A stretch of 64,000 nucleotides of DNA from Methanomethylovorans hollandica DSM 15978 (GTDB taxonomy: Archaea > Halobacteriota > Methanosarcinia > Methanosarcinales > Methanosarcinaceae): positions 62,001 through 126,000 of the forward strand of contig NC_019972.1 in assembly GCF_000328665.1 (NCBI RefSeq), in the 5' to 3' direction. Every line of letters begins with the position of its first letter. Position 1 is the first letter of the stretch. The position numbers and the translations under genes are program-made. The notes below the pieces were generated by a model, which was given only the letters and a program-made list of their open reading frames with translations, was not told the origin of the DNA and made no database searches. Of the stretch, positions 1 through 64,000 are shown piece after piece.

Positions 1-1
1 T

Positions 2-2119
2 GAATTTCTGGATAAATTATTTATTACACTGAAAACGATGATTATTTCCGATCCCGGTGTACTTTATAAGAATAGAGAGTTCTATAAAGCATTTGCAGGA
101 GACCTCTGCCCTTCATGTTCAGTTCCATTAATGGATTTTATTACATTGGTCGAAAGAGAATTTCCTGTTAATTATCCTGAGTGGAGTCAGTTTGTAGATG
201 CAACAACTGATTATAAAATCGAATACTATGTTCCAATAATTGAAAGTAAAAGAAGCGATTATACTCACTTAACGGACTCTAATCATCTAATCACGATATC
301 CGAAAGAAATGTAAATGGCTATACTATTAGAATAGCACAAGATCCCTTTTCTGTTGGAAAAACCGATATACCCGATTTAGATGATATGTTCCCAGTATCA
401 GGTACAGACTTCATACGTAGGCAAAAAGTATATGCAATTTCGATGGAGTTGCCAGACCATGTTAATCAGATAATATCAAAGTTACAGAGTTTTATTGTAA
501 ATGATCCAGACACAAAACGTGTTTGGAATTACATGATCCGTTCAACTGCAGCGAGAAATTTTATCAAATCAAAAGTTAGACAATCGATTTCATCTGTTAT
601 TAATGAACTTGGAATTGATGAAAATCTGATTACTAAGGAAGAAAAAGAAATAATTGAAAGCAAAATAGTTGAACTAACTGTTGGATGGGGAATATGGGAG
701 ATATTCCTAAGTGATGATAACGTAAATGAGATATTTGCTGTATCTGGGCGGCATGTAGTAGTGGAAACATATCAGGACGGCAAGTGCAGAACAAACATGG
801 TTCCATCTGAAGAAGAATTCAATAGATTCATTCGGATGTTAACTGTGAATGTCAGGGAAGCTGACTTCTGGAATAGGGTTCTTGAGGTTGTAATTGATCC
901 TGAAAAAGATGATATACACTTTGGAAAGATGCGTCTAACACTTTTCAAAAAGCCATTAGTTGAAAACCATGCGTTTATTATTAGAAAACATCGTCATATG
1001 CAACTAAGTGGTTCAGAGCTCATATTATTTGGGACAATGTCTCCTGCAATGTTAGCATATTGTACAATGATGAAAAGGCGAAACAAATGCAATATGATTT
1101 ATGTAGGCGATGTTGGATCTGGAAAGACTACTGTCCAATTGATTGTAGATACCAAGGTTCCTAAAGATAGTACTCTGATTACTATTGGTGATATTGTTGA
1201 ATTGGATATGGGTGGATCTGGTTTCCAAAATCTTACTTTATATGCAGATCGACCAGGTGAAGAGAAGATCGGGCAGTCCCGGTCAACTCTTATTGCGAAA
1301 GCTCTACGTACTAAGAGCGATGCAGACCAAATAACAGAGGTATTGTCGCCAGATGATACACATGCATGGGTTCATACATGGGTTGCTGGTAAAGCAGGAA
1401 GTGTAACTTATCATGCAGCTAACATTGAAAAAATGCTAGTTCGCTGTGGAGACGAACTTAGAAGTACAGGAACACTTGATCCATCGACGAAAATGTACAT
1501 TTTCCAGACCGTTATTGCATCAAGGCGTATTCTTTCAACAGAAGGATATAAGTATAGAGTGGTTGCGGTTGAGTGGGTGATTGACAAAAAGGATCCATCC
1601 ACTAATCTTCCTCTAACATTGGATTTGTTTAAATGGGATAGTGATCATGATATCCATAGATTCAATGCTGAAAACTTCAAGGAGATTTATAATTCATATA
1701 AATTTAAGGAAATACTCTACAGTGTTGATACGGTGAAACATTGGGAACTACCATCTGAAATGGAAGTATATGAGAAATTATGGCTATCTCTTCTGAATTG
1801 TATTAATATTTACAAAGAATTCGGATTATTTGGACACATTGCAAAAGGACAAATCCCACATTTCCAGCGTGAAATTGAACTATTCAGCGATATATTTGAT
1901 GCTCAAGTGGATATGTATAGAACCAGAAAGACTACTGACTGGAACCAATTACTATTACTGGGTAAGAGAAAAATTTATTCAGGCCTATTAGAGACAATTA
2001 AAGAATATAAACCAGACTCCATAGAAGATATCATAAGAAAGATATCTGAATATGACCAAGCTGAACCAGAATCTGAGTTTCATGAATTGGCTATGGCAAA
2101 TAAAATAGCGAATTTGTAA
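2..2119 (+). CDS. VirB11/PilT/TadA-type secretion ATPase (5' end cut by window)
   Basis: Type II/IV secretion-superfamily ATPase, which would power assembly or retraction of an archaeal pilus, archaellum-like or conjugation apparatus at the membrane. Walker A is GDVGSGKTTVQL, about residue 360 counted from the ATG at 38. An N-terminal domain with a CPSC motif and a C-terminal helical tail flank it. The frame has no stop before base 2, so the ATG at 38 may be internal and the gene probably starts upstream of the window. The downstream gene follows after 12 bases and is probably in the same operon. No TadC-like membrane partner is visible here; it could lie to the left. The ATPase class is secure, the exact machine is unknown. 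Confidence 0.75.
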   Translation, partial: EFLDKLFITLKTMIISDPGVLYKNREFYKAFAGDLCPSCSVPLMDFITLVEREFPVNYPEWSQFVDATTDYKIEYYVPIIESKRSDYTHLTDSNHLITISERNVNGYTIRIAQDPFSVGKTDIPDLDDMFPVSGTDFIRRQKVYAISMELPDHVNQIISKLQSFIVNDPDTKRVWNYMIRSTAARNFIKSKVRQSISSVINELGIDENLITKEEKEIIESKIVELTVGWGIWEIFLSDDNVNEIFAVSGRHVVVETYQDGKCRTNMVPSEEEFNRFIRMLTVNVREADFWNRVLEVVIDPEKDDIHFGKMRLTLFKKPLVENHAFIIRKHRHMQLSGSELILFGTMSPAMLAYCTMMKRRNKCNMIYVGDVGSGKTTVQLIVDTKVPKDSTLITIGDIVELDMGGSGFQNLTLYADRPGEEKIGQSRSTLIAKALRTKSDADQITEVLSPDDTHAWVHTWVAGKAGSVTYHAANIEKMLVRCGDELRSTGTLDPSTKMYIFQTVIASRRILSTEGYKYRVVAVEWVIDKKDPSTNLPLTLDLFKWDSDHDIHRFNAENFKEIYNSYKFKEILYSVDTVKHWELPSEMEVYEKLWLSLLNCINIYKEFGLFGHIAKGQIPHFQREIELFSDIFDAQVDMYRTRKTTDWNQLLLLGKRKIYSGLLETIKEYKPDSIEDIIRKISEYDQAEPESEFHELAMANKIANL

Positions 2120-2131
2120 AAAGGTGATTTC

Positions 2132-2668
2132 ATGACGGGTACTAAACCAGCGAAACCTACTAAGAGTATAGAAAAAATCCAGAATTTCATTAGAATTATT
2201 AATACAACTCCATTAACATGGGATGATGCAGTAACAATACTTGATGAGGACAATCTTAATAAATTGAAAATAGGAATGATGGTCATTGTAACTTCAAATG
2301 ATATTGTTCTCCCATCTCCACTTGCTCCCAACTCGGGTTTATCTGAGGCCCAACAAAAAGAAGGCAGTATCAAAATATATAGAACGCATTTGCATTCTTA
2401 TTCAGGAGATTATCCCCGGTTGATAGATTACATACCTCAAGAAGAACGAGATCAAACATTTTCATCTCTATGTGTTGCTTTAACAAGACAGTTCTTGAAT
2501 TCAAAATATCAACCAGATATTACTCCCGAAAAACAGTTAAAACAGAGGGCAGACTGCATGAATAAACTACGGGAAATATTCAAGGATCCTCTATTTGAAC
2601 CGAGAATTCAGAAAATAGATGAAACACTTGCTTTATATACAATGAAAGAATCCAAGCCCAATCTATAA
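2132..2668 (+). CDS. Hypothetical protein co-transcribed with the secretion ATPase
   Basis: A 178-residue soluble-looking protein without recognised domains, signal peptide or membrane segment. A clear ribosome binding site (AAGGTGAT) precedes the ATG, and only 12 bases separate it from the ATPase gene, so the two are probably translated from one message. The sequence is charged in its C-terminal half. I cannot assign a function; its position suggests an accessory or regulatory part of the same secretion or conjugation machine. An IS605 element lies about 100 bases downstream and may have cut off further operon genes. Confidence 0.6.
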   Translation: MTGTKPAKPTKSIEKIQNFIRIINTTPLTWDDAVTILDEDNLNKLKIGMMVIVTSNDIVLPSPLAPNSGLSEAQQKEGSIKIYRTHLHSYSGDYPRLIDYIPQEERDQTFSSLCVALTRQFLNSKYQPDITPEKQLKQRADCMNKLREIFKDPLFEPRIQKIDETLALYTMKESKPNL

Positions 2669-2806
2669 ATTGACATGTCAGGTATCAGCTCAAAACAAAA
2701 GGATACCCGATTCCAACGTTTTTTACAAAACAATTGATGAAATAACTTTTTATAGAAAGCAGCGTAAAACCCCTGAGTCTTTAGCTAAGGGGATATAAGC
2801 GTACAC

Positions 2807-3134
2807 TCATCCCTGATTCCGAATGTAGTATTCTGTAGCTTCCTTGCTAACATTTCCGATGGTGGATACGAAGTACCCATCACTCCATAATGTGTTTTCT
2901 CCCCAATAATGCTTACGTAGATATTCTCTTTTTGCTTTCCATAATCTGTGGGTAGATTCTTGTTTCAGCCTTCTGATAATAGACAGTACACTGATTTTTG
3001 GCTGGCTCTTAATAAGCATGTGTATATCGTCTTTGTCCGTTTCCATTTCCATAATTTCAAAATCGGATTCCTTAGAGATGTCAAACATGGTACATCAGCA
3101 GGAATTTGCTATGATTCTTTGTTTCATACTTCAT
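2807..3134 (-). pseudogene. tnpA: Truncated IS200/IS605 transposase TnpA
   Basis: The Y1 HUH transposase is broken. The first 16 codons after the ATG at 3134 read like a TnpA N-terminus (MKYETKNHSKFLLMYH) and then run into a stop. The remaining reading frame resumes one base out of phase at 3088 with a typical TnpA C-terminal half (DISKESDFEI, RRLKQES, YYIRNQG). About 25 residues of the family's core seem to be missing at the join. The HUH motif, normally HIH, reads DIH (DKDDIHML), so one metal-binding histidine is also lost. Both defects predict an inactive enzyme. Confidence 0.7.
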
Positions 3135-3180
3135 ATTTACCAAAAGCTATATATGTTGTTAAAGCATATAATACATTTGT

Positions 3181-4293
3181 ATGTTAAAAGCGTTCAAGTT
3201 TAGACTCTATCCTACTCCCACTCAAGCTGTGCAATTGAATCAGCACATAGGTAGCTGTAGGTTTGTCTACAATTGGGCGTTAGACCAGAAGATTAAAACA
3301 TACGAACAGACGGGAAAATCAGTTTCCAGATTCGACTTAAACAAAATGATTCCTGCTTTGAAGGCTTCTAATGAATGGTTGGGAGAGGTCAATTCTCAAT
3401 CATTGCAGGGAATGACCAAACAGGTTGAATCTGCATTCACTAGGTTCTTTAGAGAAAAGAACGGTTTTCCCAGATTTAAATCAAAGAAGAATCCAATACA
3501 ATCTTTTCCAGTCCCACAGCACTACACTGTGAACTTTGAGAACAGTACTGTGAAACTGCCAAAGATTGGAGAAATCAAAGCAGTACTTCACCGAATGTTT
3601 GAAGGTGAACTTAAAACAGCTACAGTATCACGGTCTTGTAAAGGACATTACTACATCAGCGTTCTTACCGAGGATGGAAAAGATCTCCCAGTAAAGCAAG
3701 CGTTCTCAGATTCCACTACGATTGGAATAGATGTTGGTATCAAGGATTTTGCTGTACTATCTACCAGTGAAAAGATTGAGAATCCAAAATATCTAAAGAA
3801 CTCTCTAAAGAGGCTCAAAGTACTCCAGAAGAGAGTATCAAATAAGCAGAAGGGTTCCAACAATAGAACAAAGGCTAAACAGAGACTTGCAGCACTCCAT
3901 GACAAAATCGCAAATCAGAGAAATGATTTCCAGAACAAACTATCTTTTAAACTTGTTAGCGAAAACCAAGCAATAGCACTGGAAACTCTGAATGTTAATG
4001 GCATGGTAAAGAACCATAACTTAGCACAATCTATCAGTGATTCAGCGTGGGGGAGCTTTGTGACAAAAATAGAGTACAAGGCTGAATGGTTAGGGAAAAC
4101 TGTACTGAGAATAGGACAGTTTGAACCATCTTCAAAGCTATGTAGTGTCTGCGGATACCATAACAAAGAACTTCAATTGAAAGATAGAGAATGGCAATGT
4201 CCAGAATGTACTACAACTCATGACAGGGACATCAACGCTGCTATCAATATCAAGAAATTCGCTCTCATCGACCAGAATCTAATAGGTCTTTGA
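3181..4293 (+). CDS. tnpB: TnpB RNA-guided nuclease of IS605 element
   Basis: OrfB/TnpB of 370 residues, the usual length for a compact TnpB. The RuvC triad is visible: D in GIDVG (about 184), E in LETLNV (about 267) and D in HDRDINAA (about 347). A four-cysteine zinc ribbon (CSVC...CPEC) sits between the last two. The N-terminal basic segment (KAFKFRLYPT) is typical of the nucleic-acid-binding wedge. TnpB proteins use a 3'-end guide RNA to cut donor or target DNA. The gene looks intact although its neighbour tnpA is destroyed, which suggests selection independent of transposition, or very recent tnpA loss. Confidence 0.88.
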   Translation: MLKAFKFRLYPTPTQAVQLNQHIGSCRFVYNWALDQKIKTYEQTGKSVSRFDLNKMIPALKASNEWLGEVNSQSLQGMTKQVESAFTRFFREKNGFPRFKSKKNPIQSFPVPQHYTVNFENSTVKLPKIGEIKAVLHRMFEGELKTATVSRSCKGHYYISVLTEDGKDLPVKQAFSDSTTIGIDVGIKDFAVLSTSEKIENPKYLKNSLKRLKVLQKRVSNKQKGSNNRTKAKQRLAALHDKIANQRNDFQNKLSFKLVSENQAIALETLNVNGMVKNHNLAQSISDSAWGSFVTKIEYKAEWLGKTVLRIGQFEPSSKLCSVCGYHNKELQLKDREWQCPECTTTHDRDINAAINIKKFALIDQNLIGL

Positions 4294-4407
4294 GCACCGT
4301 AGGAACTACGGGAAGAGCCTGTGGACTTGTGAACGATGGTTCAAGGAATGAAACAGGAAGCCACTTGGTCTTTAGCCGAGTGGTAGTTCACAGAAGTGGC
4401 GCGTAAA
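4294..4407 (+). ncRNA. Predicted omega-RNA scaffold and guide of TnpB (3181-4293)
   Basis: The region after the tnpB stop contains a GTAGGAACTACGGGAAGAG stem-loop and a terminal hairpin at 4361-4383, ending in TAGTTCAC at 4391. The homologous stretch after the second tnpB (13430-13529) is strongly similar in sequence and order, as expected for an RNA scaffold. The roughly 16 bases after 4391 (starting AGAAGTGGCG) would be the guide. Boundaries are inferred by analogy with known TnpB systems. Confidence 0.5.
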
Positions 4408-4415
4408 CTAATCAT

Positions 4416-4575
4416 ATGATTGGGTTGCTGAAATTATTCCAGAAGAAAAAAACAACATCTAGGGACATTGATCCAAGTTTGCCTTCTTCTCGAAAAAGCC
4501 CAAAATATGGCCCTCAAAATTCAACTATTAGAGCAGGAGCCCCCTTCCTCGGAGAGTAGCGACAGGTGGGGTAGT
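4416..4575 (+). other. Small ORF (47 codons, 4416-4559) overlapping an IS605-like end relic
   Basis: An open frame of 47 codons runs from ATG 4416 to TAG 4559 without a convincing ribosome binding site. Its last part overlaps a C-rich/G-rich stretch (GAGCCCCCTTCCTCGGAGAG) followed by AGCGACA and GGGGTAGTTGAC. That order is like the right ends of IS200/IS605 elements, and the GC-rich hairpin at 16603-16628 also carries AGCGACA beside it. I read this as a decayed transposon end, not a gene, but cannot exclude a small protein. Confidence 0.3.
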
Positions 4576-4604
4576 TGACAAATATGATATAAGACGATTT
4601 CGAC

Positions 4605-4880
4605 TTATTCTATTTTGTTTTGTTCAGTATCTTCCATGAGCTCGAACATATCAAATCCTATAATGAGATCGTTTTTTTCATCGGGGTTATCGATGATAAT
4701 TCTAAGATCCCTTATAATTTGTAAATGGTATATTTGATTAAAATGTTCTTCAGTTATAGAGGATCTTTGTACATGCCTTTTCGCTGGTATATTTCCTATA
4801 TTCATCCTGTCAACAACAAATGTATCGATATGCGAAAGACGTTCCGGGGGTGTAATTGGTAATATAACAGCCTCACGCAT
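4605..4880 (-). CDS. Hypothetical 91-residue protein, last gene of the SMC-like operon
   Basis: A small acidic protein with no recognised domain or membrane segment. A good ribosome binding site (TAGGAG, eight bases before the ATG) supports the start. It lies 37 bases after the winged-helix gene and appears to be the fourth gene of the minus-strand operon that begins at 7932. Function unknown. Confidence 0.55.
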   Translation of the reverse strand: MREAVILPITPPERLSHIDTFVVDRMNIGNIPAKRHVQRSSITEEHFNQIYHLQIIRDLRIIIDNPDEKNDLIIGFDMFELMEDTEQNKIE

Positions 4881-4917
4881 TTTTAATCTCCTATTTTATT
4901 AATGATTCTTATAGATA

Positions 4918-5382
4918 TTAATTTTCCCTTTCTTTTAGCTTATAACATAACGTCTCATTGACTACATCTATTTGAATCTGGTTAGTCTTTTCAAGGAATA
5001 CCAAGAAAAGGTCGAGTTCTTTGTTCACGATTCCGAGTTCATTAGATAATTCAGTCCTGGATTTCTCTGATTTCTCTAATGCACTGAGAATTTGAATACA
5101 TTTTTCTTTTTTATCAGTTCGAAGAGTATCGACACGAATTCTAAAATCAATAGTTAAAATATCAGAGTAGAATTTTAGTAATTCCGTTCCTTTTTCGGTT
5201 AGTTCCCAATATTTCATTTTATCTGTTGATTTTGTTGACTCCGCAATGATACCTGCTTCTGAGAGTTCAGACAGTTCTTCTGCAATCTTTGTTTTTGTCA
5301 GATCTGCAAATTCTGCAATGCGAGTTGTATTCATATTACAAAATATATCAAGCGTAGACATTATCTTCAAGTGTGCTAACAT
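4918..5382 (-). CDS. Two-winged-helix DNA-binding protein
   Basis: About 154 residues. The first part is a winged helix of MarR/ArsR type: STLDIFCNMNTTRIAEFADL, then a recognition-like helix and LTEKGTELL in the wing. The second half looks like another helix-turn-helix (ALEKSEKSRTELSNELGIV). I prefer the ATG at 5382 because AAAGGAG lies nine bases before it; an upstream ATG at 5415 lies inside the preceding gene and has no such site. The ATG sits two bases from the preceding stop codon, so translation is probably coupled. Likely the transcription factor or DNA-binding partner of the SMC-like ATPase operon. Confidence 0.7.
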   Translation of the reverse strand: MLAHLKIMSTLDIFCNMNTTRIAEFADLTKTKIAEELSELSEAGIIAESTKSTDKMKYWELTEKGTELLKFYSDILTIDFRIRVDTLRTDKKEKCIQILSALEKSEKSRTELSNELGIVNKELDLFLVFLEKTNQIQIDVVNETLCYKLKEREN

Positions 5383-5384
5383 AT

Positions 5385-6009
5385 TTACTGCTCCTTTTTG
5401 AGACTCATTATCCATTCTTTTATGGGGAGCATTTCTCCGGTTTCAGTTCGTGCATAAGTGATAAATTGAATGTTTGGAGGAGCAATGTTATTATTTGTAG
5501 CAAATTCAAGTGGAGGAATCAATATTTTTGCAGAAAAATCTGCTGCTTGTAGAAGTTTAGAAATGGCAATATCGTTCAGTTTTTCTTTTTGTGGTTCTTC
5601 GACTTGAAGGCATTTTTTTAGGTGGTTTTGCATATTGTGTCGAGAAACGAGTCTTGTTGAGAGGTCTACAGGATCTAACTGAAAATGTTCAATTATGGAT
5701 TTTCCAAGACTGAAAAGTTTTGGATCAATTTGATCGTCCCTATCAGAATATACTTTCTCGATATATTCTCTTAATGTCGTAAAATCAAAAGTTGGATTTG
5801 TATTTGGATGTTGTTTCACGTAGAGTCGCTGCAAGAGATGTTCGTTGAACCAATTTGTTAAACTGGTAATGCTTAAAGCTTCAGAATTCTTCCCGGAATA
5901 ATTATCAATTAACCACTCATTAGTACTTTCTTCATCTAATAAACCCGTCCTTAATATATTACATATAACACAATCGGTTTTTTTAGATATATTTTTTTTC
6001 TGGTTCATA
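5385..6009 (-). CDS. RdfA-like protein next to an SMC-like ATPase
   Basis: About 207 residues. A consensus ribosome binding site (GGAGGTG) precedes the ATG at 6009, which I choose over an upstream ATG at 6038. The N-terminal half has a CVIC motif, then EWL, then LSITSLTNWFNEHLL, a pattern like the rod-determining factor RdfA of haloarchaea, whose gene lies beside an SMC-like (Sph/ASRP) gene. That synteny is reproduced here, because the upstream gene encodes a Rad50/SMC-like ATPase. If homologous, it would act with that ATPase, possibly in cell shape or DNA organisation. The similarity is read by eye and is only moderate. Confidence 0.5.
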
Positions 6010-6024
6010 TTCGTCACCTCCAAA

Positions 6025-7932
6025 TTAAGTGAGTGCATCTGAAGCTATATCTATCCGCCTCTGACCTATTTTTTCAGTTTCTGGTGGGAGTTTTGTCAGT
6101 ATAATCGAAACTGCAATCTTCTCCATATAATCCATGAGAGCTTTCAGTCTCTTATTATCTAGGAAAGTAAGTTCGTCAAGTAAAATATATGGGAAGTATT
6201 CTTTGAGATTATTTACTATATATCCACTGATCATTACTGCTAATCCAATTACTTCAAGTTCTGATTTACTCAAAGTTTTAATAGAATCCATATCACGATA
6301 TATGCTGTCTTTATCTGTTTTTCTTGAAACCATTAAGTCGTAATTTTGTTCAAGTGATATGCGGCTAATGTTGCTGCTAAATCCAAGGATACTATATACT
6401 TCCGGTATTATCTGGTTAAATTGTTCCTGTATCCTCAGTTCGATCTTATGCAGCTCAGCCTTTGTGTTTTCTACATCTTTTTTCATTTCCGCCACTGATA
6501 ACCTTTTATTATCAATTCCACGGATTACTGCGTCGTATGATTTGATTTCATTATTAAAGTTCTCAATAGCTGTTTTCTTTTGCCCGATTGATTCTTTTAT
6601 CTTGGCAATTTCTATAGTAATGTTGACAACTTTATCGTTAATACTCTTGGATAGCTCTTTTATCTCAGCGTTAAGTTTTTCTTTGCTATCTTCTAACTTT
6701 TCGATAGCTTGGCTTATTAAGCTGATATTACCATTTTCGTTGTTAATTGTAGCTTCCTTTGATTTAATTACTGAAATTGCAGTGGTTATCTCTGACCCTT
6801 TTTGGATTAGTATATCTTGTTTCTTTGAAAGAACGGCCTTATCACTTTCGAGTTTTGATATCGTTGTTTGTGTTTTTGCTCTCTTTTCCATTAGTTCATC
6901 AATATGTTTTTTTATTATCCTAATTCCAGCATCTTGACCGCAAACCGGACAGGACACATGGCTATCATCTGATAAAGAATCAAGTATTGTATTTGTCTGA
7001 GGACTTTCTTCAAGTTCTCTGACAACATTCTTAGTTGCTTGTATTGTCATATCAAGCGTAGATTGTTGAGATATGGTCTTTTGAATTTTGTAATCAATAT
7101 TTTGCATTTCTTTTTTTATTTTGTCTATTTCCCGTTTATCAACTTCCCCAAGCTGTTCTATGCTTCTACGAAGTGACTGTATCTCCTTTGATAGCTTCTC
7201 TATAAGTTCGTTCTTGTTTTTGATCATCTTTTTGCTATCGTTTATTTTGAATTCAATTTGCTGCAGTTCTGTAGATTTTGCATTAAGTTTTTCTTTAGTA
7301 GCAGTTTCTTTACCAACACTAGCCATAGAATCATGTTGTTTTTTCAGAGCAGCATACTTCTCTTCAAGTTGAGATAGTTCTTTTAGCAAAGCATCTCTTT
7401 TCTTTTCAGTCGATATCTTTTGGTGTGGAGCATTTGCATCTTTGTTTAGGTCTTCTGTGAGAGCTGTTAAGTTACTTTCTTTATACCGGATTTCAGCTTT
7501 TAATCTCTCAATAATGTTATTGTCAGTTCCGATTAAGGATTTCAGGTTCTGTCCCAATCTTACAGCTGATAATATTTCATTGTCGTGTCCACAAATTGCA
7601 AATCTTTTTACAAGCAATGATATTTCAGGAGTGACTAGATCATCACCAGCGACTGTAATTGTGTTCTTGTTTCTGCTAATGGTCTTTTTAATTTGATTGC
7701 CGTTATGATCAGTGACTGATATGAATCCTTCTGTAGACATTGATCTAAGAATATATTCTAGATCTTTGTTGTTTCCAGATGGGGTGAGTAAAAGGGAAAA
7801 GGCTCTGAGGAATGATGTCTTTCCAGATGCATTTGGCTGTTCGATTACATTTAGTCCTGGTATAATGTCTGCTTCAATATGTTTTAATCCGCCAATATTT
7901 TCAACAACGACTTTTGTGTTTTCAAAATCCAT
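6025..7932 (-). CDS. Rad50/SMC-like coiled-coil ATPase with zinc hook (Sph/ASRP type)
   Basis: A 635-residue ATPase of the SMC/Rad50 superfamily. In order: an N-terminal Walker A (QPNASGKTSFLRAF, about residues 33-46), a long coiled coil, a zinc-hook motif SCPVCGQ near residue 325, a second coiled coil, an ABC signature region (TLSKSELEVIGLAV) and Walker B YILLDELTFLD near the end. It is shorter than true Rad50 or SMC (about 850-1200), which fits the archaea-specific SMC-related proteins. No Mre11 nuclease gene is adjacent, which argues against a DNA-repair Rad50. It is the first gene of the four-gene operon 7932-4605. Confidence 0.8.
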   Translation of the reverse strand: MDFENTKVVVENIGGLKHIEADIIPGLNVIEQPNASGKTSFLRAFSLLLTPSGNNKDLEYILRSMSTEGFISVTDHNGNQIKKTISRNKNTITVAGDDLVTPEISLLVKRFAICGHDNEILSAVRLGQNLKSLIGTDNNIIERLKAEIRYKESNLTALTEDLNKDANAPHQKISTEKKRDALLKELSQLEEKYAALKKQHDSMASVGKETATKEKLNAKSTELQQIEFKINDSKKMIKNKNELIEKLSKEIQSLRRSIEQLGEVDKREIDKIKKEMQNIDYKIQKTISQQSTLDMTIQATKNVVRELEESPQTNTILDSLSDDSHVSCPVCGQDAGIRIIKKHIDELMEKRAKTQTTISKLESDKAVLSKKQDILIQKGSEITTAISVIKSKEATINNENGNISLISQAIEKLEDSKEKLNAEIKELSKSINDKVVNITIEIAKIKESIGQKKTAIENFNNEIKSYDAVIRGIDNKRLSVAEMKKDVENTKAELHKIELRIQEQFNQIIPEVYSILGFSSNISRISLEQNYDLMVSRKTDKDSIYRDMDSIKTLSKSELEVIGLAVMISGYIVNNLKEYFPYILLDELTFLDNKRLKALMDYMEKIAVSIILTKLPPETEKIGQRRIDIASDALT

Positions 7933-8168
7933 TTCTTTTTCCCCTCGTATTTACCAAACCAATTAGTGCATATTTTCTGTGAGATTAGTTACAGTATAAT
8001 TGTGTGATTATCGTATAAATAAATATTCTCAATAGTATGTTATTTTCGTTGTCTATCCTATCTATTGTTATTTAATTATTAATTCAGAAGCTTTTGATAT
8101 TAAGGGTTGTGGTGCTGATATCCATCATTTTAATATACAATAAAAACCAATTTAGGTTCGGGATTAAA

Positions 8169-9194
8169 ATGCGAATAGTATATACTATCTTGTTTTGTAT
8201 GTTAGCGTTAACTATAACCGCTAACATTTCTAGTGCAAGTAATAACAGCATCAATATATATCTTTTTAAAAGTGATACGTGCTCACCATGTAATATAACA
8301 GAAAAGATCCTTTATGAAAAGATACAGAGTTATCCTAATGTTGATCTCCATTTTATAACGATTGACAACAAACAAGGATATAGCCAATATCAAGACTTTG
8401 GAATTGCTTATAACATGATCAACGAAGCAAGCTCAGTTCCTGCTATTTTCATTGGTAATGATTACATAGTAGGATACAAAGACGGAATCGGAAATGATAT
8501 TGAAGAATTGATTAAAAAGTATCAGAATGGAACATCAGGTACTAAAGGCGATATGGTATTTACCGCACCCGAATTAATCACCAAGCAATGGTTTTCAGAA
8601 AATTATCTCAAGGATGTTGTAGTTCAAGGAAATACTGGATTAAATATATATGTGTTTTATACTTCTTTCTGTGGGCCCTGTGCTGATCTGGTAAATCATA
8701 TTAATTCTGGAAAATGGGGAGAAAATGTACATTTCTACCTGTTCAATGTTTCATCTGGGAATATAACAGATGAGATATACGCTGATCGCATGAATACTGC
8801 GTTCCTGAATGCTTTTGTCATTAAAGATAGAGTATATCCGCAAATATTCGTAGGAGATGATTTCTACAAGGGATATGAACCATCTATGTTAGAAAAAATG
8901 GTAGAATATTATAGTTCCAATTTGACACAAAATTCGAGGTCTAATGTGGTTTTTGGTAGGTATAGTGATGAGTTTAAAAGCTATGCAAAGACAAGAGCAT
9001 TACTTGAAAAAGGTACAAACATTACAGTAAAACCAACTCATAAGAACGATCAGAATGAACTTTTCATAGATACTAATGTTAAAACTACTCCAAATACGAT
9101 GGGTTCATTATTAACAAGCTCAAAATCCATTCCTTTGTGGATATTGATGATGTTATCAATAGTGTATCTCCTCTACAAAAGAATAAGAACCTAA
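8169..9194 (+). CDS. Exported double thioredoxin-fold protein with C-terminal anchor
   Basis: From the ATG at 8169 the protein (341 residues) starts with a signal peptide (RIVYTILFCMLALTITANIS). Two thioredoxin-like domains follow, each with a CxxC pair: CSPC in FKSDTCSPCN and CGPC in YTSFCGPCAD. The C-terminus is a hydrophobic helix followed by KRIRT, a typical membrane anchor with the protein facing outside. It probably makes or breaks disulfides, or carries electrons, at the cell surface. The frame stays open upstream to 8094, but the ATG at 8169 is directly followed by the signal sequence. It converges with the site-2 protease gene downstream. Confidence 0.75.
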   Translation: MRIVYTILFCMLALTITANISSASNNSINIYLFKSDTCSPCNITEKILYEKIQSYPNVDLHFITIDNKQGYSQYQDFGIAYNMINEASSVPAIFIGNDYIVGYKDGIGNDIEELIKKYQNGTSGTKGDMVFTAPELITKQWFSENYLKDVVVQGNTGLNIYVFYTSFCGPCADLVNHINSGKWGENVHFYLFNVSSGNITDEIYADRMNTAFLNAFVIKDRVYPQIFVGDDFYKGYEPSMLEKMVEYYSSNLTQNSRSNVVFGRYSDEFKSYAKTRALLEKGTNITVKPTHKNDQNELFIDTNVKTTPNTMGSLLTSSKSIPLWILMMLSIVYLLYKRIRT

Positions 9195-9241
9195 TACTCT
9201 CTCTTTTTTTTGAAAAATAGATGTCATCCATGATGCTATCT

Positions 9242-10888
9242 TCAAAAACCATGTACCATGTATGGTCCTGCAACCATAAACAACATGGTTCCTATAAAAA
9301 GGGTTGATAAAACAAACAGCACTTTTCTGGCTATAATTTCTGATTTTATAGAGTCCTTTGTTATTCTGGTACATATAAATTGAACATATTCTTCAGCAAC
9401 ATGTCCTCCATCCAGAGGCTTTGCCGGTAGGCAGTTGAACAGGCCAACGTAGAAGGATAACCATCCAGTCCAAAGAAGAGCATTTGCTAACCAGAAAACA
9501 AGTACTCCAAAAGGTTCAGCCCAGGATGTTACATGGAAGAACTGCTGGAAAGCTCCACTGAATCCACTGAATCCCTCTCCATCAATACCGTATATTGGAA
9601 GTGCTAACAACAAGAACCATCCGTATTTAGTTGTCAGCATTGATGGAATGCTTTTCAGAGTAGAAATATAAGATCCTGCCTGAAAAGTGCTAACATTTAA
9701 TCCCATCAGGTGAGTACTGCTTGTTCCACTCAAGAAGTTGTAGTAAATTCCAATGTAACCATTTTCTAAGTTTTGATCTGATTCATCTTTTTTTTCTACA
9801 AGAGTACATGTTTTTGATATAACTGTGTTGTTTTCAGGATATACAGCAGTTACAAGTACAGTCTGTCCAGGCGTTGTTGTATCCATGAAATCAATGAATT
9901 GTCCAGGGTTTTCGATCTTGATATTGTCTATGGATGTAATGAACATTCCATAAACAAGTCCTGCTTTCTCTGCAGGTGAATCCGTTACTATTGCTTGTAT
10001 CTCGACTCCCTTAAAGACATCAGGATACGTACTTTTTGTCGATATCGTATATTCTTTTTGTACTCCGTCTTTGATACCGGTTATTGTAATGGTATCTCCC
10101 GGTTTTGTTCTATCCGTATACTTTACAAAATCACGGATAGTATTAACATCGTTCCCATTTACTCCAACAATGATCGTGTCATTCTGAATTCCAGCTGATA
10201 TGGCTGGTCCATTTTCATCGATACCAGTAATGATAGTCTCACCAACTGGTTCTATTGCTCCAAGTACAGGTCCAAATAAAAGGGAGAAGCATACAAAAGC
10301 TAGTAAGAAATTCATTGTTACACCAGCAACAAGTATTCTTACCCTTGATTTTTTCTCTACTTTTATAATCTCCTCATTATCCGGCTCTGCGAAACCACCG
10401 ACAGGGAATATTGCAAGAAGGATTCCCATTGAGTTAACTTTAACTTTTTCAACTCTTGACATTACTGCATGGCCAAGTTCATGCAGACCAACTGAAAGTA
10501 CGAATGCGATCCAACCCCAGATCGCAGGAAGGAATTCATTTACTCCAGGTATCAGGAATATGTTTCTGGGCGCAATGAACTTATCCGGCTCTGGCATTCC
10601 ATTAATATCAATTGTAGTGAGGAAACCCTTTACGGAAATAAACATAAAATATACGATTCCTATCATTCCCAGAAAGAGCAGAATTGTCCCCAAGTTTCCC
10701 AGAGCTTTCCATGCTTTTTTTGGCTTTGCTAATTTATCAAAGACAAACAGGCCTTTTGTTGTTCTTAGCATTATGAATGGTCCAAACCATGACATATTGT
10801 ACTTTTCAATAACATGTTTTTTTTTAAGTACAATAACTGCTAATCCATACATTAAAACAAACAACATTGATATTTGAATGTCATTCAA
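9242..10888 (-). CDS. Site-2 intramembrane metalloprotease with PDZ domains (M50)
   Basis: A 548-residue multi-pass membrane protein. The zinc motif HELGH lies in VGLHELGHAVMS (about residue 138) and the third ligand in the C-terminal LDGGH. Between them are two PDZ-like domains (GPAISAGIQNDTIIVGVNG and SPAEKAGLVYGMFITSID). S2P enzymes cut membrane-anchored regulators inside the lipid bilayer. The start is TTG at 10888 with GGAG about ten bases upstream; an ATG seven codons later is an alternative. The natural substrate is unknown. It stands alone on the minus strand, converging with the double-thioredoxin gene. Confidence 0.88.
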   Translation of the reverse strand: MNDIQISMLFVLMYGLAVIVLKKKHVIEKYNMSWFGPFIMLRTTKGLFVFDKLAKPKKAWKALGNLGTILLFLGMIGIVYFMFISVKGFLTTIDINGMPEPDKFIAPRNIFLIPGVNEFLPAIWGWIAFVLSVGLHELGHAVMSRVEKVKVNSMGILLAIFPVGGFAEPDNEEIIKVEKKSRVRILVAGVTMNFLLAFVCFSLLFGPVLGAIEPVGETIITGIDENGPAISAGIQNDTIIVGVNGNDVNTIRDFVKYTDRTKPGDTITITGIKDGVQKEYTISTKSTYPDVFKGVEIQAIVTDSPAEKAGLVYGMFITSIDNIKIENPGQFIDFMDTTTPGQTVLVTAVYPENNTVISKTCTLVEKKDESDQNLENGYIGIYYNFLSGTSSTHLMGLNVSTFQAGSYISTLKSIPSMLTTKYGWFLLLALPIYGIDGEGFSGFSGAFQQFFHVTSWAEPFGVLVFWLANALLWTGWLSFYVGLFNCLPAKPLDGGHVAEEYVQFICTRITKDSIKSEIIARKVLFVLSTLFIGTMLFMVAGPYMVHGF

Positions 10889-11079
10889 ATGGTTTCAACT
10901 CCAATATTTCGGGTTATTTTTTCGATTGGATTTTAAGAGCTTATGAATTACAATTATGTTCAAATTCTCTATATTCAATTCCTTCAATGGGTATACCGTT
11001 TCCTCTGTACGCAAAATACTCTATCATCTATTTTGCTGCTGTAGGGAGAATACTTGCTGTTTGATTCGATTAGATGTTC

Positions 11080-11166
11080 TTAGTAACCGATCAGTCGAGC
11101 AATTATAAACAAAATCAATCCCAGGATATACCCCTGATATTCTTTTATTAATGCGTTTATTTGCAT
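11080..11166 (-). CDS. Possible 28-residue single-TM peptide
   Basis: ATG at 11166 with AAGGA seven bases upstream opens a 28-codon frame ending at TAA 11080. The peptide has a polar N-terminus and one hydrophobic helix (YILGLILFIIARLIG). Small membrane peptides of this kind occur in archaea, but a frame this short could arise by chance. It lies in the 450-base gap between the S2P gene and the 64-residue membrane protein gene; I see no other gene with good support there. Confidence 0.3.
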   Translation of the reverse strand: MQINALIKEYQGYILGLILFIIARLIGY

Positions 11167-11337
11167 GATATTCCTTATATTATGTTAAGAAAGATATAAA
11201 GATTTTCTTACATTTTTTATAGTTTGCTTTTTTGTTCGAAAGTCATCCTTTGGTATTAATTCTAACAACGAAAAATCTCCAACAGCAGAGCATATAAAGT
11301 CTATACGAATATTAGATCCGAAAAACCAAAAAAGATT

Positions 11338-11532
11338 CTATATTATTTTTCCGTATATGAGAACAATTGATAGGATAGAAATAATTATCCAAAATATAAC
11401 GTACTTGAAAATACCGAATGTAATTTTGAATGGCAGGGACACGGTATCTTGGATGAATCCTCTTCCTTTAGGAAAGGCGTAATAGATTAATATGAGTAAA
11501 ATTGGCAATAAGTATAGATCAATCTTGTTCAC
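11338..11532 (-). CDS. Small two-TM membrane protein
   Basis: A 64-residue protein with two hydrophobic segments (LLPILLILIYYAF and VIFWIIISILSIVLIYG) joined by a short polar loop. The start would be GTG at 11532; no strong ribosome binding site precedes it. No family recognised. It lies divergently from the DUF1699 gene. Confidence 0.4.
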   Translation of the reverse strand: MNKIDLYLLPILLILIYYAFPKGRGFIQDTVSLPFKITFGIFKYVIFWIIISILSIVLIYGKII

Positions 11533-11704
11533 AATGAAAAACTGTCATTACAGTATATGAGCATGTCGGGATTTTTTGGCAAACACATCTCAATTAAAAA
11601 ATTAGCAAACTATAAATACAAACACATCATTATAAATATATGTATGTGAATAAGTGTTTTATTAAAAGTAGAACACAATTTTATATATCGTTGAGGTATT
11701 AAAA

Positions 11705-12106
11705 ATGAGAATTAGAGTAATTAGTTCAACGGATGAATTTGAATCACTTAAACAAACTGAAAACATCATACACCTTGCATTCAGGCCATCGAATACTGAT
11801 ATCTTTTCTATAGTAACGAAATGTCCCCAGCTAAAAGCAATTCAGATCCCTCCCTCCTATAAGAAAACGATATCAAAAACTACTATAACTTTCCTTGAAA
11901 TGCAGGGTATCAAACTGCTTGAAGGGGATGTATGGGGACACCGTAAGGACCTCAACGAGTATTCCGAAGTATCTCCTAATATATATGATCGAATAAATGA
12001 ACTTCGTCAAAAAGGGATGAGTGATTCTGATATAGCCGAAAAGATGTCAAGAGAGACTAGGCTAAATTCAGATTTTGTTTCTTTCTTACTGACCTACAAC
12101 AATTAA
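11705..12106 (+). CDS. DUF1699 family protein (methanogen-specific)
   Basis: A 133-residue protein that I place in DUF1699, a family of unknown role known from Methanosarcina-type methanogens. The hallmark stretch HLAFRPSNTD and the segment LLEGDVWGHRKDLNEYSE are both present. A close paralogue is encoded at 41935-42333 on the other strand. The ribosome binding site GAGGTATT precedes the ATG. The C-terminal half looks helical. Upstream is an AT-rich promoter-like region with several TATA-like stretches. The solo TnpB element begins about 40 bases downstream. Confidence 0.8.
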   Translation: MRIRVISSTDEFESLKQTENIIHLAFRPSNTDIFSIVTKCPQLKAIQIPPSYKKTISKTTITFLEMQGIKLLEGDVWGHRKDLNEYSEVSPNIYDRINELRQKGMSDSDIAEKMSRETRLNSDFVSFLLTYNN

Positions 12107-12143
12107 TCTTCTAATTCTGGTCTATCAAGTTGGAGCAAGATGA

Positions 12144-13529
12144 CCCCCGTATTCAAACGGGGGATGAATTTCAATTTTAACAAAAAAGGCATCCATATTA
12201 TCAACGCATATTAGATTTGATAATAAGAACCTATTTTTTTAGATGAGTGATTAGATGAAGAAAGGTAATGTATATCGAATCTATCCTGACAAGGAACAAA
12301 AAACTTTGTTAGAGCAGCATTTTGGTGCTACCCGATTCATCTACAACCGTTCTCTTTCGATCAAGAATCTGATGTATGACAAATTCCGGATCAATGTGAC
12401 AGAAATCGACCTGAATAATAACTTAAGTTCTCTCAAGGAAACATTTCCCTGGTTGAAAGATATCAATTCTCAATCGTTACAACAGGCAAACCGAAATCTA
12501 TTGACTGGATTTAAGAACTTCTTTGATGGAAACGGCTCTTTTCCGACCAGAAAAAAGAAGAAAGACAATCATTTCTCATTTCAGGTTCCTCAAAATTACC
12601 AGATTAATCTTACAGCTTCCCTGATATACCTTCCTAAAATAGGATGGATGAAAATAGTTATTCACAGAGATTTTCTAAGCAAGGAATTCATTGAAAATAA
12701 TCTCGTCCTAAAAGAAGTCAATGGAGAAAAGATCCTTGACCAGAAATTGAATAAAGAGTTTAGGATTCTAAAGACGTTAACTGTTTCAAGGACATTAGCT
12801 GGAAGGTATCATGTAAGTATTCTGGTCGAGGATAATGAACCCTATCCTGAACCTGAATCTTTTACGGAGGAAACAACAGTTGGAATTGATGTCGGAATCA
12901 AGTTATTTGCTGTTCTGTCAACGGGAGAGGTCATTGAAAACCCTAAGTTCCTGAAAAGGTCATTGAAGAAACTCGTCAAATTACAAAGGAGTGTATCCAG
13001 AAAACAAAAAGGTTCAAAGAACAGGAAGAAAACTGTCGCTAAACTAGCAAAACATCATCAGTTAATAGCTAACCAGAGAAACGATTATCAGCATAAGGTT
13101 TCCATGAAGATAATTAGCGAAAACCAAGCTGTCTGTTTGGAAGATCTTAATGTAAAAGGATTGGTTAGGAATCATTGTCTTGCTCAGAGCATCAGTGATG
13201 TTGGATGGTCTGAGTTCATTCGGAAGCTTATCTACAAGGCAGAATGGTATGGTAAGACCATTCTAAGAATTGGTAGATTTGAAGCATCATCAAAGTCCTG
13301 TAATGTTTGTGGATACAAGAAGGATAATCTTACTCTTGATATAAGAGAATGGGAATGTCCTTCATGTAAGACTCTTCATGACAGAGATCTTAATGCATCT
13401 ATCAACATCAAGAAAATCGCACTTAATAACTTAAACACCGCAGGAACTGCGGGAAGGGCCTATGGACTTACTGGCATAAGTCAGAGGTATGAAGTAGGAA
13501 GCCACCCTTTTTAAAGGGTGGTAGTTCAC
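12144..13529 (+). mobile_element. Solo tnpB (IS1341-type) element
   Basis: The left end is a perfect hairpin, CCCCCGT and ACGGGGG around ATTCAA, at 12144-12163. The right end is a hairpin at 13502-13521 (CCACCCTTT against AAAGGGTGG) followed by TAGTTCAC ending at 13529. The element carries tnpB only; no tnpA-like frame is present. Movement would need a TnpA supplied in trans, and the only tnpA seen in this window is broken. Confidence 0.7.
12255..13514 (+). CDS. tnpB: TnpB RNA-guided nuclease (solo element)
   Basis: A 419-residue TnpB, related to the protein of 3181-4293 but about 50 residues longer because of an insertion in the middle domain and a C-terminal read-through into the RNA scaffold region. 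The RuvC residues are present: D in GIDVGIK, E in LEDLNVKGL and D in HDRDLNAS. The zinc ribbon CNVC...CPSC is also intact. It should therefore be catalytically competent. The start ATG at 12255 gives the usual N-terminus (KGNVYRIYPDKEQ). Confidence 0.85.
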   Translation: MKKGNVYRIYPDKEQKTLLEQHFGATRFIYNRSLSIKNLMYDKFRINVTEIDLNNNLSSLKETFPWLKDINSQSLQQANRNLLTGFKNFFDGNGSFPTRKKKKDNHFSFQVPQNYQINLTASLIYLPKIGWMKIVIHRDFLSKEFIENNLVLKEVNGEKILDQKLNKEFRILKTLTVSRTLAGRYHVSILVEDNEPYPEPESFTEETTVGIDVGIKLFAVLSTGEVIENPKFLKRSLKKLVKLQRSVSRKQKGSKNRKKTVAKLAKHHQLIANQRNDYQHKVSMKIISENQAVCLEDLNVKGLVRNHCLAQSISDVGWSEFIRKLIYKAEWYGKTILRIGRFEASSKSCNVCGYKKDNLTLDIREWECPSCKTLHDRDLNASINIKKIALNNLNTAGTAGRAYGLTGISQRYEVGSHPF

Positions 13530-13545
13530 AACATGAATGGAGAGA
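13430..13545 (+). ncRNA. Predicted omega-RNA scaffold and guide of the solo TnpB
   Basis: The 3' end of tnpB overlaps a scaffold-like stretch (CACCGCAGGAACTGCGGG, then the terminal hairpin 13502-13521 and TAGTTCAC). It closely parallels 4294-4391 after the other tnpB. The guide would begin at 13530 (AACATGAATGG). The overlap of scaffold and coding sequence is normal for TnpB loci. Exact ends are inferred. Confidence 0.45.
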
Positions 13546-13573
13546 TAATTGATTTGTATGAGAGGAATGTGTA

Positions 13574-13795
13574 ATGTTCAAAGCAACTTTGGATAGAATA
13601 GAGGATCAAAATGCTGTATTGCTTGTCAGAGAAGATGAAAGTAAAATGTTATTTGTTCCTCTTTCTCTTTTACCTTCTGGTATTGGGGAAGGCGATATTT
13701 TGGAGATAGAAATTCGACAGGATATTTTGGGAACAGAACAGGCAAGAGAAAGAGTAGTGTCTTTGCTTGATAGGCTCAAAAATAAAAAACATTAA
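13574..13795 (+). CDS. DUF3006 family small protein
   Basis: A 73-residue protein. The pattern ATLDRIEDQNAVLLV followed by LPSGIGEGDILE matches my knowledge of DUF3006, small beta-rich proteins of unknown function found in archaea and Firmicutes, often beside metallo-beta-lactamase-like genes. Here it stands alone, between the TnpB element and two minus-strand unknown genes. Confidence 0.6.
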   Translation: MFKATLDRIEDQNAVLLVREDESKMLFVPLSLLPSGIGEGDILEIEIRQDILGTEQARERVVSLLDRLKNKKH

Positions 13796-13800
13796 TATTT

Positions 13801-15087
13801 CTATGCCATTAGGTGTACTCTGTTGCCTGAGTACATTATTACGAGACCTCTTTGGTGTAATTCTCGTAGTGCATCCAGAAAACGCTGTTCATTGAGCTTA
13901 GTGATTTCTCTGATATCATCAATGGACATTTTTGTATCTGTTATAAATCCATTAAGCATTTCTCCATGAAGGACCTGTGCATCCGTAGATAATTTTCGTT
14001 CTTTTGAGGCTTTAGTAGTATCGGTTATAGTGTAGTGGAACATATCAATCCAAGTGTCAACGGATGTTCTTATTTCATCTTTGGTCGTTTTCTCTGTGAG
14101 TTTAGTCCTGGCTATAGCCATTGATAATTTTGGTACTACAGAACCAATGTCCTGATTATAGGAAATTCCTGTGCTAGACCGGAGTTCGTTGATCAAATCG
14201 TAAAAAGCGTTGTCAACCGTTTTTTCTAGAGATTTAGTGATCTTAGGCTGGAATATTAGAGAATCAAGTATTCTTCCAGTGACCAGGGGGCTAAGGTAAT
14301 CCATATCTTCTTTGTATGTATTAAGTGGCATTAGTTCAATATCATTTTTTTTACTGGATATCTGGATAGGAAGCTGGATGGGCATGTTTTCGGGATTATG
14401 TACAGCGATATTTATCTCTGCTTTACTTTTTGTTGGTACATTAATTGGTTTGTCGATGAACTGATATCTGATATCAGATTTAGGAGAGAGTAGTTCCGTT
14501 GGAATAACGGAGAACTTTCTCTTATAGGCATTCCAATCTTTCTTTTTTCCAAATATTGCAGTGTTCATACCTCCACATTCAAAATCGAGGTACTGTGGTG
14601 ATGATACGGAGCAAATGCTTAGTACGTTTCCAAGGGTTTCAATAGCTGAAACATCTCCCTTTACTCCTCCGGTAAAGTAGCTAATAAATTCCTCTTGATC
14701 TAGCATTTGCCTTTGAGTTATCTTTTTCGGATCTACTTTTATCCAGCTGGCTACATAATGCAGATAAATGTAACTAATATCCGGAGGATATCCATCAACC
14801 ATCTTTTCAGTTTCAGTAACAGTAGCTTTTACGATGGTCTTTTCGTCTGGAAATGGTGGTTTTACAAATACATAGTAATGATTAGTATCCATGTTATAGA
14901 AAGGAGAAGGATTCAGTTGGAATGTATTGGGAAGGTTATGCATCTTTTTAGCGAAACCCATATGATCTTTTACAAGAACAGCATTATCTTTTTCCAAGTC
15001 TATATTTTCCTTTCCAAAGAGTAGATGGTGTTCTAATCCTGAGAATTCATACCCGTACATTCGATTTCTTAGTGATGATCTAGCCAT
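13801..15087 (-). CDS. Unknown protein with C-terminal winged helix
   Basis: A 428-residue protein from the ATG at 15087, which has AAAAGGA seven bases before it. A frame extending to 15150 would overlap the preceding gene and has no such site. No known enzyme motif is seen. The last 60 residues (SIDDIREITKLNEQRFLDAL followed by GNRVHLMA) look like a winged helix. The middle has a beta-rich region with PTKSKAEINIAVHNPENMP. It follows the 373-residue gene by 40 bases, so the two probably form an operon, possibly of plasmid or virus origin. Confidence 0.6.
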   Translation of the reverse strand: MARSSLRNRMYGYEFSGLEHHLLFGKENIDLEKDNAVLVKDHMGFAKKMHNLPNTFQLNPSPFYNMDTNHYYVFVKPPFPDEKTIVKATVTETEKMVDGYPPDISYIYLHYVASWIKVDPKKITQRQMLDQEEFISYFTGGVKGDVSAIETLGNVLSICSVSSPQYLDFECGGMNTAIFGKKKDWNAYKRKFSVIPTELLSPKSDIRYQFIDKPINVPTKSKAEINIAVHNPENMPIQLPIQISSKKNDIELMPLNTYKEDMDYLSPLVTGRILDSLIFQPKITKSLEKTVDNAFYDLINELRSSTGISYNQDIGSVVPKLSMAIARTKLTEKTTKDEIRTSVDTWIDMFHYTITDTTKASKERKLSTDAQVLHGEMLNGFITDTKMSIDDIREITKLNEQRFLDALRELHQRGLVIMYSGNRVHLMA

Positions 15088-15127
15088 ATTTTTTCCTTTT
15101 ACTCTTTCAGAAAGAACGGGAGAACTA

Positions 15128-16249
15128 TTATGTATTTCCCTTGACCGCAATCTGTTCGTCTATTCTTGTCCATTCTTTTACATATGTTTGCATTTCCGGG
15201 CATTCAGGAATGTTTTGGATCCAATCATTAAGTGCTAAAACATCAAGGTTGAATGTTATCTGAAGGAGTCCTATAACTTCTTTCTGATCAATATAGAAAA
15301 GAACATTTCTGGTTTGGAAAACTGCGTTCTGGAAATCTTTCTTGTTAGCATTAATCATTCTTTCCATTTCTTTTAGGATTACTGGTAGAAGACTTAATCT
15401 ATATAAAAGATAGAAGGAGAAGAAAGCACGGGTAATTCTGTCGATTATTCTTTTTTCGATTGACTTGATAAAAGCTGCATATGGAATATTCTTTGTAGTT
15501 GTTTTTGATATTTCTTTTTGAGGAAGGTATAATTCCATCTGTTTCGCAACACCAGCGTATATTCCTCGTTTTTTGTTTCGGTATTCTTCGTTTAGATTCC
15601 TGAATTTATTGATCTCAATCAGTATTTCAACTTCTTTCTCAGTAAAGATAGAATGTTTTTTCAAGAGTTTCTGCAAATATGTGTAATCTTTTGGATTGTT
15701 GATATTGGCAGAGATTTCGTGTATTTCATTGGGTATTTCACTTGTCTTTCTGATGTTATTATTTCCAATGTCGAATATTGTTTCTATCAGATCCATTACA
15801 ATGTTATCTGTAATGTCAGATAGTTTATTTCGGGTATGTGCAATAGCATTCTGGAATTCATTCTTGTTAGTTTCTATCAGCTGATTGATGTCATTTAAGG
15901 TAACGGGTAGTAGATTGAATTTGTATATTAGATGGAGAGAGAAGTAAGCATTGACTATTTTTTGAGTAATTTGCTTTTCTGTTTCTTTTATATATGCAGC
16001 ATATGGTACGTTTACTGTAATTAGAGTTCCTTTTACGATTTTTGTTTGTGGATAATACAAGTTCATTCTCTTAGCAACTTCGGAGTACATTCCCCTTGGT
16101 CTGCTTTTCCAAGTTCCTTTTTCTTCACGATATTTTTTGATCTCAAGAAGGACTTCTATTTCTTTTCCAGTTAATAGTGAGTGATCTTTGAGAAAATGGC
16201 GTAGCTTTGAAAAATCCTCATGATTCTCTATTTCTCTCCATCGTCCCAT
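15128..16249 (-). CDS. Unknown protein made of two tandem homologous repeats
   Basis: A 373-residue protein with an obvious internal duplication. Residues about 14-165 and 188-340 align along their length: LLTGKEIEVLLEIKKYREE with IFTEKEVEILIEINKFRNL, VPYAAYIKETEKQI with IPYAAFIKSIEKRI, and NKNEFQNAIAHTRN with NKKDFQNAVFQTRN. Each repeat looks all-helical. No signal peptide or catalytic motif is visible. It is the first gene of a two-gene minus-strand operon with the winged-helix protein. Function unknown. Confidence 0.6.
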   Translation of the reverse strand: MGRWREIENHEDFSKLRHFLKDHSLLTGKEIEVLLEIKKYREEKGTWKSRPRGMYSEVAKRMNLYYPQTKIVKGTLITVNVPYAAYIKETEKQITQKIVNAYFSLHLIYKFNLLPVTLNDINQLIETNKNEFQNAIAHTRNKLSDITDNIVMDLIETIFDIGNNNIRKTSEIPNEIHEISANINNPKDYTYLQKLLKKHSIFTEKEVEILIEINKFRNLNEEYRNKKRGIYAGVAKQMELYLPQKEISKTTTKNIPYAAFIKSIEKRIIDRITRAFFSFYLLYRLSLLPVILKEMERMINANKKDFQNAVFQTRNVLFYIDQKEVIGLLQITFNLDVLALNDWIQNIPECPEMQTYVKEWTRIDEQIAVKGNT

Positions 16250-16899
16250 AGTTTTATTCCATTATTTTTTGTTAGTGTATTTGTTTGTTTTTTTATATAT
16301 TTACTTCTCTAAGTTGACTTTAGATTTTTTAGTATATTGATATTATATTTTTCTATTTAGAATCTATAGGAAACGTTAGAATATAAGCGTGATCTTCAAA
16401 TATTAGAAACTCTATTTATAACATGTTACTGTCGGGGCACTCACCTATGCAAAAAAATCTTTTTTTCTCAATCCTTTTGAGTGCTCTAAAATTCTAATCA
16501 ATTACTACTGACATTCTGTACTAGAGGTGTATGTTGGTATTCCTTATATCAGAATATCTCAGTCAAAGTGACTTGCTGATAAAAAAGTGAGTTTAAAGGA
16601 GACCCCCTCCCTTTTGCGGAGGAGGGGGAGCGACATCTGCAAAATCGTTGTGGTTGGATTCTGCAATTGCAAATATCTTAATATGTTCTATATATTTATA
16701 TCTTTTGTATTTTCAACGTATTGTTGTTGTTTTATTGTGAATATCACAAAAAATGTAAGTAATTACATTATAGATAATTAGATCGGAAGCAAGATATGTA
16801 TCAGTAACAGGATCAAAAACAATGTCTTGCTTCTGATATTAATAATAGTATTGATCATATTAAGGAATTTTGGCCACTTTTTCGAACAATGACATGCTT
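16250..16899. other. 650-base gap with a GC-rich hairpin and a promoter-like motif
   Basis: No gene was found. A perfect 8-base stem (CCCCCTCC and GGAGGGGG, 16603-16628) stands out from the AT-rich background and is followed by AGCGACA, as is the relic near 4560. It may be a decayed IS200/IS605 end. Near 16870-16886, read on the minus strand, is TTCGAAAAAGTGGCCA, identical to the motif upstream of the leader RNA at 18031-18177. The T-rich stretch near 16265-16300 would be the upstream region of the 373-residue gene. Confidence 0.5.
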
Positions 16900-17121
16900 C
16901 TATTTTCCTCTTTTACGAATAATTTGGTATGATACGTATATTAAAATGAAAAATCCTGCAGACATCATTAGCCCTGCGCTATATCCAGCAACACTGTCAT
17001 CCATTCCAACATTTGTTTCTGTAAATATTCCATACAATAAAATCGGCAAAGCTATAATGATAGGCGTAAGTAACAAGATTTTTCCTATAACTTCTAAAGC
17101 ATGTAAATAATCTTCTTCCAA
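16900..17121 (-). CDS. Small two-TM membrane protein (paralogue of 30048-30290)
   Basis: A 73-residue protein with two membrane helices (ILLLTPIIIALPILLYGIF and GYSAGLMMSAGFFILIYVSY). The gene at 30048-30290 encodes a clear paralogue with the same LTPIIIALP and DAGYSAGLMISAG-type core. TTG at 17121 is the likely start, with AAGGTGAT before it. The two paralogues flank the 17-30 kb export cluster, which suggests a role with it, but none is known. Confidence 0.6.
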   Translation of the reverse strand: MEEDYLHALEVIGKILLLTPIIIALPILLYGIFTETNVGMDDSVAGYSAGLMMSAGFFILIYVSYQIIRKRGK

Positions 17122-17139
17122 CTAATCACCTTATCTTTT

Positions 17140-17166
17140 ATTTGAAAAAAAAAAAGGAAAGTGTTT
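17140..17166 (-). terminator. Poly-U terminator of the secreted-protein gene
   Basis: Directly after the stop codon at 17167 the minus strand reads CACTTTCC followed by a run of twelve T. Oligo-U tracts terminate archaeal transcription. It would end the transcript that carries the leader RNA 18031-18177. Confidence 0.55.
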
Positions 17167-18030
17167 TTAAAAGTCTATTTTAACATTCGAGTATTTTGTA
17201 TATCCTCCGCTATCTCCATCTTGTGGTCCAAAGTCTGATCCAGCTTCTCCAGCTCCATATACTGAAGCACTTGTTTGTACTTTTAGGTAAGCAATATAAT
17301 TGTGGCCACCCTGTATATTTACGGCTAATCCTTTATTGAAACTTTCTCCAACTTCATACCATCCAAGACCACCAGCTGATTCACTATATATCTCAGTAGA
17401 ATATTCCGTTCCAGTAGTTGAATCTTTTAATATAAGATGAACTTTCGAGCTACTTGAGCCTCCAGCAGCTGCAGAGGTCAATCCTTCAATATATCCATTC
17501 ATTCTTATGTTTGCAGTTCTGCTTCCAGTGCCGCTAACATAGAAAGAAGTTCCTACCCATGACCATGCTCCTCCTCCTCCATATCCTCCGGGACCAACGA
17601 CTGTTGCACCAGTAGCTTTGTTTGAACTGGTAGTATATCCAGATCCATATAATATCGGAGCTACTCCCCACTTTGATTTTCCACTGGAACCAGTATTTGC
17701 GCTATAGAATGTTTTATCAGTGCCAAGAGTAACGGTATTAGTAGCAAGAGTTCCAGAGAGAGATTTAGTGTTTTTGCTATCGTTAATTGCTTTTTCTACG
17801 GAAGCAGTTATCTGTGACTCCATTTCCTTCTCAATCTGCATTCGTATGTTCTCTGCTTCTTTGAGATCTGCGTATGAAGATGAATTATTCGAAGCGTGTG
17901 AAGCTATTTCTTTTTCTTTTGTGCTTATATCTGCTGTCTTTTCTATTGATTCTGCACTTGCTGTAACTACAAACAATGTACAAATCAACAGCGTTCCTAT
18001 AACCAGCATATTTCTTAACCGATTTCTCAT
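17167..18030 (-). CDS. Secreted glycine/serine-rich protein under leader-RNA control
   Basis: A 287-residue exported protein. The signal peptide is MLVIGTLLICTLFVVTASA. An acidic helical region follows (IEKEMESQITASVEKAI), then a Gly/Ser-rich beta domain (GPGGYGGGGAWSW, TSAAAGGSSSS). No C-terminal anchor, so it is probably released or bound to the surface. Its 5' leader (18031-18177) is a conserved structured RNA shared with the secreted protein at 28414-28824. It lies downstream of an ABC ATPase gene but has its own promoter. Function unknown. Confidence 0.7.
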   Translation of the reverse strand: MRNRLRNMLVIGTLLICTLFVVTASAESIEKTADISTKEKEIASHASNNSSSYADLKEAENIRMQIEKEMESQITASVEKAINDSKNTKSLSGTLATNTVTLGTDKTFYSANTGSSGKSKWGVAPILYGSGYTTSSNKATGATVVGPGGYGGGGAWSWVGTSFYVSGTGSRTANIRMNGYIEGLTSAAAGGSSSSKVHLILKDSTTGTEYSTEIYSESAGGLGWYEVGESFNKGLAVNIQGGHNYIAYLKVQTSASVYGAGEAGSDFGPQDGDSGGYTKYSNVKIDF

Positions 18031-18177
18031 TGTTTACCTCTTGTTCTTTACTCCAGAGGCGTTGAAATATGGATTTTAATTTTGTAAAGCCAATATCTCT
18101 ATGCCTTTGGGCCACTAGGGTTTGAATCGACTCTGAATGTTTAGTTCAATCCCGAGCACATATATTCATGATGTGCT
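18031..18177 (-). promoter_or_regulatory. Structured 5' leader, candidate riboswitch (copy 1)
   Basis: Read on the minus strand. It has a hairpin AGCACAT/ATGTGCT (18155-18177), then a stem GGGATTGAA/TTCAAACCC (18118-18153) around the loop CTAAACATTCAGAGTCGA, then GGCCCAAAGGC, then CTTTAC (18084-18089). CCTCT (18055-18059), GTAAAG (18046-18051) and AGAGG (18037-18041) follow. CTTTAC can pair with GTAAAG and CCTCT with AGAGG in an interleaved, H-type pseudoknot. AGAGG is the Shine-Dalgarno sequence. The copy at 28825-28970 keeps the loops but changes stem bases in a compensating way. I know no named riboswitch of this form. Confidence 0.65.
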
Positions 18178-18204
18178 ATATTGTAATACAACTAAATTTC
18201 ATTT

Positions 18205-18228
18205 ATGTATTATGGCCACTTTTTCGAA
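18205..18228 (-). promoter_or_regulatory. Promoter region with TTC-N8-GGCCATAATA motif
   Basis: On the minus strand TTCGAAAAAGTGGCCATAATA is followed by the TATA-like CATAAATG, and the leader RNA begins about 30 bases later. Related motifs lie at 16870, 22960, 29000, 30358 and 44037. The position directly upstream of the TATA element suggests an activator or BRE-linked site. Confidence 0.4.
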
Positions 18229-18273
18229 TTAATAATTAATGTTATCGATTTGTAAAAAAGTGAAAATAATAAT

Positions 18274-19242
18274 TTACACTTGAACTCCTTCGATGATCTT
18301 AAGGAATAGCTTCTGCAGATTCATTTCCTCTTCTTCGAACATTGAGATAGTTCCACCTGCGTTCTTTACACTTTTTGCAATCTCGCCGCGTGGCATGTTA
18401 TTTGTGTGTATATGCAACGTGCTATCCTGTGTATTAGTGATCTGCACTCCATCTATACTCCTTATAGCATCAATTGTTGCAGATAACGGTATATCCTGCA
18501 CTTCAAGGAGATAGTTCACTCCTTCCTTTTCCTTTACAATAGCCCGTAGTTCTTCCACAGAGCCTACAGCAAGCAATTTGCCTCTTGCTACTATTGCTAT
18601 TCGGTCACAGATCTCTTCTACTTCCTCCATGGAGTGTGAACTCAAAAAGACAGTAACTCCTTTATTCTGATTTAAATCTTTAATGAGATCTCTCATCATC
18701 TGAGCACCAAGAGGATCAATACCGCTTGTAGGTTCGTCAAGGAACAGGATGGATGGCTCATTGATCAAAGCCTGGGCAAGACCAAATCTCTTCCGCATAC
18801 CTGTGGAAAAACCTCCGATCTTCTGATCAATGGCCTTTTCCAGACCTACAAGGTTCAGCAGGTCAACTATCCTTTTTTCCCTCACCTCAGGTTCAATATC
18901 GTATAACTTGGCATAGAACCTCAGGTTCTGTCTGGCTGTCAGATGGTCGTAAAAACCAGCAGGTTCAGGAAGTACACCTGTAGCTTCACGGATATTGATC
19001 ACTTCCCTTACAATATCAAATCCTGCGACTTTTCCGCTACCTGAAGTTGGTTCAAGTAATCCGATCATCATCTTCATCGTAGTGGTCTTGCCCGCACCAT
19101 TAGGTCCTACAAACCCGAATACTTCACCTTTTCTTACTTCAAGGTTAAGAGCGTTCACAGCAGTACTCTCGTTATGTTTCCCAAACTTCTTTGTAAGGCC
19201 TTTAAGCTCTATTACGTTCTCATTTGCTACCACGTTATCCAT
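18274..19242 (-). CDS. ABC transporter ATPase (NosF/CcmA type)
   Basis: A 322-residue ATP-binding subunit. Walker A is GPNGAGKTTTMK, the signature is FSTGMRKRFGLAQ and Walker B is ILFLDEPTSGID. The C-terminal 90 residues resemble the accessory domain found in ATPases for ABC-2 exporters. It is the only ABC ATPase among four ABC-2 permeases in 20.9-28.3 kb, so it may serve all of them. The gene follows the NEW3-type surface protein by two bases, in one minus-strand operon from 22885. Confidence 0.9.
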   Translation of the reverse strand: MDNVVANENVIELKGLTKKFGKHNESTAVNALNLEVRKGEVFGFVGPNGAGKTTTMKMMIGLLEPTSGSGKVAGFDIVREVINIREATGVLPEPAGFYDHLTARQNLRFYAKLYDIEPEVREKRIVDLLNLVGLEKAIDQKIGGFSTGMRKRFGLAQALINEPSILFLDEPTSGIDPLGAQMMRDLIKDLNQNKGVTVFLSSHSMEEVEEICDRIAIVARGKLLAVGSVEELRAIVKEKEGVNYLLEVQDIPLSATIDAIRSIDGVQITNTQDSTLHIHTNNMPRGEIAKSVKNAGGTISMFEEEEMNLQKLFLKIIEGVQV

Positions 19243-19244
19243 AA

Positions 19245-20453
19245 TTATCTCCTTCCGAATTTTGAAATTACTATTAACAATAAAACAATAGCAGCTGCTA
19301 CTAACCCAATCCCTATAAATCCGCTACTGCTGGATTTTTCAATTGTCACTTCTACAGAACCATCCTTACTCTGGGCCTCATCACTAACTGCTCGCATAAG
19401 CAGCTCTTTCGTTCCCGGACTTGCATCGGCTCTGGCTGTTATTTCGATAGATGTATCCCAGGATTCTCCTGCTTCAAGTTCATCTATAGTGCCAAAACTT
19501 CTGACTTCAGTTGTAAGTCCTGTTACATCCTGTACTTTCAGCTCCACGTTATTGAGTGTTTCATCTCCTGAGTTTCTTAAGGTAACATAGATCTCCTTCG
19601 AGGAACCCGGATTAAGAGCAATGCTACTCGTACTCTGTGATATAGTAAGCATTTCTTCTTCTTCCAGACCATTGTTGATGGTAAGGTCAAGTCCCATTGA
19701 AACACCATTTTTTCCATTTTCCGGTATGGCCTGGATCTCAAAGGGATATATTCCATCAGTTGCATTTTGTGATGGTTTGACCTTTACAATGAACTGCTGT
19801 TCAGAATCAGCAGCAACTGATAATTTTGTCTGTCTGTAATCTTCATCATCTACTTCCTGAAGGAACTGAATGCTCCAGTCTTCCGGCTTTCCGATTGCGT
19901 TTAAGGAAACAGTTACTCGATGGTCATATTTGTTAACAAGAGTTGCAATGTACTCTACGGTATCAGTTGAACGTGTTTCCATACCGGGAGTAGTCGAATA
20001 AAGATCCAGATTTGGCTCAGCGTTGGTATCTACTGTAACAGTAAATTCTCTGGAAATTGTGTCGCCATCATCAGGTTTGAACTCAGCCCATATAGAATAA
20101 GCACCACTTGATGTATTTGAAGGAACATTAACTCTCAATACAATCTCTTCAGGCTCATTGTTATCTTCAGGGAATAATAAATTCGTAATCTGATCATTGT
20201 CCTCATAGAACCCCGCACTCCATCCTTGAGGTATATCTTTTACAACCAGATTGCACCATGCATCGTCACTATCATTATAGCAGCTTTCTACAGTTATGGG
20301 AAATTCAATTGTATCTCCGGGATAGACAACTTTTCCAGTAATCTGGTTAATTACTGCTACTGATGAATAATCTGCATTGACACAAGTAATTGCCATCAGA
20401 ATGAATATCAGAGCAATTCCTGTAATTTTGATGAGAAATTTTGTATTTTTCAT
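19245..20453 (-). CDS. Surface protein with NEW3/COG1361-type domains
   Basis: A 402-residue exported protein. Signal peptide (GIALIFILMAITCVNA), then repeated beta-sandwich domains of the NPCBM-associated NEW3 kind (PGDTIEFPITVESC, IPQGWSAGFYED, LNPGSSKEIYVTLRNSGD, AGESWDTSIEITARADASPG). The C-terminal membrane helix (GIGLVAAAIVLLLIVI) ends in GRR. Such proteins often accompany archaeal ABC-2 exporters and may form the extracellular part. It lies between a membrane-anchored 139-residue protein and the ATPase in the operon. Confidence 0.8.
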   Translation of the reverse strand: MKNTKFLIKITGIALIFILMAITCVNADYSSVAVINQITGKVVYPGDTIEFPITVESCYNDSDDAWCNLVVKDIPQGWSAGFYEDNDQITNLLFPEDNNEPEEIVLRVNVPSNTSSGAYSIWAEFKPDDGDTISREFTVTVDTNAEPNLDLYSTTPGMETRSTDTVEYIATLVNKYDHRVTVSLNAIGKPEDWSIQFLQEVDDEDYRQTKLSVAADSEQQFIVKVKPSQNATDGIYPFEIQAIPENGKNGVSMGLDLTINNGLEEEEMLTISQSTSSIALNPGSSKEIYVTLRNSGDETLNNVELKVQDVTGLTTEVRSFGTIDELEAGESWDTSIEITARADASPGTKELLMRAVSDEAQSKDGSVEVTIEKSSSSGFIGIGLVAAAIVLLLIVISKFGRR

Positions 20454-20495
20454 TGCACCACTTTTTACTGAAGGATTTGTAAGATCGCTGTTAAC

Positions 20496-20915
20496 TCAAA
20501 CTGCTATTACTCCCAGAGAAATGTCTGATTCTTCGTGTTCATCAAACAATGTTATATCGAACATGCTCCACAATTGCAAACCGGTTTGAATTTTTTCAGT
20601 GAGATCATTATCTACTGTCACTTGTATTGTGATATCTTTGCTATTTCCCGGAGGGAAATAGAGCTGTAACATTAACCATGCAGATTTTGATTGAGATATC
20701 TCAGAATCAGGATCCATTACGTATACTTCTTTGAATATTGAATTGTTTTTAGGATCCGATATTTCAACCATGACCTGATGAGAAATTGTATCTTTATTTT
20801 TCATTGAAAAAAGAGGTTCTGGCTTTCCAATGAATATAAAGGGCATAGCAATGCAGCTGATAATGATCAGTGCAATTATGACAGCAGCAAAAGAAAGTAT
20901 GTATGATCTTTTCAT
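20496..20915 (-). CDS. Membrane-anchored extracellular protein
   Basis: A 139-residue protein with one N-terminal membrane helix (YILSFAAVIIALIIISCIAM) and a beta-rich outside domain (ISHQVMVEISDPKNNSIFKE, PPGNSKDITIQVTVD). The style is like a single CARDB/NEW3 domain. Its place between the permeases and the NEW3-type protein suggests an accessory subunit of the same exporter. Unknown family. Confidence 0.6.
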   Translation of the reverse strand: MKRSYILSFAAVIIALIIISCIAMPFIFIGKPEPLFSMKNKDTISHQVMVEISDPKNNSIFKEVYVMDPDSEISQSKSAWLMLQLYFPPGNSKDITIQVTVDNDLTEKIQTGLQLWSMFDITLFDEHEESDISLGVIAV

Positions 20916-20970
20916 AATTTTATCTCTCTGATCTCATTGACATGCTATGTTTGCTCCCTAAACCGTTTTA

Positions 20971-21834
20971 TCATAATGTAATATCCTTCCTCAGAAATGC
21001 TATGAATGATAGAACAAGCAGAACCATCGGAACTACAACTAATATTGTAAGGTCCATCCAGAAGTTAGAAAGCACATATGGAATGGTCTGGCCGACATCA
21101 AAGAGTCCATTGACCAATTGCTGATAATGATACGCTGGTGCTATCCCTAATAACTGTTGAAAGATAACTGATAAATTCCCGTCTGCATCTACGATCTGGA
21201 TACCAAAAACATACAGTATAGCTCTTATGATATCAGAATATGCGATAGTAAAGAACAGCCAGACCACTATGTTATAGATAAGTGAGTCTGACGTGTTCTT
21301 TGCAATTATCGAGATAAATAGTCCGGATCCCAGGAAGATGACAGAGTACAGGTATGCAAGAATGAAATACAGGGCAATTCGTGAGATCTCAAATAATGTT
21401 ATCTCTTCACCGATGAACATGAGCAGGGTTCCAATGGATAATGCCATTGATACTGCAATTACAAGTAATAATGACATCATGGCTCCCAGTATCTTTCCTG
21501 TTATAATGTTATCCCTGTAGACAGGATGAGTTAAAAGCACGTTCATAGAACCTGACTTCTCTTCTCGCAGAAGTGTATCAAAGCTTAAAGCGATGCCAAA
21601 TAGCGGTATGAATTGTGACAAGGTAGAAGTAAAAAAGAACAGACCTCGCAAGATTCCTGGCATAAGGCTGTCCATCATTCCTACAAAATTTGTTGCAATA
21701 ACTCCATACTGATAACAGGAAGCTATGGAGATCAGGCTGAATGATGCTAATAGGATTAAGAATATGGGACTCCAAAGGTTATCTGCAAATTCCTTTTGGG
21801 CTATTGTCATTGCATTTCGGAAAATTACATTCAT
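20971..21834 (-). CDS. ABC-2 type permease
   Basis: A 287-residue permease with six membrane helices of the NosY/ABC-2 kind. The conserved start IAQKEFADNLWSPIF and the coupling segment EEKSGSMNVLLTHPVYRDNI are shared with the three other permeases at 21838, 26427 and 27340. It is three bases from the preceding permease stop codon. It probably works as a half of a heterodimeric exporter with the ATPase at 18274. The substrate is unknown. Confidence 0.85.
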   Translation of the reverse strand: MNVIFRNAMTIAQKEFADNLWSPIFLILLASFSLISIASCYQYGVIATNFVGMMDSLMPGILRGLFFFTSTLSQFIPLFGIALSFDTLLREEKSGSMNVLLTHPVYRDNIITGKILGAMMSLLLVIAVSMALSIGTLLMFIGEEITLFEISRIALYFILAYLYSVIFLGSGLFISIIAKNTSDSLIYNIVVWLFFTIAYSDIIRAILYVFGIQIVDADGNLSVIFQQLLGIAPAYHYQQLVNGLFDVGQTIPYVLSNFWMDLTILVVVPMVLLVLSFIAFLRKDITL

Positions 21835-21837
21835 GCT

Positions 21838-22725
21838 TTATCCCCTCGTTATATCCTGTTTTATAAAGATCAAAAGAGATGATATGATGAGCAAAAAGGG
21901 TGCTACTATAAGTGATACAATATTTGTCCAATAGTCATTCAACCATTGTCCTAATGAGTGACTCATATCGAATAATCCTGCACTGGTCTTTAGATCTTCT
22001 TCATCATACGAGATGCTAATTCCAGCTACTGCCTGGTAATAATGATTTAACGGAGATAGATACTGTAATTTCTGGTCTACTATCTGAGCATGCTCCTCAT
22101 TTTCGCTGTAAAGAACTTCACCTGTCGTAACAGAAGCTATTAATGCAGTTATCTGTCCGAATGCAAGGATAAATACTGCCCATAAAACTATACCAGTGAT
22201 AAATGACTTTGCAGGATTATTAAATATTACTGAGAAAAGCACTCCTAGAGCGAAAAACACTGATATGTAAATGAAAGAAACGAAGGAAAATATCATTATT
22301 CGATTGATCTCTGTCATGCTGACCGGGATCCCTGTCAGTACAAGGGTCACTCCGATTGAAGATATGATCGACAGGATGATCACTAAAGCAAGTGTTAGCA
22401 AACCTCCTGTGACCTTGCCTAGAATAATGTTATCCCGAAATACAGGGTGTGTCAGAAGCGTATTCAAAGAATCAGATACTCTTTCTTTAACGATTGCATC
22501 ATATCCAAGGGCAAGTCCTAAAATGGGCAAGAATGTACCCATTGTATATACAGTAATAAATGAACCCTCTTCGAAGATATTGGATTGGTTTTCTACATCA
22601 CTGATACTACCGGATAAAAGAATCATTATTACTAATGCAAGCAGTACTCGGAATCGTGTGCTGTATACATTATCAGCAAACTCTTTCTGGGCTAATGTTA
22701 ATATGTTCTCAGTATTTAACTTCAT
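21838..22725 (-). CDS. ABC-2 type permease
   Basis: A 295-residue six-helix permease, paralogous to the 20971-21834 gene product (LAQKEFADNVYST, LNTLLTHPVFRDNIILGK). A 52-codon small frame ends one base before its start region, and both may be read from the same message. The promoter with the GGCCATAAT motif lies near 22960. It heads the half-operon that ends with the ABC ATPase. Confidence 0.85.
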   Translation of the reverse strand: MKLNTENILTLAQKEFADNVYSTRFRVLLALVIMILLSGSISDVENQSNIFEEGSFITVYTMGTFLPILGLALGYDAIVKERVSDSLNTLLTHPVFRDNIILGKVTGGLLTLALVIILSIISSIGVTLVLTGIPVSMTEINRIMIFSFVSFIYISVFFALGVLFSVIFNNPAKSFITGIVLWAVFILAFGQITALIASVTTGEVLYSENEEHAQIVDQKLQYLSPLNHYYQAVAGISISYDEEDLKTSAGLFDMSHSLGQWLNDYWTNIVSLIVAPFLLIISSLLIFIKQDITRG

Positions 22726-22726
22726 T

Positions 22727-22885
22727 CTATTTCCTCATAACTGCATTGCATTTTTGTGCAAACGATCTGTTGATAAAATAAAACAGATAATTTGCTGATA
22801 TGGGTTTAGAGATCATTTTTCTAATATGAGGGATCGATTTTTTTACCAGGCAACTTTCTATTCTACTTTTCATTAAATCCCCCAT
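22727..22885 (-). CDS. Possible small basic protein at the head of the exporter operon
   Basis: A 52-codon frame from ATG 22885 to TAG 22727. AGGTGG lies about ten bases before the ATG, a TATA-like ATAAATAAAA lies further upstream, and the stop codon is one base from the next gene's start codon. The product is strongly basic (about 11 Lys/Arg) with no clear membrane helix. The placement argues for a real gene; the sequence matches nothing I recognise. Confidence 0.4.
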   Translation of the reverse strand: MGDLMKSRIESCLVKKSIPHIRKMISKPISANYLFYFINRSFAQKCNAVMRK

Positions 22886-22944
22886 TTGATATCTTCCACC
22901 TTTACTTAAATCATTTCAATGTGTTTCATTCTAATTCGTTTGCA

Positions 22945-22975
22945 TTTTATTTATCCATTATGGCCATTGAATGAA
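22945..22975 (-). promoter_or_regulatory. Promoter with GGCCATAAT motif for the exporter operon
   Basis: On the minus strand TTCATTCAATGGCCATAATG is followed by GATAAATAAAATG, a good TATA element. Same arrangement as upstream of the two leader RNAs (18205, 28995). The gap 22886-23053 contains nothing else I can support. Confidence 0.4.
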
Positions 22976-23053
22976 CTGTTCTCTAAAAAACAATTGATTT
23001 CAGTCTGCTCAATGCTTTTATGAGATTCATCCAGACTTCTCTAAACTATCTGA

Positions 23054-24727
23054 TCATTTCCTCCGTTTTAGTAAGCATATGCATACAATACAAAAAAATA
23101 GGTCTGTCAGCTGAAATGCAGGCGAATGGGGTGTGTTTTTATTGTTGGCCTCGTCTTTGTTTCCGATGGTTTTTACACTGGCCTGACTGCTATTGTTGGA
23201 CTGGACTTTATTCTCATTGCCAAGTATTTCACTTACAGGCATTTCTTTCCAGCCATCAGTTAAATTCGTACCATCCAATGAAATGAGATAGGAACTACCA
23301 TGTATGGTTTCATCACTTTTGAAATGCGTAGTGGTTGCTGTAAGTATCTTGCTGTCCGGGCTCCATCCTTCTACAAAATCATATCTACCTTTTACAGCCG
23401 GAGTTATTTGAGTGAGGTTAGTTCCATCAGAGTTAATAGTAAAAAGTGGTGCTTCAATGAGTTTTCGAGATTCGATCGAAGGTTCACGATCAATAGTTTT
23501 ACCGTCCTCACTGATCGCAGAAGTAAATGCGATCGTTCTTCCGGATGGACTAATCGATATCTGCTTAAATTCATATACCTCCCAGATGTAATGCGTTGTC
23601 AATCCGATATCTGTAATATGTAGAAGATTTGTTCCATCGAGATCTATAGAATAGAGCTGATTCTCATTTTCAATGAAAAGGATCTTGTTGCCATCAGGAA
23701 ACCATTGCGGATGAGTTGCATTGCCTTCATATAATAGACGTTTTTTGTTATCATTGCCCTCTAATATGTATAGATCTCCATTCTCATTCAATAGCATATC
23801 AGAGCCATTTGGCTGCCAGATACCAAATTGAAGTTGTGTATCACTAAATAACTCAAGATTTGATTGGTCAATTTTCAATGGTTCTGACCCATCAATATTA
23901 GAAAGATAAGATTGATATTCATCTTCATTTTCTGATCTTGAACCGGTGACTATTTTTTTCCGATCAGGGCTTATCGAGGAGAGACTATATTCTTCTCCTT
24001 TATTAGGCGAAGTAAGTGTCCTGATATTATTTCCATTGATGTCTTTGACAATTATGCTTCCATTTTGTAATTGACAAATGACAACTGTTGAATTACACCA
24101 CATAAGTGTATTTGCATTTGTCTGCAGTTCGAATGCTTCAGTTCCATCCAGGTTCTCTATCCAGATATTGCCAAAATAGTTTTCTGAATCTTCATATTTG
24201 AAAGTTAATTTTTGATTATCTGGACTACAAGTAAGGTCCCTGTATACAATTTCTCTACCAAGATGAGATATTACATCAGATAGAGTAGTAGTATCAGAAG
24301 AACCTATTGTTCTCATATTAGTACCATCCGGATTGCAAATTACAGTGTTTCCTCCAAACTCACCACGGCCACCCCTTTTTGATACGGAGAAATATGTTTT
24401 ATTATTGCCTGGAATCCAGCTAATTCCCGGTGACATATAATTGCTTTCTTCTTCGGTTATACCATAGTTGATCTCTCCAAATGTTCGATTTTGGAAATCT
24501 AATAGGTAGTGTTTGTTAATGGATTCCGCCATGGATATCTGATTGAATGACCCAAAAATCAAGTATCTTCCATCTGAACTCCACTCGGGAGAATGTATTA
24601 CGAAGCCATTCTCTGAATGAGTTAAGTTAATCAATTGAAGCGAACTGATATTTCCGGAAACCGGCACTGCTGTTGTTACTCCTACAAATAGGAAGATCAT
24701 TAGAATAATACACCATTTATTGTTCAT
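23054..24727 (-). CDS. Exported TolB-like beta-propeller protein
   Basis: A 557-residue secreted protein from the ATG at 24727, which has GGTGA upstream and is followed by a signal peptide (CIILMIFLFVGVTTAVPVSG). It carries many TolB/WD40-like PD40 repeats with the motif SPDG-like (SSDGRYLIFGS, SPDNQKLTFKY, FPDGNKILFIEN, SPSGRTIAFTS, SPDSKILTATT). The C-terminus is a hydrophobic helix with KRRK (SPAFQLTDLFF), a degenerate PGF-CTERM-like tail. It would sit at the surface next to the exporter. An upstream frame to 24784 lacks a signal. Confidence 0.75.
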   Translation of the reverse strand: MNNKWCIILMIFLFVGVTTAVPVSGNISSLQLINLTHSENGFVIHSPEWSSDGRYLIFGSFNQISMAESINKHYLLDFQNRTFGEINYGITEEESNYMSPGISWIPGNNKTYFSVSKRGGRGEFGGNTVICNPDGTNMRTIGSSDTTTLSDVISHLGREIVYRDLTCSPDNQKLTFKYEDSENYFGNIWIENLDGTEAFELQTNANTLMWCNSTVVICQLQNGSIIVKDINGNNIRTLTSPNKGEEYSLSSISPDRKKIVTGSRSENEDEYQSYLSNIDGSEPLKIDQSNLELFSDTQLQFGIWQPNGSDMLLNENGDLYILEGNDNKKRLLYEGNATHPQWFPDGNKILFIENENQLYSIDLDGTNLLHITDIGLTTHYIWEVYEFKQISISPSGRTIAFTSAISEDGKTIDREPSIESRKLIEAPLFTINSDGTNLTQITPAVKGRYDFVEGWSPDSKILTATTTHFKSDETIHGSSYLISLDGTNLTDGWKEMPVSEILGNENKVQSNNSSQASVKTIGNKDEANNKNTPHSPAFQLTDLFFCIVCICLLKRRK

Positions 24728-24826
24728 TCTGTCACCGATTATTAAAAATAATAGTTCTGGATAATCCAGAACTGGTCTGGTCAAGCATGATAATATGCAT
24801 ATTTGTCAATTTACATTTCTATCTAC

Positions 24827-26398
24827 TCATCGTTTTTTGATATGCACATATGCCATAGCAACAACAAATACAACAAATCCTAAGATTGCAGAAAAACCAG
24901 GAGCCTGAGAAGCAGCTGTATTATTTACTTTTTGCTCTTGGTTGTTACTGCTGTTGAGTACAGTTACTTGAGATGCTGAATCATTTTTCTGATCCCTGGC
25001 AATTATTCCTGGATTGTTTCCATAGTTCATTTCAAGGATCGTATTATTGATTGCAATGAAATGTTCCTGAGGAGAGACACTAATCATATAAGGATAAATT
25101 GCAGATCTTGGGATCTCCCATATTGTGTTCGTACTCGTATTCAAGATAGATGTTTTGCTATTAGTAGTGAACATAAGATCAACATTGATCCATGAACTTC
25201 CTGTTACATTTGAGAAATCCTGCTTATATGAATCATTAAATATAACTAATTTAGAGGTACTGGTATCTAATACTGATATATAATCATCAGGACCTAAATG
25301 AACTTCGACTACTTCTATACCATCTAACAGGACCTTCTGATTTCCGGTAATTGAAATAGAACAAAGTTTACTCGATCCAATTGAGTCATCGGCCACTAAA
25401 TCGGCCACTAACAGTCTTTCACTGTCAGGATACCAGTTTAATACTGAATATATACCTCTTTTTTGATTTATTTTTTCAGTAGTGTTTGTATTTTTATCCA
25501 TGACGTAAATATCATAACCATTTTCGCTATTTTCATCTGTTTCATTCAAAGTATAGAACACAAGTTTTTGACTGTCTGGACTCCATACTGTATCATACAT
25601 TCCGATATTTTCAACTGAATACATTAAATAGCGTTCTTTTTGATCAATGTCTATATTTACAATATTTTTATACCCTTCCAAAAAAGCGATATTTTTACCA
25701 TTTGGAGACCATTCAAGATGATCAATATTAGAGATGTCATTATCAATATCAAAGGTAAGGTTATTTTCTTTGACAGGATCATAGATAACCAGTTTCCCAG
25801 GAGCAGGTACAGCAAGCATTTCTTCAACAGGAGACCACTTATAATTTAATGGATAGTTATAATTGCGAAGCATCTTGTTATCCATTTCGATTTGTTGAAC
25901 TTGTTGCATTTCAGTTGATACAACGAAAAGCTGAGCTGATTTTACCGTGTACATTTTCCCTTCAGTTAATTCTTCATATGCAAAAAAATCCCCAGATTGA
26001 CTCCAGGAAGGCGATTCAATTATCTTTCCATATTCAGTAGTTGTAAACTCTGTCCATGCAATGCGTGAGATGTTTGAGAAGTCTTTACCTGCAATATAAA
26101 GTGCAGAAATATATCCTGACTGAGTATCTCCTTTTCCTTTTGGACAAACATAAAGCTTTACGTTAATTAATGCATGTTTCTCATCAGGGCTCCAGATGAC
26201 ATTATAATAAGGACCAAATTCAATTTCAAGGCGATCAGTATCAACAAGACCTCTTATATCCTTATCTATTGTCTGATTCAGGTCAGCTATGATCGTCGTA
26301 TTCATTTGTTTGATGCTGGTGCCTGCAGCAAGTGGCTGAAAAGAGATACAGGCTAAAGCAATGAGTAGTATGATTTGAATTGTTTTCATTTTGAACAT
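24827..26398 (-). CDS. Exported TolB-like beta-propeller with PGF-CTERM-like tail
   Basis: About 523 residues from ATG 26398 (GGTGATT upstream). Signal peptide (TIQIILLIALACISFQPLAA), PD40-like propeller repeats (SPDEKHALINVKLY, SPNGKNIAFLEG, SPDSQKLVFYT, YPDSERLLVADL), and a C-terminal APGFSAILGFVVFV helix ending in KKR. PGF followed by a helix and a basic end is the signal cleaved by archaeosortase A, so it should be lipid-linked to the surface. It is a paralogue of the neighbouring 557-residue protein, and both are framed by ABC-2 permease pairs. Confidence 0.75.
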   Translation of the reverse strand: MFKMKTIQIILLIALACISFQPLAAGTSIKQMNTTIIADLNQTIDKDIRGLVDTDRLEIEFGPYYNVIWSPDEKHALINVKLYVCPKGKGDTQSGYISALYIAGKDFSNISRIAWTEFTTTEYGKIIESPSWSQSGDFFAYEELTEGKMYTVKSAQLFVVSTEMQQVQQIEMDNKMLRNYNYPLNYKWSPVEEMLAVPAPGKLVIYDPVKENNLTFDIDNDISNIDHLEWSPNGKNIAFLEGYKNIVNIDIDQKERYLMYSVENIGMYDTVWSPDSQKLVFYTLNETDENSENGYDIYVMDKNTNTTEKINQKRGIYSVLNWYPDSERLLVADLVADDSIGSSKLCSISITGNQKVLLDGIEVVEVHLGPDDYISVLDTSTSKLVIFNDSYKQDFSNVTGSSWINVDLMFTTNSKTSILNTSTNTIWEIPRSAIYPYMISVSPQEHFIAINNTILEMNYGNNPGIIARDQKNDSASQVTVLNSSNNQEQKVNNTAASQAPGFSAILGFVVFVVAMAYVHIKKR

Positions 26399-26426
26399 TT
26401 GAATCACCATATGAGAATATAAAATA

Positions 26427-27329
26427 TCATAGAGTCATGTCTTTTCTTAAAAATGAAATAAAACATAAAACCAATAGTACGATAGGGGTTAGAAGCAAAT
26501 ATAAAATGTTTAGCCAAAATTCATTGAACCACTGACCAAGTAAGAAACCGGTATCAAAAATACCTCTGATATTTGGTTCAATGTTAATCCCTCCCCAGCT
26601 GAGATCGATTTCACCAAGTGATACTTCACTGTAATGGTGAAGTGGAGTAAAAGATATTAGCTTATATGCTGAGTCAGGTATGTCGGTTTGGCCTGTAGAT
26701 GCAGAAGTAATTGAAAGAATTATGGATCCAGACACAATGCAAATCAATAACCATATCAGGATATTATAAACAAGTGAATCTTCTGATTCTTTAGCATGTA
26801 CCGATATGAATATTGCAATTTCTGCAAATATAAGTGCATACAAAAAAGTTAGAACAATAAAGATAAGGATCCTGAGAATTTCCAGATAGCTTATATTTGT
26901 ACCCGTATAAACTAGAATAGTTCCTACAGGAACTATTGTTGAGAAAAAGATAACAGTTAGAAGTGCTCCAATTATCCCAATAATTTTTCCTACGATTATA
27001 TTGTCTCGAAAGACAGGATGGGTTAAAAGTACATTAAAAGATCCTGATTTTCTTTCCTTTATTATTGCGTCGAATCCAAGTGTAATTCCTATAAGAGGCA
27101 CAAACCATCCAATTTGCTGTATAATTCCCATCAAACCAGACATTATAGTTAAGTTTCCTCTGGTTTCAATTAAGTACACACTTCGGAATGAGAAAGCAAG
27201 AATGATTAGAGTGTAAGTTACTATGAACATAAGAAATAAAGGGCTGGATACAAGATCTGCGAACTCTTTATGAGCTATCTGAAATATGTTTTTTAAATTA
27301 ATTTTTTTACTTTGATTGTGTCTGCTCAT
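26427..27329 (-). CDS. ABC-2 type permease
   Basis: A 300-residue six-helix permease of the same paralogous set (IAHKEFADLVSSPLF, SGSFNVLLTHPVFRDNIIVGK). It lies ten bases after the permease gene at 27340 and 16 bases before the region of the PGF-tailed propeller gene, so all probably belong to one operon. No ATPase gene is in this half of the cluster; the one at 18274 may serve it. Confidence 0.85.
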   Translation of the reverse strand: MSRHNQSKKINLKNIFQIAHKEFADLVSSPLFLMFIVTYTLIILAFSFRSVYLIETRGNLTIMSGLMGIIQQIGWFVPLIGITLGFDAIIKERKSGSFNVLLTHPVFRDNIIVGKIIGIIGALLTVIFFSTIVPVGTILVYTGTNISYLEILRILIFIVLTFLYALIFAEIAIFISVHAKESEDSLVYNILIWLLICIVSGSIILSITSASTGQTDIPDSAYKLISFTPLHHYSEVSLGEIDLSWGGINIEPNIRGIFDTGFLLGQWFNEFWLNILYLLLTPIVLLVLCFISFLRKDMTL

Positions 27330-27339
27330 GTTTTTTCCC

Positions 27340-28239
27340 TCAATTGGTAATGTCTTGTTTCAAAAAAGATACAAATGACATGATGAAAAGAGTTATAATC
27401 GTTGATATCAGGACTATAATATCAGTAATGTACTCTTTTAACCACTGTCCAATCGTATAATTTGCATCAAATATTCCACGAATACTATCCAGATCATTTT
27501 TCGAAAAACCTCCCCAAGTCATACAAGGGTGTCCGATTACAAGTTCAGAATAATAATGTACAGGAGTTAATTTCTGAAGTTGGGCATTAAGGTCCATAGC
27601 TTGTTCATTATTACCGAGGTCAAGTAGAGATTGGCCTGTGAACATTGTTGAAATGACTAAGGCAAAGCTACCAAATACCACACATAATATCAACCAAATA
27701 CAAATGCCATAACTGAGAGAATTAATAGAATCTTTTGATATTGTTGAAATGAATATTCCTAGCATGAGGAAAACGGATAGATAAAGATAGTTAATTATTG
27801 CAAATAAAAAGATCCTGTTTAATTCCTCGGAGGTTATCTGAACACCAGAAATCAATATCATTGTTCCAATGGATGCTATCATCGAAATGAATACAATTAG
27901 TATAAGAGTTATCATTGCACCTAATACTTTTCCGGCAATAATACTATCTCTATATACTGGTTGCGTTAAAAGTACATTTAGAGATGCATTTCTTTTTTCC
28001 TTAACAATTCGGTCAAAGCCGAGAGTTATTCCAAAAAGAGGTAAAAAAACAGCAATTATTTGAGCTACATCGACAAATCCCATATCAAGAAAATTTGTAT
28101 TTTCAGCATTGTTGTGATAACTGAAAGAAAATAAAATTAACGTAAAAATTGAAAGGAGTAAAAGGAATCTAGTACTCCACAAATCATCAGCAAATTCCTT
28201 TTGTGCTATTACTATACAATTCTTAATATTCAGATTCAT
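27340..28239 (-). CDS. ABC-2 type permease
   Basis: A 299-residue six-helix permease (IAQKEFADDLWSTRF, ASLNVLLTQPVYRDSIIAGK). It is the first gene of the permease-propeller half-operon; AAGGAC precedes the start region. Paralogous to the other three permeases in the cluster. The upstream gene 28414 is separated by a strong terminator, so this gene needs its own promoter. Confidence 0.85.
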   Translation of the reverse strand: MNLNIKNCIVIAQKEFADDLWSTRFLLLLSIFTLILFSFSYHNNAENTNFLDMGFVDVAQIIAVFLPLFGITLGFDRIVKEKRNASLNVLLTQPVYRDSIIAGKVLGAMITLILIVFISMIASIGTMILISGVQITSEELNRIFLFAIINYLYLSVFLMLGIFISTISKDSINSLSYGICIWLILCVVFGSFALVISTMFTGQSLLDLGNNEQAMDLNAQLQKLTPVHYYSELVIGHPCMTWGGFSKNDLDSIRGIFDANYTIGQWLKEYITDIIVLISTIITLFIMSFVSFLKQDITN

Positions 28240-28374
28240 GTTATTCAGTAGTCCTTATTATTTTATCTGAGTCGTAAATAATTCATAATATTGTACCCTT
28301 GTGTGCTTTTATGGAAGTTTGTTAATAATGATATTTTTAGGGGAATTGTTCTGTTATTTATTTGATCATTATTT

Positions 28375-28410
28375 TTAAAAAATTAAATTAGAGAAGGTTC
28401 TCTTCTCTAA
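28375..28410 (-). terminator. Hairpin terminator after the secreted-protein gene
   Basis: On the minus strand TTAGAGAAG and CTTCTCTAA form a perfect 9-base stem (28388-28410) around a 5-base loop, followed by TTTAATTTTTT. It lies four bases after the stop codon of 28414-28824. Confidence 0.7.
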
Positions 28411-28413
28411 TTA

Positions 28414-28824
28414 TCAGTACACAAAGTTTCTTCCAGCTATGAATTGATATGACGATTGTGTTCCTTTTGTAATTTTGATGCGAGGAGGAGTAGAACTTGA
28501 CAATTGATTTGCATAATGATCAACTGTTGGATGTGCAACCCTTGCATCAATATTGGTACTAGTTTTGTATAAATACATGGATCCACCAGCTGTATAAAAA
28601 GTGTTCTGGAGGTCTATGTAACAACTATCACCTGTAGTGACAGTAAATTTATACCAATCCCCTGCACTCTTACAGGTCCCACTCCAAATATCAATATCTC
28701 CATTTGGAACAGATATTGATGTTGCTGTGCTGTACGAGGACCCACCTGATGCTGATGCTGCTCCAGTAGCGACGAGCAGAACAAGCATCATTAGTCCTAA
28801 TTTTACTAAACTGTTTATTTTCAT
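28414..28824 (-). CDS. Small secreted protein under leader-RNA control
   Basis: A 136-residue exported protein: signal peptide (LGLMMLVLLVATGAASASG), then a beta-rich domain resembling a pre-peptidase C-terminal (PPC) domain (GDIDIWSGTCKSAGDWYKFT, SCYIDLQNTF, GGSMYLYKTS). Two cysteines may form a disulfide. No membrane anchor at the C-terminus, so probably released. Its 5' leader (28825-28970) is homologous to that of the secreted protein at 17167-18030, so the two are expected to share a signal. Function unknown. Confidence 0.7.
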   Translation of the reverse strand: MKINSLVKLGLMMLVLLVATGAASASGGSSYSTATSISVPNGDIDIWSGTCKSAGDWYKFTVTTGDSCYIDLQNTFYTAGGSMYLYKTSTNIDARVAHPTVDHYANQLSSSTPPRIKITKGTQSSYQFIAGRNFVY

Positions 28825-28970
28825 TTTCTACCTCTTGTTCTTTACTCCAGAGGCAGGACAGCAATGATTATACACAAGTAAAACCAATATTGTCTTGCCT
28901 TTGGGCAATCTGGGATCCGAATCGACTCTGAAAGTTTAGTTCGGATCCCTCTCACATTATCTAAATGTGA
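28825..28970 (-). promoter_or_regulatory. Structured 5' leader, candidate riboswitch (copy 2)
   Basis: Read on the minus strand. Hairpin TCACATT/AATGTGA (28952-28970), a perfect 10-base stem GGGATCCGAA/TTCGGATCCC (28912-28949) around the loop CTAAACTTTCAGAGTCGA, and TTGCC-CAAA-GGCAA. Then TTTTAC (28878-28883), CCTCT (28849-28853), GTAAAG (28840-28845) and AGAGG (28831-28835) just before the ATG. The order allows the same pseudoknot as in copy 1, with AGAGG as the hidden ribosome binding site. Stems differ from copy 1 in a compensating way while the loops are kept. Confidence 0.65.
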
Positions 28971-28989
28971 TAAATGATTGTAATCATCG

Positions 28990-29016
28990 ATCTTATTAAA
29001 CTATTATGGCCACTAC
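28990..29016 (-). promoter_or_regulatory. Promoter region with TTC-N7-GGCCATAATA motif
   Basis: On the minus strand TTCGGGTAGTGGCCATAATA is followed by TTTAATAA and, about 30 bases on, by the leader RNA. Same order as at 18205-18228. The rest of 29017-29306 shows nothing I can support. Confidence 0.4.
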
Positions 29017-29306
29017 CCGAACGGATAAGAACAGTTTCACTATATCCTTGTTTTTATATTATCTCAATTCGGTTTTATTGAAAAGGAAGTGAAATGAAAA
29101 TAATGATAAAACCATATCATGAGGACAAGTCTACAGAACAAGACTGTTTTTATTGATACAATGTATTGTTTTTTCTTAGAAGGACATCAACATTAGCTTT
29201 AAATATGATTATTTTTTCAGAGTCAGCCGAGATATTATTATTTTTGATTCATTAGATAACAATACTATCTAAACAAAAAAAGTCTATAGGGATTTCGTAC
29301 TACTAA

Positions 29307-29996
29307 CTACGTATCCCTGTATACACCGCCTCCACTTCCAAGAAACCCGTCAACTTTTGTCCATCCTTTTTGAGGCCCTAATAATTTGACGTTCATCCAA
29401 TCCGAATAATCGTTCTCTTGACATCCCATGATCCACCATTCATTGTAACCATCTGCCATAATTGTGATATCTACAATTGCATTAGGAGATGTTTCGTATT
29501 CTGCATATAGAATACTTTCATAATCATACTGCTTTCTGAAAGAATACCCTTCGTCATTTGTGGGTTTGACATTGTATTTTGGACGTAGTACCAGATCATT
29601 AATGAGGGGGTCCAATGTATCGATGGTACGGTTTGGGAAAATCATTGTTGAACGGGAATGGAGCGTGGGATTTATTTTATCGGTCTTCATGGAAAGCATA
29701 AGCCCATGTTCTGTTTCTATAAGGGAATAATTCCATGAGTTATCATTGTTATTGAAGTTGTTTTTGATAATATCTTCTCCAATAGCAGAGATATTATTCA
29801 GAGCCATGAGTGGTAGATAAAGAGTCATATTTTTTAGGGTAGCATTGGGCGATATCTCAACTGTATATCCATAATTACTCTGGTAGCTTTGGTTATATAT
29901 TTCCTGGTTTCTGTCCTCTATCCATGAAGATATTACAAAAAAACCGATTACTGATACAAGAAAAAATATGATCATCACTTTGAACAGTGTTCTCAT
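29307..29996 (-). CDS. Membrane-anchored extracellular protein, unknown
   Basis: A 229-residue protein with one N-terminal membrane helix (VMIIFFLVSVIGFFVISSW) and an outside domain containing several N-glycosylation-like NxS/T sites (SPNATLKNMTLYLP, LNNISAIGE). No family recognised. CGGAG precedes the ATG. It lies just upstream, on the same strand, of the export cluster and downstream of the small membrane protein 30048-30290, so it may be an accessory surface component. Confidence 0.55.
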   Translation of the reverse strand: MRTLFKVMIIFFLVSVIGFFVISSWIEDRNQEIYNQSYQSNYGYTVEISPNATLKNMTLYLPLMALNNISAIGEDIIKNNFNNNDNSWNYSLIETEHGLMLSMKTDKINPTLHSRSTMIFPNRTIDTLDPLINDLVLRPKYNVKPTNDEGYSFRKQYDYESILYAEYETSPNAIVDITIMADGYNEWWIMGCQENDYSDWMNVKLLGPQKGWTKVDGFLGSGGGVYRDT

Positions 29997-30047
29997 CTAT
30001 AGTACTCCGAAAGCGTTTATGGTAGTTATTTTCTTAATAGGTGCAGT

Positions 30048-30290
30048 TTATTTTCGAATTGTTTTGTAAGACACGTATATCAATAGAAATATCCCTGCAG
30101 ATATCATCAGGCCTGCGCTATATCCAGCATCTGGGCCAGGTGATACAAGGTTCTTTCCGGTAATTATTGCGTATGCTAATGATGGTAAAGCTATGATAAT
30201 AGGAGTAAGTACCAATGTTTTTCCTACTATCTCTAATGTACGCAGACATTCATCGTTCAAATTCTCATCATCTTTTACTGTTGGTTGCAT
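30048..30290 (-). CDS. Small two-TM membrane protein (paralogue of 16900-17121)
   Basis: About 80 residues from ATG 30290, chosen because GGGGGAG lies just upstream; an earlier ATG at 30311 is less likely. Two membrane helices (LVLTPIIIALPSLAYAIITG and GYSAGLMISAGIFLLIYVSY) after an acidic N-terminus. Clearly homologous to the 73-residue protein at 16900-17121. The GGCCACAAT motif lies upstream near 30358. Confidence 0.6.
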   Translation of the reverse strand: MQPTVKDDENLNDECLRTLEIVGKTLVLTPIIIALPSLAYAIITGKNLVSPGPDAGYSAGLMISAGIFLLIYVSYKTIRK

Positions 30291-30347
30291 TTTCTCTCCC
30301 CCTAAGCACATTGCATAAATATATCCAATGAGTAGCTACTTCCATAC

Positions 30348-30372
30348 TACTAGTGAATTGTGGCCACAGCCT
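30348..30372 (-). promoter_or_regulatory. GGCCACAAT promoter motif in divergent gap
   Basis: On the minus strand TTCAGGCTGTGGCCACAATT precedes the gene 30048-30290. It is also directly upstream of the divergent plus-strand gene 30399. Fifth member of the motif set seen at 16870, 18205, 22945 and 28990. Confidence 0.35.
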
Positions 30373-30398
30373 GAACTGTCACATATCAGGAGAAGCAA

Positions 30399-30872
30399 AT
30401 GTCGAGAACTAATCTGGAATCAAAGGAATTGTTAGGATATATAGTAGGATTCGGTGTTTTTCTGATCTGGTCTTTTTCAATGCTTATGTCTGTAGAAAAA
30501 ACCACTCCAATATCTGATTGGATTATGTATGGTCCGATAGCATTCTCTTTAGCATCGTGTCACTACCTTTTATCAAAGAACGTTATTGACTCCAACAAAA
30601 AGATAGATGATAAGATCAGTATTATGAGCAATGTAATTGGCATGATATTATGGTATGCTGTAATAGTCATCATATCACCGCGGTACATACTAATCAGCGA
30701 TGTTAATTTGGCTGGAGGATATATTCTCATATTCTTGATATACTTTATATCAAGAAGTCGGCTTGCTGAAACACAAAGATCAAAAGAGTTTACTTTCAAT
30801 TTCTTTATCTTACTGATTATGATTTTCAATCATGTTGCTGATTTGTTGATGCCTTATATATTCCCAAAATAA
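30399..30872 (+). CDS. Multi-pass membrane protein, unknown
   Basis: A 157-residue protein with about five membrane helices (LLGYIVGFGVFLIWSFSMLM, MSNVIGMILWYAVIVII, YILIFLIYFI, FFILLIMIFNHVADLLM). AGGAGAAGC just before the ATG supports the start. No family recognised. It stands between the export cluster and the bacteriocin-like locus, in the opposite direction to its neighbours. Confidence 0.6.
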   Translation: MSRTNLESKELLGYIVGFGVFLIWSFSMLMSVEKTTPISDWIMYGPIAFSLASCHYLLSKNVIDSNKKIDDKISIMSNVIGMILWYAVIVIISPRYILISDVNLAGGYILIFLIYFISRSRLAETQRSKEFTFNFFILLIMIFNHVADLLMPYIFPK

Positions 30873-31004
30873 AAAATCCACATTTTATTTTTTTATGCAT
30901 ATTGCATTATTGTGTTCGTTTGCATTTCCATACCAACATATTCAGCACTACTATATTTTTCTCATGATCGACACAGGTTATTCAAGCATCTTTTCTATTG
31001 GTTC

Positions 31005-31574
31005 TTATGCAAAGAGTATTTCTGCAATTTTTTGTGTCACGTTCGCTTCGATGAAAGCAGCTACAACAACAAGAGCAAATGAAGTTCCTGCGAGCAAAAG
31101 AAAATCTGTAATTTCGTTTCTATTCAGAAAATACTCTTTTTTGTTTGTGATATACCGTATGAGTTCACAAGGTATTTTAAAACCTGCAGCTCCTGCAATC
31201 CACATTGCAGGTAGTTCGAATAATGCATGAGGAATTATAAGTGCCATAGCTTTTGTAATTGAATAATACTGAAATGCACTTGCTGTAGCTGCTCCAAATA
31301 TCAATCCATTTGTAAACAAGTTTAGTACTGTTATCGATCCAAGAAAAATAGACCCAAAAAGCAGATACAAAAGTACGAGTCCATTTCTCTGAATTAACAT
31401 GATCGTTGTTAAATGATCATTTCCCGGAGTAAACATTTCATTGACATAACTTGTGTTTTGTGTATCCGAGAAATGATACAAAGAAAAGATGGCAACAATA
31501 GTTCCTAAAAGAAATGTTCCAAATGAAGCCCATAGAAGGCTTTTGTTTCTCCTCGCTAACGACAATATTGCCAT
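31005..31574 (-). CDS. SpoIIM/DUF95 membrane protein of the bacteriocin-like locus
   Basis: A 189-residue protein with about five membrane helices and the SpoIIM (DUF95) signature: NLFTNGLIFGAATAS and IIPHALFELPAMWIAGAAGF. DUF95 proteins are conserved partners in circular-bacteriocin clusters (AS-48, uberolysin, carnocyclin types), where they are needed for maturation or export. Here the gene is the third or fourth of a minus-strand group with the candidate precursors. In archaea DUF95 genes also occur alone, so the context carries the argument. The start at 31574 is the only good ATG. Confidence 0.8.
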   Translation of the reverse strand: MAILSLARRNKSLLWASFGTFLLGTIVAIFSLYHFSDTQNTSYVNEMFTPGNDHLTTIMLIQRNGLVLLYLLFGSIFLGSITVLNLFTNGLIFGAATASAFQYYSITKAMALIIPHALFELPAMWIAGAAGFKIPCELIRYITNKKEYFLNRNEITDFLLLAGTSFALVVVAAFIEANVTQKIAEILFA

Positions 31575-31585
31575 GATATTATAAT

Positions 31586-31828
31586 TTAATTACTAGTGTT
31601 TTTCTGCTTCTTTGAAATGTGGAATTTACCGAAGTAGAAAATTCCAATTAGAAATACGATGACTCCTATAACTGTCAAGTATATTGATAGGTTAAAGAAA
31701 CTTGCGATTATAACAATCAAAGATCCAATTGATACTAAAAGCAAACCAATATTCTGCATGTTCTTTGAACTATTCTCTAGCATATTATCACAATCTTGAC
31801 TTAAAGTACTATTTTGTAGTGTGCGCAC
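31586..31828 (-). CDS. Small two-TM basic protein, candidate immunity protein
   Basis: Eighty residues from GTG 31828, or 65 from ATG 31783; neither has a strong ribosome binding site. Two adjacent membrane helices (IGLLLVSIGSLIVIIASFF and LTVIGVIVFLIGIFYFG) and a lysine-rich C-terminus (KFHISKKQKNTSN). Circular-bacteriocin immunity proteins are typically small, hydrophobic and basic with two membrane helices, and are encoded next to DUF95. That matches, but sequence alone cannot prove immunity. The 12-base palindrome at 31819-31830 overlaps the GTG start. Confidence 0.55.
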   Translation of the reverse strand: MRTLQNSTLSQDCDNMLENSSKNMQNIGLLLVSIGSLIVIIASFFNLSIYLTVIGVIVFLIGIFYFGKFHISKKQKNTSN

Positions 31829-31830
31829 AC
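31819..31830. repeat. 12-base palindrome GTGTGCGCACAC downstream of precursor 1
   Basis: A perfect palindrome just after the first precursor gene. A 14-base version (GGTGTGCGCACACC, 32416-32429) lies in the same place after the second precursor. It may be an operator or an RNA processing stem. Confidence 0.5.
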
Positions 31831-31854
31831 CTTATATGTTGATTGATCTAAGCA

Positions 31855-32055
31855 TTAGAGTGAGAATGTGTCTGCACCAACCAATGCCCAAGCTACACTT
31901 GCTGGAATTGTTGCATAGCCAGCTGTTACAAGTATTGATATAACTACGCTTGCAGTACCAGCAGCAAGTATAGCCCAAACCAACCAGTTAGGTGGATGGT
32001 ATATACCAACTTGTGCAAGTATACCGACAACAGACGCAGCTGCCATTAACACCAT
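31855..32055 (-). CDS. Candidate circular bacteriocin precursor 1
   Basis: A 66-residue, almost uncharged hydrophobic peptide (one Asp, one His, no Lys or Arg). GGAGGTG eight bases before the ATG is a perfect ribosome binding site. The core LAAGTASVVISILVTAGY and then TIPASVAWALVG resembles the gassericin A/butyrivibriocin AR10 type of circular bacteriocin, which are also neutral and carry AGxT...VTxPAW. It is followed on the same strand by a two-TM protein and a DUF95 protein, the standard partners. Leader and ring-closure sites cannot be fixed; the C-terminus ends in a bulky Leu. It could instead be an ordinary membrane peptide. Confidence 0.55.
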   Translation of the reverse strand: MVLMAAASVVGILAQVGIYHPPNWLVWAILAAGTASVVISILVTAGYATIPASVAWALVGADTFSL

Positions 32056-32415
32056 ATATTTTTCACCTCCACATGTTTGAATGTTGAGCTAATTAGCAAC
32101 AAATCATGGAGATCATTCTATATAAAATGACAATGTGCATGTAAGTTATCTAAAGTATGTGTAACTTTATATATAAGTATATGTGTAGGTATGTTTATTT
32201 TTTTCTATAATATGTGATATTTAGGTATCCTCTAAAATACTCAACAAAAGATTATTTTCGTGGAGAGCAGAAGAAGCACGAGTAAATAAAAAGTTGTGAA
32301 ACGAGATCATTTTTCAAAATTAACAGTTAACGCAATTGAAGTTATAAAAATAGTAAAAAAATGATTTAATCGTTAAAAGTATCCTGTTTCGAAATATAAT
32401 TAGTGATTATGTTGT

Positions 32416-32860
32416 GGTGTGCGCACACCTTATATGTTGATTGATTTAAGCATTAGAGTGAGAACGAATTAGCACCAACCAATGCCCAAGCTACACTTGC
32501 TGGAATTGTTGCATAGCCAGCTGTTACGAGTATTGATATAACTACGCTTGCAGTGCCTGCAGCAAGTATTGCCCAAACTAACCAGTTAGGGGGATGGTAT
32601 ATACCAACCTGTGCAAGTATACTGACAACAGACGCAGCTGCCATTAATACCATATATTTTCACCTCCGTATGTTTAAATGTTGAGCTAATTAGCAATAAG
32701 TCATGGAGAATCATTGTATATAAAATAACAATGTGTATGTACGTAGTCTAGAATGGATGTAACTTAATATACAAGTAGATATGTAGACATGCATTTTTTT
32801 ATATATTGATTACGATATATTTGGATAATCTTAAATACTTTACAACAGCTTACCTTTCTG
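32416..32860. repeat. Duplicated unit 2 containing precursor gene 2
   Basis: The second copy of the 31819-32265 unit, offset by about 598 bases. The 14-base palindrome sits at 32416-32429. The gap between copies (32266-32415) and the gap 32861-33130 hold only AT-rich sequence with promoter-like TATA stretches. Confidence 0.6.
32453..32653 (-). CDS. Candidate circular bacteriocin precursor 2
   Basis: A 66-residue paralogue of 31855-32055 differing at three positions only: G11S, D62N and T63S. The changes leave the hydrophobic core unchanged and remove the single acidic residue. The ribosome binding site GGAGGTG and the downstream palindrome are kept. Having two nearly identical copies suggests a dosage effect or a two-peptide product. 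It has its own upstream promoter-like region. The same alternatives as for copy 1 apply. Confidence 0.55.
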   Translation of the reverse strand: MVLMAAASVVSILAQVGIYHPPNWLVWAILAAGTASVVISILVTAGYATIPASVAWALVGANSFSL

Positions 32861-33130
32861 TTAAACATATAAAATAATATAATTAATTGTTTAAGGTAAG
32901 ACTTCACGTTATGGGCATACACAAACTAATCTACTGTGTTAGTTGTAAAATCATAATAAGATGGGAATGGAGGATTATGTGAGATTAATCTGGCATTAAT
33001 GCTAAAATATATTAAATTGTGGTAAACTCGTGGAGACTAACGGTGGTGGTGTTGGAATCTAATTGTGCATTAATATCCTTTAGATCTGCGAGCACCCATA
33101 TACAAGAAAAGATATTAAAGGGTGTAAATA

Positions 33131-33466
33131 GTGGAACAAGAAGTTATTTTAGACAGGCAAATAAAGGATTGTGATCCGAAGCTAATCCGTTCTTTAATGA
33201 GAAGTGAAGTTAGGAAATCTATTCTATTATATTTGTATGATATTTATCCTCTATCATCGTATCCTGCTGAGATTGCTCGTCGTGTAAATGCGAATCCAAT
33301 CAATGTAATTGGAGCTATTAAAGGGGTTAAGACTCGTTATAATTGCTCAAGCTCACTGCTTCATCTTGGGATAATTTCAGTGATCGAGGACAATGGATTG
33401 AAATTTTATCAAATATCTGAAACAGGAATTGAATTGGCTAAACATTTGATAGAAATATCAGATTGA
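33131..33466 (+). CDS. Archaeal winged-helix regulator
   Basis: A 111-residue winged-helix protein. GTG at 33131 is the likely start with GGGTG upstream. The domain SEVRKSILLYLYDIYPLSSY followed by PAEIARRVNANPINVIGAIK and a wing (YQISETGIELAKHL) fits the archaeal HTH families with a C-terminal helix. It is divergent from the precursor genes and heads the plus-strand export operon, the natural place for the local regulator. It may bind the AT-rich gap or the GTGTGCGCACAC palindromes. Confidence 0.8.
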   Translation: MEQEVILDRQIKDCDPKLIRSLMRSEVRKSILLYLYDIYPLSSYPAEIARRVNANPINVIGAIKGVKTRYNCSSSLLHLGIISVIEDNGLKFYQISETGIELAKHLIEISD

Positions 33467-33520
33467 ACTACAACTCATTGAAATGTTTACGCTGCTTTCT
33501 ATAAAGGAGATACATAAACA

Positions 33521-34165
33521 ATGTTGGATATAAAAGGTGTTCTGCTTGATCCGAATGATTTTTTCAGAAAGAAGACTAATGAAAAAGTAAGCTTAAAGGA
33601 ACCATTTTTTATTGTATTGATTAACAGTATTATTGCTGTAATATCAAGTATGCTAGTAATGAAAAAAGTCATGACTATGCTTCCATCTGAGATATCAACG
33701 TATATGGTTCCAGGTTTAGCAGTTGGTACAATCGTAGGCATAATTGCATCATTTTCGTTCTGGTTGATTTTTTCGGGTATCATTTATGTTATTTCAAGTC
33801 GTTTTAACTCGAGTGGTTCGTTTAAAAGAACAATAGAATTTGTTGGTTATGGGTATATTCCAAAGGCCTTTGCAGCATTTATTGGGTTATTGGTATTGTA
33901 TTTGATACTACCCTCAATAGATGTCTCGACACAAAATTCACAGTTAATGCAACAAAGCATCGATCAGTTGATTTCGCATAATCCATTATTATGGATATAT
34001 CAGTTTGTAGGAATTCTGTGTGCTTTGTGGAGTGCAAATATTTGGATTTTTGCGACTTCATATGCTAGAAAAATATCGGTAAAAAATGCTTTTTTTTCAC
34101 TGCTGATCCCTGTTGGACTTGCGCTTGTATATAGTACATATAATTTGGTAAATTCGATAACATGA
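33521..34165 (+). CDS. Yip1-domain membrane protein
   Basis: A 214-residue protein with five membrane helices of the Yip1 kind. The N-terminal DPNDFFRKKTNEKVSLKEPF is typical, and helices such as VPGLAVGTIVGIIASFSFW and GYGYIPKAFAAFIGLLVLY follow. AAAGGAGAT precedes the ATG. Its TGA stop overlaps the ATG of the original COG1361 gene (ATGA at 34162-34165), so the two were translationally coupled before the insertion sequence came in. Similar Yip1-COG1361-MacB groups are known to me from methanogens. Confidence 0.8.
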   Translation: MLDIKGVLLDPNDFFRKKTNEKVSLKEPFFIVLINSIIAVISSMLVMKKVMTMLPSEISTYMVPGLAVGTIVGIIASFSFWLIFSGIIYVISSRFNSSGSFKRTIEFVGYGYIPKAFAAFIGLLVLYLILPSIDVSTQNSQLMQQSIDQLISHNPLLWIYQFVGILCALWSANIWIFATSYARKISVKNAFFSLLIPVGLALVYSTYNLVNSIT

Positions 34166-34198
34166 TGCAAAGAGAAAATTACAGATATATTTTATTTT

Positions 34199-34938
34199 GG
34201 CATTGTTAATTAAACATCGCTAACTCTTTATTTCTATATTTCATTAAGAGGATAACAGAATACTTCAGCATTTCAATACTCTTTGTATAACACTTGGACT
34301 TTCTTCTCAATCTTGCCAGAAAGTGTCTCAATATGCTGTTATATCCTTCAACAGTATATGTTTCAGCTTTGGATTGAGTATGAATAGTTTCTGGAAGAAA
34401 CTCTGCATATGCCTTCCAGTGATCAGTCATCACTTCGCCTATCTTCTTCCTCTCTAACTTTTCCCAAAGTTGTTGTCCGGTTTCCGTTCCTCTGCTACCA
34501 AAAGAGCAGTCGATGAACTTTTTCCCAACTCTATCAACAGCAATCCAGATCCAGCAGTATTTTTTTTGTTCCCGATGTAGGTGTGCATCTCATCAAATTC
34601 AACGATATTTATCTCATTTTCACTCTTCAAGTCCTCCATATCCTTACCATATTTCTTTATCCAATTTTGTACAGAAACATGGCTGACCCCTAATATACGT
34701 CCTATTGAACGAAATCCTAATCCCTCCAGATAGAGTTGCAAAGCCTGCCGTTTAACAAAAGCAGAGCTTGCAGTTGATTTGAGCTCTACTGAATAGTTAT
34801 ATCCACAATCATGACATTGGTATCGTTGGCGTTCACTTATTTTTCCGTTCTTTTTATGATTAGGGCTTTTACACCTGGGACAGTTCATGCAGAACTATAA
34901 GTCCTAATAACATATAACCATGTTTACTTACCAATGCC
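34199..34938. mobile_element. IS1-like element, copy A (740 bases)
   Basis: Ends are inverted repeats GGCATTGTTAATTAAACAT and, from the right, GGCATTGGTAAGTAAACAT (17 of 19 match). An 8-base direct repeat TTTATTTT flanks it (34191-34198 and 34939-34946). Copy B at 47213-47952 has the same length and near-identical sequence, so the element moved recently. It carries one minus-strand transposase gene read through a frameshift. It is inserted in codon 13 of the COG1361 gene. Confidence 0.9.
34206..34888 (-). CDS. IS1-family transposase, made by -1 frameshift
   Basis: Two overlapping frames (34888-34454 and to 34206) join by a -1 shift at a run of eight A (minus strand of 34560-34567). The fused protein has about 227 residues, as in IS1. 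In order: zinc-finger N-terminus (CPRC, CHDC), helix-turn-helix (SIGRILGVSHVSVQNW), then the DDE core: D in VEFDEMH, D in MTDHWKAY, E in TVEGYN. The same run of eight A is kept in copies B and C, which argues for programmed frameshifting and not decay. Confidence 0.8.
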
Positions 34939-36136
34939 TTTATTTTTAATTATTCTGACTCTGGTTGTCACTCCTGTTAAAGGGGAGACAACTATCAGAC
35001 CAACTGTAGTTGTAGATTATGAAATCGATCCAGCTGTATATATGCCAGGGGATAATGGCACAGTTACGATAATACTCGAAAATAAGGCAGACGGAGAGGT
35101 TTATGTTCAGGAAGAAGATGAGACTTTTGATATGAATGCCTATATTTCAAGTGCAATTGTCGGAGGGGATAAAGATATTGAAGTTTTGGACAGCGGTTAC
35201 TCAAATATTGGTCTTCTAGGTCCAGGCGATACGATAAAATTGGTTTTTAATATTCAAGTTAAATCAAATGCTTCTAATGGTGTCCACTTTTTGTATTTTG
35301 ATTTAATTGGCGGAAGTAATATGGATGATTTTAACTACAAGATCCCAATAACAGTTGATGACAGGAATATTCAATTGATAATGGCAAATTATCCATCGGT
35401 TGTAATTAATGAAGTATCAACAATAAGTGTTGATATTGCTAATATACGCCCTAATTCTGTATCCAACGTTATTGTAAAACCTATAGGAAAGGATATCTCC
35501 TTTACCCCATCTGAAGTTTTTATTGGAACTATTTCCGGAGGAAACAAATCCAATATATCATTTAATATGAATACTGTTGGATTGAATCCAGGATCCAAAG
35601 ATATCTCATTTTTAGTTTCATATTACAATGGAAATAATTATCATAGTCTAGAGGGACCAAAAACATCTATAAACGTAATGAACCAATCTGAATTGCTTTT
35701 ATCCGATGTTAGTATTGAAAATATAGGCAGCAAATATACAATTACAGGGAATCTTAACAACGTTGGAATTAAGGATGTAAAAAATGTAGTGATATCTGTC
35801 CTTAAATCTGATAACATTGAGCCTTTACAGCCAAATGTACGTTATTTTATAGGTTCCCTGGAAGCAGATGATTTCGGTAGTTTTGAATTATCAGCTCAGG
35901 TTAATTCCTTAAATAAATCTAGTATTCCAGTTCAGATAGAATATAGAAACATAGATAATGCCTATACTCATGTTACTGAATCGATTGATTTAGAGAGCAG
36001 TATACCTGATCAGAACTCTCAGGTTTTATCTAATAATACTACTATTTTGCCAATTGCAGTTATTGTTGCATTATTATTGTGTGTTGGAATCGTGGGTATT
36101 ATCAGAAATTCTTGGAAAAAAAGGGAAAATATCTAA
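34934..36136 (+). CDS. COG1361-type surface protein, N-terminus replaced by IS end
   Basis: A 400-residue exported protein with NEW3/CARDB-like domains (PGDNGTVTIILENKADGE, SIPVQIEYRNIDNAYTHV) and a C-terminal helix (ILPIAVIVALLLCVGIVGII). The present ATG at 34934 lies inside the right end of the IS1-like element. Removing the element and one target copy restores an in-frame start at 34162 that reads MMQRENYRYILFLIILTL. So the insertion removed the charged n-region of the signal peptide, and the IS supplies a new start (MPLFLIILTL) without an obvious ribosome binding site. Probable role: extracellular part of the MacB-type transporter. Confidence 0.75.
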   Translation: MPLFLIILTLVVTPVKGETTIRPTVVVDYEIDPAVYMPGDNGTVTIILENKADGEVYVQEEDETFDMNAYISSAIVGGDKDIEVLDSGYSNIGLLGPGDTIKLVFNIQVKSNASNGVHFLYFDLIGGSNMDDFNYKIPITVDDRNIQLIMANYPSVVINEVSTISVDIANIRPNSVSNVIVKPIGKDISFTPSEVFIGTISGGNKSNISFNMNTVGLNPGSKDISFLVSYYNGNNYHSLEGPKTSINVMNQSELLLSDVSIENIGSKYTITGNLNNVGIKDVKNVVISVLKSDNIEPLQPNVRYFIGSLEADDFGSFELSAQVNSLNKSSIPVQIEYRNIDNAYTHVTESIDLESSIPDQNSQVLSNNTTILPIAVIVALLLCVGIVGIIRNSWKKRENI

Positions 36137-36139
36137 TCA

Positions 36140-36829
36140 GTGATTTTGATGCAAAACAATATTCTTGAATTGAGAGATGTAACAAAAATATACAAGATGG
36201 GGTCTTGTGATATTCGTGCTTTGAATAAAATCAATATCTCGATTAAAAAAGGGGATTTTGTAACGATCATGGGTCCTTCGGGTTCTGGAAAATCTACGCT
36301 TCTTAATATGATAGGTTGTCTCGATCTCCCGACTGAAGGAACAATCAGATTGAATAATCAAGATTTATCTACTCTCGATGACGATGAGCTAACGATAATT
36401 CGTAGGGATAATATTGGATTCATTTTCCAGCAGTTTAATCTGATACAAACGCTGACGGCAATTGAAAACATTGAAATGCCAATGATTTTCAGTAAAGAAT
36501 CTGCACATGAACGAAGAAATAAAGCACTTCTATTGCTTGAATGTGCAAATCTAGAACAAAAATATATGGATCATAAACCAAGAGAACTTTCAGGAGGTCA
36601 GCAGCAACGAGTTGCAATAGCTCGTGCTCTTGCAAATAATCCCCCTATTATTCTTGCAGACGAGCCAACTGGAAATCTAGATACTAAAACTGGCCATAGT
36701 GTAATGGAACTTTTAAGGGATTTATGTAATAAAGGCAAAACTGTGATTGTTGTTACTCATGATTCAAGGCTTGTTGAATATTCAAATCGAGTGATTGAAA
36801 TAAAAGATGGTGACGTATGCAGCGTATAA
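36140..36829 (+). CDS. ABC transporter ATPase, LolD/MacB type
   Basis: A 229-residue ATPase. Walker [14 protein letters not shown]-loop [10 protein letters not shown], signature [15 protein letters not shown], Walker [16 protein letters not shown] at 36140 or ATG at 36149 may be the start; the gene is three bases from the COG1361 stop. It overlaps the permease start by 13 bases. In circular-bacteriocin clusters such as AS-48 a MacB-like second transporter (EFGH) adds to self-immunity; that is the analogy here. Confidence 0.9.
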
Positions 36830-37977
36830 TTAATATTGGAAATATGTATGCAGAATTAGCAAAAAGAAATCTGCAACGTCATAATGCACGTACAATTCTG
36901 GCAACAATAGGAATAATAATTGGTGTAATTGCTATTTCATCGACTGGAATTCTGGGAAATAGCCTAAAATTATCTGTTACTAAGTCCCTTGGAGAAGCAG
37001 GTAATGAAATTATCTTATATCCTGCATATGGTGAATCAGGTATATCTGATAAACAGATAAATCAGGTATCTAAAGTTGAAGGTATTGAGCGTCTAATCCC
37101 GATTTTATCGAATAGTATAGAGGTATCAAACAGTGATGAATCAACCTATGCCACAATATATGGTGTTAGTAAAGATGATCTATATTATTTAGTAGAAATC
37201 GATACAGGACGTTTTTTTTCAAGCGATTCAAAAGATTGTGTGATTGGTTCAAGTTTAGCTGAGTCATTGAATATAAAAACAGGTGACAAATTAACGTTTA
37301 ATGAATTCAAATATAGAGTGGTTGGTATACTCAAAGAGGAAGGATTTGGTATTGGGATAAGTCCAGATAATGCAATTTTTGTTGCTCCAGAAAGGTATAA
37401 TAATTTGTATGATGACCAGGATGATGGATATACATCTGTAGTTTTGAAAATAAAAGATATTCATGATATTGAAAGTGTAAAAGAATCTATAGATGAAAGA
37501 TTAAATAAAAAAGAAGATGTTGTAGAGGTATTAGCAACCGATACCATGTTAAAAAGTATAAATACAATATTTACTTCGATTTCTTTGTTTTTAATGGGTA
37601 TAGGATCTATTTCATTACTAGTAGCAGGTGTTGGAATTTTGAATGTTATGTTGATGTCTGCAATGGAACGCACGAAAGAAATAGGGATAATGAAAGCTGT
37701 AGGAGCATCTAGAAATGATATTCTCAAAATGTTTATTCTGGAAGCACTCTTTTTAGGGATACTTGCGAGCCTTATATGTGGTGTGTTAAGCTTTGGAGTT
37801 GGGCTCTTCGTAGATCTTCTTATACTAAAGGATCTTTCATATTTGTTTATGCCATCAACGATTTTGTACATAATCGTTGGAATTGCATTTGGGATTCTTA
37901 CAAGTCTTGTTGGTGGTGTCTACCCGGCCTGGAAAGCATCAAAAATGCATCCATTAAACGCACTTCGGTACGATTAA
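36817..37977 (+). CDS. MacB/FtsX-type ABC permease
   Basis: A 386-residue permease with the MacB layout: one N-terminal helix (TILATIGIIIGVIAISSTGI), a large extracellular domain of about 220 residues, and three C-terminal helices containing the FtsX signature (MLMSAMERTKEIGIMKAVGA). It overlaps the ATPase gene, so the two are translated together. Likely partner of the COG1361 protein in moving a hydrophobic or lipid-like substrate away from the membrane. Confidence 0.9.
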   Translation: MQRIINIGNMYAELAKRNLQRHNARTILATIGIIIGVIAISSTGILGNSLKLSVTKSLGEAGNEIILYPAYGESGISDKQINQVSKVEGIERLIPILSNSIEVSNSDESTYATIYGVSKDDLYYLVEIDTGRFFSSDSKDCVIGSSLAESLNIKTGDKLTFNEFKYRVVGILKEEGFGIGISPDNAIFVAPERYNNLYDDQDDGYTSVVLKIKDIHDIESVKESIDERLNKKEDVVEVLATDTMLKSINTIFTSISLFLMGIGSISLLVAGVGILNVMLMSAMERTKEIGIMKAVGASRNDILKMFILEALFLGILASLICGVLSFGVGLFVDLLILKDLSYLFMPSTILYIIVGIAFGILTSLVGGVYPAWKASKMHPLNALRYD

Positions 37978-38025
37978 TCTAATCCGGAGGATTTCCGAAT
38001 ATACCAAAAATATACTATTATCGGA

Positions 38026-38061
38026 GTGAACTACCATCCTGTTCAACGGGCGGTAGTTCAC
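38026..38061. repeat. 36-base palindrome ending like the IS605 right end
   Basis: GTGAACTACC (38026-38035) and GGTAGTTCAC (38052-38061) are a perfect 10-base inverted repeat, and the inside also pairs (CCTG...CGGG). GGTAGTTCAC is the right-end sequence of both TnpB elements. It is probably a miniature palindromic derivative (PATE) of that family. It lies 48 bases after the permease stop and may also act as the operon's terminator. The rest of 38062-38348 holds AT-rich promoter-like sequence only. Confidence 0.6.
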
Positions 38062-38348
38062 TGTCATATAATTTTTTATTAAACTGTCTTTTTTGTAACA
38101 TATGGGACTTAATAACGATACATCGAACCAGAATATAAAAAGATATATATGTATTAAATTATATTATTATATTGCTTGCATGTATTTGGAATTCAAGCTG
38201 ACAATTAAGTTGGTTTGAATATCCAATTCATTTTTCGTGTTAATATAAATTCAATTTTAGAAATATTGTACATTTCGGCCTTAAATTAGACAATAATTAT
38301 AGATTATTTGACATAATCTTAAATAGTATTGACAATATCCGTCTCTTC

Positions 38349-39770
38349 ATGGCAAATACAACTGATTTGAAAGACAAAATTATTGATTTACTAAAAAGCT
38401 CTAAAAACGCTCTATCAGCAGCAGATATCTATAATAATCCCCAGATAAAAAAAGATAGACGACTTATCGATTACCATTTAAAAAAACTTGTAGAACAGGA
38501 ATTCATTCAGAAATCGGATGACAAAAAATACTCTATTAATGTAGACAAAGTAGAGGATATAAGGTATCTGTCTAATAAGATTCTATCTTTACTAATGGAA
38601 AAGGAATGTAGTCCTAAAGAAATCGAAATGGAATTGTACTATGAAGAGGGGACAATATTTCGTGCTATTAGTTTTCTTGAAACTGAAGGTTTTATAAAAG
38701 AAGGAAAGGAATCGCTTAAGAAAAGAAACTATGTTCCTAGAAAAGGGAGAACAACTCTTGTCATAAGTCATTTCAGAGAATCAACATACACTCCTACTTA
38801 TTTAGGATATTCGAAGATAGGATATTGCCCATTGTGCAAACAGAAAATACGTAACGAAGAAGTTATAGTAGTTTCTTTCAAGCATTCGGATCTAGGTATA
38901 ACAAGCGTTAATCCATGGGTATCAATAAAGATCCATTCAAAATGTATGTCAAAATCTAAAGCATATGAAGAAACATATCATGAAATTGAATCATCAATGG
39001 TATGCTCTTATTGTGGCTTACCCCTGACCCCTAAGACACTGCCTGATATTAAAATTGGTTATAAACAACTGATTAATTACTTTTCAGAATACGAATTTGA
39101 CTCTATCCGTTTGCTTGAAGACATTAAACATAGCTGGAAAGTTCCTTTTAGCCCCCCCGGAATTAAAGATAAGTACAAAATTCATCCTGACAACTCGACT
39201 ATAAAAGGAGTTTATGAAACAGCACAAATCCAGATGCCTGAATGGTTGAGTGATCGAATCGAAGAAGATAAGAGCCTTCCTCAAGAATCATATGAATATA
39301 TTTGCGATAAGCTTCGCGAATGTTTCACTGCAGTCTTTGAACAAGATCTTTCGATGTTATCAAATGCAGAAAAATTTCTAAAACTCCTTAAGGAGTATCG
39401 CTCAGAAATTCCAGATGGATACGATTTGAATAACAGGAGTAAAGAAATATGGAGTACAGCTTGTCAAATTAAAAACAATTATGAGCAGAATATCCAAATG
39501 CATTACAGTAAATTACTTGGTCCAGCTGCCAGTGTACATTCTTGCATCGATTGGGCTTTCGATGCAGAAGATTATGATTTTGATAAGATTATAGCAAGAG
39601 GCCTGAATTTTGAGAAAACATTGCCTCCTGTTGCTCAAACGTTTGCAATAAAACATGGTGAAGGGTATTATCATCCATATTGTGCTGATAAGCTCGGACT
39701 AAATTACATTCATCGCGATGAAAAAAGAGTCAAAGGAGGTGAAGAAGAACGACTAAAAAAGCCGGTATGA
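38349..39770 (+). CDS. Winged-helix protein with zinc-binding clusters, unknown
   Basis: A 473-residue protein. Residues 1-130 look like two winged helices (LLKSSKNALSAADIYNN, LMEKECSPKEIEMELYYEEG). Then come two zinc-type clusters: CPLC with HSKC, and CSYC with a later HPYC. The rest is helical. I cannot name the family. The position before a small SMP-like protein and the viperin gene suggests a defence-island regulator or sensor, but this is only context. Confidence 0.55.
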   Translation: MANTTDLKDKIIDLLKSSKNALSAADIYNNPQIKKDRRLIDYHLKKLVEQEFIQKSDDKKYSINVDKVEDIRYLSNKILSLLMEKECSPKEIEMELYYEEGTIFRAISFLETEGFIKEGKESLKKRNYVPRKGRTTLVISHFRESTYTPTYLGYSKIGYCPLCKQKIRNEEVIVVSFKHSDLGITSVNPWVSIKIHSKCMSKSKAYEETYHEIESSMVCSYCGLPLTPKTLPDIKIGYKQLINYFSEYEFDSIRLLEDIKHSWKVPFSPPGIKDKYKIHPDNSTIKGVYETAQIQMPEWLSDRIEEDKSLPQESYEYICDKLRECFTAVFEQDLSMLSNAEKFLKLLKEYRSEIPDGYDLNNRSKEIWSTACQIKNNYEQNIQMHYSKLLGPAASVHSCIDWAFDAEDYDFDKIIARGLNFEKTLPPVAQTFAIKHGEGYYHPYCADKLGLNYIHRDEKRVKGGEEERLKKPV

Positions 39771-39868
39771 CAAAAGGAGATGCGGCAAGAATCCAATCTC
39801 ATGCTGATAGAACTGGTAAGAATCAGGATTTCAAGGCAAGAGCACAATCTGCTGCAGATAAAAAGTGA
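39767..39868 (+). CDS. Small seed-maturation-protein-like peptide
   Basis: A 33-residue frame whose ATG overlaps the previous stop (ATGA). The product reads MTKGDAARIQSHADRTGK and then ends FKARAQSAADKK. The pattern DAARIQS...FxARAQSAA is that of short archaeal and plant seed-maturation-type (SMP) proteins, which are thought to protect in drying or stress. Below the usual length limit for gene finders but convincing by pattern. Confidence 0.55.
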   Translation: MTKGDAARIQSHADRTGKNQDFKARAQSAADKK

Positions 39869-39877
39869 AATAGACTT

Positions 39878-39901
39878 CATGGAAGGCGAATGCTTTCCAT
39901 G
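39878..39901 (+). terminator. Hairpin after the SMP-like gene
   Basis: CATGGAAGGC and GCTTTCCATG pair (ten pairs including one G-T) around GAAT, followed by TATTTTCAT. It lies nine bases after the stop codon. Confidence 0.5.
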
Positions 39902-40047
39902 TATTTTCATACTCTATGTAAAAACAATAGCTTAAGGAGATAAATCTGTAAAAATTTATCTTTAATTTGAGCTAGATTGTTCAGTATTCGACAATCGGTT
40001 AGATGAAATCATGGAAAAATCCATAACAATTAAAGGGTTAGGATAAA

Positions 40048-40884
40048 ATGTATGATAAACACGTTCGTTCAATTAACTGGCACATAACTGATAGGTGTAA
40101 TTGCAACTGCATCTTTTGTTTTGCCCGAAATCTTGGAGAAGAAATAACGGATATAGAGGAAGCAGTAAAGCTTCTGGAATATCTAAAAAGTATCGGTATG
40201 CAGCGAATCAATTTTGCAGGGGGTGAACCAATGCTTCATCCACTTATTTTCGATTTAGTAAAGATTGCCAAAGAGATGGGCTTTGTTACATCGATAGTTT
40301 CTAATGGCTATTATCTGAATCAAGAATCGATCAAAAAGATATCTTTGTGGTTGGATTGGATTGGACTTTCCGTAGATAGCTGCTGTGAAGAAGTACAGTT
40401 CTCTTTAGGTAGAGGCAATGGAGATCATATTAGACATATACGAGAGATTGTTCCTTACATTCATGAAAACGGTATTAAGCTCAAGATAAACACAGTAGTA
40501 ACAAAACTAAATTTCAGGGAGGATATGAAACCTCTCATCAAAGAGTTGAATCCTATACGATGGAAGATCCTTCAAGCTTTGCCGATTAAAGGTCAAAATG
40601 ATAAAAACATACAGAATATTCAGGTATCTGGTATTGAATTTGATCAATTCATTAAAACGAATAAAGATATCGTATTGAGTAGTGGTGATAGTCCAGTATT
40701 TGAAACAAATGATGATATGGTTGATTCATATTTGATGATTGGACCCAATGGTTCAGTGATAAAAAACTCAAATATGGAGCACGCTGTTGAGGATATGAGA
40801 ATCAATGGTATTGAAGAAATAGATAGTATTGTAGACTGGAAGAAATATCATCAAAGAGGTGGAGATCACTGGATCAGTCAGTAA
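40048..40884 (+). CDS. Prokaryotic viperin (pVip), radical SAM antiviral enzyme
   Basis: A 278-residue radical SAM protein that aligns with viperin by eye. The iron-sulfur motif CxxxCxxC is in DRCNCNCIFCFAR and the SAM motif in NFAGGEPML. Viperin hallmarks follow: LSVDSCCEEVQFSLGRGNGD, KINTVVTKLNFREDM, NPIRWKILQALPIKGQN, DDMVDSYLMIGPNG, and the C-terminal YHQRGGDHWI. Viperins turn CTP, GTP or UTP into 3'-deoxy-3',4'-didehydro nucleotides that stop viral RNA synthesis. The usual kinase partner is not beside it. The nucleotide preferred here cannot be told. Confidence 0.88.
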   Translation: MYDKHVRSINWHITDRCNCNCIFCFARNLGEEITDIEEAVKLLEYLKSIGMQRINFAGGEPMLHPLIFDLVKIAKEMGFVTSIVSNGYYLNQESIKKISLWLDWIGLSVDSCCEEVQFSLGRGNGDHIRHIREIVPYIHENGIKLKINTVVTKLNFREDMKPLIKELNPIRWKILQALPIKGQNDKNIQNIQVSGIEFDQFIKTNKDIVLSSGDSPVFETNDDMVDSYLMIGPNGSVIKNSNMEHAVEDMRINGIEEIDSIVDWKKYHQRGGDHWISQ

Positions 40885-40990
40885 AAGGGAATTGAATGCT
40901 AATAATAAAAGAAATATTTAAAATATTTTCGAAGAATCTAGAGAATTAGGGATTAAGCTAAAGCAAAAATAAAAACTGAAGGGATGAACA

Positions 40991-41884
40991 ATGATGAAAA
41001 CTGGTAGAAATGATTTATGTCAGTGTGAAAGTGACAAAAAATACAAGCATTGCTGTTTAGGAAAAAAGATTATGCCAATAGGCAAATATCTACTACCTTT
41101 TGGAATACAAGTAGATACGTATTCAATAGATGATATTGTAAAGCCATTTATTTCATCATCGAACGCATTCAAAAACTTTTACAAAAGCGAAAAGAGTAAT
41201 ATTAAGGATGATTTGTATTGGGTTAAATCAAACTTGGAAATAGAACAAAAATTAGGTTTTAGAAAAGGACAAATGGGTAAATTATATCGTGCTGTAGGAA
41301 AGAACGAAATTAAACGTTTTATAGTGCTAGAAGAAATACCGCCATCTATTAAAAATGATTATTTAATTACTCATGAGACAATGCATGATATCATTTTGAA
41401 TGAGGGGTTTCCAGGAGTTACACCTCGAAAACCAAATCCATTTTCACATGAAGAATATAGTAAGAGAATACAACTTGCATCGGCACTTAGTAGTATGATT
41501 CATGACATGCTTTGTGATTCTCGCTTAAAGAAATATGGATTTTTCTTTGATGAGTTATACGATATAAAAATTCAAGGAGTTATTAGAAGTTTAGATCAAT
41601 TCGATTGTAATAGAACTGGTAATTTAGGAAAGCTGTTTTATGTGTATCAATATTGTCTTACTAATCTGCAAAATAGTTTAAACGTGAACAATGAAACAAA
41701 TATTTTAGGTCGATATAAACAACAGTATGCTATGAAGTATCCTGAAATCACACACGAAGGAAATGTTATTCTTGAACTAATTAATGATATCGGTTATGAT
41801 ACACCAAGCAAACTTACTGTATTGTACCAAGAAATATTTAAGAAACACAAACTTGAAAGTGAGTTTCTATTAGAGCAGAAGTAG
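40991..41884 (+). CDS. SEC-C protein with a putative HExxH metallopeptidase core
   Basis: A 297-residue protein. The N-terminus GRNDLCQCESDKKYKHCC is a complete SEC-C zinc motif. At about residue 124 THETMHDIILNEGFPG holds HExxH, the mark of zinc metallopeptidases, so the body may be a protease. No signal peptide or membrane helix. It follows the viperin gene by 106 bases on the same strand. SEC-C domains often ride on defence or stress proteins. The third zinc ligand is not obvious. Confidence 0.55.
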   Translation: MMKTGRNDLCQCESDKKYKHCCLGKKIMPIGKYLLPFGIQVDTYSIDDIVKPFISSSNAFKNFYKSEKSNIKDDLYWVKSNLEIEQKLGFRKGQMGKLYRAVGKNEIKRFIVLEEIPPSIKNDYLITHETMHDIILNEGFPGVTPRKPNPFSHEEYSKRIQLASALSSMIHDMLCDSRLKKYGFFFDELYDIKIQGVIRSLDQFDCNRTGNLGKLFYVYQYCLTNLQNSLNVNNETNILGRYKQQYAMKYPEITHEGNVILELINDIGYDTPSKLTVLYQEIFKKHKLESEFLLEQK

Positions 41885-41903
41885 TTGATTTGTGCCAGAA
41901 AGG

Positions 41904-41928
41904 AATGCCGATCAACTTGATCGGCATT
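41904..41928. terminator. Bidirectional hairpin terminator
   Basis: AATGCCGATC and GATCGGCATT form a perfect 10-base stem around AACTT between two convergent genes (ends at 41884 and 41935). Confidence 0.7.
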
Positions 41929-41934
41929 ATAGAA

Positions 41935-42333
41935 TTAGGTGTTCTTGATGAAGAATGAAACGAAATCTCTACCAAGTCCGGTTTCTCTTACCAGCTTTTC
42001 AATTATATCTTCTTCTTGCATCCCACTCTGACGGCATTCACTTAGTTTGTCATATACCCTTTGGGAGATTTCAGAATACTCATTGATATCTTTACGGTGT
42101 CCCCATACATCGCCTTCAAGAAGCTCGATGTCCTGCATTTTGAGGTACATTATTGCAGAGTTGGACATAGTTCTCCTGTAAGAGTTAGGAATGTGGATAG
42201 CTTTAACCTGTGGACACTTCATGAAAAGTGAGAAGAGGTCTGTGTTAGATGGTCTGAACGCAAAATGTACAATTTCTTCATTTGGGCTCAATGTGCTGAT
42301 CTCTTCCTTTGAGCTTACGACTCTTATTTTCAT
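41935..42333 (-). CDS. DUF1699 family protein
   Basis: A 132-residue paralogue of 11705-12106 with the same blocks (HFAFRPSNTDLFSL, LLEGDVWGHRKDINEYSE). AGAGGTAT precedes the ATG. The region upstream (42334-42638) holds AT-rich promoter-like sequence and no further gene. Role unknown; the presence of two diverged copies in one window suggests a family that expands with mobile DNA or regulation. Confidence 0.8.
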   Translation of the reverse strand: MKIRVVSSKEEISTLSPNEEIVHFAFRPSNTDLFSLFMKCPQVKAIHIPNSYRRTMSNSAIMYLKMQDIELLEGDVWGHRKDINEYSEISQRVYDKLSECRQSGMQEEDIIEKLVRETGLGRDFVSFFIKNT

Positions 42334-42638
42334 ATGTTATACCTCTGTGATTGTGAAATATTGTTTTTTTGTAGGTGAATTTTTATCACCTGTATTAATT
42401 TACTCACACTAATCTATTTATAGTTAACCAAACTAGTTTTATACGCATAACACATAATACAAACTTATTTTATATGTATGAAAGAGGGTACAATAGTTGT
42501 TTAGTTATGAATCGGTCTTCTGACATTGTAGTATTTCTCTATTCGAACATATATCTAAGAGAAATAAGAACAGATAGAAGTATAGGGAATTCACAATAAA
42601 TATGGGACATTGTCAAGGAGAGTATTTGTGGAATGATC

Positions 42639-43919
42639 TTAATCAAGTAACCATTTCCACACAGGCTTCACGAAGATTTTCCTTTCATCTATTTCAATCA
42701 AATCTTCAGTATCCTTTGTGAGTATGAGACCTTCCTGCAGGTCATAAGTTTTCATTGCTTCAATTAATCCTTCAAGCTCACGTTTTCTGTTATCCAGATT
42801 CAACTCCTTTGTCACCTGAATGACGCTCGTTATCCTGTTCTGTGTCTTTATCAGGAAATCGCACTCATATGTCCCTTTATGATAGAATACTTCACTCTGT
42901 CTTCTGATGAGCTCTATGAATACCAGATTCTCAAGCAGCCTGCCGTAATTTTCTGAGAACTTGAAAGACACAGCATTTATCAGACCCGTATCAAGGCAAT
43001 AGATCTTCTTTGGATTAGCAAGCTGCTTCCTTAGAGAATAATCGAATTTGTTGATCGAATATAGAAGATATGAGTCTTCTGCATAGCTTAGGTACTCTTT
43101 AACAGTATCTGCTGATATTTCCAAGGCATTTGCTATGCTGTTGTAGGAAAAAGGCTTACCAACGTTTGAGATTATGAAATACAGCAGATTTATTACATCT
43201 CTGTTATTCCTCAGATTATGAGGAAAGATTATGTCCTTCAGGTATATTGTCTCATAATAGTTCTTCAGAAGCTCTTCCTTTATGTTGGTGTCCTCTTCCA
43301 GAGATATCCTGGGAAAAGAACCATGTTTTAGATATTCCTCAAACTCATGCCTTTTCTCCGCAGATGTAGGTTTTTTTATTCCTTTGAAATCCAAGTGCTC
43401 CTTGAAGGTCAACGGATAAACTGTTAATGAAAGGTACCTTCCAGAGAGACGTGTGATGGTCTTCTTCTTAAGCAGGGATGATGTGGACCCTGTCAAAATG
43501 AATTTCAGACGCTTGTCAGTATCGTACAATGTTTTCAGTGTCTGAGTCCAGTACTTGAAGTTCTGGACCTCATCAAGGAAAATATAGTATCTTTCTTTTT
43601 TTGTTGCAGCGATGTGATCTTCAATGATACTCGACAGGAGATTTACACTCTCTGTCTGGCTCTGGAACACAGGCTCATCAAGGTTCATGTACAGTACAGA
43701 TTCTTCTTTATCTTCAGGCAGTCCAAGACTGCTAATGAGCTGGTATAGGAGAGTTGATTTTCCAGTCCTTCTGGCACCAAGTATCAGTAATATTTCTTCT
43801 GTTTCCAGATATTTGGATAAGAGTGGATAGTACCGAAGGCGGGATATTCCTGTACTGTAACTTTTTCCGAACCACCAGGGATTCTGCTTTTCCAGTACAT
43901 CTTTTATCAGTTGTTCCAT
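42639..43919 (-). CDS. AAA ATPase with DUF4143 domain
   Basis: A 426-residue P-loop ATPase: Walker A GARRTGKSTLLYQ, Walker B YYIFLDEVQN, sensor ILTGSTSSLL, then a winged helix and the DUF4143 nuclease-like C-terminus (RQSEVFYHKGTYECDFLIK). Such ATPases are abundant in archaea and occur near mobile genes; the cellular role is poorly known. Its base composition is higher in GC than that of its neighbours. The upstream gap 43920-44282 holds an imperfect direct repeat (GATTATAATCTA and GATCATAATCTA) and a GGCCA motif on the minus strand near 44037, possible control sites. Confidence 0.85.
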   Translation of the reverse strand: MEQLIKDVLEKQNPWWFGKSYSTGISRLRYYPLLSKYLETEEILLILGARRTGKSTLLYQLISSLGLPEDKEESVLYMNLDEPVFQSQTESVNLLSSIIEDHIAATKKERYYIFLDEVQNFKYWTQTLKTLYDTDKRLKFILTGSTSSLLKKKTITRLSGRYLSLTVYPLTFKEHLDFKGIKKPTSAEKRHEFEEYLKHGSFPRISLEEDTNIKEELLKNYYETIYLKDIIFPHNLRNNRDVINLLYFIISNVGKPFSYNSIANALEISADTVKEYLSYAEDSYLLYSINKFDYSLRKQLANPKKIYCLDTGLINAVSFKFSENYGRLLENLVFIELIRRQSEVFYHKGTYECDFLIKTQNRITSVIQVTKELNLDNRKRELEGLIEAMKTYDLQEGLILTKDTEDLIEIDERKIFVKPVWKWLLD

Positions 43920-44282
43920 AATAACTAGTTGATTTCTATATTAGTTAAAAGTATCGATTATAATCTACGATTTAGTTAGATTTTGACGATCATAATCTAT
44001 GGTTTTGAGTGTTATTACCAGGTATCTTCGTCAATTTGGCCACTATGCTATTCGGCATGGATGAAAGTGGCTTCTGAGAAGTCTTTGGTATACTCTTTTC
44101 TGAAATACTTGTTTGACATATCCTTTTCGATCATGTCTAATAGATGATATTATGGTAATTAAAAATAGTTATATTTATTTTTAACTTTTGTTTAAAAAAT
44201 ACGATTATACTTTATTATTTCAATACAATTCAAATAATAGTTTTTTATTTATCTAAAATTATATGGGCTTTTTATATTATGC

Positions 44283-44862
44283 GGTTGTAACCTTCAACAG
44301 TATATGTTCCAGTTTTTGATTACGAATGAGTAGTCCCAAGACGAAACTTTGCATATGCTCTCCAGTGATCAGTCATTACTTCTCCTATCTCCTTGCTTTC
44401 TAACTTTTCCCAGAGCCGTTGTCCAGTTTCCTTTCCTGTTCGCCAAAAGAGCAGTCGATGAATTTTTTCCTAACTCTATCAACAACAATCCAGATCCAGC
44501 AATATTTTTTTTGTTCCCTATGTAAGTGTGCATCTCATGTAATTCAACGACAGATATCTCATTTTCACTTTTTAGTTCCTCTAATTCCGGACCAAATTTC
44601 TTTATCCATTTCTGGATAGAAACATGGCTCACCCCTAATAAACGTCCTATTGAACGAAATCCTAATCCTTCCAGATAGAGCTGTAAAGCCTGTCGTTTAA
44701 CAGAAGTAGAACTGGCAGTTGATTTGAGCTCTACTGAATAGTTATATCCACAATCACAGCATTGATATCGTTGCCTTCCACTTATTTTCCCGTTCTTTTT
44801 ATGATTAGGATTTTTACATCTGGGGCAGTTCATACAGAGATATAAGTTCTCATAAGATATAT
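44283..44862 (-). pseudogene. Truncated IS1-like transposase, copy C
   Basis: Diverged copy of the IS1-like element. The N-terminal part (44833 back to 44369) keeps the zinc finger, the helix-turn-helix and the run of eight A (44505-44512). The catalytic VELDEMH reads VELHEMH, so the first catalytic aspartate is lost. The C-terminal third and the left inverted repeat are missing beyond about 44283. An old, dead copy. Confidence 0.75.
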
Positions 44863-45711
44863 CTATTTTTAATTACCACATTTGAATAAGTTAGTATCAT
44901 AACATTTCGGGCATTGTTTTGTGCAATGGGCAATCAATCAAGCCCAATGTGATCAATTCTTTTTCAATTGATGTTTGGTTTTTCCGAAGAATCTTGGCCA
45001 ATTCTATGGTATCTATCCCTTCTGAAAATTTATTTCTCATCAAGGTTACTTCTTCTTCATTCCATAAGTTTGCACCATTTTGCTTATCATTTGAAATCCC
45101 ATCCTCAGAACTAGAATAAATTCTTTTATTTAAGTTCAATGTGCAATTATCCCTAGAATTACAAGCATCGCATATTTTAACACTGGCAGCACTTGGTTTT
45201 ATAAGACCCAATCTCTCCAGTTTAGCTATTATACCATATTTGGTTCTTTCGAGGATATGAGAAATCTCATCAATACTTTTCTTTTCATGGAACATTTCTA
45301 CTAATTTTACTATATCCTCTTCATCCCATGGTGTAAGATATTTTGGAAATTCCTTTCTCACTTCTTCAACTGCTGGAGAATAATTATTTGTTTTTTCAAT
45401 AAGACCTAAGTCCATTAGCTTATTTTCAATAGCTGTAGGTTTCCGTTCCAGAATATCTGCTATATAAGACATATCTTTGTTTTGTGAAAACAATCTGGTC
45501 AACTGGTTTATGTCTCTTTCAGACCAAATCTGCCCATGTTTTGGATATTTTTGAAGTATCAACTGTCTATTTATAGATGCAGTTGTCTTTCCAAGTATTT
45601 TTGCTATCTCTTCGATTGATGTTCCCTTGGAATGCTCTTCATCAAGCTTTTTGTTTTCTTCAACTGACCATTTTTTATCATAGCGTGGGCATTCTTCAGA
45701 ATATGTACATT

Positions 45712-46989
45712 CAGTACTTAGCTAATTTTATCTCCATCTTGTTCCTGCCACTGTTGAATTATCTTAAACACTGCACTACTAACTGAATTCTTAACTTTCT
45801 TCTTAACCATTCTTCAACAAACAGAATAAATCTGGCAAACCTGAACTTATCCTCATCAATAGTTATTGGACCTGTTTTTGCTATTGTGAAATGCTTTTTC
45901 TGGAGGTAAAGCCATGCATTTCTGAGCAGGAATGATAGAAGCGTAAAGAAATATCTGAAAGTCACATCTCTTGTTGATGTTCTTGGTTTGACTATATTTC
46001 TCATCCTGTACGAGGACTCGATAGCAAATCGTCTTCTATAGACCGTACTAATCTTTCTTGGAGGCCATTTTACCCCATAAACAACAAACCCAAGGTTTTC
46101 ACATCCATGTTTACCTCTTTTACCTTTGAGGTACTTTACATCAATTACAAAGTCTAAGTGAACTTCTTTCTTTTGAGCATTCTTCATTACATACTCAGTA
46201 GACCTTGCTTTTCTCCCATCTAGTAGTTGCTTTACCTCATTTCCCCTTTTTACTATTGGTATGATATGGGGGATATTCCTGTTCTGTAAGAACTCAAACA
46301 CATCTACAGAATTGAATTCTCGATCTAAACAAAGTACCTTGATATTGAAATTTAGTTTTCCAATGAGATCTACAAAATAAGTAAGGTAATCGACCTTTGT
46401 TTTATTCGTCTCAACCGGAAGAACTGCAATAGTATACCTCTCATTCTTGTTTATAATTGAAAGTGATACATATGAATAAAATGAGTTTGTAGATTTCTTG
46501 GCCTGACTACGTATCACATAGCCTTCATTGGATGAATCAGTCGTTCCGTAATAAGGATCATTTGTAAAATCGATAGCAAACTCATACTTTTTCATTGATT
46601 TTAGAGTACTGACAAAGGCTTGAAGAAGAATATTCTCATTTACCTTGATAAGCTCTGCAAGATTCAGTTTCTTGAGATGATATCTTAAAGACGTCTCACA
46701 GGGAATCTCTTGATAGTGTTTTGATGCAGAGTGAACTGAACTATTATCCACTGCCATACAGATAGCAGTGTAAAAAAGATCTTTGAGGGTCAGTGAACCA
46801 TTTATCTTAATGTCGATATTATCTAAGAGTGGTTTAAGAGCAGTATCAATACATTGTTTTGGCCTTAATTCGACTTTATCACAGATCCTTGAATTGAATG
46901 GGAGAAATGACATATGGCGGCGTTCACGCCGCATATAAAGATATCGGAAGGAGTTGCGATGTGGCTAAATTGAAATTAGCGAAGTACTG
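45712..46989. mobile_element. ISH3-like element (1278 bases)
   Basis: Inverted ends CAGTACTTAGCTAATTT and, from the right, CAGTACTTCGCTAATTT (16 of 17). A 5-base direct repeat ACATT flanks it (45707-45711 and 46990-46994), as expected for ISH3. It interrupts the Cas4-like gene exactly between two codons. Confidence 0.85.
45759..46934 (-). CDS. ISH3-type DDE transposase
   Basis: A 391-residue transposase. Catalytic residues fit D in FAIDFTNDPY, D in LCLDREF and E in RRFAIESSYR, the arrangement of ISH3/IS4-like enzymes. The N-terminal part is helical. A perfect GCGGCG/CGCCGC hairpin (46917-46932) lies between the first ATG (46934) and a second ATG (46913). It may limit read-through translation from outside promoters. 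I give the longer frame; the true start may be 46913. Confidence 0.8.
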   Translation of the reverse strand: MRRERRHMSFLPFNSRICDKVELRPKQCIDTALKPLLDNIDIKINGSLTLKDLFYTAICMAVDNSSVHSASKHYQEIPCETSLRYHLKKLNLAELIKVNENILLQAFVSTLKSMKKYEFAIDFTNDPYYGTTDSSNEGYVIRSQAKKSTNSFYSYVSLSIINKNERYTIAVLPVETNKTKVDYLTYFVDLIGKLNFNIKVLCLDREFNSVDVFEFLQNRNIPHIIPIVKRGNEVKQLLDGRKARSTEYVMKNAQKKEVHLDFVIDVKYLKGKRGKHGCENLGFVVYGVKWPPRKISTVYRRRFAIESSYRMRNIVKPRTSTRDVTFRYFFTLLSFLLRNAWLYLQKKHFTIAKTGPITIDEDKFRFARFILFVEEWLRRKLRIQLVVQCLR

Positions 46990-47212
46990 ACATTGATTAC
47001 ATTTATATGGAGATCCCATTTTTTTGGCGCTTCTTTCCATTTTCCAATACATGCTTGAATCTGTAATATCTTTGAGAAAACGGGAGCGATCTAATTCTAT
47101 CATATGAATGACTGCTTCGTATGGGAGATATTCTTGTATTATTTTAAGAGAATCTTCATTTAATGCATGGTTATTTGTGATAAGTTGCTCAATCCCATTG
47201 GTTACAATATTT

Positions 47213-47952
47213 GGCATTGTTAATTAAACATCGCTAACTCTTTATTTCTATATTTCATTAAGAGGATAACAGAATACTTCAGCATTTCAATACTCTTTGT
47301 ATAACACTTGGACTTTCTTCTCAATCTTGCCAGAAAGTGTCTCAATATGCTGTTATATCCTTCAACAGTATATGTTTCAGCTTTGGATTGAGTATGAATA
47401 GTTTCTGGAAGAAACTCTGCATATGCCTTCCAGTGATCAGTCATCACTTCGCCTATCTTCTTCCTCTCTAACTTTTCCCAAAGTTGTTGTCCGGTTTCCG
47501 TTCCTCTGCTACCAAAAGAGCAGTCGATGAACTTTTTCCCAACTCTATCAACAGCAATCCAGATCCAGCAGTATTTTTTTTGTTCCCGATGTAGGTGTGC
47601 ATCTCATCCAGTTCAACGATATTTATCTCATTTTCACTCTTCAAGTCCTCCATATCCTTACCATATTTCTTTATCCAATTTTGTACAGAAACATGGCTGA
47701 CCCCTAATATACGTCCTATTGAACGAAATCCTAATCCCTCCAGATAGAGTTGCAAAGCCTGCCGTTTAACAAAAGCAGAGCTAGCTGTTGATTTTATCTC
47801 TACTGAATAGTTATATCCACAATCATGGCATTGGTATCGTTGGCGTTCACTTATTTTTCCGTTCTTTTTATGATTAGGGCTTTTACACCTGGGACAGTTC
47901 ATGCAGAACTATAAGTCCTAATAACATATAACCATGTTTACTTACCAATGCC
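47213..47952. mobile_element. IS1-like element, copy B (740 bases)
   Basis: Same ends and length as copy A (34199-34938). Flanked by the 8-base direct repeat CAATATTT (47205-47212 and 47953-47960). It interrupts the Cas4-like gene after the codons for CINI. Confidence 0.9.
47220..47902 (-). CDS. IS1-family transposase, made by -1 frameshift
   Basis: Nearly identical to the copy A transposase. It differs at SVEIKS and VELDEMH (copy A: SVELKS, VEFDEMH). The run of eight A is at 47574-47581. Zinc finger, helix-turn-helix and all DDE residues are present, so the copy should be active. Confidence 0.8.
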
Positions 47953-48536
47953 CAATATTTATGCATTCTTTTCCATATAGCATGGATGTTAGTTTATTAA
48001 TTGAAATTATGACAATGCATAAGTTGTTGCAGTCAAACCCCATATTTTCAAGAGCAAAAGCATATGCTTCTGCTTGTATTGTTTGATTTTTGTAAAGACT
48101 ATAAGGATTGCCAGATGTTGTTTTAAATTCAATCAGGAAAATAGGTTTACCTTTTGAATAAATTATTCCGTCTGGAGTACCGCAGAAAAGGATTTCGTTA
48201 ATCTCAAAGTACAAAGGAAAAGTACATGCATAAAAACGACTGTTAGCAATAGAATCAATAATTTGTTCTAAATCTACTTCTTCAGCGGAAAATACTTCTT
48301 CATGGATAAACGTTCCTTCAATTTCCTTTTCTGAAGTTTCTTTTCCAACACTATATTCATAATCTAGTTGTTGTTCGCAAAAATACTGTTTAGCAAAGTG
48401 AGATATCGGTACATAAGATAAGTTGAATCTTGTTTTGGATTGACAGGGCTGAACTTTTTTTCTTAAAGAATCCTTCCAATTGATAATATTCATGCTATCA
48501 ACTACAAATTAATTGAGTGTAGAAAATTCAAAAATT

Positions 48537-49022
48537 TTAAATATCAGGATTTCTCCAAATTAATGTTTCTTTGAGCTTACTTTGGAATAATTGAGGATAA
48601 GCACCAAAGACAGGAATTAGATGGACAGTTTCAGGATATCTGGGATCCTCGCCAAGACCCAGGCAGATATAGACTTTTTTGCCGCTGGTTTTCTCTACAT
48701 CTCTGTATCTGTCTAATTGCCAGGATTTGCAGATCTCACAGACAAGTTGTCCTTTATCATTTCTGAAAAGCCCTGTTCGATATTTGGCTTCGATCCAGAA
48801 CTCTTCGCGGGTTCTTTTATCCCTGAAGAGAAAATCAGGGTTCATACTTCGTTCTTCAAATCTCTCGCTATTTGAATTAAAGTCTCTTGTCATTTCCACA
48901 AGGTCAAATAATTTATCAGTGAATATCTCGTCAGAAACGAAATTTTCGAATCTGCCGCCTTTAATTTCAGGTCTTTTACTTTTGCCTGTTACGTCTTGAA
49001 GTAATTCTCCAAAGAAACCCAT
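48537..49022 (-). CDS. PD-(D/E)XK nuclease-like protein
   Basis: A 161-residue protein from ATG 49022 (AAGGT upstream). The region NPDFLFRDKRTREEFWIEAK has D, then E-x-K (IEAKYR), the metal-binding motif of restriction-endonuclease-like folds. A CEICKSW motif follows. Single-domain proteins of this type act in DNA repair, restriction or mobile-element biology. It lies about 45 bases upstream of the interrupted Cas4-like gene, on the same strand, and may have been its operon partner. Confidence 0.6.
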   Translation of the reverse strand: MGFFGELLQDVTGKSKRPEIKGGRFENFVSDEIFTDKLFDLVEMTRDFNSNSERFEERSMNPDFLFRDKRTREEFWIEAKYRTGLFRNDKGQLVCEICKSWQLDRYRDVEKTSGKKVYICLGLGEDPRYPETVHLIPVFGAYPQLFQSKLKETLIWRNPDI

Positions 49023-49440
49023 TTTTGATACCTTCGTTTTTAGGATTAAATACATTCACAAGGAGTTTAAATTGAATCTCATTCTATTTATATTATTCAG
49101 TTGGTTTCGTTTTTCCTTTTCATACATGAGGATATATTTCTATGATAAAAGGGTAGATCTCTAGTGGAGTTTCTGGGCTTGAATAATCCAGATAAAAATT
49201 GATCAAAAAATAGATTCATGTAACTAAAGCAGGGAACTACGAAGTCTTTAGTTTCCTGGACGAAATAGGCTCATAGAAAAAGTATCTAAACTGCCCTATC
49301 ATGTAAACAGTAAATGTGTGAAAAAGCCCATTTGCAACATAGCTATAGCTTAAAGAAGGGACATTTTCATTTAATCCAATTTATTTATATTCTGCACTGA
49401 GTTTTTAAGTTTGTAAATTTACAAATTTTGAAACAACGAT

Positions 49441-49573
49441 TATTCTAATTGAACTGCCTTATAAGCTCTGTCTTTCCCACTCTTCTCTTTCCTGTTATCA
49501 ATAAAAAATAGGAACTGTTCTAATTAAGCAGTCGCGTGAGTGCCAGTTCTTTTTCTCTGTTGTAGAATTGCAT
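49441..49573 (-). pseudogene. Fragment of an archaeal ATPase (PF01637 type)
   Basis: On the minus strand ATG 49573 reads MQFYNREKELALTRLLN, then a stop, then in the same frame NSSYFLLITGKRRVGKTELI. That is the N-terminus and Walker A of archaeal AAA ATPases, decayed and cut short. The rest of the 49023-49998 gap holds only unassignable short frames. Confidence 0.6.
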
Positions 49574-49998
49574 AATCATTACTTTTGTAATCATTTGTTA
49601 GATCTAGGTGATCTCTGAGAAAGCTAGGTATGTAATTGAATCGGTTCTGCATGAATTCCAGCAAAGACAAGTGGTTAATTTCTTATGAATTTCATTATGG
49701 ATCAAGGGACCTCTGAATAATACGAATCCAGATCATACTGATCATGTTCTGTAATTTCATTAATCAAACTCAAGAGACCAGTATCAGAAAGTATAATTTG
49801 CTCATATATCATTCAGACAGATAGCAAAACTAGTCTCATAAAGATTAAACGGTCGATTAAAAGTTTACTTCTTCATAGGTACGTTTTCTGAATAGAAGCG
49901 CAATAGCAATCACTATTATTCGAGCATTGCATGATCTTTTTATTTCGACCAGTGCCTGCTATCTCCGGAAAAGACCGCAGACATAATCGAAAAGATTA

Positions 49999-50235
49999 AT
50001 GCTAGGTTATCTATCCCAGCCACGGGATAAGTCCCGGCGTGAGAGAATGCTTCCCTGTGAGACATGTGCACACGGAAGAAATATCACTGAAGGGCACATC
50101 CGTGTAAATGTAAAGACCTCGGCTAAAGATGAGGTCATGGACAAGATCGAACAGCAGAAAAGGTGTGGGCAGCTAGTGTTCGGGGATTATGTGCAATGTA
50201 AAAATGTGAGTGCTACAAAATATAAAGGTAGTTAG
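49999..50235 (+). CDS. Hypothetical small cysteine-containing protein
   Basis: A 78-codon frame with CETC and two further cysteines, no clear ribosome binding site and a base composition richer in GC than the surroundings. It may be a fragment of a larger gene or not expressed. The gap after it (50236-50560) holds a TATA-like promoter (TTTATATATAATAAAAG) for the restriction operon. Confidence 0.3.
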   Translation: MLGYLSQPRDKSRRERMLPCETCAHGRNITEGHIRVNVKTSAKDEVMDKIEQQKRCGQLVFGDYVQCKNVSATKYKGS

Positions 50236-50560
50236 TAAAAATATGACTCCTTTACATCAAATTGTTTTGAACTGTAATTTTGAATAATAAGAAGAACTGA
50301 CTATAATAGATAGATTGTGCCCTTTCAAAAGTACACTTTTAAAAGCATGTACTATAAATCAAAAGAGTGACTGAATTTTATAATAATAATGCATTGCCAT
50401 ACTTCTCCATTAATTTGAAGGGTAAATCTACTTTTAACTATTTATAGATAGCAAATTTATATATAATAAAAGCAATAGTGTTTTAAACGATAGTACTTCT
50501 AAACTAAATTCTCATTAACATTATTGGATACTACTTAGAACTGCAAAGGAAACATAAATC

Positions 50561-53500
50561 ATGTTATTAGATAACAGGACAAACGGGAAAGTTGGTGAAG
50601 AACTTCGAAAACACATTGAAAAAGGCTCCCATTTGTCAGTAGTATCAGGGCTTTTCTCTATATTTGGTTATTCTGAGCTTAAAAAAGAACTAGAAAAAAT
50701 CGACCATTTTCGTTTTCTTCTTCCACAAAATTCAGTTGAACTTAAAAATCAAAAAGTGAATGATTTTTTTATAAAAGGACTTACTGGCTCAGAAATGGAA
50801 AGAAAATTTCGTAATAATCTGAATATTTCACAGATTGCACATGAGTGTGCCATATGGTTAACTAAAAAAGCAGAGATCAGGACATCAGCTACTCTGATTC
50901 CGCAAAGCCTTTATCATATTACGAAACCCAATGGAGAGGAAATAGCCATACATGGTAGTTCTCCTTTTTCAGCGGAAGGCTTTGGATTCACTCCTTCTGA
51001 TTCTTTTGATATCACCTTCTGTTTTACTACAGGAGAAGAAACCAAGAATCTTCTAAAGTGGTTTGATTCAATTTGGAACAATCAACAGAATACTAATGAT
51101 ATAAAGAGTATTCTTATTACACAACTTGAAAAAATATATTCTGATAAATCACCATCGTTCATTTATTTTATTGTTCTTTTCAATGTGTTCAAAGAATATC
51201 TTGGAGAAATTAAGGAAGAAAATATAATAAAAACAAAAACCGGAATAAAGGATACACTGATATGGAACAAACTTTATAGATTTCAACGTGATGGTGTTCT
51301 TGGAGCAATCGATAAAATTGAAAGATATAACGGTTGCATAATTGCAGATAGTGTTGGACTTGGAAAAACATTTGAAGCTCTTGCTATCATAAAATATTAT
51401 GAATTGAGAAACGATCGAGTTCTTGTACTTTGCCCAAAGAAGTTACGTGAAAATTGGACACTTTATACTGTCAATGACAAGCGTAATATTCTGGCAGCTG
51501 ATCGTTTTAATTATGATGTGTTGAACCACACCGATCTTACTCGCTCCAAAGGTTATTCTGGCGAGATAAATCTTGAAACAATTAATTGGGGTAATTATGA
51601 TCTAGTTGTGATCGATGAATCACATAATTTTAGGAATAATCCACCGCGTAAGGATGGACTTACCCGTTATTCTAGATTGATGGCCGAAATAATAAAAGCA
51701 GGAGTCAGAACAAAAGTTCTGATGCTTTCTGCAACACCAGTAAACAATCGCATGAATGACCTAAAGAACCAGGTTCTTTTTATCACAGAAGGAGTAGATC
51801 ATGCTCTTGAGCCTCAGGGTATTATAAGTATAGAACAAACTCTTAAAATGGCACAGGCACGTTTTAATCAGTGGTTGAAACTTAAAGAAGCAGACCGTAC
51901 CACTGAATCATTGCTTGATACTCTGAATTTCGACTACTTCAAGCTTCTAGACCTGCTCACCATTGCACGCTCTAGGAAGCATATTGAAAAATACTACGAT
52001 GTTGCTGAGATTGGCAGGTTTCCTATACGCGCAAAACCCATCAATATCAAAGCTTATATTGACACAGAAAACAGGTTTCCTGCCCTCGGAGAAATAAACC
52101 GTGATATCCGGAGGCTGAATCTGAGTGCATATGCACCTTTAAAATATGTTCTTCCTCAGTATATGGATAAATACAGCCGCAAATATGATATGAAACTTGC
52201 TGGTGGATCTGTTTTTAAGCAAATCGATCGTGAGGAAAGCCTCATACATCTCATGCGTGTCAATCTTTTGAAACGTATGGAAAGTTCAATCAATTCTTTT
52301 TCACTTACCGTGGAAAAACTGCTATCTGAAGTTCGTCGTATAATAGAACTTCTTGATTCTCATGATGATTTGGAATTCAAAGAGCTGGATATTGAAGAGA
52401 TAGAGATAGAAAATGAGGAGTTCTCACTTTATGCTGTCGGGAATAAAGTAAAGGTTCTCATACAAGATGTGGACCGTATACGCTGGAAACAGGAGCTTCA
52501 GGAAGATGAAGAACTGTTGCAAAAGGTGCTTTTTGCGGCTAAGCAGATAGACCCTAACAGGGATGCTAAACTCTTGCAGTTAAAAGATCTGATAAATAAA
52601 AAAGTATCTGACCCTATAAACGAGAATAACCATAAGATCATCATCTTTACGGCTTTTGCTGACACTGCAAGGTATCTCTACAACAATGTTGCCGATTGGT
52701 CAAAGACCTCATTAGGTCTTCATTGTGCAATAGTCACAGGAACTGGTGATAATAAAACAACTATGCCAGGAATACGCAAGGATATGGCATCTATAATTAC
52801 TTCTTTTTCACCTATTTCGAAAGAGAGAAGTCTAATTAGCCCCGAACTTTCGGATGAGATTGATATTCTAATTGCTACAGATTGTATCTCTGAGGGTCAG
52901 AACCTGCAGGATTGTGATTTCTTAGTTAATTATGACATCCATTGGAATCCAGTACGTATAATACAGAGATTTGGGCGTATCGATCGTCTTGGCTCAAAGA
53001 ACGAAGTGATACAGCTTGTCAACTTCTGGCCGAATATGGAGCTTGACGAATATATAAATCTTGAAGCAAGGGTTTCAGGAAGGATGGTACTTCTTGATAT
53101 CTCTGCAACCGGTGAAGAGAACGTTATCGAGTATTCAGATGCTGGTAAAATGAACGATCTTGAATACCGTCGTAAACAGCTAGAAAGGCTTCAGGAAGAG
53201 GTTGTTGATATTGAGGATCTGGGTGGGGGTATCTCTATCACTGATCTCACGTTCAATGATTTTAGAATGGACCTTGCTGAATATATGAAGATAAATTCAA
53301 GAGTCCTTGAGCACATGTATCCTGGAATGTTCTCTGTGGTCAGCTTGGATGATATAGGTGAGGAAGGGCTGAAGCCTGGTGTGATATTTTGTATGCGTAA
53401 TGAGAACAATGCAATTAAAACTGACAGTACTTATGCATTATCACCTATTTACCTCGTATATGTTTCTGATAATGGTGAAGTGTTATTGAACTTCACACAT

Positions 53501-53791
53501 GCAAAAAGGATACTGGACCTTTTCAAGAAGATCTCTATTAACAGATCGATACCAGATAGAACTGCTGTTTCATTGTTCAATGGCTATACACACAATGGAA
53601 CCAATATGAGCCATTATAGGAATTTATTTGGGAAGGCTGTTGCAGCAATCACTGGCAAAGCAGAGGAGTATGGTGTTGAGAGTCTTTTCCACAGGGGAGG
53701 GACCGTGATCAACAAGGATTCTTTCAAGGGTATTGATGATTTTGAGGTAATTGCTTATTTGATAATACTTGATAAGGAGGTTTTAAAATGA
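50561..53791 (+). CDS. SNF2/DEAD-type helicase with PLD-like N-terminus, RM-associated
   Basis: A 1076-residue protein. The first 150 residues resemble a phospholipase-D-like domain (SHLSVVSGLFSIFGYSELKK). Then a superfamily 2 motor: Walker A ADSVGLGKTFEA, DEAH-type box VVIDESHNF, motif III MLSATPVNN, and C-terminal ATDCISEGQNLQ and RIIQRFGRIDRLGS. Such helicases occur with DUF4391, Mod and Res in type III-like restriction systems. AAGGA lies upstream of the ATG. The next gene overlaps its stop codon by four bases. Confidence 0.85.
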   Translation: MLLDNRTNGKVGEELRKHIEKGSHLSVVSGLFSIFGYSELKKELEKIDHFRFLLPQNSVELKNQKVNDFFIKGLTGSEMERKFRNNLNISQIAHECAIWLTKKAEIRTSATLIPQSLYHITKPNGEEIAIHGSSPFSAEGFGFTPSDSFDITFCFTTGEETKNLLKWFDSIWNNQQNTNDIKSILITQLEKIYSDKSPSFIYFIVLFNVFKEYLGEIKEENIIKTKTGIKDTLIWNKLYRFQRDGVLGAIDKIERYNGCIIADSVGLGKTFEALAIIKYYELRNDRVLVLCPKKLRENWTLYTVNDKRNILAADRFNYDVLNHTDLTRSKGYSGEINLETINWGNYDLVVIDESHNFRNNPPRKDGLTRYSRLMAEIIKAGVRTKVLMLSATPVNNRMNDLKNQVLFITEGVDHALEPQGIISIEQTLKMAQARFNQWLKLKEADRTTESLLDTLNFDYFKLLDLLTIARSRKHIEKYYDVAEIGRFPIRAKPINIKAYIDTENRFPALGEINRDIRRLNLSAYAPLKYVLPQYMDKYSRKYDMKLAGGSVFKQIDREESLIHLMRVNLLKRMESSINSFSLTVEKLLSEVRRIIELLDSHDDLEFKELDIEEIEIENEEFSLYAVGNKVKVLIQDVDRIRWKQELQEDEELLQKVLFAAKQIDPNRDAKLLQLKDLINKKVSDPINENNHKIIIFTAFADTARYLYNNVADWSKTSLGLHCAIVTGTGDNKTTMPGIRKDMASIITSFSPISKERSLISPELSDEIDILIATDCISEGQNLQDCDFLVNYDIHWNPVRIIQRFGRIDRLGSKNEVIQLVNFWPNMELDEYINLEARVSGRMVLLDISATGEENVIEYSDAGKMNDLEYRRKQLERLQEEVVDIEDLGGGISITDLTFNDFRMDLAEYMKINSRVLEHMYPGMFSVVSLDDIGEEGLKPGVIFCMRNENNAIKTDSTYALSPIYLVYVSDNGEVLLNFTHAKRILDLFKKISINRSIPDRTAVSLFNGYTHNGTNMSHYRNLFGKAVAAITGKAEEYGVESLFHRGGTVINKDSFKGIDDFEVIAYLIILDKEVLK

Positions 53792-54606
53792 ATGATATAC
53801 TGGTTAGTATGATTGACCTTCCTGAATCTGCTTATCTGGGTAAGCGGGTATCAAAGAAACTTTTTTTTGATAATGGTGCACTTACAACAGCTGATAAAAA
53901 GCTCTTTCAGGATGATGTAGAATCGATTGTGTGGCAATATGGTCTTAAACCTAATAACATTCAAGTAAAACCATATACTGATGAACAAAGAGAATATCTT
54001 GAAGTGGCTATACTGGATATAGTGCTACGTTCACCGAAAAGCTATAAACGATTGGCTGAGGTGATCCATCGAACAATACCCTATCCTTTATTATTGGTAT
54101 TTTCTCTAAATCAGGTTGCTTCTACACAAGATTTGCAAGTGGAAGATGATCTGGAGTCACGTTTTATAAGCAATGGATCAAAAATATCGTTAAGTGTAGC
54201 TCCTAAAAGATTCAGTTTGGCAGAAAAAGGAGCAATAGTGGCTGAAGAGTTCTTCACAACTGAATGGATGGACATGGAATCACTAACTGACATCGAACGG
54301 TTGTTCCTTGAGAATCTGAACATCAAAGATCTTCCACATACTGATTTCTTTGACTTGTATGATGCACTTATCGACCGTTTCATTGCATTTGATTGTGCTT
54401 CTTTCAGCGGTGAATTCCGGCTTAATGGCAAACATGACCCTGAAATGCTACGGGAGCAACTTGCTATGTGTCACGAACTCAAAGGAAAGATATCTGACAT
54501 GCGTAAAAAGTTGAGTTCTGAAACGCAATTCAATAACAAACTTGAAATTAACATGAAAATAAAACAAATGGAGACGCAATTAAAGGCTATATCAATAGGA
54601 CTTTGA
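53788..54606 (+). CDS. DUF4391 protein of the restriction operon
   Basis: A 272-residue protein of the DUF4391 family as I know it (MIDLPESAYLGKRVSKKLFF, DIVLRSPKSYKRLAEVIHRT). It ends in a coiled coil. Family members lie between a helicase and a type III Mod, as here. Role unknown; possibly a coupling or targeting subunit. Its ATG overlaps the helicase stop (ATGA) and has AAGGAGG upstream, so it is translationally coupled. Confidence 0.75.
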   Translation: MNDILVSMIDLPESAYLGKRVSKKLFFDNGALTTADKKLFQDDVESIVWQYGLKPNNIQVKPYTDEQREYLEVAILDIVLRSPKSYKRLAEVIHRTIPYPLLLVFSLNQVASTQDLQVEDDLESRFISNGSKISLSVAPKRFSLAEKGAIVAEEFFTTEWMDMESLTDIERLFLENLNIKDLPHTDFFDLYDALIDRFIAFDCASFSGEFRLNGKHDPEMLREQLAMCHELKGKISDMRKKLSSETQFNNKLEINMKIKQMETQLKAISIGL

Positions 54607-54621
54607 TGGAGGAAATAGAGG

Positions 54622-54795
54622 ATGCAAAAACTTGACGCAAAAACAGATGGTAAAAGCATGGATGTTGTTGAAGGTATTGTCAAATGAAGGAAGAATTGCA
54701 GCCTGAGACAGTGCGGGTCGTGTTCAAGGATTCGGGATTCAAAGGAGACATGCAAGACTAACTTCACAGTAGTACTGCTCAAATATGAATATTAG
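54622..54795 (+). pseudogene. Fossil of a second mod-res pair
   Basis: The stretch begins with a ribosome binding site and ATGCAAAAACTTGACG, like the start of mod at 55682. At the codons after AAAAGC it jumps to GATGTTGTTGAAGGTATTG, which is the end of mod (57418 on). It then passes into GCAAGACTAACTTCACAG, the start of res (57668 on). So a former mod-res copy lost almost everything in one or two deletions. Stops now interrupt the frame. Confidence 0.75.
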
Positions 54796-54863
54796 ATAAA
54801 ACTTGAGCATAACAGAGAATTTTTTCAAAAGCAGTACCATACATTAACACCTAGAGTGATTTG

Positions 54864-55601
54864 ATGGAGATAAAAGAATATAGAGTCCCTTTCAATGGGA
54901 AGATATTTCGCAGTATTGAATTTAATTTTAGAAATAATCCATCCGATAAGTTGACATTGGATAGTTTAATTGAAAAGGGTATAATTTTGGCTAAAAAAGT
55001 AAATCCAATACTTGCACGCGATTCAAGCTTAGCTAGAGATAATAATATGAAAATAAAGGATTGTATAGGAGGAGCTATTGCTGAATATTGTTGGAGAACT
55101 TGGCTAAATCAGTATTTCGAATTAAATAGGATAGATATGAAAGCACAAGAAACTTCTTTTGAAAATGCTAAAAACCAAATTGATATCCAAATTATTAATA
55201 ACAGAGGAGATATTAAAACCGTTGAAGTACGTTCATCTTTTGCCTATAAAGGTGTGGATGCTGCAATTAGTCATAATTTTAAAATTTTGGGACCATATTA
55301 TAACGAAATTAAAAAATATGAATATACAAAAGACTATCATGTTATGGTTGTTTATTCATTTTCTAAAGATTTATTAAAATCACAATTGGAATCTGGTGAT
55401 TTCAAAGTATACCTGGTAGGAGGCGCAACTCGAATTTTATTGCAAAATTCACCTTTTGCTTTCAATCGCGATTTAGCTCCTCAGGACGACATTACGGAAA
55501 GATTAAACCAGCGTGCTACTTACAGGGTCATCGAACCAATTGCGAATGGCTATGACACTATTAAAATTTCTGAATTAATCGCAAGTATGAGTCAATTATA
55601 A
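54864..55601 (+). CDS. Hypothetical protein, possible accessory nuclease of the restriction operon
   Basis: A 245-residue protein from ATG 54864; a TTG just before is less likely. The segment NQIDIQIINNRGDIKTVEVR has D and E-V-R spaced like a degenerate restriction-endonuclease core. It lies between the fossil mod and the present mod and is more AT-rich than both, which suggests it was inserted together with the replacement mod. No homologue recognised. Confidence 0.5.
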   Translation: MEIKEYRVPFNGKIFRSIEFNFRNNPSDKLTLDSLIEKGIILAKKVNPILARDSSLARDNNMKIKDCIGGAIAEYCWRTWLNQYFELNRIDMKAQETSFENAKNQIDIQIINNRGDIKTVEVRSSFAYKGVDAAISHNFKILGPYYNEIKKYEYTKDYHVMVVYSFSKDLLKSQLESGDFKVYLVGGATRILLQNSPFAFNRDLAPQDDITERLNQRATYRVIEPIANGYDTIKISELIASMSQL

Positions 55602-55681
55602 TTCTATTTTGTAGAACTCAAAAAGAATACTCGGAGAACTAATTATAGGATATATCTACAGCATATGAATGGAGGATACTA

Positions 55682-57574
55682 ATGATTCAAAAACTTGATT
55701 TAAAAATAGACAATAAAAGCATGAACATTGTTTCTGCAAATATAGAACAATTAAAGTATATCTTTCCGGAGGTGTTCACTGACGGAAAAATAGACTTTGA
55801 TGTACTTAAAGCGCTACTTGGTGAATACATAGAAGACCGTGACGAGCGTTATGGTTTCAACTGGAATGGAAAGAGCAAAGCTCGTATGATCTCCCAGACT
55901 CCAAGCATAGGAACACTGCGCCCATGTCCTGCCGAGTCTATTGAATGGGATACCACTCAAAACCTCTTCATAGAAGGTGATAATCTCGAAATTCTTAAAC
56001 TTCTCCAGAAGTCCTACTACAAAAAGGTCAAGATGATATTTATAGATCCTCCTTACAATACCGGTAACGAGTTTATTTATCCTGACAAGTATCAAGATAA
56101 TCTCTCTACTTATCTCCACTACACCGGTCAGATAGACAATGAAGGTTTCAAATTCTCTACCAACTCCGAGACTTCAGGACGCTATCATACTAACTGGCTG
56201 AATATGATGTACCCACGTATGAAACTAGCAAAGAATTTGCTGAAGGATGATGGTGTGATTTTCATTTCTATTGATGATAATGAAGTTGCAAATTTGAGAA
56301 ATATTTGCGATGAGATTTTTGGTGAGGAGAATTTTGTTGCAAAAATCCCATGGAGAAAGAGAACTGCAAAATCTGATGTACCATTTGGTGTTTCACAAGA
56401 TTATGAATGGATATTATGTTATGCAAAAACCGATCAATTCAAAGCATCAAAAAAAGGATCACCAAGGAAATATTACGAATCGCCCGATTTTCCAAATAAA
56501 CCGTGGCGCATACATGATATGACAAAACAAACAAGTGCAAGTGAAAGGCCTAATAGTTATTTTACAATGGTAAATCCAAAAACTGGTGAAGAATATCCTG
56601 CAAATCCTAATAATGTATGGAGAATTACGAAGGATACATTCCAGAAATATTATGAAGAAAGTAGAATTATATTCCCTGGCGATTATGCATTTTTAAAAAT
56701 CTCAAACCCCGTACTAAGATATTTTAAAGAAGATGACCAAAAAAACGCTGGTGACTTGTTTGGATTTGTACCTTTAAGTACTCACTTACCAACAACTGTT
56801 GGTATGACCCAAGACGGAACAAAAGAAATGAATCAATTATTTCAGAGTAAGAATTTTCCATTTCCAAAACCTGTTAATTTGATTAAATATTTCATTGAAT
56901 GTGTCAGCGCAATCGATAAATCTGCTATAATCTTTGACTTCTTCGCCGGTTCCTGTACCACAGCCCATGCAGTCCTGGACCTTAACAAAGAGGATGGGGG
57001 CAATCGCAAGTTTATCATGGTACAGCTTCCAGAGCCTTGTGATAAGGATTCTGAAGCATCCAAGGCAGGTTATAAGACAATAGCCGAGATTGGAAAAGAG
57101 CGTATTCGCCGTGCTATTAAGAAAATCAAAGAGGAATCTCCTGATTACAAAGGGGACCTTGGGTTCAAGGTATTCAAGCTGGATTCTACCAACATCAAGC
57201 CGTGGGATGTGGATGAGGATAACCTGCAAACTATACTTGAGGATTATATAAGTAACATCAAGGACGGACGCAGTGAACATGATGTGCTTTATGAGATCTT
57301 GCTTAAGTATGGGCTGGACCTAACGCTACCTGTAGAGGAAAGAAAAATTGCAGGAAAGAATGTGTTTGTGATAGGAGCAGGAGCACTTATCATTTGTCTG
57401 GATGATGACATTACTTTGGATGTTGTTGAAGGTATTGTCAAGTTGAAGGAAGAATTGCAGCCTGAGATTGTGCGGGTCGTGTTCAAGGACTTGGGATTCA
57501 AGGGCGATGTTGTTAAGACTAATACTCTGCAAATACTGAAGCTCGCAGGTATCGATGATGTGAAGAGCATATGA
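55682..57574 (+). CDS. mod: Type III-like DNA methyltransferase (Mod)
   Basis: A 630-residue adenine N6-methyltransferase of the beta class. DPPYNTG (in FIDPPYNTGNEF, about residue 120) comes before the SAM motif FFAGSCTTAHAVL (about residue 420). The middle region (about 215-410) is the target-recognition domain and is locally more AT-rich, as is common for exchanged specificity domains. It would give the sequence specificity of the type III complex with Res and protect host DNA. GGAGGA precedes the ATG. Confidence 0.88.
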   Translation: MIQKLDLKIDNKSMNIVSANIEQLKYIFPEVFTDGKIDFDVLKALLGEYIEDRDERYGFNWNGKSKARMISQTPSIGTLRPCPAESIEWDTTQNLFIEGDNLEILKLLQKSYYKKVKMIFIDPPYNTGNEFIYPDKYQDNLSTYLHYTGQIDNEGFKFSTNSETSGRYHTNWLNMMYPRMKLAKNLLKDDGVIFISIDDNEVANLRNICDEIFGEENFVAKIPWRKRTAKSDVPFGVSQDYEWILCYAKTDQFKASKKGSPRKYYESPDFPNKPWRIHDMTKQTSASERPNSYFTMVNPKTGEEYPANPNNVWRITKDTFQKYYEESRIIFPGDYAFLKISNPVLRYFKEDDQKNAGDLFGFVPLSTHLPTTVGMTQDGTKEMNQLFQSKNFPFPKPVNLIKYFIECVSAIDKSAIIFDFFAGSCTTAHAVLDLNKEDGGNRKFIMVQLPEPCDKDSEASKAGYKTIAEIGKERIRRAIKKIKEESPDYKGDLGFKVFKLDSTNIKPWDVDEDNLQTILEDYISNIKDGRSEHDVLYEILLKYGLDLTLPVEERKIAGKNVFVIGAGALIICLDDDITLDVVEGIVKLKEELQPEIVRVVFKDLGFKGDVVKTNTLQILKLAGIDDVKSI

Positions 57575-57583
57575 GGTGTTCAC

Positions 57584-60500
57584 ATGAAGATACATTTTGA
57601 TCCGAACCTGGATTTTCAGCATGAAGCTATTAGTGCGATAACAGGTATCTTTGAAGGTCAGGAAATATGCAAGACAAACTTCACAGTAGCACCTTTGAAG
57701 TATGACCCTCAGATGAAACTGCCCAACGAACCACAGAAAGATCTTGGAATAGGCAATCGACTTCTATTGTTAGAAGAAGATATCCACAATAATGTAAGAT
57801 CCATTCAGTTACGTAATGGTCTGGCTCCTTCGGAGTCTCTAAAATCGTTTGATTTTTCAGTGGAAATGGAAACAGGAACCGGGAAGACCTATGTATATCT
57901 ACGCACGATCTTTGAACTGAACAAACTTTATGGCTTCACAAAATTCATTATCGTGGTCCCATCCGTGGCGATCAAGGAAGGTGTCTACAAATCTCTGCAA
58001 ATTACTGAAGAACATTTCAAGGCACTCTATGATAACGTAGCCTTTGACTATTTTGTGTATGACTCTCAAAAACTTGGACAAGTACGTAATTTTGCTACCA
58101 GTGATACTATACAGATAATGGTCATAAATATCGATGCTTTCAGGAAGAGCTTCAGTGATCCTGAAAAAGAGGATAAGGCAAACATAATTCATCGTCCTCA
58201 TGACCGCATGACCGGTTCACGTCCTATTGAGTTCATTCAAGCCACAGATCCTATTGTCATAGTTGATGAACCGCAAAGTGTGGACAGAACTCAAAAGAGT
58301 AAGGAAGCAATAGCTTCCCTTAACCCACTGTGCACATTGCGTTACTCAGCAACACACGTTGATAAACACCACATGGTCTATAAGCTGGATTCAGTGGATG
58401 CTTACGAGAGAAAGCTCGTCAAACAGATAGAGGTAGCCGGAATAGAGGTTCAGGACAGTCACAATAAAGCTTACATCAAACTGCTAAAAGTGGATAACAC
58501 AAAAGGAAAGATCAATGCCCAGATAGAACTGGATATCCAGCAGAAAGATGGCTCTGTAAAGCGTACAAACAAGACAGTTCATCAGGGGGATGACTTACTT
58601 GAGATATCCAATGGGCGCAGTGTCTATGATGGATATATCATCAACGATATCTATTGTGAAAAAGGAAATGAATATATTGACTTCACAAGCAAGCCAGAAA
58701 TTCTTCGCTTAGAGCAGATAGTCGGTAATGTTAATCCTGATGAATATAAACTCCTGCAGATCAGAAAGACCATAGAAGAGCATCTCGAAAAAGAATTGCG
58801 TTTGACATCTAAAGGCATTAAAGTACTGAGTCTTTTCTTTATAGACCGCGTGGCTAACTATCGATCCTACGATGAACACGGTAACCCTGAAAAGGGTAAA
58901 TTTGCTAAGATGTTCGAAGAAGAATACATCAAGACGATCAGTAAACCTAAATTTAGAGCTCTTCTTAATGGAAATGATCCGGAAGTAGCCTGTCAGGGCG
59001 TACATAATGGTTATTTTGCCATTGATAAGAAGAAAGATTCTTCTGGAAATGAAATACTCAAGGATTCGTCAGGTGAAGGAAAGACCCAGGCCGATGAAAA
59101 TGCATATCAATTGATAATGCGTGATAAGGAAAAACTACTTAGCTTTGATTCTAAATTAAAATTCATCTTTTCACATTCAGCTCTTAAGGAAGGATGGGAT
59201 AATCCGAACGTCTTCCAGATATGCACCCTCAACGAAACGCAGTCTGCCATGAAAAAGCGACAGGAGATAGGACGTGGGTTACGCATTGCAGTGAATCAGA
59301 ATGGTGAGCGTGTCCATGGTTTTGAAGTTAATACACTCACAATCATGGCTAATGAGTCCTATGAAAAGTTTGCTGAAGCCCTCCAGAAAGAAATAGAAGA
59401 GGAAGAAGGAATCAAATTTGGAGTAGTTGAAAAACATTTGTTTGCAAACATAATAATCCCAGCTGAGACCAATACAGTAACTCATCTTGGATTCGAGGCA
59501 TCTGAACAGATATGGCAACATTTGAAATCCAAAGGTTACATTGATGTGAAAGGCAAGGTGCAGAATAAGCTGATTTCGGATCTGAAAACCGGTAGTCTTG
59601 ATATACCGGAGAAATTCAAGGACAATGCAGACAAGATAGGTACAGCATTGAAGAAAGTAGCCGGGAATTTGAACATCAAGAATGCAGCTGATAAGAAAAA
59701 GATTAGTCTGAAACGTGCTGTCCTTGACAGCCAGGAATTCAAGGAATTGTGGGACCGCATTAAGTACAAAACCACTTTTAGGGTAGATTTTGATTCTGAC
59801 AAGCTCATTCAAATATGTGCTGAGGAAATAAAAAAATCTCTCAGTGTTGGAAAAGCACGCTTCAAATTTAGAAAAGCAAAAACAGAGATTGATAGAGGAG
59901 GAGTTCATGCAAATCTGATATCTGAAACATCTCATACGTATGAATCTAAAGATTTTGTCCTTCCAGATATCATCACGTATCTGCAGAATGAAACGAATCT
60001 GACCCGAAAAACATTGGTTCAGATACTCTTGCAAAGTGAACGGCTTTCTGAATTCAGTAACAATCCACAAAAGTTCATTGAACAAGTATCTGCTATTATA
60101 AAAAATCAAATGAGATTGTTCATTGTTGATGGTATCAAATATGAAAAGATAGGCGATGAACATTACTATGCTCAAGAGCTGTTCGAAGAGAAGGAATTGT
60201 GTGGCTATTTAAACAAGAACATGCTTCAAAGTAAAAAGTCAGTCTATGATCATGTAGTTTATGATTCAGATGTGGAAGCTGAATTTGCAAAGTCCCTTGA
60301 ACTTAATCAAGATGTAAAGGTATATGCAAAACTTCCAGACTGGTTCAAGATTGATACACCTTTAGGTAGCTATATTCCAGATTGGGCTGTACTTGTAGAT
60401 AAAGATGGACAAATGAAGCTGTATTTTGTGGTTGAAACAAAAGGAAGTATTCTTAATAATGCTCTGAGGCCCACAGAGCAAGGTAAGATTGATTGCGGTC

Positions 60501-60586
60501 GTGAGCACTTCAAAGCATTAGGTACAAATGTAGGGTTCACTGTTGCTAGCAATTATGAGTCTTTTGAAAATGAACTTTCTAAGTGA
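57584..60586 (+). CDS. res: Type III restriction enzyme Res subunit
   Basis: A 1000-residue helicase-nuclease. Walker A METGTGKTYVYLR, box II VDEPQSVD, motif III RYSATHVDK, motif VI ETQSAMKKRQEIGRGLRI, and a C-terminal PD-(D/E)XK nuclease (YIPDWAVLVDKDGQ, VVETKG). It translocates on DNA and cuts when two unmodified sites meet. The start ATG has GAGGTG nine bases upstream, nine bases after the mod stop. All motifs look intact. Confidence 0.88.
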   Translation: MKIHFDPNLDFQHEAISAITGIFEGQEICKTNFTVAPLKYDPQMKLPNEPQKDLGIGNRLLLLEEDIHNNVRSIQLRNGLAPSESLKSFDFSVEMETGTGKTYVYLRTIFELNKLYGFTKFIIVVPSVAIKEGVYKSLQITEEHFKALYDNVAFDYFVYDSQKLGQVRNFATSDTIQIMVINIDAFRKSFSDPEKEDKANIIHRPHDRMTGSRPIEFIQATDPIVIVDEPQSVDRTQKSKEAIASLNPLCTLRYSATHVDKHHMVYKLDSVDAYERKLVKQIEVAGIEVQDSHNKAYIKLLKVDNTKGKINAQIELDIQQKDGSVKRTNKTVHQGDDLLEISNGRSVYDGYIINDIYCEKGNEYIDFTSKPEILRLEQIVGNVNPDEYKLLQIRKTIEEHLEKELRLTSKGIKVLSLFFIDRVANYRSYDEHGNPEKGKFAKMFEEEYIKTISKPKFRALLNGNDPEVACQGVHNGYFAIDKKKDSSGNEILKDSSGEGKTQADENAYQLIMRDKEKLLSFDSKLKFIFSHSALKEGWDNPNVFQICTLNETQSAMKKRQEIGRGLRIAVNQNGERVHGFEVNTLTIMANESYEKFAEALQKEIEEEEGIKFGVVEKHLFANIIIPAETNTVTHLGFEASEQIWQHLKSKGYIDVKGKVQNKLISDLKTGSLDIPEKFKDNADKIGTALKKVAGNLNIKNAADKKKISLKRAVLDSQEFKELWDRIKYKTTFRVDFDSDKLIQICAEEIKKSLSVGKARFKFRKAKTEIDRGGVHANLISETSHTYESKDFVLPDIITYLQNETNLTRKTLVQILLQSERLSEFSNNPQKFIEQVSAIIKNQMRLFIVDGIKYEKIGDEHYYAQELFEEKELCGYLNKNMLQSKKSVYDHVVYDSDVEAEFAKSLELNQDVKVYAKLPDWFKIDTPLGSYIPDWAVLVDKDGQMKLYFVVETKGSILNNALRPTEQGKIDCGREHFKALGTNVGFTVASNYESFENELSK

Positions 60587-60587
60587 A

Positions 60588-60616
60588 AGAATTGAAGTGA
60601 AAAACACTTCAATTCT
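60588..60616 (+). terminator. Hairpin terminator of the restriction operon
   Basis: AGAATTGAAGTG and CACTTCAATTCT form a perfect 12-base stem around AAAAA directly after the res stop codon. Confidence 0.7.
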
Positions 60617-60739
60617 CCCTCTGCTCTCATTTTCTATTTATGACTTAAATTTATCCAATTAAAAGTAATTATATAAATATATTAATATTTATCTACTATT
60701 GTTCCTATACTTCACTTATAATTCTACGGAGACACCCCA

Positions 60740-62062
60740 ATGCCCATAACACTTGACAATTCTTCCAAAGAGATCCTGATCGAGAATATGACCATTTCAA
60801 ATCCTGATGTCTTTAATTTTCTATGTGATAAGGATAACAGGGAAGAATGGATCGAGAGAGCCTTGATAGTCGGGTGTGCGGGACTCAAGCAGATGATCCT
60901 GACCGATAATGTGGACTATGTGGAAAAGAAGTTCAATGACTTTTTGCAGCAGGCCAGGGATGTTTTTAAGGAGCAGTCTGAAGAGGTCACGCAGAAGATC
61001 GATGATACTTTCAGCCTGGAGAAGAACACGAGTCCTCTCTACAAGCTTCAAAGCCTGATCCTGGATTATTTTGATGAGGATAACGGCAAGTTCAAGGTCC
61101 TGGTGGATGGATATTTCAATAAGGATGGTGGCGAGGTCCGCAAGCTTCTGGACCAGTCCTTTGACCTTAAGAACACTGACAGTCCTTTCTACCAGCTGAT
61201 CAAGAACATTGAAGAGGCCACAGGCAAAGATGAGAATGCCATAAAAGAGCTCCTGGACCCTCACAAGACAGATTCCCCGGCTGAAAAGCTCAAAAGGGAG
61301 ATATTCCTGAAATTCAAGGAACTCAAAGAGCAGGAAATGCAACAGCTGAATGAAAGGATCAAGGAGATGAGAGAGCAGGAGCTTAAAGATATCCGGGACG
61401 TAGTGCTCAAGGCAGAGGCGGTTGCAGAGGAAAAAGAAAGAGGAACTGCTAAAGGTTTTGACTTTGAAGAGCTTGTCTACAACTCGCTCCTGGAGATGAG
61501 TTCAAGCTTTGAGGATGAAGTAGAAGCGGTTGGCAGATCTGCAGGTAGGTCAGCCAAGAAAGGAGATATTGTCATTGATATCGATGGTGATGAAAAGTGC
61601 AGGATAGTTGTCGAATGTAAAGACGCCGGAGGCTATACTGCAAAAAAGACCATGGAAGAGATCAATGAGGCCATAGACAACAGGAACGCTGCCTATGGAA
61701 TATTCCTCTTTGCCAAGCAAGAGCAAATGCCCAGCCAATTCAACTGTGTCAAGATCACAGATTCATACCTAATAACATACATGGATAATGAGAACCTGCA
61801 CTTTGCCTACAGGCTTGCAAGAACGCTGCTAAAACATCAGCAAACACATACATATTCAGTTGAGACAGCCAAGATCTCCTCAGAGGTCCAGAAGATAGAG
61901 GAACTTATCAAGAATATCAACACTATGCAAGGCAAGGTTACCCAGATCATCAACTCAGGCGAGTACCTCAAGGTGGAGCTTAAGAAATTGTATGAGGGCG
62001 TGGACTTCAGTCTGAACAGGATAGATTCATATCTGGGGAGTGAGAAGGCTGTTGCGGAGTAA
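60740..62062 (+). CDS. Coiled-coil protein with restriction-endonuclease-like domain
   Basis: A 440-residue protein. Residues 60-230 are helical, with repeated segments (KNTSPLYKLQSLILDYF, KNTDSPFYQLIKNIEE) and a coiled coil (KELKEQEMQQLNERIKEM). The next part has GDIVIDIDGDEKCRIVVECK, a D...E-C-K nuclease-like core as in Mrr or RmuC-like proteins. A second coiled coil closes it. Base composition is clearly higher in GC than in the restriction genes, so its origin differs. AT-rich promoter sequence with TATA elements lies before it. Confidence 0.65.
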   Translation: MPITLDNSSKEILIENMTISNPDVFNFLCDKDNREEWIERALIVGCAGLKQMILTDNVDYVEKKFNDFLQQARDVFKEQSEEVTQKIDDTFSLEKNTSPLYKLQSLILDYFDEDNGKFKVLVDGYFNKDGGEVRKLLDQSFDLKNTDSPFYQLIKNIEEATGKDENAIKELLDPHKTDSPAEKLKREIFLKFKELKEQEMQQLNERIKEMREQELKDIRDVVLKAEAVAEEKERGTAKGFDFEELVYNSLLEMSSSFEDEVEAVGRSAGRSAKKGDIVIDIDGDEKCRIVVECKDAGGYTAKKTMEEINEAIDNRNAAYGIFLFAKQEQMPSQFNCVKITDSYLITYMDNENLHFAYRLARTLLKHQQTHTYSVETAKISSEVQKIEELIKNINTMQGKVTQIINSGEYLKVELKKLYEGVDFSLNRIDSYLGSEKAVAE

Positions 62063-62170
62063 AAATATCATTAACAACTGATTTAGGTTACTTTATTTTA
62101 TTCTTGAAAAACAAGTATTCATACAAAACATCAATATGTTTATATGCATAAGACTCGAAACTACTATAGT

Positions 62171-62368
62171 ATGAAAAGTGCTCATATTTTCAAAAATCCT
62201 CGCAGATCAGGAAGTAAAAAGGATGCGCCAAAAACAATATATCCTTCAGAGGATTCTTTGGATCCGGCATTTGTTAAAGAGGTCGAGCACAGAAGACAAG
62301 AAGTCCAGAATGGAAAAGGTATTAGATTTGATACCGCAGAAGACCTTTTTACAAACCTTGAAAAATGA
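62171..62368 (+). CDS. Antitoxin of a RelE-type pair
   Basis: A 65-residue protein from ATG 62171. It is basic at the start (FKNPRRSGSKKDAPK) and acidic with an amphipathic helix at the end (RFDTAEDLFTNLEK), the part that usually wraps the toxin. A TATA element (TTTATATG) lies about 35 bases upstream, so the mRNA may be nearly leaderless. The toxin ATG overlaps its stop codon. Confidence 0.65.
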   Translation: MKSAHIFKNPRRSGSKKDAPKTIYPSEDSLDPAFVKEVEHRRQEVQNGKGIRFDTAEDLFTNLEK

Positions 62369-62628
62369 CTTATCAGATCATCTTATCTCCTGATTTTGAG
62401 AAAGATACAAAAGTCTTATTTAAAAAGGATCCTGCTCTATATGATCGTTTTAAGAAAACGGTTTATAATATATTGGAAAATCCGTTTTGTGGAAAGCCAC
62501 TACGCAATGTGCTAAAAGGGCTTCGCAGAGTTCATGTTGGGCACTTTGTACTCATATACGAACTCGATGAAACCCATAGGACTATCACACTTTTGAGCTT
62601 CACACATCACGATAAAGCATATAAATAA
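62365..62628 (+). CDS. RelE/YafQ-type mRNA interferase toxin
   Basis: An 87-residue toxin of the RelE/ParE fold: SPDFEKDTKVLFKKDP, a small helix pair, then GKPLRNVLKGLRRVHVGHFV and a closing beta strand with HHDKAY. The basic and histidine residues fit a ribosome-dependent mRNA-cutting RelE. It overlaps the antitoxin by four bases (ATGA). Confidence 0.8.
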   Translation: MTYQIILSPDFEKDTKVLFKKDPALYDRFKKTVYNILENPFCGKPLRNVLKGLRRVHVGHFVLIYELDETHRTITLLSFTHHDKAYK

Positions 62629-62694
62629 CAAAAAACGCTATGCTTAAGTATGTTTTCACAAATTCGTATCTTCTCTATTTTTGATGGTGTAAAA

Positions 62695-63825
62695 TCACAT
62701 TATATTGTAAAACTTTGTATTATAGATCTCAGCTATTTCCTTTTCTGCTTCAGGTACCAGCAGTTTGGTCACCATGGAGATAGAGCAAGAATCCAGGTCC
62801 ATGAAAATCTTTGCGTTTTCCACTGCGGTAGATTTTGCAGAAAAAGAGCTCATGATATCCGATAGGTTCTCTCTTGTTATTGTTTCGGTCTGATCAGAAT
62901 AAGTCTTTGTTTCCAAAAGGACAACGCACGGTTTCTGCACAATGTGCACTGCGATTATTTCTGGTCTCAACCACCGGGAATGCCTTTGTCGCAGTTCATG
63001 TACGATATTGGATGACATGGGATAATCTTTCACAAAAGCAACAATCTTATTGACCTCATCCATGATGTTGTGGATAATTTGCATGCGCAGATTCACACTG
63101 CCCTCATATTCCAGAGCTTTTTCTATGGAAACTGCCCTGAAAACTGCATTATCCATCTCCTCAGATGCACTTTCGACGTGGGTGAAGAACAGTCTCCACA
63201 ATGCAAGCAAAGAAAGTTCCGAGTTGTACGGGACGATCTCCATTACAGAAAGAGCGAATTTCAGGTATGCCTCCAGATCTTTAAGCGTTTTTGTAACTTC
63301 AACGATATCCGAGGAAATACCCAGGTTCATTTTGTTGCTCATCCTGTAATTCATCTCTTTGCCATACTCCTGCTCCATGCGAAGAAGGAGATTCTCAGTA
63401 TCTGCTCCGTAGAATGCATTGAATACCTGTATTGCAGCTTTCCTGTAAGCTTCTGCCCACTCCTTAGCAGGAGTATCAAAATACCCCGGATAATGAGGAT
63501 TAGGCACAAAGAACCATCCGGCGTGGACATGCATCTTTTTGAAATCATCAATGGTAAAGTCGCATTGCAGATCATTCTTCTGCAGATATTCAGCGAAGAA
63601 TTCGAGCTTTTGCTCATGACTGCTCAGGTAAGTTTCATAGTTGTTGTCATATTGGATGTACTTTTCATCAGGCGAGTAGTCTTGCTGCAGGTAAGTGGTT
63701 ATCGAGAACTCGATGGAATTGTCGAATGCTATACAGGCCATTGCCCTGTCAAAAGCAGTATCTTTTTTGAAATGCCATTCAGCCTGTGCTAATATTTCCA
63801 GAGAATCATATGGATATCTGTTCAT
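62695..63825 (-). CDS. Hypothetical protein, helical
   Basis: A 376-residue protein from ATG 63825, chosen for the strong GGAGGG site just upstream; a frame to 63870 is less likely. The start (LAQAEWHFKKDTAFDRAMAC) and the mostly helical body resemble HEPN-like or schlafen-associated proteins only loosely. No catalytic motif is certain. It converges with the toxin gene. The remainder of the window (63871-64000) is AT-rich and holds no gene I can support. Confidence 0.6.
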   Translation of the reverse strand: MNRYPYDSLEILAQAEWHFKKDTAFDRAMACIAFDNSIEFSITTYLQQDYSPDEKYIQYDNNYETYLSSHEQKLEFFAEYLQKNDLQCDFTIDDFKKMHVHAGWFFVPNPHYPGYFDTPAKEWAEAYRKAAIQVFNAFYGADTENLLLRMEQEYGKEMNYRMSNKMNLGISSDIVEVTKTLKDLEAYLKFALSVMEIVPYNSELSLLALWRLFFTHVESASEEMDNAVFRAVSIEKALEYEGSVNLRMQIIHNIMDEVNKIVAFVKDYPMSSNIVHELRQRHSRWLRPEIIAVHIVQKPCVVLLETKTYSDQTETITRENLSDIMSSFSAKSTAVENAKIFMDLDSCSISMVTKLLVPEAEKEIAEIYNTKFYNIM

Positions 63826-64000
63826 TTTTAACCCTCCAGCCCTGAAAGAAAGACAATGTATGTTTTTCATCGTTTTTTTGGTAATGATTTATATTTATGA
63901 GTTAATAGATAGTATATTATAGTGAATAGTAAGTATATAATTTTATCTATTTGTGTTTACAATTTAAGAGTATATCTAAAACGAATGTATATGAAGACTA

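Follow-up and report, generated by a model that had tools for sequence, protein, structure and literature searches.

A candidate two-state translational switch in the leaders of secreted-protein genes of methanogens

In translational riboswitches that sequester the Shine-Dalgarno (SD) site, an anti-SD strand in the 5′ leader pairs either with an upstream partner or with the SD itself, and the leaders described here are predicted to share this arrangement. Leader-peptide attenuators of the erm and SecM/MifM type are a second point of reference, because their competing stems around two SD-like sequences have a counterpart in our leaders, and secreted targets would suit a monitor of export. Within the archaea, few native riboswitches have been predicted and fewer validated (2024 Methanosarcina mazei study, PMC11549558). 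The flpD motif (RF01737, Euryarchaeota) and the other archaeal motifs of Weinberg 2010 are, like the present family, candidate structured euryarchaeal RNAs; Methanosarcina is not named in the 2010 survey (PMC2864571). Closest in organism are the long 5′ UTRs of Methanolobus psychrophilus, from the same methanogen group, in which stem-loops are predicted to mask ribosome binding sites; the main text of that report mentions neither secreted genes nor Rfam (PMC5378194).

The leaders in the window and their surroundings

The window, the 64,000-nucleotide stretch of DNA analysed here, carries two leaders on its minus strand, at 18031-18177 (copy A) and 28825-28970 (copy B), exactly where a sequence-only reading had put them (Table 1). 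The loops that it described as common to both are confirmed over about 190 nt of shared alignment, which includes CTAAACnTTCAGAGTCGA, GCCCAAAGGC and GCCTCTGGAGTAAAGAACAAGAGGTA and in which loops are conserved and stems vary. Its statement that the stems differ and yet stay paired holds for both copies: P2 of copy A contains one A.A mismatch, and P2 of copy B has 10 perfect pairs. Compared with dinucleotide shuffles, copy B folds far better (z = -5.0) and copy A weakly better (z = -1.4). AGAGG was rightly recognised as an SD site a few nucleotides 5′ of the ATG that is able to pair with CCTCT, and the two downstream genes are, as had been said, unrelated and both provided with signal peptides.

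Table 1. Positions of leader elements and downstream genes in the window
Feature	Positions	Strand	Remark
Copy A upstream DNA element (AGTGGCCATAATA...)	18199..18220	(-)	predicted promoter region; near-identical to that of copy B
Copy A hairpin P1 (AGCACAT/ATGTGCT)	18155..18177	(-)	
Copy A hairpin P2 (GGGATTGAA, loop TTCAAACCC)	18118..18153	(-)	
Copy A strand S1 (GCCCAAAGGC)	18099..18115	(-)	upstream partner of S2
Copy A hairpin P4	18071..18091	(-)	tip of the S1:S2 stem
Copy A strand S2 (CGCCTCTGGAGTAA)	18048..18061	(-)	partner is S1 or the SD
Copy A Shine-Dalgarno site AGAGGT	18036..18041	(-)	3′ strand of P5
Copy A downstream gene	17167..18030	(-)	287 aa, signal peptide; Pfam: none above cut-off
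Copy B upstream DNA element (AGTGGCCATAATA...)	28993..29014	(-)	predicted promoter region
Copy B hairpin P1 (TCACATT/AATGTGA)	28952..28970	(-)	
Copy B hairpin P2 (GGGATCCGAA, loop TTCGGATCCC)	28912..28949	(-)	
Copy B strand S1 (ATTGCCCAAAGGCAAGA)	28893..28909	(-)	
Copy B hairpin P4	28866..28885	(-)	
Copy B strand S2 (CCTGCCTCTGGAGTAA)	28842..28857	(-)	
Copy B Shine-Dalgarno site AGAGGTAG	28828..28835	(-)	3′ strand of P5
Copy B downstream gene	28414..28824	(-)	136 aa, signal peptide; Pfam: PPC-like match, weak and below cut-off

Across the family the elements follow one another, 5′ to 3′, as an optional P1, P2, S1 (UUGCCCnnAGGCAA), P4, S2 (UUGCCUCnGGAGUAA) and the SD, with the start codon shortly after; the leaders are about 125-190 nt long and P1 occurs in 37 of 83. 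TATA-like boxes peak at -28 from P2 where P1 is missing and near -50 where it is present, from which transcription is expected to begin at the base of P1 or P2. Transcription from a point downstream of the structure, named in the earlier reading as an observation that would speak against it, is not what these predicted promoters suggest, since they lie upstream. A motif related to GATnATnTGGnCAnAAA can be seen by eye 5′ of the TATA-like box in many leaders, and its window version, TGGCCATAATA, lies in the upstream elements of Table 1; the shared motif suggests that transcriptional control may be common to these genes too. A helix-turn-helix gene with a FilR1-like domain lies divergently, about 290 nt upstream, at many Methanosarcina-type leaders (loci L140, L141 and L145; L028, L029, L035, L039, L047 and L050), one per leader in a tandem array, and a palindrome, GATGAATATTCATC, is found near the predicted promoter at loci of this type.

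The source genome consists of two contigs of 285,109 and 2,428,904 bases, and the window belongs to the smaller, which we take to be the Methanomethylovorans hollandica plasmid. Four matches to the family were found in this genome; a third leader copy is on the main chromosome (C2:2372768-2372885), in front of a gene for a matrixin-like protein. The interval between the two window leaders (18274-28239) is occupied, all on the minus strand, by ABC-2 type transporter genes (ATPase, 18274-19242; membrane proteins, 20971-21834 and 27340-28239) and by genes for an NPCBM-associated-domain protein and a beta-propeller protein.

One strand with two partners

Strand S2 can pair with S1, in a stem that carries P4 at its tip and leaves the SD free, or with the SD, in a stem (P5) that hides it. 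Folding alone gives both states, depending on the portion of the leader that is included. The earlier reading had proposed an expression platform in which CTTTAC-GTAAAG and CCTCT-AGAGG interleave as a pseudoknot. The CTTTAC:GTAAAG half of this proposal has to be given up: such pairing is possible in the window, but among 83 homologues matched partners (-3.04 kcal/mol) are hardly distinguishable from swapped ones (-2.97 kcal/mol, z = -0.6), and CTTTAC is instead the 5′ arm of the conserved hairpin P4 (z = -4.4). That the SD can be masked stands; the predicted platform is a different one, in which the anti-SD strand would be held by a partner upstream in one state and would pair with the SD in the other. 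The competitor for the SD-hiding strand, GCCCnnAGGC in S1, did not figure in that reading.

The evidence for both stems comes from comparison of the homologues. When partners were exchanged among 83 non-redundant leaders, pairing was weakened in S1:S2 (z = -5.0) and in P5 (z = -7.5). With exchanges confined to clusters of similar leaders the values were z = -4.2 and z = -6.3, reached in 0 of 3000 permutations, a control that only partly removes shared ancestry. Two-sided changes numbered 149 in P2, S1:S2 and P4 together against 42.4 +/- 6.2 in shuffled data, and 51 in P5 against 16.8 +/- 6.8; sliding the partners abolishes both excesses. P2 has such changes at all nine modelled pairs (51 homologues). 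The variable base of S2 (n of CCUCn), at which A, C, G and T are used alike, finds its match in S1 in 61 of 81 leaders (expected 42.5) and in its SD base in 55 of 81 (expected 36.2), and other families rebuild the stem with other letters (for example TGTCTCC/GGAGACA and GTGCCTCA/TGAGGCAC). Because the core pairs of S1:S2 are mostly near-invariant, covariation in this stem comes mainly from its outer and central pairs. An R-scape-like test ranked P2 pairs at the top and was clear only for P2, and anchored swap tests were used for this reason. There are exceptions, for example L106 and L114, in which P5 is poor or the SD is shifted. Taken over the aligned leaders, these comparisons show that the predicted helices P2, S1:S2 with P4, and S2:SD (P5) are each kept by compensating changes. 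S2 covaries with both S1 and the SD and can be in only one stem at a time, so the predicted structures that alter access to the SD are mutually exclusive.

Other roles considered for these elements did not hold up. The S1:S2 hairpin is not followed by the U-run of a transcription terminator, and the swap test on a kissing interaction of the P2 loop with S2 (in Methanosarcina-type copies, TTCCAGAG with CTCTGGA) went in the wrong direction (z = +2.0). P2 itself is the reverse complement of the usual form in 7 of 83 leaders (L046, L102, L112, L115, L117, L119 and L089), with the loop CTCTGG in place of CCAGAG, as if the stem had been inverted, and both orientations occur in some genomes.

According to the partition function, S1 is the predominant predicted partner of S2 in 69 of 83 leaders, and the SD takes this place in 12. 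Since one state is thermodynamically favoured in most leaders, a natural trigger has to be assumed. We think it rather probable, judging from the comparative evidence, that the leaders act in cis as a two-state translational switch for a regulon of secreted proteins in methanogens. The mRNA would begin at P1 or P2. S1:S2, probably the more stable stem, would form first during transcription and leave the SD open by default; S2 is mostly predicted to pair with S1, and both strands are transcribed before the SD, so that regulation would take the form of repression. A signal at P2 or on the S1 side, or melting of S1:S2, would then free S2, hide the SD and stop translation.

Distribution and target genes of the leader family

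A DNA search of 60 relatives yielded five more genomes with real homologues; the matches L012, L014 and L016, on inspection, and L017, by its match coordinates, were rejected as homologues. Six copies served to build a first covariance model, which found matches in 67 of 112 genomes from the window's family; a single genome could contain as many as 21 copies, often in tandem arrays. A second model, from 51 diverse leaders, was applied to 393 genomes of the phylum at E <= 1e-4, and 77 of them gave matches, all within eight families. Its search used no information on open reading frames or signal peptides, and 27 of 30 distant matches (in twelve genomes) lie directly 5′ of an open reading frame with a signal-peptide-like hydrophobic start. 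Weak matches on the strand opposite a leader were mostly P2 read backwards and were discarded. Further homologues with covariation, the check that had been suggested for the two window copies, are thus abundant: the family runs to hundreds of members, some of them in Methanosarcina. The organism names of the relatives (Methanosarcina, Methanomicrobiales) are our assumption.

The suggestion that the class is undescribed fared equally well. Rfam release 15 gave no match at gathering thresholds in the window or in nine homologous loci, and nothing relevant at relaxed limits. The exact loop pattern had only three, unrelated bacterial matches in GTDB contigs and none in viral contigs, plasmid records gave no match, and no account of the family came up in the open-licence library that was searched. 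The RNA family, its distribution and its putative secretome regulon appear to be new, while masking of the SD by alternative stems is a known type of mechanism.

Among 101 downstream proteins with a length of 60 aa or more, 94 satisfy a crude signal-peptide rule; of the window's 47 large open reading frames, 12 do so. The mature parts of the downstream proteins are unrelated. In Pfam, 14 of 86 proteins were assigned to reprolysin-like metalloproteases, 11 to C39-like cysteine peptidases and 2 to matrixin, with no assignment for most. The main non-secreted target (L023, L051, L066, L097 and L115) is a protein of 147 aa, MCEKQKSELL..., which lacks a signal peptide and whose leaders have an altered SD (AAGAAGTG).

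Alternative explanations and comparison with known systems

The strongest competitor is a metabolite riboswitch, in which P2 would be the aptamer and a small molecule would stabilise or break S1:S2, switching access to the SD. It would account for a two-state platform joined to an upstream hairpin whose stem covaries and whose loop is partly conserved. We nevertheless consider it unlikely, because the P2 loops differ among the copies of one genome, some of them inverted, few unpaired bases are conserved, and the targets are united by export and not by a pathway. Keeping the two-state switch, we lean towards a protein or a ribosome- or secretion-linked factor as its signal, rather than a metabolite, since the conserved core consists mostly of pairing and the P2 loops vary within genomes.

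A coupling to a leader open reading frame, resembling erm or SecM-like leaders, would make S1 the SD of a short frame running across P4 and S2, so that a ribosome, while translating or when stalled, would open S1:S2 or S2:SD and thereby determine access to the SD. S1 does contain GGAGG/GAGG-like letters upstream of possible starts, 27 of 77 leaders have a frame that ends at the TAA of GGAGTAA and encodes a similar hydrophobic peptide, and synonymous changes are slightly more frequent in that frame (0.56 against 0.40). Third positions, however, are not the most variable, the spacing from P4 to S2 shifts by 1-2 bases (32 nt in 55 leaders, 31 in 13, 30 in 6), and many leaders have early stops, with the final stop not conserved. 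This explanation seems to us improbable, more so than the riboswitch.

P1 and P2 could also merely protect the transcript as 5′-end stabilisers, the remainder being incidental; this fits a predicted start of transcription at the base of either hairpin, but it leaves unexplained why S2 covaries with S1 as well as with the SD, and we give the idea little credence. Still less credible is a copied module, in which recombination would have spread promoter, leader and signal-peptide segment, and the resemblance would reflect recent copying and not RNA function. Tandem arrays point that way, as do signal peptides that are nearly identical although the mature proteins are unrelated, but copying yields no compensating changes, and the leaders are conserved in several families in which little of the primary sequence remains. 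An RNA thermometer, whose SD-hiding stem would melt on heating, is the least probable of all, since the predicted state populations stay constant from 20 to 55 C, even though the SD-masking stem consists of short helices and SD-masking 5′ UTRs are reported from a cold-adapted methanogen (PMC5378194).

More tentatively than the two-state switch itself, one might suppose that the leaders form a new class of archaeal cis-regulatory RNA, spread over several methanogen families, in which one anti-SD strand with two partners gates a regulon of secreted proteins, secreted proteases included, and senses a trait that they share, for example the condition of the export machinery; we regard this as possible but doubtful. 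Most of the targets are secreted proteins that are unstudied; many are predicted to be metallo- or cysteine proteases, and to our knowledge protease export is not usually expected of methanogens. The leaders would thus point to a large unstudied set of RNA-controlled genes in methane-producing archaea and could serve as an annotation marker for an archaeal secretome regulon. Methanosarcina is genetically tractable, and the proposed two-state RNA is directly testable.

Set beside the systems named at the outset, the family differs from each. The flpD motif RF01737 is part of the Rfam scan, yet does not match the leaders. The work on Methanolobus psychrophilus concerns temperature-dependent choice of start sites (PMC5378194). 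Unlike leader-peptide attenuators, the leaders show no clear conservation of a coding frame or stop. Unlike translational riboswitches, with which they share the alternating anti-SD strand, the leaders have no known aptamer class or Rfam match, and their putative regulon is defined by export and not by a metabolic pathway.
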